Part shown: piece by piece, positions 1-46,672 of the stretch | Position numbering within the stretch: the first letter of the stretch is position 1 | How the letters are laid out: every line of letters starts with the position of its first letter | DNA from: Phycisphaerae bacterium | GTDB lineage: Bacteria; Planctomycetota; Phycisphaerae; Sedimentisphaerales; Anaerobacaceae | NCBI GenBank assembly: GCA_028714255.1 | Contig: JAQTMR010000015.1 | Span: forward strand, 1 to 46,672 | DNA: 46,672 nucleotides | Direction: 5' to 3' | The notes under the pieces: model-generated | What the model was told of the DNA's origin: nothing | The model's input: the letters and a program-made list of their open reading frames with translations, nothing else | The model's database searches: none | Translations under genes and position numbers: made by a program

Positions 1-2
1 AG

Positions 3-917
3 GCCGAGCAGCATTTTACCAAACCGCCCGCCCGATACACCGAAGCGTCACTGGTAAAAGCCCTCGAAAAGGAAGGCATCGGCAGGCCGAGCACATATGC
101 CTCAATCATAAGCACCATCCAGGACAGGGGCTACGTCGAGCAGACGGAGAAAAAATTCTTCGCCACAGAACTCGGCGAGGTGGTCACCGATAAGCTCAAC
201 GAATATTTCCCGAAGATAATGGACATCACCTTTACGCGTTATATGGAAGAACAACTGGATAAAATCGAGGAACAGCATCTCGACTGGCTCGGCGTTCTTA
301 AAGAATTCTATGGCCCGTTCAAACAAAAACTCGATACCGCAACAACAGAAATGAAGCACGCCAAGGCCGAGACCCAGCCGAGCGAATATAAATGTCCCGA
401 CTGCGGCAAGGAAATGGTTTACAGGTTCGGCAAAAACGGCAGGTTCCTTAGCTGCTCAGCCTACCCGGAATGTAAATTCGCGTGTCCCTGCGACAGAGAA
501 GGCAAAATAGTCGAGCAAAAAGTAAGCGAGCATAAATGCCCAGTCTGCGGCAAGGAAATGATTGAAAGACGAGGCCGATTCGGGCCGTTCCTGGGCTGCA
601 GCGACTATCCGAATTGCAAAACAATTCTTGGCCTCGATAAAGAAGGTAACGTCCTTCCGCCCAAAAAACCGCCGGAACCGACAGGAGTAAAATGCTACAA
701 GTGCAAAGAAGGCGAACTGGTAATCCGCAAGAGCAAAAAAGGCCCCTTCATGGGCTGTAACAGGTTTCCGAAGTGCAGGACCATCGTCAGCATTAAGCAG
801 TTAGAGAACCTGAAAAAAATGCAGGCAGAGGGAATCTGGCCGCCGAAGACGTACGAAGAAGCTGACAAGCTGCTCGGGAGGAAAAAATCAAAAGTTAAGA
901 CATCGAGCAGCCGTTAA
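3..917 (+). CDS. topA: DNA topoisomerase I, C-terminal part (5' end outside window)
   Basis: This is the C-terminal portion of a type IA topoisomerase, which relaxes negatively supercoiled DNA. The reading frame is open from the first bases of the window, so the gene starts upstream. The early segment HFTKPPARYTEASLVKALE, followed by GIGRPSTYASI, is the highly conserved end of the catalytic core. Three C-terminal Cys4 zinc ribbons follow: CPDCGKEM...CSAYPEC, CPVCGKEM...CSDYPNC and CYKCKEGE...CNRFPKC. This is the usual TopA tail that binds single-stranded DNA. It ends in a Lys/Ser-rich tail. The next gene, GroES-like, starts about 115 bases downstream and has its own apparent ribosome site. 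Identification is secure; only the N-terminal catalytic part, including the active-site Tyr, cannot be seen. Confidence 0.96.
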   Translation, partial: AEQHFTKPPARYTEASLVKALEKEGIGRPSTYASIISTIQDRGYVEQTEKKFFATELGEVVTDKLNEYFPKIMDITFTRYMEEQLDKIEEQHLDWLGVLKEFYGPFKQKLDTATTEMKHAKAETQPSEYKCPDCGKEMVYRFGKNGRFLSCSAYPECKFACPCDREGKIVEQKVSEHKCPVCGKEMIERRGRFGPFLGCSDYPNCKTILGLDKEGNVLPPKKPPEPTGVKCYKCKEGELVIRKSKKGPFMGCNRFPKCRTIVSIKQLENLKKMQAEGIWPPKTYEEADKLLGRKKSKVKTSSSR

Positions 918-1033
918 GAATAAAAAAACAGTTTTTCGCACATCCCCGCAAATCATAAAATCAAAAATTTGCAAAATTGGTTTTCAGTTAGTACAATAAT
1001 CGCAAAGTGTATCTTGTAGTAGAGGCGAAAATT

Positions 1034-1360
1034 GTGGCAATGGCTAAAAAAGAGCAAACCAAAACAGAGAATTTTGAAACGGTCGAGCCGATAGGCAAAC
1101 GCGTGCTGATTCGCAAGGACCAGGACAAGAAAGAAACCAAAGGCGGAATCAGGCTCCCGGACAACATAGAAATCCCGACGATAACCGGCCGAATCGTATC
1201 AATCTCCGCAGAGGTCGAAAATTCGCAGGACATACCGCTGCGCCAATATGACAAGGTGCTCTTTAATCCTAAAGGCGCCATACCCGTTGATTTCGAAGGC
1301 GATAATCGCCTGTTCGTGGTCGAAGTCGAAAACGTCGTCGCGGTGTTCAGAAAATCATAA
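1034..1360 (+). CDS. GroES-like co-chaperonin (Cpn10 family)
   Basis: A small Cpn10-fold protein of about 107 residues. The pattern EPIGKRVLIRKD...TKGGIRLPDN...GRIVSIS...YDKVLFNP...VVEVENVVAVF follows GroES: an N-terminal beta strand, a mobile loop (here TKGGIRLPDN), a roof region and a C-terminal strand. It would cap a GroEL ring, but no groEL lies next to it, so it may be a second, stand-alone copy. AGAGG at 1021-1025 is 8 nt from GTG 1034 and 14 nt from ATG 1040, so GTG 1034 is the better spaced start; an upstream GTG at 1007 is also in frame. The roof loop looks shortened and diverged from standard GroES. A strong terminator follows at 1381-1412. Confidence 0.82.
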   Translation: MAMAKKEQTKTENFETVEPIGKRVLIRKDQDKKETKGGIRLPDNIEIPTITGRIVSISAEVENSQDIPLRQYDKVLFNPKGAIPVDFEGDNRLFVVEVENVVAVFRKS

Positions 1361-1380
1361 ATACAAAACAGTAAATATAA

Positions 1381-1415
1381 AAAGCCGGAAGGGAATCAGC
1401 CTTCCGGCTTTTATT
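1381..1415 (+). terminator. Intrinsic terminator after the GroES-like gene
   Basis: There is a perfect 12-bp stem, AAAGCCGGAAGG (1381-1392) with CCTTCCGGCTTT (1400-1411), a 7-nt loop and a T-rich run. It lies 20 bases after the stop codon. The A-run on the other side could also let it end transcription from the minus strand, for which no gene ends here. Confidence 0.93.
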
Positions 1416-1492
1416 TCCTTTAGGGGTCGTTGTGTCAACCGCTAAGGAAATTACGGGGGGATAAATAAAGACTATTTATCTACATAAGTTCG

Positions 1493-3370
1493 TTAGTTTA
1501 AAAGCCAGTTATCCGTAAGGATAACCAAATCATTCAAGGTTACACTGCAATCGCCATCGAGGTCGGCATCCGGACATAAATTAAACATATACGCTGAGCC
1601 GGATTCGTCATCATTACCGCGTGCTCCGACAACGGCCCGTCGGCCCACGCCGATAGCCACGGAGAAACCAAAGTAGTCCCCGGCTGCGGCATCAGAGGCG
1701 GTCAGCTTGGCCTGCTGGTCCCAGTTGTTGGGGTCGATTTCGTTAGGAGCAAATATATATGCAGAACCTGAGCTGCTGTCATTACCATAAGCGCCAACGA
1801 GAGCGTGACCTGCACCGATAGCAACTGAACAACCAAAGAAGTCATTCGCCGCGGCATCAGAGGCGGTCAGCTTGGCCTGCTGGTCCCAGTTGTTGGGGTC
1901 AATTTCGTTAGGAGCAAATATATATGCGGCGCCGGCGTCTTCTTCGTCATCCTCATCATTCAAACGAGCCCCTACAATCGCATAGTACCCATCGATAGAA
2001 ACAGAAGTACCAAACTTATCTGATGTGGCGCTGTCACTGGCGGTCAGCTTGGCCTGTTGCGCCCAGGCAGAACCATTATACCTGAATATATAAGCTGAGC
2101 CGCTGTAGCTATTACATCCAACAGCTCCTGCGATGGCATACTCCCCATTTATAGAAACAGAGTATCCAAACCTGTCCTGTGCTGCGGCATCGGCGACGGG
2201 CAGCCTTGCCTGCTGGCCCCAATTGTTTGTGCTTCCCTCGTTGCGATAGAATATATAAGCCGAGCCGGTGTTGTTCTTTCCCGGCATATCACTGAGATAT
2301 GCCCCGACAATGGCACAATCGCCGCTGATATAAACAGACTGGCCGAACGAGTCCCCGCTATCACAATCGGATGCGGTACGCTTGGCCTGCTGAGTCCAGA
2401 TACCATCATTACATTCGAAAATATATGCAGCGCCGGTGTAGTCATTACAACCAATAGCGCCGACAATTGCGTGATTGGCGCTGATAGAAACAGAGGCGCC
2501 GAAGTAATCACCGGCATGACCACTGCTGGCGGTCAGCCTGGACTGCTCAGTCCAGATACCATCATTACATTCGAAAATATATGCAGCACCGGTGTAGCTA
2601 TTATCCCCGGGCGCACCGACTATGGCAAAGTCACCATCAACAGCAACGGAAAAACCGAACCAGTCGCCTGCCTCACCACCGGAGGCGTTAACGTCGAACA
2701 GATTTGAGTTGCCGCTATCCAGCCACTGGCTTGCAAAGACGCTGTAATCTTTGAGGTCCACATAAGAATCCTCATAAAGGTCGCCGAAGATGCTGGCTTT
2801 GTATATAATAACCGGCCCAGGCGGACGAGGAACATTCTTAAAGCTTCCGCTAACATACTCGGTGGGCAAATGAGCAATCCTGTCCACGACATCCATACCG
2901 CTTATGACTTGTCCAAAAACGCAGTATCCAACATCATTTACATCAGTTGGGTCTATCCTATCTTCCGGGGCTTTCCAGTCCAGGCTATTGTTGTCCACAA
3001 GATTTATGTAGAACTGAGAATCAGCGGAGTTCGCCGCTGAACCTCTTGCCATTGCGATTGTGCCGCGAAGGTTACTAAGTCCATTATCGCTTTCATTGAT
3101 TATCGGGGCGCACGGGTCCGACATAATCAGGTTCGTATCATAGCCGCCGCCCTGTATCACGAAGCCGTCCATTACACGGTGGAAAATCAAACCCTCATAG
3201 AAGCCCGATTTTACGTACATCAGGAAGTTCGCCACTGTTACCGGTGCGTTGGCGTCGTCAAGCTCGATTACAATATCTCCGAAGTTGGTTTGTATTTCAA
3301 CTGTGGGAGCCTCGCCATAGGCAGACACGACCAAAAATAACAATATGAAGATTGAAATCCACTTTTTCAT
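1493..3370 (-). CDS. Secreted cyclophilin-type peptidyl-prolyl isomerase fused to seven FG-GAP-like repeats and a dockerin-like tail
   Basis: A 625-residue exported protein. Residues 1-20 form a signal peptide. Residues 22-192 are a cyclophilin domain with the FHRVMDGFVIQGG catalytic block (Arg65, Gln73), SQFYINL (Gln119, Phe120) and YCVFGQVISGMDVVDRI. A dockerin-like EF-hand repeat (about 196-217, DLKDYSVFASQWL) follows. About seven 50-60-residue repeats then run from about 229 to 600. Each has the pattern ASD..AGD.FG.SV.I....AIVGA......G.AYIF, the FG-GAP/beta-propeller type, so they probably form one seven-bladed propeller. A second EF-hand repeat ends the protein (about 606-625, DADLDGDCSVTLNDLVILTDNWL). 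Cyclophilins isomerise X-Pro bonds; the propeller probably binds protein or polysaccharide outside the cell. The domain combination is unusual. Repeats 5-7 are nearly identical in nucleotide sequence, suggesting recent internal duplication. Confidence 0.9.
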   Translation of the reverse strand: MKKWISIFILLFLVVSAYGEAPTVEIQTNFGDIVIELDDANAPVTVANFLMYVKSGFYEGLIFHRVMDGFVIQGGGYDTNLIMSDPCAPIINESDNGLSNLRGTIAMARGSAANSADSQFYINLVDNNSLDWKAPEDRIDPTDVNDVGYCVFGQVISGMDVVDRIAHLPTEYVSGSFKNVPRPPGPVIIYKASIFGDLYEDSYVDLKDYSVFASQWLDSGNSNLFDVNASGGEAGDWFGFSVAVDGDFAIVGAPGDNSYTGAAYIFECNDGIWTEQSRLTASSGHAGDYFGASVSISANHAIVGAIGCNDYTGAAYIFECNDGIWTQQAKRTASDCDSGDSFGQSVYISGDCAIVGAYLSDMPGKNNTGSAYIFYRNEGSTNNWGQQARLPVADAAAQDRFGYSVSINGEYAIAGAVGCNSYSGSAYIFRYNGSAWAQQAKLTASDSATSDKFGTSVSIDGYYAIVGARLNDEDDEEDAGAAYIFAPNEIDPNNWDQQAKLTASDAAANDFFGCSVAIGAGHALVGAYGNDSSSGSAYIFAPNEIDPNNWDQQAKLTASDAAAGDYFGFSVAIGVGRRAVVGARGNDDESGSAYMFNLCPDADLDGDCSVTLNDLVILTDNWLLN

Positions 3371-3419
3371 TTTTAATCCCGTTTCATTCTATTTTCATTT
3401 ATCTGGTTACGCTGTTATT

Positions 3420-4085
3420 TTACGAAACCTGCTTTGTTTGCCGCTTTGTCCTGGACCTGAGGAGCAAACCGCCCAACCCTAACAATAACACCGTTGTCGG
3501 CTCCGGCACAGGCTCCGGAACTGGGAAATCATCCGGCGGCGGTGGCGGTGGCGGCGGCGGTGGCGGTGGCGGTGGCGGCGGTGGTGGCGGTGGCGGTGGT
3601 GGTATTTTAGACCCGCCTCCAGTATACCCTTGTCGGCTATAATCAGCGGCACTTGGGTATATCCTGCCCCCGCCGCCAAGAGTAATCTGCCCTTCCTTAA
3701 TCAAAAACTCGTATTTAGACCGTTCAAATACGGCTATAATAATTTTCGGTGTATCAAGATATACTACGGTGCGGTTTGCCGTCGGGTCACTAACATCGCC
3801 TATCCAGTAAACAAAATAATAGCCCGGTTTCGGAGTGGCGGTCAAAGTAACATCTGTATTCAACCCGAAGCGATGAACCCCTACATCAGGAGTTACTGTG
3901 CCGCCCTCAACACTTGACTGTTGAACCAAAAGAACTGTGCCGTCTGCAAGCGACTGCTGACCTGTTGCAAAAAATTCAGAAGCACTGTCAATGCCATATG
4001 CCGGCTCAAGCAAACCGTAGGACAAACACGCAAAAACTAATATTGCTGCCTGCCATCTTATCAATCTTAAACGATTCTTTTTCAT
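3420..4085 (-). CDS. PEP-CTERM protein with an InlB-B-repeat-like domain and a 23-proline tract
   Basis: A secreted protein of about 221 residues. The ATG at 4085 is preferred because AAGGGGG lies just upstream and the signal peptide (MKKNRLRL...LVFACLSYGLLEPAYG) begins there; the frame is open back to 4130. The middle segment, GGTVTPDVGVHRFGLNTDV then LTATPKPGYYFVYWIGD and IIIAVFE, resembles the divergent InlB B-repeat (Listeria-Bacteroides repeat) found in many surface proteins. A run of 23 prolines follows, then VPEPVPEPTTVLLLGLGGLLL and RSRTKR. That tail is a PEP-CTERM sorting signal: PEP motif, transmembrane helix, Arg-rich end, processed by exosortase. The proline tract may act as a stiff spacer between the domain and the membrane. 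It lies upstream of the cyclophilin gene on the same strand and downstream of two more PEP-CTERM genes. Confidence 0.85.
   Translation of the reverse strand: MKKNRLRLIRWQAAILVFACLSYGLLEPAYGIDSASEFFATGQQSLADGTVLLVQQSSVEGGTVTPDVGVHRFGLNTDVTLTATPKPGYYFVYWIGDVSDPTANRTVVYLDTPKIIIAVFERSKYEFLIKEGQITLGGGGRIYPSAADYSRQGYTGGGSKIPPPPPPPPPPPPPPPPPPPPPPPDDFPVPEPVPEPTTVLLLGLGGLLLRSRTKRQTKQVS
3534..3602 (-). repeat. 69-bp CCA/CCG trinucleotide tract coding for 23 prolines
   Basis: On the minus strand this is an unbroken string of 23 Pro codons using only CCG and CCA, irregularly interspersed. The plus strand reads as GGT/GGC units. The mixed codons point to a repeat that expands and contracts by slippage but is kept in frame. 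Long Pro runs normally stall ribosomes unless elongation factor P is present. Confidence 0.95.
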
Positions 4086-4123
4086 CATCCCCCTTAGGTA
4101 TATATTTAATTGCGAGAACGAAC

Positions 4124-4771
4124 TTAACATGACTTGACAGAGTTCCTTCGTTTTCTAAAAACCATTGCCCCGCCAAGACCAAGTAATGCTAATGTGCAAG
4201 GTTCAGGGTTGGGAATAGGGATTATATTGTTGACAGGTTCCATCGCATAGGCACCTGAAGTCCGTTTGCCGGAGCTGCGGAATATCAAAAACCACGAATC
4301 CTTACCCGCAACTAAAGTGCCGCCATTAAATTCCCACCATATTTGCTCGCCGCTGCCATTATCGCCCCACGCATTTGATTCTACACACAGGGGTATGAAC
4401 GGATTGTCGAGGTCACGAGGGTCCTGATTACCCATATTATTGACATTAAGCACATGGCCGTCATCGGCCCACATGGTAAAACGCTCGATTGCCGTGCTGC
4501 CGGTATCGTTGAAAATCTGATAGGCGTAAATGTAGCGGTCATTCCCACCGGGCACATCAAAGCCGGTAGCGTTTGCCCACTCATTTCCGTACGCTCCACC
4601 CGTATCATAAACGGCAAATTCTACACGTCCTTTTACGCCGGTGTCGGAGTCGTCGAAATACGACCTGCCCTGATAGTATGAACTATACGGCAGGTACGTC
4701 AACGCTGCATCTGCGTTCTGCAGCAACAATGCCGCAACAAGTAACAAGCTTAATAATCTGATTTTTCTCAT
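4124..4771 (-). CDS. PEP-CTERM sorting domain protein, function unknown
   Basis: A 215-residue exported protein. It has a signal peptide (MRKIRLLSLLLVAALLLQNADA), then a beta-rich region with aromatic and acidic residues (YLPYSSYYQGRSYFDDSDTG; YIYAYQIFNDTGSTAIERFT; WWEFNGGTLVAGKDSWFLIF). The last pattern is common in PEP-CTERM structural proteins of about 200 residues. It ends NPEPCTLALLGLGGAMVF followed by RKRR. The sorting motif is therefore NPEP rather than VPEP, still within the accepted range. A GGGG-type ribosome site lies about 8 bases before ATG 4771. Its 3' end overlaps the open frame, but not the likely start, of the next gene. No enzymatic motif is seen; a role in the extracellular matrix is only inferred from the sorting signal. 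Confidence 0.82.
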   Translation of the reverse strand: MRKIRLLSLLLVAALLLQNADAALTYLPYSSYYQGRSYFDDSDTGVKGRVEFAVYDTGGAYGNEWANATGFDVPGGNDRYIYAYQIFNDTGSTAIERFTMWADDGHVLNVNNMGNQDPRDLDNPFIPLCVESNAWGDNGSGEQIWWEFNGGTLVAGKDSWFLIFRSSGKRTSGAYAMEPVNNIIPIPNPEPCTLALLGLGGAMVFRKRRNSVKSC

Positions 4772-4899
4772 TTTATATCCCCTGATTTAGTTTGATTTTT
4801 GGGCTTTGCTTGAATTATCTATTCCCCCGAATTTACCCATTTTAACATATGGACAACGCAAATTCAAGTAAAAAATGCCCATTTCAAGTAAAAAACCTG

Positions 4900-5565
4900 T
4901 TATTTTCTCCTATGACTTCCTAAAAACTGTTGTTTTTTTCGGACAAAAACCCAGATGCTCGCCGTGCCAAGTAACATAATAGTTGCCGGCTCAGGAACAA
5001 CGGATGCGGACGAAGTAAATGATGCCGTCGCTGTGCAACCCTTGTTCCAATCGCCACTCAATGGCACATGGTTGGCAAAGCCGAATATAAAAGATTCGTC
5101 CGTCAAGGAGCCGATAATCTCCGAACCGGTGATGGTTACCACGTCAATAAAGAAAAATGGAGCCGTTGTCCCAAAGCCGAATGGTGTCAGGTATGCCTTT
5201 TCAAAATCAATTTGAATCAGAGCGGCACTGCTGGTGTCCTGGCCATCCGCAAAAAACTTGATTGTTCCGCCTTCTGTTTCACCGCCCATGATATCACCAT
5301 AGTAGTTAACGTCAGTCATCGTGAAGAAAGCATTGGTGTAAGTATTCCCGGAATAGGGAATCGTCAACGACAGTCCCGTTTTAGTGTCAGCCCAGCCGCC
5401 GGTAATAAGGTCATTTACCAAATCGATAGTGAACAGCGGCATGCTCTCGTTCACTGCAGGGTCGGCAAAAGTGGCAATCGTTACAGTGGTCGCTTGCGAT
5501 GAACCGCACAACAGCATGACAAGAATTACAACCAGAAAATTAGAAATAAGAATTTTTTTCAGCAC
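4900..5565 (-). CDS. PEP-CTERM sorting domain protein, function unknown
   Basis: A secreted protein of about 221 residues. The open frame extends to 5661, but the first 32 residues look unlike a leader. GTG at 5565, preceded four bases upstream by GGGGGG, starts a proper signal peptide (VLKKILISNFLVVILVMLLC then GSSQA); ATG 5577 is the alternative. The mature part is Thr- and Phe-rich beta sequence with no recognised enzyme motif. The tail VVPEPATIMLLGTASIWVFV then RKK is a textbook PEP-CTERM signal. The upstream intergenic region (5566-6099) carries two possible structured-RNA relatives on the opposite strand. It is probably an exosortase-processed surface or matrix component. Confidence 0.84.
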   Translation of the reverse strand: MLKKILISNFLVVILVMLLCGSSQATTVTIATFADPAVNESMPLFTIDLVNDLITGGWADTKTGLSLTIPYSGNTYTNAFFTMTDVNYYGDIMGGETEGGTIKFFADGQDTSSAALIQIDFEKAYLTPFGFGTTAPFFFIDVVTITGSEIIGSLTDESFIFGFANHVPLSGDWNKGCTATASFTSSASVVPEPATIMLLGTASIWVFVRKKQQFLGSHRRK

Positions 5566-5708
5566 GTGTCCCCCCATTGTTTTTCTTTTATTAACCTCTG
5601 CTCGATTCTTAGCAGAGCTATGATTAAACAACTCAAATATAGCACGCGGATTTCTCATCATTTCAGCCTTTTCACTAAAAAGACAGTTACGTTCCGGATT
5701 TCCCGACC

Positions 5709-5830
5709 GATGAGTTTTCTTCCGCCCCCTGCTGATACGTTAGCTTGCTGCTGCATAGAGCGCAGCCAAACCACCTGCACATAAAACGTATATCTTTATC
5801 TCTCTCGACCCCCATTTAGAGGTGTGTGTT
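5709..5830 (+). ncRNA. Possible diverged copy of the 19-20 kb leader RNA core (copy 3)
   Basis: On the plus strand GATGAGTTTTCT (5709-5720) is followed by CCGCCCCCTGCTG. This resembles the core GAGGAGTTTTCTCCCCCC..GCTG of the 19-20 kb elements. As there, a long-range stem comes next: ATACGTT (5735-5741) with AACGTAT (5785-5791), different in sequence but at the matching position. A pyrimidine tract (TCTCTCTCG) and a TGTGTG/CACACA hairpin follow. Unlike the 19-20 kb copies it faces away from the neighbouring PEP-CTERM gene, so it would be a free RNA or chance similarity. Confidence 0.35.
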
Positions 5831-5890
5831 TCCACACAAGCCCTAACTGCATAAAACCAAAGTCTGTACAAAATCCGTGTTGCTTTTACT

Positions 5891-5965
5891 GATGAGTTTT
5901 CTCACGCCCCCAAACTGACGATATTATTTAATCATATTCACTGACAAAAGTCAAGGAGTTTTTTG
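5891..5965 (+). ncRNA. Possible fourth, shortest relative of the leader RNA core (copy 4)
   Basis: GATGAGTTTTCTCACGCCCCC (5891-5911) is followed by AAACTGAC and then a short TGAC/GTCA hairpin near 5941-5952. The GAGTTTTCTC hairpin, the C-run and the CTG match the 19-20 kb elements. No convincing three-way-junction part is seen upstream. The rest of the 5566-6099 gap shows no gene. Confidence 0.28.
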
Positions 5966-6099
5966 GAATTTTCGGCAATGGCTGAAATGAACTGGCACTA
6001 ACCAGCTTGAAATCCCTTCAGAAATGGTCTAAAAGGCCGAATCTCAAAGTAAAAGGCGGACAAAAAATTTTGTTTACGCCTCACATCCGTTTATTACTT

Positions 6100-7320
6100 T
6101 TAGCTTTTCTTGTTTGTTTTTCTTACCGGTTTTTCTCGGACGAATCGGCTGATATTGCGAACCGCCTGACGGAGACGCTGCTCGTTTTCAACAAGAGCTA
6201 TGCGCATATAGTTTTCACCGTTCTCTCCGAAGGCCCGGCCCGGCGCAATCGCGACCTCGGCGTACTCCATAAGGTCCATCGCATAATCGATACTGCCTTT
6301 GCCTCTCGAATGTTCCTGCGGCACTTTCGCCCATACGAACATCGAAGCCCTCGGCTTCTCGACTTCCCAGCCTATCCTGTTTAGTCCGTCACATACAACG
6401 TCACGCCGGGACTGATACTTTTGGTTTTGAGCGATAACATCGTTGCTGCACTCCCGCAGGGCAATGATACCGGCAATCTGAATGGCCTGGAATATGCCGT
6501 AGTCATAGTAGCCCTTTATCGTTGCCAGATAATCTATCATACTTTTATTGCCGGCAACAAAACCAACTCTAAAGCCGGCCATATTATAGGGCTTGCTTAG
6601 AGTAATAAACTCAACGCCGACGTCCTTCGCGCCCTTGACAGAGAGAAAACTCGGCGCCTTATAGCCGTCGAAACAGGTCTCGCCATAGGCAAAATCATGA
6701 ATGACAGCTATACCGAACCGCTTCGCCAAATCCACGATAGGCTCGAAAAAGCCTTCGTCAACGGTCATCGCCGTAGGATTATGAGGGTAATTGAGAATAA
6801 GCAGCTTCGGCCTCGGATATAGGTGCTCAACCACATCTACGATATTCTTGATAAACTTTTCGTCATTGCCCAGAGGAACGGATATCACGTTTGCCCCTGC
6901 CAGAGCAACAGCGTAATTGTGTATCGGAAAAGCCGGGTCAGGAACAACCGCGGTATCGCCGGGACCTAACATCGCAAGGCACAAATGGCTAAAGCCTTCC
7001 TTCGAGCCAATACAGGCCAGTACTTCCGTTTCCGGGTCTAACTGAACATTCCAGAGCCGAGCGTATTTCTTGGCAACCTCGCCCCGCAAATTCTTAATCC
7101 CTTTTGAAGCGCTGTATCGGTGGTTTCGCGGGTCGCGGGCCGCTTCGCACAATTTATCAATGATGATTTTCGGCGCAGGGTCGGTTGGATTACCCATCCC
7201 AAGGTCTATAATATCGGCGCCCTGCTGGCGCTTGGCTAATTTCAATGCGTTCAATCGCCCAAACAAATAGGGTGGTAAACGTGTAATTCTCTGTGCAGGC
7301 TCAATCTTAAATTCAGGCAT
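6100..7320 (-). CDS. alaC: PLP-dependent aminotransferase, AlaC type (class I/II)
   Basis: A 406-residue fold-type I aminotransferase that would make alanine from pyruvate and glutamate. The whole length aligns by eye with E. coli AlaC: RITRLPPYLFGRLNALKLA, DIIDLGMGNPTDPAP, the HRYSASKGIKNLR block, IGSKEGFSHL, YPHNPTA (Asn181), HDFAYG (Asp209, Tyr212) and LSKPYNMAGFRVGF with the PLP-binding Lys243. LL-diaminopimelate aminotransferases are close relatives and a dual role cannot be excluded. AGGAA precedes the ATG. The C-terminus ends in a basic stretch. It is a lone gene on the minus strand with divergent, gene-free DNA downstream. Confidence 0.88.
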   Translation of the reverse strand: MPEFKIEPAQRITRLPPYLFGRLNALKLAKRQQGADIIDLGMGNPTDPAPKIIIDKLCEAARDPRNHRYSASKGIKNLRGEVAKKYARLWNVQLDPETEVLACIGSKEGFSHLCLAMLGPGDTAVVPDPAFPIHNYAVALAGANVISVPLGNDEKFIKNIVDVVEHLYPRPKLLILNYPHNPTAMTVDEGFFEPIVDLAKRFGIAVIHDFAYGETCFDGYKAPSFLSVKGAKDVGVEFITLSKPYNMAGFRVGFVAGNKSMIDYLATIKGYYDYGIFQAIQIAGIIALRECSNDVIAQNQKYQSRRDVVCDGLNRIGWEVEKPRASMFVWAKVPQEHSRGKGSIDYAMDLMEYAEVAIAPGRAFGENGENYMRIALVENEQRLRQAVRNISRFVREKPVRKTNKKS

Positions 7321-7453
7321 AATTTTTCCTATAAATCAAAAATAATGTTCTTAGTATAATCGGATAGTTTACACTTACAGAATGAATATTTAAATCATAA
7401 TTTGTATCGCATAGGTCTGGCTGTTTCAAAACGGGAACAAGGCTGGATTTGTG

Positions 7454-8422
7454 CTAAAATTGCTTTACCAGGTGAATGCCCATTACCGTATCGTTAGTTG
7501 CCGGGACGCAAGCGGTATAAGGCAGTATTTTGAAGCTGGCCACCTCGAGCTGCGTCTGCTTCGCCGCGAAAGTATGTCCGACAACCCAGCCGATAGCTGC
7601 ACCAAAGACAATATCGCTGCTCCAGTGGTCGCCCGTGTCCATCATCCTGTACGATATAAGCGAAGCAGCTATATAAGCGGGGATGCCGACATTCGGGCCG
7701 TAATACTCATCCAGCATCGAAGCGACTGTGAACGAACTCGCCGCGTGACCGCTCGGCCAGGCCCAGTCCTTGCCATTCGGAGAATCATTGTGCCTGATGG
7801 CCTTAAAGCTCAGTGTCGCAATACCTGATACCGATAACGCCGTTACCATCGCCCTTGCGCGGTCTGCGTTAAAGTCGTCCTGGTTCTTTTTGCTGACCGC
7901 GTACCAAAGAGCCGCGGCCCCGAATTGTGTCCACGGATGTCCGACAACATTGAGAGCTTCGTCTGTAAAGCCGTGAAAGCTGTGGTGGTCTTCGAAATTG
8001 TCGGCGACCTTTTCATCGGCGCCGCTGCTGTGCAACGCAACACTTGCGCCGCCGGCCAGTAAAAGAATAGAAAGATTGTCAGGTCTCAAAAAGCTTTCTT
8101 TTGTGTCCCTGATAATACTCCACGGCCAATCTTTAGTATTGGATTTGGCAAGCTCAACAAGATGCCCGGATGTCTCGGACAAATCTTCCAAAGCATTCTG
8201 CTTCTTCGAATTTTCGATTGTTTGATTCGCAATACCAGTAGTGTTAGTTTCTGCCGGCTTAGCAGTGGCAGCGAAACCGTCAGCTAAGAACAGTGCCGCA
8301 CAGACAAACACCAGCCAATATTCCCCCCGCCGACATCCGTTCACCAGAAAAAAATCTGCAATCGTTATCACATTCATATCCCAAAAACTAAATGAGAAAT
8401 ATACAAACGGCTTCCTGCACAA
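7454..8422 (-). CDS. PAP2-family phosphatase, membrane or periplasmic
   Basis: A 322-residue protein with an N-terminal hydrophobic segment (YWLVFVCAALFLADGFAATA, near residues 35-55) and a C-terminal PAP2/phosphatidic-acid-phosphatase domain. The three signature motifs are visible: KAIRHNDSPNGKDW (K...RH), PSGHAASSF (catalytic His) and YRMMDTGDHWSSDIVFG (R...H...D). Family members remove phosphate from lipids such as undecaprenyl pyrophosphate or phosphatidate. ATG 8377 (MNVITIADFF) is an alternative start; neither has a strong ribosome site. A Lys/Asn-rich linker separates the leader from the domain. Confidence 0.85.
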   Translation of the reverse strand: MCRKPFVYFSFSFWDMNVITIADFFLVNGCRRGEYWLVFVCAALFLADGFAATAKPAETNTTGIANQTIENSKKQNALEDLSETSGHLVELAKSNTKDWPWSIIRDTKESFLRPDNLSILLLAGGASVALHSSGADEKVADNFEDHHSFHGFTDEALNVVGHPWTQFGAAALWYAVSKKNQDDFNADRARAMVTALSVSGIATLSFKAIRHNDSPNGKDWAWPSGHAASSFTVASMLDEYYGPNVGIPAYIAASLISYRMMDTGDHWSSDIVFGAAIGWVVGHTFAAKQTQLEVASFKILPYTACVPATNDTVMGIHLVKQF

Positions 8423-8530
8423 GTGATTTACTTACAATATATTACGGCTATTTTAGTATGAAAACTGCAGTTGTTTTTCAAAAACCTATTTTGGCAGACA
8501 AATGCCGCTTCTATTGAGGGACAAATCTTA

Positions 8531-10072
8531 CTATTCCCATTCAATAGTCGCCGGAGGCTTACTCGATATGTCATACACAACGCGGTTGACCCCACGAACC
8601 TCGTTAATGATTCTGTTTGATATCACTCCCAAAACTTCGTATGGGATTTGGGAGAAATCCGCCGTCATAAAATCAGGTGTCTCGACCGCCCGTACGGCAA
8701 TCACGTTCTCATAGCTCCGCTCATCGCCCATAACCCCGACCGTCGAAACAGGCAAAAGAACCGCCAGCGCCTGCGATATCTTTCTATACAGCCCCGCCGA
8801 TTTTATTTCATCTATTAAAATTTCATCAGCGGCCCGCAAAATTTCCAGCCTCTGGAGAGTAACTTCACCGACAATTCTCACCGCAAGACCTGGCCCCGGG
8901 AAAGGATGCCGCCAGACTATTGCCTCAGGCAGCCCGAGATACTCCCCTACGGTGCGGACTTCGTCCTTAAACAAGTCTCGCAACGGCTCAATCAATTCAA
9001 AACCGAGCTGCTTCGGCAAAGCCCCTACATTGTGATGGAGCTTTATATTCGCCGCCGGGTTGCCGTCTTTGGAGCCCGATTCGATAACATCAGGATAAAG
9101 TGTCCCCTGTGCGAGGAATTTCGCGTTTGGAATCTTCGACGCCTCGGACTTGAAGGCCTCGATAAATTCAGCGCCGATTACCATCCGTTTCCGCTGCGGG
9201 TCCGTCACGCCGGCCAAACCCTTAAGAAATTGCCTCGACCAGTCAACGACACGCAGGTCTATATGAAAGTGGTCACCGAATGTTGCGACAACGTCTTCGC
9301 GTTCATTGTTTCGCAGCAGACCGTTATCAACGAAAATACAAACAAGCTGGTCCCCTATCGCCTTATGAACGAGCGAAGCGGTAACTGAAGAGTCCACACC
9401 CCCGCTTAGACCGCAGATAACCATGGCGTCGCCGACCTTCTCGCGAACCGCATCGGTTGCCCTATCGACAAAGTCGCTCATCTTCCAGTCGCCGCTGCAT
9501 CGGCAGATGTTATAAAGAAAGTTTTCCAAAATCGCCTGGCCCTGCGGAGTGTGCGCAACTTCAGGATGAAACTGAACGCCGAAAAACCCCTTGCTTTTAT
9601 GTCTTACCGCGGCATAGGGACAGGTTTCAGTGGTCGCTAATATATCGAAGTCATCGCCTAATTCGCTGACCTGGTCGCCGTGACTGGCCCATACGCTGAT
9701 TGAGTCCGGCAAATGTGCCAGCAAATCGCTTTTGTCAACTATCGACAGAATCGTTCTTCCGTACTCTCGTTTTTCTGCGGATATAACTTGCCCCCCGAGG
9801 ATTTTGCATCCGAGTTGCATCCCGTAACAAATGCCCAGAATCGGAACGCCAAGCTCGAAGATTTTCCGGTCGCAATCTATCGCGTGTTTACTGTAAACGC
9901 TCGCCGGACCGCCGGAGAATATCAAGCCCTTAAGAGGTAACCGTTGTAATTTTTTCGCCGATATGTCCGCCCGGAAGATTTCCGAGTAAACGTTTTGCTC
10001 TCGAACACGCCTTGCTATCAGCTGACTGTACTGACTGCCGAAGTCGAGAATAGCAATCATCTCACGGTTCAT
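8531..10072 (-). CDS. guaA: GMP synthase (glutamine-hydrolysing)
   Basis: 513 residues, full length. It converts XMP to GMP using glutamine and ATP. The N-terminal class I glutamine amidotransferase has GICYGMQ with nucleophile Cys82 and the HPE pair His169/Glu171. The ATP-pyrophosphatase domain has the P-loop GLSGGVDSS (221-229). The C-terminal dimerisation domain ends [16 protein letters not shown] as expected. ATG 10060 ([10 protein letters not shown]) is an alternative start. It lies directly downstream of guaB (40-base gap) on the same strand, giving a purine operon that runs IMP to XMP to GMP. Confidence 0.97.
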
Positions 10073-10112
10073 AATCTATAAATTCTGCCCCGTAATGGGC
10101 CCCTTTCAACCG

Positions 10113-11585
10113 TTAGCCTTCGAAAGGCATTGTCGCCGAGTAGTTCGGCGCTTCTTTAGTTATCTGTATGTCGTGCGGATACGACTCGCTGACAGACGCA
10201 GAGCTTACACGCACAAACCGGCTGTTCTTTCTAAGCTTTTCAATATCTGCTGTCCCGCAATAACCCATCCCAGCCTTGAGGCCGCCGACGAGCTGATAAA
10301 CAAAATCCGCCAGTGTCCCGCGGTACGGCACTCGGCCTTCAACGCCTTCGGGGACAAGTTTGTTTTTCTCGGTTGTTTTCTTTTGGCCGTACCTGTCCGC
10401 AGAACCTTTGACCATCGCTCCCAATGAGCCCATGCCCCTGTATTCCTTGAACTGCCTGCCCTTGTAGATAACTAATTGTCCCGGGCTTTCCTTCAACCCT
10501 GCGAACAATGAGCCTATCATTACGCTCGAAGCACCGGCGGCAATCGCCTTGGCTATATCGCCCGACCATCTTATCCCGCCATCGGCAATGACGGGGATAT
10601 TATGTTTCTCCGCAACCGCAGTACAGTTGATTATCGCCGATATTTGAGGCATACCCGCGCCGGAAATTACTCTGGTTGTGCAAATCGCCCCCGGCCCGAT
10701 ACCGACCTTTATAGCGTTAGCCCCGGCGGCAATCAAATCATCCGCCGCTTCTGCCGTCGCGATATTTCCCGCAATCACATCGATATCATATTTACTTTTG
10801 ATTTTCTTGACCGTGTCGATGACATTCTGCGAATGACCGTGAGCGGTATCGACAACAATAACATCGACCTCGGCTTCTATCAAAGCGGTGATTCGCTCAT
10901 AATCCTGAACGCCCACCGCCGCCCCAACTCGCAGCCTGCCTCGTTTGTCCCTGGCCGCCATTGGGTACTGCTGAACGCGGTCAATGTCCCTCATCGTAAT
11001 CAGACCGGTCAATTCGCCCTTAGAGTTGACCAAAGGCAGTTTCTCGACCTTGTGTTTTTGCAAAATCTCTTTTGCCTGTTCGAGTGTTGCCTCGGCAGAA
11101 GCGGTAACAAGATTGTCTTTCGTCATCACCGAACTTATCTTGACGTCACCGTTTTTTAGAAACTTCAAGTCCCTGCGTGTCAGAATTCCGACCAGTTTCT
11201 TGCCTTCGACGATAGGAAAGCCTGAAACATTATAATCGCCCATAAGCTCCTGCGCTTTTCTTACGGGGTCATTCGGCGATAATGTCACCGGGTCCAGAAC
11301 TCGCTCGTTCTCCGAACGTTTCACCTTGGCGACTTCAAGCTGCTGCGCCTCTATCGGCAGATTCTTGTGGATTATCCCTATGCCGCCCTCCTGTGCCAGG
11401 GCTATCGCAAGCTGCGCCTCTGTAACGGTATCCATAGCAGCAGAAACTATCGGGATATTTAGCGTGATATTGTTGGTCAGCCGCGTGCTGGTTTGGGCCT
11501 GGCTCGGCACAAAATCGCTCTTGGCCGGTATCAGCAGCACATCATCGAAGGTTACACCTTCAGAGATGATTTTATTCTTGTCCAT
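10113..11585 (-). CDS. guaB: IMP dehydrogenase
   Basis: 490 residues from the ATG at 11585, chosen because GGAGAG lies 5 bases upstream; an in-frame TTG at 11597 lacks one. It oxidises IMP to XMP with NAD, the committed step to GMP. The TIM-barrel halves flank two CBS domains (about residues 95-205, [14 protein letters not shown]... and [11 protein letters not shown]...). The catalytic loop [17 protein letters not shown] carries the nucleophile Cys at residue 302. The flap Arg-Tyr region is near GSADRYGQ. It is followed by guaA in the same operon. Confidence 0.97.
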
Positions 11586-11797
11586 TATTCTCTCCAATTT
11601 ACGCTGCTTAATATTATATTAAGTTAAGCAGTATAATAACGTTATAATTGTCCGTCAAACCTATTTTCGACAACCTTATCTTACTTTCTGCCTTTGTACT
11701 TCCAGATGCAGTTGACCGGGTTAAAGGAGAAAGACCTTGTTTGCCGCGGGTGAATTTGCTATTTTCTCACCGGATATACAATTAAAGGACCTGATAC

Positions 11798-13921
11798 ATG
11801 AGAAAGATGAAGGCTTTTCTCTCGATTTTCATCACAGATGCTACTGTATTTTTCTCAAGTGCATGCATAATGACACTCGAAATCGTCGCAGGCAGACTCA
11901 TCGCAAGATACCTTGGCTCTTCCCTTTATACATGGACAAGCGTAATCGGCGTCGTCCTCGCCGGAATCACAATAGGCAATTATTTAGGCGGCAGAATCGC
12001 GGACCGATACAACGCTGCAAAAACGCTGTCGGTACTCTTCACCCTCTCTTCGATTGCATGTGTGCTGGTGGTTGTCTCAAACAACCTCGTGAACCAGTGG
12101 ATACTGTTGTGGGAATTCAACTGGCCTGTGCGGGTATTCACCCATGTTTCTCTGGTATTCTTTATTCCGTCAATGCTCCTGGGCACGATAAGTCCCGTAG
12201 TTGCCAAAATGGCTCTCGACAGAAAATTGGCAACCGGCAGAACCGTCGGTGACATATATGCCGCCGGCGCTGCTGGAAGTATTTTAGGAACATTCCTCGC
12301 AGGTTTCTACCTGATAGCAATGATGGGGACTATTGCTATCGTCTGGGGTGTCGCCGCTGCCTTGTTGCTGATGGCTGTTTTGTATCGGCCCAGGTACTGG
12401 GGGCTATATGTATGGGCCGCGATATTTATTGCGTTAGTCGCAATGGCAATGGCGCCTGTAGAGTGGGTCGGAAGCGTCGGTGCTTCTGTCGGCTTGCGGG
12501 AAAAACACGACCCGGACATTATCTACGAAGACGAAAGCCAGTACGGCTACATCGCTGTAAGACAGCTCTCAAAAAACCCCGACCAACGCCAGTTTACTCA
12601 GGACAATAGTAAAAATCAAAGTACGGTAGTGATGGATAACATAAGAGATTTAAAGTTCGCCTATCCCCGTATCTTCGCAGCATTAACACATTCGCTCAGT
12701 AAAGGTAAGGAAAAACTTTCCACCTTAATGATAGGCGGAGGCGGCCATGTGTACCCGCGTTATGTCATGGAATTCTGGCCCGGTAGTCATGTTGACGTCG
12801 TCGAGATTGACCACGCGGTAACTAAGGCGGCAATCCTCGCATTTGGATTCCCGGCTGACAGCGCAATAAATGTTGTAAATATGGATGCCCGCAATTACCT
12901 CAGCGATTTGATTAGGAAACAAGCAGAGGGAAAATCTGTGCAGTTGTACGATTTTATCTACGGTGACGCCTTTACCGATTATGCTATTCCATACCACCTG
13001 ACAACCAAAGAATTCAATGACAATATCGCTGCTGTCCTGAAAGATGACGGCGTGTACATGTTAAACGTGATTGATGTTTGTCAGAACGGACGGTTTTTAA
13101 GGTCGGTGGTCGGCACTTTCCGAAAGACATTTCCATTCGTCTGCATCCTGGCAGAAGTTGCCTCACGCTACGAAGGCGGCAATTTCGTGGTGGTTGGCTC
13201 CAAACGAAAGCTTGACCTTGATGGCATAAACCAGCATGAAATGGTAAGAAATCTGGCTCTTTGGGTATCCACCGATGCCGAGATAGAACAACTGAAAGAA
13301 AAAACAGGCACAGTTGTGCTAACGGATGATTATGCGCCTGCAGAAAATCTTTTATTGCCTTTTGCTCAGCAGAAGGCGTCTTTTCTGCTGGGCGAGCAGT
13401 ATCTTGAGCAGGCTAAAGCTCTCTCTGCGGAACATCGATGGGATGAGAGTATCGCCAATTACCGTGCTGCCGCTAAGGTGCTTCCAAAGACTAACCTGCA
13501 GGTCCATGCCTATATTGGAATGGGGGGAATTTTGGCACAACTGGGCAGATGGGAGGAAGCCATTGAAGTTGCCAAAACTGCGATTGAATGTAACGACAGA
13601 GCCGCAGTAAAACAAAGTATGTCATTTTTCCTCTATAATATTCATATAGCGTTAAATCAAACCGGCAGGCGCAAGGAAGCAAACGAGTATCTATACAAAG
13701 CAATTCAGGCCTATAAAGAAGATTTGACAAGAGAGCCGTATTCGGCCACGATAGCTGTGAAGCTGGGCAGCGCCCTGGTCGAAGCTGGTAATTTTGACGA
13801 GGCGATAGAGCAATTGCAAAACACAATCACATATATGTCCGAGCACAATCAAACTCAGGATGCGGTTAAATTGCAGCAATATTTAGAGCTTGTAGAGACA
13901 GAAAAGAAAAAACAGAAATAG
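11798..13921 (+). CDS. Fused MFS-like membrane / spermidine-synthase-like protein with C-terminal TPR repeats
   Basis: 707 residues. Residues 1-230 hold about seven membrane segments of the type seen in fused MFS/spermidine synthases (ACIMTLEIVAGRLIARYLGS, VVLAGITIGNYLGGRIADRY, LLGTISPVVAKMAL, DIYAAGAAGSILGTFLAGF). Residues about 240-510 are a Rossmann methyltransferase-like fold of the polyamine synthase type, with LMIGGGGHVYPRYV, VDVVEIDHAVTKAA and IYGDAFTDYAIPYHL. From about residue 525 to the end there are TPR-like helical repeats (DESIANYRAAAKVLP, WEEAIEVAKTAIE, FDEAIEQLQNTI). The substrate is unknown; related proteins are often annotated as polyamine aminopropyltransferases without proof. 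AAAGGA precedes the ATG by 8 bases. The next gene starts 23 bases downstream, probably in the same transcript. Confidence 0.85.
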   Translation: MRKMKAFLSIFITDATVFFSSACIMTLEIVAGRLIARYLGSSLYTWTSVIGVVLAGITIGNYLGGRIADRYNAAKTLSVLFTLSSIACVLVVVSNNLVNQWILLWEFNWPVRVFTHVSLVFFIPSMLLGTISPVVAKMALDRKLATGRTVGDIYAAGAAGSILGTFLAGFYLIAMMGTIAIVWGVAAALLLMAVLYRPRYWGLYVWAAIFIALVAMAMAPVEWVGSVGASVGLREKHDPDIIYEDESQYGYIAVRQLSKNPDQRQFTQDNSKNQSTVVMDNIRDLKFAYPRIFAALTHSLSKGKEKLSTLMIGGGGHVYPRYVMEFWPGSHVDVVEIDHAVTKAAILAFGFPADSAINVVNMDARNYLSDLIRKQAEGKSVQLYDFIYGDAFTDYAIPYHLTTKEFNDNIAAVLKDDGVYMLNVIDVCQNGRFLRSVVGTFRKTFPFVCILAEVASRYEGGNFVVVGSKRKLDLDGINQHEMVRNLALWVSTDAEIEQLKEKTGTVVLTDDYAPAENLLLPFAQQKASFLLGEQYLEQAKALSAEHRWDESIANYRAAAKVLPKTNLQVHAYIGMGGILAQLGRWEEAIEVAKTAIECNDRAAVKQSMSFFLYNIHIALNQTGRRKEANEYLYKAIQAYKEDLTREPYSATIAVKLGSALVEAGNFDEAIEQLQNTITYMSEHNQTQDAVKLQQYLELVETEKKKQK

Positions 13922-13943
13922 AATTTTTGCGGAAGGTTCACAT

Positions 13944-14312
13944 ATGGCAAAAAGCAAAGGACAGATTGAAGCCGAGATTAGCGAGGCCCTGATTAAATTC
14001 GAAAAAGAATATATGGGCCGAGGCCCAGAAGAAACCCAGACATACATCATTGATGATATGATATTTGTTCGGCTGAAACGCGTCCTGACTTCCGCCGAAC
14101 AGCAGCTCGCCAAAACAACTGACAACGCCAAAGGAAGAACGCTGATAAAGCAGGTAAGGACCGAGCTGCTCGAAAAAGCCCGCTCGCTTCTTGAACCTCT
14201 CGTAGCCGAGATAACCGGGAAAAAGGTAAAAAGCCTTCACACTGATATAAGCACCGTAACCGGAGAGCGGATTATCGTTTTCACCCTCGATGGCTCGCTC
14301 GACGTGCAATAA
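13944..14312 (+). CDS. DUF2294-family protein (first of two in the window)
   Basis: A 122-residue cytoplasmic protein of the DUF2294 type: KSKGQIEAEISEALIKFEKEYMGRGPEE, then an IIDDMIFVRLKRVLT strand-helix, a long amphipathic helix (EQQLAKTT...KQVRTELLEKARSLLEPL) and a final strand (ISTVTGERIIVFTLDG). The function of the family is unknown. It follows the MFS/spermidine-synthase gene by 23 bases with GGAAGG as ribosome site. A related protein is at 15096-15473 in the pckG operon. Confidence 0.8.
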   Translation: MAKSKGQIEAEISEALIKFEKEYMGRGPEETQTYIIDDMIFVRLKRVLTSAEQQLAKTTDNAKGRTLIKQVRTELLEKARSLLEPLVAEITGKKVKSLHTDISTVTGERIIVFTLDGSLDVQ

Positions 14313-14343
14313 TACAATCCCGCAAAAAACTCTCTTAAAAATC

Positions 14344-14374
14344 TTGTTTACTTATCTCAAAGATTTGCTATAAT
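14344..14374 (+). promoter_or_regulatory. Sigma-70-type promoter of the Cys-rich / DUF2294 / pckG operon
   Basis: A perfect TATAAT sits at 14369-14374. The -35 could be TTTACT at 14347-14352 (16-bp spacer) or TTGTTT at 14344-14349 (19-bp spacer). Transcription would start near 14381, giving a leader of about 235 nt before ATG 14617. Confidence 0.6.
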
Positions 14375-14380
14375 CAAAAA

Positions 14381-14561
14381 CTCGACGGGCAGATTGACAG
14401 AAGGCAGTTTCTCGCTGCCTGCTGGAGAATAAGCCGGCTCGGCAAAAAATCGTTGTCGGTTTTTGCCCCAAAATACTGATAGTACGTTGTTTGCGGTCCA
14501 GTTGTGGATGGCGGAACAAGATACAGGCCAGAACACCCCGCCGGGGTGTACTGGCTTTTTT
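14381..14561 (+). promoter_or_regulatory. Structured leader with intrinsic terminator: candidate riboswitch or attenuator of the pckG operon
   Basis: About 180 nt between a clear -10 and a terminator contain several stems: GGCAG/CTGCC (near 14403-14419), GCCG/CGGC (14433-14442), GGCAAAAA (14441-14448) with TTTTTGCC (14460-14467), and TCCA/TGGA (near 14497-14508). The last element is an intrinsic terminator before any gene, so read-through must be controlled or partial. The pattern does not match a riboswitch class that can be recognised by eye. The genes controlled would be those for a Cys-rich protein, a DUF2294 protein and PEP carboxykinase. Confidence 0.5.
14527..14561 (+). terminator. Intrinsic terminator inside the leader
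   Basis: The stem is GCCAG (14527-14531) with CTGGC (14551-14555), extended after an A/A mismatch by ACACCCC (14533-14539) with GGGGTGT (14543-14549) and a 3-nt loop. Six T follow (14556-14561). It lies 55 bases upstream of ATG 14617, which marks it as an attenuator rather than an end-of-gene signal. The previous gene ends more than 200 bases earlier. Confidence 0.85.
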
Positions 14562-14616
14562 GCTGACCGGCAAATGTACCGGCTCGTCAAAAACTTTACG
14601 ATAAGAGGTCTGAAAA

Positions 14617-15099
14617 ATGGAACGATTCACTAAAGATGGGAAATTCATTATTCCGCAGGTGAAGCGGAAAAAAAGCCCGAATAAGAAAAAATCCAGGCAC
14701 GTTGTAACCGAAGCGTACTGCCCCAACGGATGCAGCATCATTGACAAAGAACACGAAATAAACGGCTCGCCGGGCTTACGCGTCAAATTCAAACGGCCAG
14801 ATATGGAAGGCGAGCTTGTCCTCTCCGCTGTTCAGATGGATTTCGAAAAAATTGTACTCTCCGGCGAGCTTAAAGACGGTGTTAAAGATGAACTATACTG
14901 TCCCCACTGCGGGGTTATGTTCAAAAAACTGGTCAACTGCACCTGCAAATCCGATGCCGATATGGTCGTTATCGGATTAACGCCGGAGCTTGATTTTAAT
15001 AACGCAATATCCTTCTGCAATGTGACCGGATGCACCAATGGCACAACCATCAAGTCAGGAGATATTATCAGGCATATGCAACTGCATGGAAAACTATGA
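14617..15099 (+). CDS. Cys-rich, probably zinc-binding protein of unknown function
   Basis: 160 residues, not recognised as a named family. It has a Lys-rich start (KRKKSPNKKKSRH) and four Cys clusters, CPNGC, CPHCG, CTC and CNVTGC, suggesting two zinc sites. The rest is predicted beta sheet (LRVKFKRPDMEGELVLSAVQ, ADMVVIGLTPELDFNN). No membrane segment or signal peptide is present, so it is probably cytoplasmic. Its stop codon overlaps the start of the next gene (ATGA at 15096-15099), showing translational coupling with the DUF2294 protein. Both precede pckG behind the same leader. A sensory or regulatory partner role for DUF2294/PEPCK is a guess from position only. Confidence 0.75.
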   Translation: MERFTKDGKFIIPQVKRKKSPNKKKSRHVVTEAYCPNGCSIIDKEHEINGSPGLRVKFKRPDMEGELVLSAVQMDFEKIVLSGELKDGVKDELYCPHCGVMFKKLVNCTCKSDADMVVIGLTPELDFNNAISFCNVTGCTNGTTIKSGDIIRHMQLHGKL

Positions 15100-15473
15100 A
15101 ACTCGATAGTCCCGAAGATAAAGAAACGCTAATGAGAAAAAACAGGCAATCAGAGCTTCAGATTGCCGAGGCGACGTCTGCTTTCGCCAAATCTCATATG
15201 CCCGTGACACCTGATTTAGTATCAGTCGGTATTCATCCGCACTGTGTTATCACGGCCCTTCGGGGCATTGTCGCACCGGCAGAGAAAAACTATGCCGAAA
15301 AGGAAAAATCATGTAGGTTAATGGAAGAATTCTATGATAATATCTACAATGCCGAAAAGAAACTTCTGGAAGTCGCCGTGGAAAACATCCTCGGTCGGAT
15401 GATTGAAAGTTCTATCCTATGGGTAGAGCCAAAGTCAGGAGACGGCGTAATCATGTTTACTTTTGCACGGTAA
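15096..15473 (+). CDS. DUF2294-like protein (second copy)
   Basis: 125 residues, from an ATG that overlaps the previous stop codon (ATGA). The second half, HPHCVITALRGIVAPAEKNYAE, then LMEEFYDNIYNAEKKLLEVA and SSILWVEPKSGDGVIMFTF, has the strand-helix-helix-strand layout of the DUF2294 protein at 13944, with low sequence identity. The N-terminal half is less similar and polar. The function is unknown. It sits 30 bases upstream of pckG, almost certainly co-transcribed with it. Confidence 0.7.
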   Translation: MKLDSPEDKETLMRKNRQSELQIAEATSAFAKSHMPVTPDLVSVGIHPHCVITALRGIVAPAEKNYAEKEKSCRLMEEFYDNIYNAEKKLLEVAVENILGRMIESSILWVEPKSGDGVIMFTFAR

Positions 15474-15503
15474 TTACGCCTTTAATAAGAAAGGAAAAGA
15501 AAT

Positions 15504-17384
15504 ATGCAGGAATATCTCAAGATTCTTCAGGAAAAAATAGACAACGAAAATTATCAGAAGCTAATGCAAATCGCCAATCCGAAGCTGCACGAATTTGTGG
15601 CTGACTCGATTGAGCTTTGCAAACCTGCTTCTGTCTTCATCTGCTCAGATTCGCCGGAAGATATAGCTTACGTCCGCCAACAGGCGGTAAGCACTAAAGA
15701 AGAAAGAGCTCTTAACATCCCCGGCCATACATATCACTTCGACGGATACACCGACCAGGGACGCGACCGCGAGGTCACCAAATACCTCGTGCCGAAGAAC
15801 GAAACGTTGAGCGAGGCGCTTAATCAAATCGAGCGACAGCAAGGTCTCGTCGAGGTTCGCGGCCTGCTCGAAGACTCGATGCAGGACCGGACAATGGTCG
15901 TCCGCTTTATGACACTCGGCCCAAATAATTCGAAGTTCAGTATTTCCTGCGTCGAATGCACCGATTCTTTCTACGTTGCCCACTCCCTTAGCCTGTTATA
16001 CCGCTCCGGCTACGAGGAATTCAAAAGATTAAAACCGAACGCGCAGTTCTTTGCCATCTTGCATTCCTGCGGAAAAGTGGATGAACGTATGGTAAGCTCA
16101 GAGCCGGACAAAAAACGCATCTACATCGATTACGGTACTGACACCGTTTACAGCGTAAACACCCAGTACGGCGGAAATACAATAGGCCTTAAGAAACTGG
16201 CGCTGCGATTGACGATACGCAAGGCAGACCGCGAAAGCTGGCTCGCAGAGCATATGTTCCTCGCCGGAATACACGGGCCGGGCGGACGAAAAACTTATTT
16301 CGCAGGCGCATTCCCAAGCGCATGCGGCAAAACATCCACTGCAATGCTTCCCAACGAAAATATCCTCGGCGACGACATCGCATATTTCCGCAATGTCGAT
16401 GCCCGATGCATGGCCGCTAACGCCGAGTCCGGCATCTTCGGTATAATCCAAAACGTCAATTCAAAAGACGACCCCGCCATCTGGGAAGTGCTCACAACGC
16501 CCGGCGAAGTAATATTCTCGAACATACTGGTCAAAAACAAAAAACCTTACTGGCTCGGTATGGGAGAACAAACACCTGACGACGGCGAGAACCATTCCGG
16601 CGACTGGCATAAAGGCAAAAAAGACGCCAAAGGCAGTGACATCCCATTGGCCCACAAAAACGCCCGTTACGCCGTTGCGCTGAATGTCCTGAAAAACTGC
16701 GACCCCGAACTGGAAAATCCAAACGGAGTAGAGTTGGCAGGCGTTATGTACGGCGGACGAGACCCAAAGGCCTCCGTCCCCTGCCAGCAGGGTTTCGATT
16801 GGGAGCACGGCATCATTACCTACGGCGCTTCACTTGAAACCGAAACCACTTTTGCCACCGTCGGCAAAGAGGGTGTCCCCGAAATCAACCTTATGAGCAT
16901 ACAGGACTTCGTGGCTATTTCGCTGGGCAAATATGTCAGAAACAATCTTGAATTCGGTAAAAAACTCAAAAAACCGCCGCTGGTCTTCGGCGTAAACTAC
17001 TTCCTGAGAAACAAGGACGGAAAATTCGTCAATGGCGTCCGAGATAAACACGTATGGGTGAAATGGATGGAACTGCGGGTACATGGCGAAGCAGGCTGCA
17101 TCCAGACACCGACCGGGTACATCCCCTGTTTCGAGGACCTCAAAAAACTGTTCAAGGAAGTCCTGAATAAGGACTACACCCGGCAGGACTATCTCGACCA
17201 GTTTACAATCCGTCTCGAAGCCAATCTTGCCAAGCTGCAGCGCGTGGAAAAATTCCACCGCGACAATGTTGTCGATGCACCGGTCGAGCTGTTTAGCGTC
17301 CTGGCCCAGCAACGCCAGCGGCTCGAAACAGCAATGAAAAAACACGGTGATTGCGTCTCGCCATTCGATTTGACATCTCGGTAA
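15504..17384 (+). CDS. pckG: Phosphoenolpyruvate carboxykinase (GTP)
   Basis: 626 residues, the usual size for GTP-dependent PEPCK. It interconverts oxaloacetate + GTP and PEP + CO2 + GDP. Visible signatures are YIDYGTDTVYSVNTQYGGNT (substrate region), AGAFPSACGKTSTAML (P-loop with the reactive Cys274), GDDIAYFRNVDARCMAANAE (metal-binding) and HKNARYAVALNVLKNCD, plus PLVFGVNYFLRNKDGKF in the nucleotide-binding lid region. AAGGAAAAG precedes the start. It is the last gene of a three-gene operon behind the 14.4-14.56 kb leader. With pyruvate phosphate dikinase at 22.9 kb it suggests flexible flux at the PEP/pyruvate/oxaloacetate node, common in anaerobic fermenters. Confidence 0.96.
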   Translation: MQEYLKILQEKIDNENYQKLMQIANPKLHEFVADSIELCKPASVFICSDSPEDIAYVRQQAVSTKEERALNIPGHTYHFDGYTDQGRDREVTKYLVPKNETLSEALNQIERQQGLVEVRGLLEDSMQDRTMVVRFMTLGPNNSKFSISCVECTDSFYVAHSLSLLYRSGYEEFKRLKPNAQFFAILHSCGKVDERMVSSEPDKKRIYIDYGTDTVYSVNTQYGGNTIGLKKLALRLTIRKADRESWLAEHMFLAGIHGPGGRKTYFAGAFPSACGKTSTAMLPNENILGDDIAYFRNVDARCMAANAESGIFGIIQNVNSKDDPAIWEVLTTPGEVIFSNILVKNKKPYWLGMGEQTPDDGENHSGDWHKGKKDAKGSDIPLAHKNARYAVALNVLKNCDPELENPNGVELAGVMYGGRDPKASVPCQQGFDWEHGIITYGASLETETTFATVGKEGVPEINLMSIQDFVAISLGKYVRNNLEFGKKLKKPPLVFGVNYFLRNKDGKFVNGVRDKHVWVKWMELRVHGEAGCIQTPTGYIPCFEDLKKLFKEVLNKDYTRQDYLDQFTIRLEANLAKLQRVEKFHRDNVVDAPVELFSVLAQQRQRLETAMKKHGDCVSPFDLTSR

Positions 17385-17590
17385 ATACGATGTATATCCA
17401 CCTAAAATTCTATAACCATATAAAAATAAGGCAGTTACAGCCTAAAATCGCTATTCCTGCTATTTAATGCCCTTTTTTAAGCAAAAAAGGGTATTTCCGC
17501 TTCATTGCGACCAGTGCCTTACGACGGAAAAATCCAAAATATGCAAAAAAAACTGGGGAAGTCCGATAATTTTACTTGATTTTTCTGGCC

Positions 17591-17661
17591 TATAATATTA
17601 GACTTTTATCGGAGAAGTAGGAGAGATTGCCCCTGAAACCGCATTTTCGGGTACAAATCTC
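17591..17661 (+). promoter_or_regulatory. -10-like TATAAT and stem-loop upstream of the sigma-54 activator
   Basis: TATAAT at 17591-17596 lacks a good -35. Downstream lies a long hairpin: GAGATTG (17623-17629) with CAAATCTC (17654-17661, one bulged A), then CCTGAAA (17632-17638) with TTTCGGG (17645-17651) around a 6-nt loop. It would sit in the 5' leader of the activator gene. The rest of the 17385-17733 gap holds only an A/T-rich hairpin near 17470-17491. Confidence 0.4.
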
Positions 17662-17733
17662 CCTATATAGACAGTTATTTTTACTGTGAGGGTAGTATTT
17701 TGCCCGCACACAAAAAAGTTTTGTAAGACTAAG

Positions 17734-18795
17734 ATGATACAAAACAACAAGGGTGATATAGTGCACAAAGCGGTGCAAGGTTTGAACATGCCCGGTAAAA
17801 ACACGGGTTTGCGGTTTTCTACGTCCGGTAAAAACCGTATGGCTGACCTCGTCGGGCAATCCGCTGCCCTTACTTCGATTCTTGAAACGGTCGAAGCAAT
17901 CGCCGCGCGGAAATGCTCGGTAATAATAACCGGCGAAACCGGCGTGGGCAAAGAGATGGTTGCCAGGCAAATCCACTATGCCAGCGACCGTTCAGACAAG
18001 GTTTTTGTACCCGTCGATTGCACCACACTAACAGGCCAGCTATTTGAAAGCCAGTTGTTCGGCCATGTAAAAGGCGCGTTTACAGGTGCCGTTGACGCTA
18101 CATTGGGCTTTTTCAGGGCCGCTAATGGCGGCACAGTCTTTCTTGATGAAATAAGCGAAATCCCGCTCGAACTGCAGGCTAAGCTCTTGCGGGTCCTGCA
18201 GGAGGGCGCCGTAACACCGTTAGGCTCAACGAAAGCCTGCCCAATTGACGTCCGTGTCCTCTGTGCCACTAACACCAGCCTGTCCGAAATGCTCAAAGAA
18301 GGAACCTTCCGCGCCGACTTATACTATCGGCTGAATGTGGTCAGCCTCGAAGTCCCGCCGCTTCGCCAGCGAAAAGAAGATATTCTGCCCCTGGCCGAAT
18401 ACTTCCTGACGAACCAGTCAATATTTTACGGAGAACCGCTCAAGGTCCTTAGTTCGACGGCCAAAGAACTCCTGTTGAACTACGCCTGGCCAGGCAATAT
18501 CAGAGAGCTTTCCAACGCTATGGAACGTGCCTATGTCCTGACCACAGGCACAGAAATTCAACCCGTTGTATTGCCGTTCGAAGTCATAATAGCAGATTCT
18601 CCTGCTTATCCGAAACACGAGATGCCGACCCTCGATGAAGTAAAACGAAAGATTATCACTCAAACGCTCGAATTCACCAAAGGCCGCAAAATCGCCGCCG
18701 CAAAAATCCTCGGTGTCGAACGCCGCTGCCTGAATCGCCTAATCGACAAGTTAAACATATCTCTCTCGCAGTCAAAGAAAAACGCCGGCAGCTAA
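17734..18795 (+). CDS. Sigma-54-dependent transcriptional activator lacking a receiver domain
   Basis: About 353 residues from ATG 17734. GTG 17761 is a good alternative start, because AAGGGTGAT, close to an extended Shine-Dalgarno, lies just upstream. There is only a 35-residue N-terminal tail instead of a receiver. Then comes the AAA+ domain, with Walker A GETGVGKE (67-74), the sigma-54 contact loop GAFTGA (114-119), Walker B GGTVFLDEI (132-140) and an arginine-rich sensor region (RADLYYRLNVVSLEVPPLRQRK). A Fis-type helix-turn-helix follows (about 318-340, IAAAKILGVERRCLNRLIDKL). It remodels RNA polymerase-sigma54 at -24/-12 promoters. In other PEP-CTERM organisms a sigma-54 regulator (PrsR type) controls PEP-CTERM genes, and the downstream context fits that. 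How its activity is controlled without a receiver is unknown. Confidence 0.88.
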   Translation: MIQNNKGDIVHKAVQGLNMPGKNTGLRFSTSGKNRMADLVGQSAALTSILETVEAIAARKCSVIITGETGVGKEMVARQIHYASDRSDKVFVPVDCTTLTGQLFESQLFGHVKGAFTGAVDATLGFFRAANGGTVFLDEISEIPLELQAKLLRVLQEGAVTPLGSTKACPIDVRVLCATNTSLSEMLKEGTFRADLYYRLNVVSLEVPPLRQRKEDILPLAEYFLTNQSIFYGEPLKVLSSTAKELLLNYAWPGNIRELSNAMERAYVLTTGTEIQPVVLPFEVIIADSPAYPKHEMPTLDEVKRKIITQTLEFTKGRKIAAAKILGVERRCLNRLIDKLNISLSQSKKNAGS

Positions 18796-19099
18796 AAGCC
18801 TATCCTTTACTGCCATCTCTTTTTTGAAAAACTAAAAACAGCACGCATCTTCTCTATTCACTTAAAATGAAATCAACGCGACTTTAATCACGCCGACCAA
18901 TGTGGTCACCACCAACCAGACTGGTCGATTGTTTTCTAACACACCTGCGCACAAAAACTTGCCGCGATAAATTCCGCTTTCCATCGACCATATCGGCCGA
19001 TTCACTTCCCAAAGCACATTCGAGACAAATAAAAATTCGTGACGCATAGCTGCTGTTGCAACAAACACTTAAGAAATTCTTTTCGCGCGCGCCAAACTT

Positions 19100-19115
19100 T
19101 GGCACGCCGCTCGCT
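19100..19115 (+). promoter_or_regulatory. Candidate sigma-54 (-24/-12) promoter
   Basis: TGGCAC at 19100-19105 and TCGCT at 19111-19115 give the invariant GG-N10-GC spacing (GG 19101-19102, GC 19113-19114) of sigma-54 promoters; the consensus is TGGCAC-N5-TTGCW. The start would be near 19126, about 70 bases before the first structured leader element. It lies 305 bases after the sigma-54 activator gene, on the same strand. The rest of 18796-19193 shows no gene. Confidence 0.6.
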
Positions 19116-19193
19116 ATTTATGTCTAATGCAACACGACAAAACAACTGAGAACGCAAAAAAGTTTTTCGCTCTTTGAAAAACCAAGAAGTCGA

Positions 19194-19437
19194 GAGCATC
19201 CACCCAATAAGGGTGATAATGATAAATCCGCCGAAGACGGATAAATGCTCATGAGGAGTTTTCTCCCCCCAAGCTGGACCTTGATAGCTGAAAACGAAAT
19301 TAATCTAAATAAGTTATAAGGTCCGGCAGAAAGTTGACGCTCCCGCCGTTCCTAAGGGACCGCAGGGGTGATAAAGATACTAAAAAGCATTTTCTCTCCT
19401 CTTCTTCCGCTGGGTTTGGAATATCAGCAAACCCAGC
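19194..19437 (+). ncRNA. Conserved structured leader RNA, copy 1
   Basis: Stems read directly from the sequence, in order. (A) a three-way junction closed by GAGCAT (19194-19199) with ATGCTC (19245-19250), holding hairpins CACCC/GGGTG (19201-19215) and ATCCG/CGGAT (19226-19242). (B) GGAG-TTTT-CTCC (19255-19266) followed by four C. (C) a 10-bp stem, GCTGGACCTT (19273-19282) with AAGGTCCGGC (19318-19327). (D) a G/C-rich hairpin with loop TAA (19342-19368) followed by GGTGATAA. (E) the pyrimidine tract TCTCTCCTC, then GCTGGGTTTG/CAAACCCAGC (19409-19437). It precedes the pseudo-receiver gene and lies downstream of the sigma-54-like promoter. Confidence 0.7.
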
Positions 19438-19519
19438 ATGATTACAAACGCGGCTGCGTGTAGGCCGTGATAGCAATATGTGTAAACATGAATCTGTAAC
19501 AAATGAATAGGAATTAAAA

Positions 19520-19957
19520 ATGATCGTTCTGGTACAGGCAAGTGTGTTGACGGTTGGTCTCAATGGCAAAAATGAAGTCCTGCGAGAACTGCCGATTCGT
19601 TTGATAACAATGCAGTCCGGAAAAAAGGCTGCCCGCTCTTTAAAAAATGAAAAGATTGACAGCGTTATCAGCAAGTGGGACCTGTGTGATATGGAGAACG
19701 GCCAATTTCTCAGGACTCTGCGGGCCGTAAAGCCCGGGATTCCTACAATAGCTTTTGTAAAGGCCGGAGACCATGCACAGGAAATAGCTGCGAGAAGTCT
19801 CGGTGTCTCGGCGGTTTTGACCGAGGAGGCCAACGATGGACTCTTCCGGGAAACCGTCGCCAACGTACTTGGACTGAGGGACATCGTTTCGATAAAAGCT
19901 ATAGCCGCTGCTGAAAACGAAAAGGGCCGCTACCGTAAAGCGAAAATCGCAAAGTAG
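19520..19957 (+). CDS. Stand-alone pseudo-receiver (degenerate CheY-like) protein
   Basis: 145 residues. The fold pattern is receiver-like: strand MIVLVQASVLTVGL, a helix, strand IDSVISKWDLCDMENGQFL, then TLRAVKPGIPTIAFVKAGD and ARSLGVSAVLTEEANDGLFRETVANVL. In a normal receiver the third strand ends in the phosphorylated Asp (DLVILDWDLPDMNG). Here that position is Lys (DSVISKWDLCDMENG) and the N-terminal acidic pair is missing, so it should not be phosphorylated in the usual way. It ends in a basic tail (KGRYRKAKIAK). It lies between the two structured leaders, downstream of the receiver-less sigma-54 activator, and could act as a protein partner of that activator; this is inference. Confidence 0.65.
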   Translation: MIVLVQASVLTVGLNGKNEVLRELPIRLITMQSGKKAARSLKNEKIDSVISKWDLCDMENGQFLRTLRAVKPGIPTIAFVKAGDHAQEIAARSLGVSAVLTEEANDGLFRETVANVLGLRDIVSIKAIAAAENEKGRYRKAKIAK

Positions 19958-19989
19958 TCGGCTTAAAAAGAGGAGATACTGATATATGA

Positions 19990-20274
19990 GAGCAACCACC
20001 CTTAAAGGGTGATTAAGATATATCCGCCGAAGACGGATAAATGCTCACGAGGAGTTTTCTCCCCCCAAGCTGGACCTCGGCAAAACCCTAATAGCCCAAA
20101 ACCAATTGTTGGCATAAAGAGTGGTTTCCTGGTCCGGCAGAAAATTAACCTGCCCCTGGCGGGATAATAATAAATAACCTGAGGGTTAAGAATTCTCTCT
20201 CCTCCTCCTTTGCTGGGTTTGAAAAAGCCCAGCACTAAAAACAACATCCCCGCTATCCCTTAGGGACGGCGGGG
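19990..20274 (+). ncRNA. Conserved structured leader RNA, copy 2
   Basis: It has the same parts as copy 1. (A) GAGCA (19990-19994) with TGCTC (20042-20046) encloses CACCC/GGGTG (19997-20011) and ATCCG/CGGAT (20022-20038). (B) GGAG-TTTT-CTCC (20051-20062) is followed by four C. (C) GCTGGACC (20069-20076) pairs with GGTCCGGC (20131-20138) around an unrelated loop. (E) the pyrimidine tract CTCTCTCCTCCTCC is followed by TGCTGGGTTT/AAGCCCAGCA closing a GAAA tetraloop (20211-20234). (D) CCCCGC..TCCC/GGGA..GCGGGG (20248-20274) has loop TTA and then GGTGATAA. D and E are swapped in order relative to copy 1. About 55 bases spanning the ATCCG hairpin to GGACCT are identical in both copies except one. 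It is the leader of the PEP-CTERM gene at 20357. Confidence 0.7.
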
Positions 20275-20356
20275 GTGATAATTATACGAAGAAGAAAAGA
20301 AGAAGACTGCGTTCGTTCTGAAGAGGGTAAACGAAAAGAAAGCAGCGGAGAGAAAA

Positions 20357-21103
20357 ATGAAAACTCAAATTATTTTATTATCAGCGATTATTATAACCAC
20401 AACCTGTATTGCAAGAGCCGTCCCAGTTGGCACCGTGGATATAGCACACACAGGTTATGGTGCAATTGGACAACTTAAAGTTTGGGGAGGCGGCCTCTAC
20501 GGCTCGCGCGTGTACGGCGGCGTCTATACGCTTGACAAGACTGACGGCACGGGCCAAGGCAACATCTGGCCCGACGAAATGCTCGGTGCTTTTTGCATTG
20601 AATTGTCCGAGGGAGCACCAAAAAAAACATCTGAATATGACGTGGTTATGCCGGAAGAGACGCAGAAGCCAACCGACTTTCTGGGGGACCATATAGGGCT
20701 TGATAAGGCCGAATATCTCAGCGAGCTTTGGGGCAGATTTTTTGACAAAAACTGGCTGGGAGACGGGCCTTTTACCTATTCGCAAAAAAGAAACGCCGAA
20801 GCTTTTTCCGCCGCTATATGGGAAATTGTCTACGAAAAGCTTCCCGAATCACCAGCGGACTGGAACGTTAAATTTGACGGCACTTATGGCAGTCTCGGCT
20901 TTAAGTGTTCTGAAACAGACACATCGCTCGCCAATTCTTGGCTGCACGCACTCGATGGCACAGGCCCAAAGGCAGAGTTGCGAGCTTTCGTTTACGATGG
21001 AAAACAAGACTACCTCGTAGAGGTCCCCGAACCGGCAACGATTTGTATCCTCGGCCTCGGCACTCTGGTTCTATTCAGAAAACGCAAAACAAAATGTAAC
21101 TAA
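20357..21103 (+). CDS. PEP-CTERM sorting domain protein behind leader RNA copy 2
   Basis: 248 residues, with signal peptide MKTQIILLSAIIITTTCIARA. The segment GAFCIELSEGAPKKTSEY and later EAFSAAIWEIVYE resemble the Cys...(Q)AIWE layout of thioester-type PEP-CTERM proteins. Here Ser stands where Gln is usual, so a thioester is doubtful. The tail VPEPATICILGLGTLVLF then RKRK is a canonical PEP-CTERM signal. GGAGAG lies 8-10 bases before the ATG and is complementary to the CTCTCC tract in the leader element, which could hide the ribosome site. Probably an exosortase-processed surface or matrix protein. Confidence 0.87.
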   Translation: MKTQIILLSAIIITTTCIARAVPVGTVDIAHTGYGAIGQLKVWGGGLYGSRVYGGVYTLDKTDGTGQGNIWPDEMLGAFCIELSEGAPKKTSEYDVVMPEETQKPTDFLGDHIGLDKAEYLSELWGRFFDKNWLGDGPFTYSQKRNAEAFSAAIWEIVYEKLPESPADWNVKFDGTYGSLGFKCSETDTSLANSWLHALDGTGPKAELRAFVYDGKQDYLVEVPEPATICILGLGTLVLFRKRKTKCN

Positions 21104-21183
21104 TATTAAACAAAATTTACTACGGACGGTTCACAGCAAAACTAAGGAAATATTGACAACAAAAATATAAAAGGGAAAACAAA

Positions 21184-21870
21184 ATGAAAAAGCTTTTAAC
21201 AATTTGTGCCGTGGCAGGTTTTATCTTCATCGCCCCAGGCCCGGCCACAGCAGACTTTGTAATGCCGCCGTGGGCAGGACAAGACGGAACGGTGTATGCA
21301 GAATGGAATGATTGGACAGGATTTCCAAGTCCTATGCCGCCGGATTTCTGGGAGAGTTACCCGGATGAGCTTCAATCTTCTCCAGCCGCTTATGCCTTTG
21401 GCACATCTTCTCTGCTGACAAGTTATGCGGGCAGAAACAACGTCATTCAACTAAATGAAGATAATGGGCTGATATTCGATATACCGAATTTCGGGCCAAA
21501 TGAGCACAAGGAAGTCTGGATTCAGGTTACTTACTACCCAGCGATGCAGGGGCAATCTCCATGGTTTGACATCGGCACTACTACAGAATCCGATGTGAAC
21601 GGACCGTTCTTCATAGACTCTGTAGAATTTGGCGGCTGGGTTACCGATATCTGGAGTCTCCAAATCTGGCCCAATCCGGAACGCGAAGAAATCGCACTGA
21701 ACTTTTCTATCGCCCTCACTGGACTTGGTGCAACGGCGTTAGATATACCGTACCCGGCATATATAGATCAGGTAGCAGTTGATACATGGTGCATCCCGGA
21801 GCCGACAACAATATTTCTGCTTGGTCTTGGCACATTGAGTTTCCTCCGCTCGTCTCGGCAAAAACGCTAA
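21184..21870 (+). CDS. PEP-CTERM protein, paralogue A
   Basis: 228 residues. It has a signal peptide (MKKLLTICAVAGFIFIAPGPATA), then DFVMPPWAGQDGTVYAEWNDW and a beta-rich body (FGPNEHKEVWIQVTYYP, EREEIALNFSIAL). It ends VDTWCIPEPTTIFLLGLGTLSFLR then SSRQKR. It is clearly related to the next gene: both start M-P-P-.-W-.-G-Q-.-G-T after the leader and end with DTWC(I/V)PEPTTI. No enzyme motif is present. It is 80 bases downstream of the previous PEP-CTERM gene and probably shares its transcript. Confidence 0.86.
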   Translation: MKKLLTICAVAGFIFIAPGPATADFVMPPWAGQDGTVYAEWNDWTGFPSPMPPDFWESYPDELQSSPAAYAFGTSSLLTSYAGRNNVIQLNEDNGLIFDIPNFGPNEHKEVWIQVTYYPAMQGQSPWFDIGTTTESDVNGPFFIDSVEFGGWVTDIWSLQIWPNPEREEIALNFSIALTGLGATALDIPYPAYIDQVAVDTWCIPEPTTIFLLGLGTLSFLRSSRQKR

Positions 21871-22010
21871 CCGTAGCCGGACGGGAAACAGAAGTGAAAC
21901 GTATAAGTTTAAGTTTGTTGTTCCGATGGATTGCGAAAAGAAATGCTTATATTGGCCGCCATTAATCAGCGGCAGAAACAGAAATATAAATAATATAAAA
22001 AAGGGCTAAA

Positions 22011-22664
22011 ATGAAAAAGTTAATACTCTTGCTAATTGCCGCATGTGTGGCGATGACTCAGATAGCTGCTGCCGAAGACCTCATGCCGCCGTCGTGGCGG
22101 GGACAGTTGGGCACCACTTCACAAGTCTGGGAGTTTGAGTCTCCGATGGTCCCGGGGGCAACATTCTTCTATGCACCGGATGGGCCGGCGACAGGCGGCC
22201 TGCCTCCTCTGCCAAGCACGAAAATATACTGGCTGACTGGGTCATCACCAATAGACTACTGGTTAAATAGCGATGCCGGACGTTCAGGCGTTGTCCCGCT
22301 TTCAGGCTCCCTTGACATCACTGTGGACAACTACGACCCGCACCCTGATAACATCAAGTTAATCTGGCTCCAGCTCACCTGGCGGCCGCAGGAATTAGGC
22401 AGCGAACCTTTCTTTATAGACTTTGACCCCCTGCCCACACTGCCGCCGGTGCTTATCGATGAAATCCCGCTCAACCTCGACTGGAAGCAAAGCACCTACG
22501 CTTGGCAGCTTGACTGGAACCCGCCGGACGAGCAAATCATCCTCGGCGGAAATATCAACGTCGATGAGCTGGTCATAGATACATGGTGTGTCCCCGAGCC
22601 GACGACGATTTGCATCCTCGGACTCGGAGCGCTAAGTCTGCTTCGCAAACAAAAAAACAGTTAG
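22011..22664 (+). CDS. PEP-CTERM protein, paralogue B
   Basis: 217 residues, with signal peptide MKKLILLLIAACVAMTQIAAA. The body begins EDLMPPSWRGQLGTTSQVWEF and contains NIKLIWLQLTWRPQELGSEP, matching the HKEVWIQVTYYP region of the previous gene. The tail is IDTWCVPEPTTICILGLGAL then SLLRKQKNS. It is a tandem paralogue of the 21184 gene at roughly 30-35% identity by eye, probably an old duplication. The 140-base gap between them contains a GCCGC/GCGGC hairpin near 21957-21975. It is the last gene of the plus-strand run; a tRNA-His follows on the other strand. Confidence 0.86.
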   Translation: MKKLILLLIAACVAMTQIAAAEDLMPPSWRGQLGTTSQVWEFESPMVPGATFFYAPDGPATGGLPPLPSTKIYWLTGSSPIDYWLNSDAGRSGVVPLSGSLDITVDNYDPHPDNIKLIWLQLTWRPQELGSEPFFIDFDPLPTLPPVLIDEIPLNLDWKQSTYAWQLDWNPPDEQIILGGNINVDELVIDTWCVPEPTTICILGLGALSLLRKQKNS

Positions 22665-22704
22665 CTTTCAGCTATTATCTGTTGGTTTTAGGTGAATATA
22701 AAAG

Positions 22705-22779
22705 GGTGAAAGACGGGACTCGAACCCGCGACCCCTGGATCCACAATCCAGTGCTCTAACCAGCTGAGCTACTCTCACC
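22705..22779 (-). tRNA. tRNA-His (anticodon GTG)
   Basis: On the minus strand the cloverleaf has acceptor GTGAGAG/CTTTCAC, D-arm GCTC...GAGC, anticodon arm CTGGA-TTGTGGA-TCCAG and T-arm GCGGG-TTCGAGT-CCCGT. The extra 5' G (position -1, at 22779) opposite discriminator C is encoded, the histidine identity mark. CCA is not encoded. Confidence 0.97.
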
Positions 22780-22839
22780 GGAATAACTATATTGTCGGCT
22801 GATTATCGACAATTGTCAATAGCCGGCCAATTATAACAA

Positions 22840-22871
22840 CAAAAAGGGCGCCAGTATCGGCCGGCGCCCTT
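22840..22871 (-). terminator. Intrinsic terminator of ppdK
   Basis: Read on the minus strand, AAGGGCGCC (22871-22863) pairs perfectly with GGCGCCCTT (22852-22844) around a 10-nt loop and is followed by a T-run (22845-22841). It lies 23 bases after the ppdK stop codon. Confidence 0.92.
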
Positions 22872-22893
22872 GCTGTTTCAACAAATAACAGGC

Positions 22894-40452: not shown

Positions 40453-40487
40453 AACCCGCCGGTGCTGTGAAGCATCGGCGGGTTTTT
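40453..40487. terminator. Bidirectional intrinsic terminator between convergent GH5 genes
   Basis: AACCCGCCGGTGCT (40453-40466) pairs with AGCATCGGCGGGTT (40471-40484), one G-T pair, 4-nt loop. A T-run follows (40483-40487) in the plus direction and a shorter T-rich stretch in the minus direction. It serves the plus-strand gene ending at 40416 and may also serve the minus-strand gene ending at 40520. Confidence 0.9.
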
Positions 40488-40519
40488 AGTACACGTAATC
40501 TCAAGTTTCAAACAGCTTG

Positions 40520-43219
40520 TTAAATCTCTAAGAGCCAATTCTGGGCGAAGAATGAAAATTCATAGAAATCAATTAAACAATCGTCATTCAAATCCAGTTC
40601 GGCAGTTTCTTCACAATTATCGTTCAGCCAGAACCATAAAAAATCATCCAAGTCATACATATCTACTTTATTGTCGTAGTTAAGGTCGCCGTAGAGCCAT
40701 TCGGCATCTGCCGCCTGCACTACGAAGCCAATGAGAACTTGACGGTTGACGCTTGAGTTGCTTACGCTCGGCGTTTCATCTGCGCCTGTTGCGAATTTGT
40801 ATCCGGCTGCGCCGGTGGACGAGGCCATATCCTGCTCGAGGGCCTTGGTAAAATCGTTTTCAAAAGTATAGTTGCTTGGATTGCCACAGGTGGCAGCATC
40901 AATAACCAAATCCCCATCATCTGTCGAAAGCACAGCGGTCGTAATCGGATTTGGAGTGCTGGTTGCCGAGCTATTCTCAGCAGTTGCTCCAACGGAATCT
41001 GCCTGGTCAACATTCTGAAGGAATACGCTGGTGTACGAGTAGTCATCCGGCGTGGTGCTCCAGGCAGGAGCAAACGTATTGCTGGCCGCGGCAGTGATAC
41101 CGGCCTCATCGAGAATGTATGCCGCGACGTATGCCTGGTAGCTTGTCCCGACCACAGTATCAATAATTTTCGTCATTGGCTGTCCGCCATACGTTACAGA
41201 ATCGAGACTGATTGCACCGGCTTCCTCAGCGTGTGCAATAAATATCAAAGCACGGCTTGTTCCGTTTTCTCTCGTATGGCTAAGGCCGGTCGTCCAGGAG
41301 CCGATGATTTCAACGTCTGTGCCGGGCAGTTGAGGAGTAGCAGAAACTTCGCCCGAAACAGCGGATTCATTTGCTGCTAAATCTACTGCCGTGACAACGT
41401 AGTAATAGGTTGTGCCGTTGTTAAGACTGTTGTCGATGTAATCTGAACTACTTAAAAGCGAAACGTTTAGCAGGCTATAACCGCTGCCTGAAGTTGTCGA
41501 ACGATAGACATTGTAGCCATCTATGTCACCCTCGCCGTTGTCGTCCCAATCAAGCGAGACCGTTCTATTGCCTGCAGCAGCAGTCAGGCCAGTTGGCGCC
41601 GCCGGCGGTGCGTCAACGGGCGTAGCATAGACTTCGCTCGAATCTTCGGACTCATTCTCAGATGTATCAACCGCGGTGACTATATAATAATATATTGTCC
41701 CGTTAGCAGCGGTGTTATCGGTATAGTCTGAATTTTCGAGAAGGGTCGAACCATTCAACTTCGTCCGGGGACCGCCTGAAGTTAGCGAACGATAGATATT
41801 GTAGCCATCGAGGTCGCCTTCGCCGTTGTCGTTCCAATTGAGCGAAATCGATGCGTCGCCGGCTGTTGCCGCAAGGCCTGTCGGTGCGTCCGGAGGAGTT
41901 GTATCCGGAATATCTTCAGGTGTCGCTGAAACTTCGCCGGAGTCGTCAGACTCATTCGAAGACGTATCTACTGCGGTAACGACGTAGTAATAGGTCGTTC
42001 CGTTAGTAACAGTATTGTCGATGTAATCGGAGCTTGTCAAAAGTGCACCGTTCAGCTTCGTCTGGCTGCCGCCTGAAGTTAGCGAACGATATATATTATA
42101 GCCGTTCAGGTCACCTTCACCGTTGTCGTTCCAATTTAGCGAAACCACTGCGTCGCCGGCTGTTGCCGCCAAGCCAGTCGGTGCAGCAGGAGCGTTGATA
42201 TCTGCAGGGCCCCAGCCTATAATAATGTTTCTTGCTAATAGGCCTGACTGCGTTAAATCACTATCAATCCAGCCGCCGGTTGTGCTTGCACCAGGTACTA
42301 AAGCAGACGCGGTTTCATCTTTGTCGTTTAATGCCCAATTACAGTGGCTGATATCATTGTCGCTTAAGAAATCCATCCATTGATTCGTAGAGGTTTCATC
42401 CACGCTTCCTCCTCCACTGGCATCACATGTCCCCCACTCGGTAACCATAAGAGCAATTCCATTATTTAAAGCCGTCGTGGCTTTATCCCTTAATGACTGC
42501 TTATGTGTTGCAGCATAGAAATGCAAAGTGTATGCAATGTTACTATAACCTGTTATAGGATTCAGTGATGCAACATCCACATCCTGTGACCAGGTCGGCG
42601 AGCCGACAATAATCAGGTTATCAGGGTCAATCGCCCGGATTGCGGAAATAACCGCTTCGGCATAAGGTTTAACGTCGCCACTCCAGGATGCAGTATTTAA
42701 TGGTTCATTGTAAATCTCATAAATTACATTGTCGTAGCTACCATAGGCGGTTGCCATCTCCTGGAAAAAACTGATGGCTTCAGATTGATAATCTTCGGCA
42801 TGATGAGAATGCCAGTCAATAATAACGTAAAGTCCTGCAGCAATCGCTGCATCAACAACCGTTGTAACTTTGTCCTTGTTGCTGGCAGGGTAGTCTATAT
42901 ATCCACCACTTTCGTCAACTCCCATAGAGGCCCTTACAATTGTTGCTTTCCAGTCGCTTTTCAGCCAGTTAACAACACTTGCATTGTAGTATTTTTCGCC
43001 ACCCCAACCGTCATTAGACCAGAAGAGGCTATTGCCTGCAAAACTAACCGGATCGCTGTTTTGATTCACTATCCGGTTTCCACTTACCGACAATGCTCCT
43101 TCGGGAGGTGGCGCTGCTTGCGCAGCATAAGGTGGTATGATTAAATAAACAAGCAAGCAAACGATAACAACTTTAATAAATCCGATTTGAGGAATCTTTA
43201 AATGGTCAAACTTCATCAC
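40520..43219 (-). CDS. Modular GH5 cellulase: GH5 + three FN3 domains + beta-sandwich + dockerin-like tail
   Basis: 899 residues; GTG 43219 or ATG 43216, AGGAG 6-9 bases upstream. Signal peptide to about residue 36. GH5 domain 40-335 of the GH5 subfamily-2 type: YNEP with acid/base Glu172, LHFYAATHKQSL, VTEWGT with nucleophile Glu261, CNWALNDKDE. Three fibronectin-III domains follow at about 344-434, 444-534 and 539-629, each AAPTGLAATAGD...LNWNDNGEGDL then YYYVVTAVD. A Thr/Ser-rich beta-sandwich (about 634-835, GGQPMTKIIDTVVGTSY..., LSTDDGDLVIDA) of unknown ligand comes next. The end has two EF-hand dockerin-like repeats (LYGDLNYDNKVDMYDLDDFL; LDLNDDCLIDFYEFSFFAQNWL). The GH5 should cut soluble or amorphous cellulose. 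The FN3 copies are close repeats of each other. Confidence 0.92.
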   Translation of the reverse strand: MMKFDHLKIPQIGFIKVVIVCLLVYLIIPPYAAQAAPPPEGALSVSGNRIVNQNSDPVSFAGNSLFWSNDGWGGEKYYNASVVNWLKSDWKATIVRASMGVDESGGYIDYPASNKDKVTTVVDAAIAAGLYVIIDWHSHHAEDYQSEAISFFQEMATAYGSYDNVIYEIYNEPLNTASWSGDVKPYAEAVISAIRAIDPDNLIIVGSPTWSQDVDVASLNPITGYSNIAYTLHFYAATHKQSLRDKATTALNNGIALMVTEWGTCDASGGGSVDETSTNQWMDFLSDNDISHCNWALNDKDETASALVPGASTTGGWIDSDLTQSGLLARNIIIGWGPADINAPAAPTGLAATAGDAVVSLNWNDNGEGDLNGYNIYRSLTSGGSQTKLNGALLTSSDYIDNTVTNGTTYYYVVTAVDTSSNESDDSGEVSATPEDIPDTTPPDAPTGLAATAGDASISLNWNDNGEGDLDGYNIYRSLTSGGPRTKLNGSTLLENSDYTDNTAANGTIYYYIVTAVDTSENESEDSSEVYATPVDAPPAAPTGLTAAAGNRTVSLDWDDNGEGDIDGYNVYRSTTSGSGYSLLNVSLLSSSDYIDNSLNNGTTYYYVVTAVDLAANESAVSGEVSATPQLPGTDVEIIGSWTTGLSHTRENGTSRALIFIAHAEEAGAISLDSVTYGGQPMTKIIDTVVGTSYQAYVAAYILDEAGITAAASNTFAPAWSTTPDDYSYTSVFLQNVDQADSVGATAENSSATSTPNPITTAVLSTDDGDLVIDAATCGNPSNYTFENDFTKALEQDMASSTGAAGYKFATGADETPSVSNSSVNRQVLIGFVVQAADAEWLYGDLNYDNKVDMYDLDDFLWFWLNDNCEETAELDLNDDCLIDFYEFSFFAQNWLLEI

Positions 43220-43340
43220 CCTGTTCTCCTAAATATAACTTAATTAATATCGGCAAAAACGGTATCTCCTATAACGAAGTTTTAGAAGATGCCGCGTAAT
43301 CTTCAAGTAATTGGCAATCAAGCCGGTATTTTTTAGCTAC

Positions 43341-44621
43341 TCAGGGGTAGAGCCAGTCATCAACGAATGCCTCAAGGTCATCGAAGAGAACAGAGCCATC
43401 CTGATAGAAATCTGCGCTGCTACACCATACATTTGACAAATTACAGTCGGTCCGTCCCCACTGAGCGGCAAAATCAGTGAAGTCTATGAAGTCGGGGGTG
43501 GGCTGGTCATTGTTTCTTTTTTGATAAAGTATATCCTTTGTAAAACAACCCATCTCACCTTCGCCGCAGCGAAGGGGCCATGTTCCCGGTGGTGGAGGGT
43601 CCGTCTGTCGCTCAAACATCGGTGTCCCCCACTCATCACTGGCGCACCAAGCGGTATTGCCGATTCCATATTGCTCTCTAAAGTCTGCCAATGGCTGACC
43701 ATAGTCGGTAATAGCGCCGATTAGTAAATGCCACTCGTCATCATAATTAGGGTCTAAGGTGAACCCCCACTCAGTCATCATCACGGGATACACGGCAGCA
43801 CAGGTCGTTATCTCATTCTTATACAATGGCGAGGCCCACCCATCAAGCCAATGGCTGGGATAGATGTGAGACACAATAACAATGTTGTCTCCTGTGAGGG
43901 GATAACTGGCTACCGGCCCGATAACCTGGGAATAGTACGCCCCGGCTACGAGAATGAGATTGTTGGGTGCGTAACTGCGCACAATGTCAATCCAGGTTTG
44001 CATATCCTGCCTGACACTAAGCCAGTCGTTGACGTCTGTTTCATTAAAAATCCAATCACCGAAAATATCATTAACCGGCTCATTGAAAAGCTCAAACAGG
44101 ACATGCGAATCGTTGGCAAACCTCGGTGCCATATGCGTCCAGAAATCGCTTGTTGTTGCGACGTGGTCGTAGGTATTTCCGATATAGTGCCAATCGATGA
44201 TTACATAAAGGCCCCTTGATTTACAGTAATCAATAAACGGCCTGAGATGGTTAGTATAGTATTCCTCATCATCAGCGGGGGTCCATTTACTTGGATAACC
44301 CGGGTATGCATCGTATGGAGCAATCATAATCCTGATGACTTTGGGATACCAGCCCGGCGAATCCCCCTGGGAATCATTCCTGTCCATCAGGCGGTCAATC
44401 ATCTCGATTGCGCCCCCTTCCAAATCTTCGAGGAATCCCAAATCAATCAGGGCAATACCCCTCAGGACGACAACATTGCCTGCCGGGTCTTTGATTTGAT
44501 TTCCCTCAACGTGCAGCCAGGGTGTAGCGGCATAAAGCGGCGTGATCGAACAAAAAAGCATACAAACGATAACAACTTGAACAAATCTGGTTTGAAGAAT
44601 TTTTATACGGTCGAACCTCAT
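43341..44621 (-). CDS. Secreted GH5-family cellulase-like enzyme with dockerin-like tail
   Basis: 426 residues. AGGAGG precedes the ATG. Signal peptide to about residue 31. The catalytic barrel has VRLGRGIAL-type start (VVLRGIALIDLGF), IIDWHYIG, LFELFNEP with acid/base Glu181, VSHIYPSHW and MMTEWGF with nucleophile Glu284, then AWCASDEWGTPMF. The C-terminal 55 residues carry EF-hand dockerin-like repeats (FIDFTDFAAQWGRTD; DFYQDGSVLFDDLEAFVDDWL). Leader sequences of this protein, the 899-aa protein and the GH12 enzyme are visibly similar (FVQVVIVCMLFC, FIKVVIVCLLVYL, VVVKLSIVCMLFC), suggesting shared origin or export. It lies in tandem with the neighbouring GH genes on the minus strand. Confidence 0.9.
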   Translation of the reverse strand: MRFDRIKILQTRFVQVVIVCMLFCSITPLYAATPWLHVEGNQIKDPAGNVVVLRGIALIDLGFLEDLEGGAIEMIDRLMDRNDSQGDSPGWYPKVIRIMIAPYDAYPGYPSKWTPADDEEYYTNHLRPFIDYCKSRGLYVIIDWHYIGNTYDHVATTSDFWTHMAPRFANDSHVLFELFNEPVNDIFGDWIFNETDVNDWLSVRQDMQTWIDIVRSYAPNNLILVAGAYYSQVIGPVASYPLTGDNIVIVSHIYPSHWLDGWASPLYKNEITTCAAVYPVMMTEWGFTLDPNYDDEWHLLIGAITDYGQPLADFREQYGIGNTAWCASDEWGTPMFERQTDPPPPGTWPLRCGEGEMGCFTKDILYQKRNNDQPTPDFIDFTDFAAQWGRTDCNLSNVWCSSADFYQDGSVLFDDLEAFVDDWLYP

Positions 44622-44725
44622 CGTTTTGTCCTCCTATAAATAGAAAAACATTAACTAACGACAACCAAAAACCGCTTTGATCCCTTCTATAATAAAGCTT
44701 GAGAAGGCACAATGCAACTTACAAG

Positions 44726-45538
44726 CTATTGCGTTGGCAACGGGACCGGCGGTTTTTTCAACGGTTCCTTCTTTTTGACCGAGGCGGAAAACGATTTGTT
44801 CGTCATTCCCTGTCCGCCCACCATTAGTTCGAAGCCTGCTTCCATATTATCCAGATACCAGGCGGGGTCGATATAGCCGCGTTTTATCGAATCATCGATG
44901 AAGTCCTTCAAGTCAAGATTAACATCGTTTACAGGAGTGGTTATTCTGTACGCAATGTAGTGTTCCCATTGTCTGTGTGAGCCACTATGGTAAACATCCC
45001 ATGTATATCCTCCGATGGGGACAGCCTTTTCGACTATTTTTCCGCCGCAGGCCATTCTTTGGTAGTTAATCCAAATCATAAGCTCTGCTTTGTCGGGGGA
45101 AATTCCGCCGGTCGAACTGAACCACGATTCAAAAGCTACGTTCCAATTCCCAGCCGCGCCGTTCGGGTCAACGCTCCAGACAAACGGAGCGCTTTCAATC
45201 TCGTTTATCTTTACGGGCATTCCGCTGTCAACCGTGCAGTCGCCTCCGAAGTGACATCCCTTGTAAATAAAAGGATAGGCTTCCACGGAGTTAGGCGTGT
45301 TGTGCGTAGCGCTTAATACGGTAAAGTATGTCGAATTCGGGTCCACATCCATGCACTGGTCGCCGGGCAGCTTTCCCCAGATGTTGTTACCTATGCGGTA
45401 TTCCCCCTTTAGGACATCGATTGACTCCTCTTTCTTGCAAAGCTGGTTTGCTTTCGCGTCGCTGACCGGCATCATTGAACAGAAAAGCATGCAAACTATC
45501 GAAAGCTTAACTACAACAAGTCCTATAAAAGATTTCAT
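44726..45538 (-). CDS. GH12-family endoglucanase/xyloglucanase
   Basis: 270 residues from ATG 45538, which has GGAGA 7 bases upstream; the frame is open to 45649. Signal peptide to about residue 30. The GH12 jelly roll has NNIWGKLPGDQCM near 51-63, AELMIWINYQ with nucleophile Glu152, YTWDVYHSGSHRQWEHYIAYRI and GFELMVGGQG with acid/base Glu237. The enzyme should hydrolyse beta-1,4-glucan or xyloglucan. It ends in a Lys/Pro-rich tail (KKKEPLKKPPVPLP) rather than a dockerin repeat. It is the first gene of the minus-strand glucanase group. Confidence 0.92.
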   Translation of the reverse strand: MKSFIGLVVVKLSIVCMLFCSMMPVSDAKANQLCKKEESIDVLKGEYRIGNNIWGKLPGDQCMDVDPNSTYFTVLSATHNTPNSVEAYPFIYKGCHFGGDCTVDSGMPVKINEIESAPFVWSVDPNGAAGNWNVAFESWFSSTGGISPDKAELMIWINYQRMACGGKIVEKAVPIGGYTWDVYHSGSHRQWEHYIAYRITTPVNDVNLDLKDFIDDSIKRGYIDPAWYLDNMEAGFELMVGGQGMTNKSFSASVKKKEPLKKPPVPLPTQ

Positions 45539-45832
45539 TGGGGGGTCTCCTGCTATATATGACTTAATAGATTTGGTTGGAACCGCCGTTATCATTATTA
45601 TCAGATTATCAAATCCGTCCCCAGTTGTCAACTGAATTCCCCAGCTCATCGCCCTGCCATGCAGATTGTAATTGCTTTCTGAAACAGAAGTTAAGTAAAG
45701 ATTACCAAAGATTAATGTTGCACGCGACCTGCCGGGCGGGTAGCAAGCACAACAAAAATCGTTTTACTGCCGGCAATTGACGCTTTTTTGACGTCTTTGG
45801 CTGATTTTGCCCGTTTTGAGCGTTCGAGGGGC

Positions 45833-45862
45833 TTGACAAAACAAAAGGGAAGTGGTTATATT
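45833..45862 (+). promoter_or_regulatory. Promoter of tRNA-Met/tRNA-Glu
   Basis: TTGACA (45833-45838, perfect -35) with a TATATT/TTATAT -10 at 45856-45862, spacer 17-18. It lies 20 bases upstream of the tRNA-Met gene. The rest of 45539-45832 has no supported gene. Confidence 0.75.
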
Positions 45863-45881
45863 ACAACGACTTAAAAATTAT

Positions 45882-45955
45882 GGCGGCGTAGCTCAGTTGG
45901 TTAGAGCATGGGATTCATAAGCCCAGGGTCGTCGGTTCGACTCCGACCGCCGCTA
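45882..45955 (+). tRNA. tRNA-Met (anticodon CAT)
   Basis: Acceptor GGCGGCG/CGCCGCT, D-arm GCTC...GAGC, anticodon arm TGGGA-TTCATAA-GCCCA (one mismatch at the loop end), T-arm GTCGG-TTCGACT-CCGAC, discriminator A. It lacks initiator features (the three G-C pairs adjacent to the loop are shifted and position 1 is paired), so it is the elongator or the lysidine-modified Ile type. CCA is not encoded. Confidence 0.93.
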
Positions 45956-46057
45956 ATGGTTCGTAACTCGTGACCCGTCGCTCGTCTCTCGAGTGCTACA
46001 TAGAGATGCCAGTTGTGAATTTCGAGCGACCAGACACGAGCGACGAGCCACGTCCTT

Positions 46058-46130
46058 GCCCCCATCGTCTAGCGGCCCAGGACGCCGGGTTCTCAACCCG
46101 GTAACAGGGGTTCGATTCCCCTTGGGGGTA
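46058..46130 (+). tRNA. tRNA-Glu (anticodon CTC)
   Basis: Acceptor GCCCCCA/TGGGGGT, anticodon arm CCGGG-TTCTCAA-CCCGG giving CTC, T-arm GGGG-TTCGATT-CCCC, discriminator A. CCA not encoded. It is 102 bases downstream of tRNA-Met, probably on the same transcript. Confidence 0.95.
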
Positions 46131-46185
46131 TTTTTTATTTTGTATTTATTGATGATTGATTATTTGCCTGAGCCTTCGCAAAATT

Positions 46186-46299
46186 ATGATTCAACCGGCA
46201 GCTAATTCCACACCAAAACCTAATCCCGATGAGCAATATATGCGCATCGCTATCGACCAGGCGAAAATCGCTGAGGAAAATGGCGATGTGCCGACTTGA
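46186..46299 (+). pseudogene. Truncated start of a tadA-like tRNA adenosine deaminase gene
   Basis: ATG 46186 starts 37 codons: MIQPAANSTPKPNPDEQYMR then IAIDQAKIAEENGDVPT and a stop. The segment D-E-x-Y-M-R-x-A-I-x-x-A-x-x-A-x-x-x-G-D-V-P is the conserved N-terminus of TadA, which deaminates A34 of tRNA-Arg(ACG); it normally continues with I/V-GAV(I/L)V. Here it stops at P-T and the remaining HAE and PCxxC zinc motifs are missing. The sequence switches to the end of an opposite-strand reductase 15 bases later. It is either a true truncation by rearrangement or an assembly join. Confidence 0.65.
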
Positions 46300-46313
46300 T
46301 GGCAGTGCGAGAT

Positions 46314-46670
46314 TTAATAGCCGAAAAGTTCATGATATATCCGCTCTTGCGGCACATCTTGTGCGGATAAATCGCTTTCCAGCTTCGTTATCATTACCGG
46401 CGGGCCGCAAATAAGAAATTCATATTCGTTTAGCGGGCGATGCAGATATTTCCTCAGTAAATTAATTGTAATATATCCGGTTTCTCCCTGATATTCCGGC
46501 TGGTCGCTTAGAACGTGTATTACATTTACAGTTTCTACGTTTTCAAGCTCCTGCTTGTACAGGATTTCGTGCTTTTTTTTATTTCCATAAAACAGGTGGA
46601 GTTCACGACCCGGCTGGTATGCCAGTTCCTCAAAGAGACGCAAGAAGGGCGTAATTCCTATTCCGCCGGC
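46314..46670 (-). CDS. FNR-type oxidoreductase, C-terminal part (5' end outside window)
   Basis: The minus-strand frame is open to the window edge. The first visible residues AGGIGITPFLRLFEELAY are the start of the NAD(P)H-binding domain of ferredoxin-NADP reductase-like flavoproteins. It is followed by LHLFYGNKKKHEILYKQELE and ends EFLICGPPVMITKLESDL...RIYHELFGY, the CGPP nicotinamide loop and aromatic tail. The missing upstream part would carry the FAD domain and perhaps a ferredoxin domain, so it could be part of an NqrF-like or ferric-reductase-like protein. Exact identity cannot be decided from this piece. Confidence 0.85.
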   Translation of the reverse strand, partial: AGGIGITPFLRLFEELAYQPGRELHLFYGNKKKHEILYKQELENVETVNVIHVLSDQPEYQGETGYITINLLRKYLHRPLNEYEFLICGPPVMITKLESDLSAQDVPQERIYHELFGY

Positions 46671-46672
46671 AA

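Follow-up and report, generated by a model that had tools for sequence, protein, structure and literature searches.

Two copies of a modular element lie on either side of a small gene, ahead of three PEP-CTERM protein genes, in a 46,672-nt stretch of DNA from a Phycisphaerae bacterium (hereinafter designated the window), and they raise the question of what such elements are and on which genes they might act. A preliminary description, made from the letters of the DNA, had proposed that they are copies of a conserved leader RNA, possibly a new cis-regulatory family. The features on which the following argument relies are listed below, where R1 and R2 designate our models of the 5' domain and of the repeat unit, respectively.

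17686..18795, + strand: sigma-54 activator gene (AAA+ domain and Fis-type HTH; Pfam Sigma54_activat 2.1e-65, HTH_8 1.7e-6)
19100..19114, + strand: predicted sigma-54 promoter, TGGCAC-N5-TCGC, upstream of both elements and of the pseudo-receiver gene
19192..19380, + strand: element A, 5' domain, with closing stem, two inner hairpins, GGAG-UUUU-CUCC hairpin plus C4, long P1 and first P2 (R1 match 3.7e-30)
19390..19479, + strand: element A, repeat unit, with pyrimidine tract, P1, P2 and GAUA tail (R2 match 8.7e-20 in the genome search, 2.5e-20 in a second search)
19520..19957, + strand: RNA-linked pseudo-receiver gene (predicted CheY-like fold, lysine at the phospho-acceptor position)
19988..20173, + strand: element B, 5' domain (R1 match 1.4e-31)
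20194..20287, + strand: element B, repeat unit (R2 match 4.8e-11 in the genome search, 1.4e-11 in a second search); its CUCUCUCC tract is predicted, from fold and duplex energy, to pair with the ribosome site at 20347-20352
20357..21103, + strand: PEP-CTERM protein gene, first after element B (Pfam PEP-CTERM 3.2e-5)
21184..21870, + strand: PEP-CTERM protein gene (Pfam 4.2e-4, at cut-off; TIGR02595 above cut-off)
22011..22664, + strand: PEP-CTERM protein gene (Pfam just under cut-off; NCBIfam TIGR02595 above)

Elements A (19192-19479) and B (19988-20287), both on the forward strand, are two copies of one modular RNA, each of them composed of one 5' domain and one unit. Element A forms part of the 5' UTR of the pseudo-receiver gene; element B follows that gene and precedes the PEP-CTERM genes. 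The copies share 91% identity over a 90-nt stretch, and their later modules form weaker repeats. A DNA search of the own genome (2.4 Mb) returns the copy-to-copy match at E 3.8e-30 and the next match at E 0.09, and R2 finds only these two places at E < 0.01; a candidate unit at C1:408211 (E 0.04) was excluded from the counts. The identity and E-value bear out the two conserved multi-stem copies of the preliminary description. Its individual modules, namely the closing stem, the three-way junction, the GGAG-TTTT-CTCC hairpin followed by C4, the GGACC/GGTCC long stem, the pyrimidine tract with a GCTGGG/CCCAGC hairpin, and the TAA/TTA-loop hairpins followed by GGTGATAA, are likewise present in the sequence, and most structural features of the two elements recur in relatives. 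Two details required revision. The first copy does not end at 19437: its unit, too, contains a P2 hairpin (19449-19469), which carries the copy on to about 19479. The TAA/TTA hairpin indeed precedes the pyrimidine tract in copy 1 and follows it in copy 2, but the swap of modules that had been read from this is rejected by comparison with relatives, which places both copies in the same order, a 5' domain ending in P1-P2 and then tract (Y)-P1-P2; the long P2 variant is the first P2 in copy 1 and the second P2 in copy 2. An extra ATCCG/CGGAT hairpin occurs in five of six aligned copies from the window's genus and in none of the 16 other aligned domains, one of which (L048) carries a different insert.

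The 5' domain in relatives consists of a stem GAGAGC...GCUC enclosing a CACGG/CCGUG-type hairpin, a strongly conserved ACGAGGAGUUUUCUCCCCCCAAGCUGG, a long P1 hairpin, and a P2 (CACGG..CCGUG, then GAUAA-N2-AUAA). The repeat unit comprises a pyrimidine tract and two hairpins, P1 with GCUGGG and P2 with CACGG, the latter followed by GAUAA; in relatives the unit spans about 80-110 nt and reads as pyrimidine tract, P1 (GCUGGGUUUG...CAAACCCAGC), A-rich linker and P2. None to five units follow the 5' domain as a general plan, with seven at one locus (L109). The basic element is the repeating unit and not the whole copy. R1 was built from 22 of 24 5' domains, leaving out an irregular one (L040) and a truncated one (L047), after removal of two false pattern hits by eye. 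R2 was built from 21 of 44 units, the others being redundant, irregular or fitted by the aligner with a misplaced P2. Because R1 contains the P1-P2 part, its weaker matches include some that represent units and not 5' domains.

Both parts covary. Across the 22 aligned 5' domains, 93.2% of cells pair, compared with 38-43% in slid controls, and two-sided change is seen in 12 of 29 pairs; in shuffles, which here and below ignore the relatedness of the sequences, the covariation score is reached by 0 of 500 and the number of two-sided pairs by 17 of 500. The closing stem of the domain has no two-sided change in these 22 sequences. Among the 21 sequences chosen for the unit, two-sided change affects 6 of 15 pairs. 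It affects all 15 in the best 150 of 189 matches to the model, where double-change cells number 223 versus 54 in shuffles and the covariation score is reached by 0 of 500 shuffles, although the pair counts from this alignment (A5) lean towards the unit model because the alignment was fitted to that model; the other 39 matches were counted separately for strand. Homologues with compensatory changes, whose absence elsewhere the preliminary description had named as fatal to its proposal, are thus found in relatives. It is near certain that the elements belong to a structured RNA family.

This family is absent from Rfam. At gathering scores, Rfam 15 returns only three tRNAs in the window and only six tRNAs in 10 relative loci, and a permissive search of 19100-20400 yields four matches (best E 1.9), all far below gathering and at chance level. 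A known riboswitch or other Rfam family is rejected by this lack of a match in the window and the 10 relative loci, in agreement with the preliminary description, which had recognized no known riboswitch class. The searches do not exclude Rhodopirellula-1, the one motif with planctomycete members in a catalogue of candidate structured RNAs (PMC2864571), because its table row has no Rfam number. Among the matches listed, open-licence literature on PEP-CTERM/exosortase or on structured RNA in planctomycetes does not describe the family, and a literature search combining the order's name with small RNAs gave, among the matches listed, none naming the order.

The family is conserved within one planctomycete order, as judged from a class and a phylum sample. 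At the DNA level, 21 of 61 genomes searched, including the own genome, contain matches. Among the 89 genomes of the window's family, R1 matches 33 at E<=0.01 and R2 matches 39. Units at E<=1e-5 occur in 35 of the 397 genomes of the class sample, 20 from the window's family and 15 from other families of the same order, with none outside the order, and in four of the 392 genomes of the phylum sample, all within the order; like the searches of the 89 family genomes, these covered more than 40 genomes and used stricter filters, under which weak matches are lost. In loci of families f6 and f2, R1 matches reach best E-values of 3.2e-19 and 2.5e-18. An exact core pattern occurs in 22 stretches of the GTDB species set, two of them from genomes of the window's family (G006 and G067) and 20 from MAGs titled planctomycete, Planctomycetota, Phycisphaerae, Phycisphaerales or Sedimentisphaerales. 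The same pattern is found in 0 viral contigs, and a phage origin is rejected on this ground.

The gene between the two elements encodes a putative partner protein. Its product scores 26.7 bits against Pfam Response_reg, under the cut-off of 30.2, and its structure model (pLDDT 81.9) has a Spo0F structure as best Foldseek match (7.4e-8), so that the model predicts a CheY-like receiver fold. At the phospho-acceptor position, 29 sequences carry K (15), R (9), N (3) or S (1), one being unmatched by the motif search, and 16 of 17 loci of other families carry K, R, H, L, V or T, again with one unmatched; no aspartate was seen there in either set by motif search and CheY alignment. The pseudo-receiver protein is encoded in 28 of the 89 family genomes and is linked to the RNA. 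If R1 matches are taken at E<=0.01, both are present in 27 genomes, the R1 match alone in six, the gene alone in one and neither in 55; at E<=1e-7, a cut-off chosen after the table was seen and hence reported beside the former, the numbers are 27 with both, one with the RNA only (G077), one with the gene only and 60 with neither. In the sole gene-only genome (G023), R2 units adjoin the pseudo-receiver gene.

Many of the RNA copies lie 3' of the pseudo-receiver gene, and they follow its orientation. Of the best 150 unit matches, 93 fall in the 29 pseudo-receiver loci, every one of them on the strand of the gene and within 2 kb of it, 68 downstream and 25 upstream; the 39 weaker matches contribute 13 more on that strand and two on the opposite one, both overlapping a same-strand unit, which brings the total to 106 of 108. 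A mobile DNA repeat that occurs irrespective of genes and strand, the other refutation envisaged at the outset, is not what this count describes. A selfish repeat without regulatory function would account for the repetition of units and for their near identity within some loci (L042, L050), but it is at odds with the strand count, the compensatory changes and the linkage to one gene family, as well as with the presence of only two copies in the own genome and of the exact core in no viral contig. We consider it largely refuted by strand, linkage and covariation, and give it almost no weight. The pseudo-receiver cannot be the only partner of the RNA, because 11 of 39 unit-bearing genomes lack it at E<=1e-8, and a role as sole partner is rejected.

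The whole arrangement is preceded by a promoter-like site. TGGCAC-N5-TTGC with at most one mismatch occurs within 1.1 kb upstream in 26 of the 29 pseudo-receiver loci versus a mean of 3.2% of background windows, and the site in the window has, by its sequence, the GG and GC elements of a putative -24/-12 sigma-54 promoter. The activator encoded just upstream has no receiver domain detectable by Pfam. It scores 316 bits against PrdR, 312 against NorR and 300 against TIGR02915 (cut-off 502.6); the scores of several NtrC-type families, among them the PEP-CTERM regulator PrsR, are similar and lie under the respective cut-offs. An orthologue of this receiver-less activator is present in 11 of 21 loci examined. 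In Proteobacteria, PEP-CTERM genes are placed under a sigma-54 promoter and an NtrC-type activator, the PrsR/PrsK system, in two sources (PMC1569441; PMC9850573). As described there, that system likewise combines a sigma-54-type site and an NtrC-type activator with PEP-CTERM genes. It differs in that its DNA site lies before the PEP-CTERM genes, whereas here the activator is without a receiver, a pseudo-receiver is encoded separately and a structured RNA is present. For one planctomycete order, the RNA represents a concrete candidate answer to the point raised by Haft et al.

What follows the arrays differs among the loci. At 16 of the 29, the gene that comes next on the same strand encodes a PEP-CTERM-like end (13 by script and three by eye, one of these three incomplete). 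A predicted terminator without a PEP-CTERM gene after the array is found in five (L042, L050, L051, L043 and L053), of which the first three have no ORF of 100 codons beyond the array within the scanned span and the last two a mechanical non-PEP ORF beyond the terminator. L045, with a terminator recognized by eye, is a sixth such locus, and L125 has a terminator between the array and its PEP-CTERM gene. Four loci run off the contig and three fit neither pattern, one of which (L049) has units upstream only. Strong terminators close several arrays of families f2 and f7, and the genes beyond them are unrelated.

Units also stand directly before genes, singly or as short arrays. Three precede PEP-CTERM genes in G003 and three in G077, where a fourth contains masked bases, and further cases occur in G012 and others; in G003 and G077, 7-21 nt separate the single-unit leaders from the start codon. 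A unit lies before csrA in G003, G077 and G013 (about 85, 85 and 94 nt, respectively, to the CsrA match; CsrA is found in 75 of the 89 family genomes), and before hemerythrin-DUF438 genes in G005, G031 and G381 (family f7). Genes for CsrA, hemerythrin and surface proteins are connected through the RNA. In G027 and G332, the products encoded after units looked FlgM-like by eye, but Pfam gave no match and they are not claimed as such.

A plain, riboswitch-like leader, in which every unit responds to a ligand or protein and regulates the following gene or operon only, would fit the 16 loci that lead to a PEP-CTERM gene, the short distance between single-unit leaders and start codons, and the window itself, where tract and ribosome site close the unit in the fold. 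Such a leader is harder to reconcile with seven units before one gene (L109) and with the 7 of 29 loci at which a 5' domain precedes the pseudo-receiver gene, either additionally or exclusively. A pure leader does not account for the arrays that end without a target gene, and this reading appears unlikely to us. The term leader, as applied in the preliminary description, is therefore apt for those 16 loci and for the leader units but not for the arrays that end in a terminator; similarly, its proposed new cis-regulatory RNA stands as a conserved structured RNA absent from Rfam but not as a purely cis-acting leader. Matches with covarying stems do recur near PEP-CTERM and regulator genes, as it had expected to see upstream of such genes.

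The pyrimidine tract offers a possible link to translation. CUCC is present in 34 of 40 units of the window's family and CCUCC in nine; in other families CUCCUCC tracts are recognized by reading, with CCTCCTCC or CTCCTCC in f2 and f7 loci. The mean unpaired probability of the tract is 0.76, and 0.67 with shuffled hairpins. The pairing earlier proposed between CTCTCC of copy 2 and GGAGAG before the 20357 gene appears in the minimum-energy fold, and the ribosome site of this gene has the best duplex energy with both window tracts among 33 mechanical ORFs. Across loci, 23 PEP-CTERM starts have a median of -10.6 versus -7.05 kcal/mol for 116 control ORFs (p 0.003), a difference that is a hint only, because the control starts are mechanical and many are not genes, and that is confounded in that the PEP-CTERM starts were hand-chosen and most ribosome sites pair with a C/U tract. 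The 23 were drawn from 27 starts, the others being one at L189 and two at L193 for which the script found no tract, and one at L113 on the opposite strand. Real tracts are only 0.9 kcal/mol better than shuffled ones, with 28 of 40 units better. In five leader folds from G003 and G077, the tract covers the ribosome site twice, pairs immediately upstream of it once and does neither in the other two. Specific pairing with PEP-CTERM ribosome sites is not adopted as a result: the energy tests are suggestive but confounded.

The RNA family probably helps to control surface (PEP-CTERM) proteins after transcription, and our confidence in its mechanism is moderate to low. We tentatively favour an order-specific tandem-unit RNA with an anti-Shine-Dalgarno tract that would act in cis as a leader and in trans as an array. 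In each unit, two hairpins would set off an exposed pyrimidine tract whose core (CUCC to CUCCUCCUCC) is of anti-Shine-Dalgarno type. In a leader unit the tract would pair with the ribosome site of its own gene and translation would be held back, a direction of regulation that we infer together with the signal governing it. The array may be transcribed from the sigma-54 promoter together with the pseudo-receiver protein and would supply several tracts for pairing with the ribosome sites of other mRNAs, PEP-CTERM mRNAs first; alternatively, it might compete for whatever opens the leader units. Both modes are possible in the window because one element sits in the 5' UTR of the pseudo-receiver gene and the other between this gene and the PEP-CTERM genes. 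Further observations count against an anti-Shine-Dalgarno RNA. The hairpin sequences and A-rich linkers are conserved beyond the needs of mere insulation. Hfq, a usual helper of small RNAs, is found in 0 of 89 family genomes by a model that matched 5 of 14 control genomes. The family would be an RNA regulator in genomes without detected Hfq.

Close behind, and better able to explain the conserved hairpins, is a reading in which Y-P1-P2 would be a protein site, the leader copies operators, and the sigma-54-induced arrays decoys that titrate the protein, possibly following the logic of CsrA and CsrB with another protein and another motif. The whole unit precedes the start codons of at least three kinds of gene and forms arrays of up to seven, some arrays are followed by a terminator rather than by a PEP-CTERM gene, and hairpin and linker sequences are conserved, all of which such a decoy would predict, as it would the units before csrA in three genomes. 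The same reading has no candidate protein; the pseudo-receiver, missing from the 11 unit-bearing genomes mentioned above, cannot be the only partner, and Hfq is absent. On this balance we regard it as somewhat unlikely. CsrB and RsmZ are decoy RNAs with repeated GGA motifs in hairpin loops, GGA being the core of the CsrA site. The present family resembles them in having repeated sites in the array and single sites in target leaders, and differs from them in that the unit has no conserved GGA loop and csrA itself carries the element in three genomes. Inspection of the alignment found no conserved GGA in the unit loops, and CsrA is rejected as the binding protein on this basis; one GGAG sits in the 5' domain.

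Returning to the anti-Shine-Dalgarno reading, its nearest known parallels in logic are two groups of small RNAs. The cuckoo/alpha-r14 (NfeR1) RNAs of Alphaproteobacteria have three hairpins, each with an unpaired CCUCCUCCC (PMC10746234). They share with the present family the repetition, in hairpin RNAs, of anti-Shine-Dalgarno tracts, CCUCCUCCC there and a predicted unpaired CUCC to CUCCUCCUCC here, and the variation of stem sequences. The present family differs, as far as that description extends, in its two hairpins per unit, its separate 5' domain and, in part of the family, its complementary loops, as well as in its phylum and its linkage to a pseudo-receiver gene and to leaders. CcsR1-4 of Rhodobacter sphaeroides are processed from the 3' UTR of ccaF1 (PMC8625941), so that there, too, several small RNAs come from the 3' UTR of a gene for a small regulatory protein. 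CcaF1 is described as a small RNA-binding protein, whereas here the protein has a predicted receiver fold and the promoter is of putative sigma-54 type. By this comparison, which used descriptions and the general Rfam search, the family may work like the cuckoo and CcsR RNAs, and membership in either is not claimed. The analysis yields two models (R1 and R2) and a partner protein to test.

A further level of organization is suggested by loop complementarity. At 13 loci of three families, the array contains, ends in or is directly followed by a hairpin whose 7-nt loop reads ACUGGCC or ACUGUUC, and the P1 loops of these loci carry the complement of that loop: 37 of 59 match their own hairpin type at 7/7 (GU allowed), and 4 of 59 the other type, with a shuffled mean of 1.3 and a maximum of 7 in 200 shuffles. 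These 59 loops include hairpins that are not units, and the 13 loci were chosen for having the hairpin (11 of 12 found by script, L054 being unused, plus L198 and L202 with the loop recognized by eye). Because loops match their own hairpin type, the units mirror the hairpin's change from GGCC to GUUC. Sites with the hairpin pattern number 18, spread over 15 of the order's 161 genomes, and 14 of them are at array loci read; the scan of these 161 genomes did not find the pattern in the window's genus. For a second array type with loop GAACGGU (G050, G054, G297 and G384), the predicted ACCGUUC partner hairpin failed, with one match in seven genomes, in G050 only.

Such complementarity would be expected if the array were a stability or scaffold element of the pseudo-receiver mRNA, held by loop-loop contacts and making no pairing with ribosome sites. 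Such an architectural or processing RNA would account neither for the pyrimidine tract nor for the csrA, hemerythrin and PEP-CTERM leaders, and it meets neither a partner for the second loop type nor the hairpin in the window's genus; we hold it to be improbable. The anti-Shine-Dalgarno reading can be extended to a post-transcriptional network independent of the CsrA motif and of Hfq, in which an array induced through sigma-54 on the same transcript as the pseudo-receiver, and in part of the family organized by kissing loops, would act in trans, through its repeated units, on the PEP-CTERM, csrA and hemerythrin mRNAs that have unit leaders and would switch members of this planctomycete order between free and matrix-bound life. 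This more elaborate proposal is doubtful. In family f7, a hairpin of the ACUGGCC/ACUGUUC type also stands before PEP-CTERM genes.

One or two Y-P1-P2 units, the repeat of the tandem RNA family consisting of a pyrimidine tract, a GCUGGG hairpin and a CACGG hairpin, are present in the csrA leaders of three genomes (loci L111 and L112, both minus strand, and L180), and the Csr system itself may therefore be a target. Lone units lie at the following sites:

L168:3960-4053, lone unit
L169:3892-3985, lone unit
L170:3840-3947, lone unit
L119:5467-5560, minus strand, lone unit

Within ~20 nt after these units stands a hairpin (CCCCUG..GGAGG..AGA-CAGGGG or similar), followed in most sites by a T run; GGA in its loop gives a shape resembling that of CsrA sites. 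The lone units are possibly stand-alone small RNAs.

PEP-CTERM gene clusters are found in the relatives' genomes G003 and G077 (L110:6199-7892, minus strand; L113:5502-10819), and each gene read there carries a single leader unit 7-21 nt 5′ of the start codon, providing a natural variant set ready for reporter tests. In G046 (L189:3859-6811), each of three PEP-CTERM genes has a long leader with an ACUGGCC-loop hairpin (ACCGGCC in one of the three), followed by CCAGUGA and ACGGA motifs, the latter being similar to CsrA sites.

The PEP-CTERM-like ORF after the array of units at L039 (G005), downstream of a match to the pseudo-receiver (the RNA-linked CheY-like protein) at 6140-6568 (minus strand), stops directly after IPEPATVE and lacks the C-terminal anchor normally present, being either truncated or frame-shifted. 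In three genomes, pseudo-receiver matches contain internal stop codons:

G003 contig C1:1688452-1688877
G005 contig C9:24139-24567
G013 contig C1:1604258-1604662

These stops reflect either a match overrunning the gene end or gene decay with the RNA kept.

Upstream of the sigma-54 activator gene in the window, two MpsC-domain proteins (Pfam PF10057) are encoded close together:

13944-14312, MpsC-domain protein
15030-15473, MpsC-domain protein
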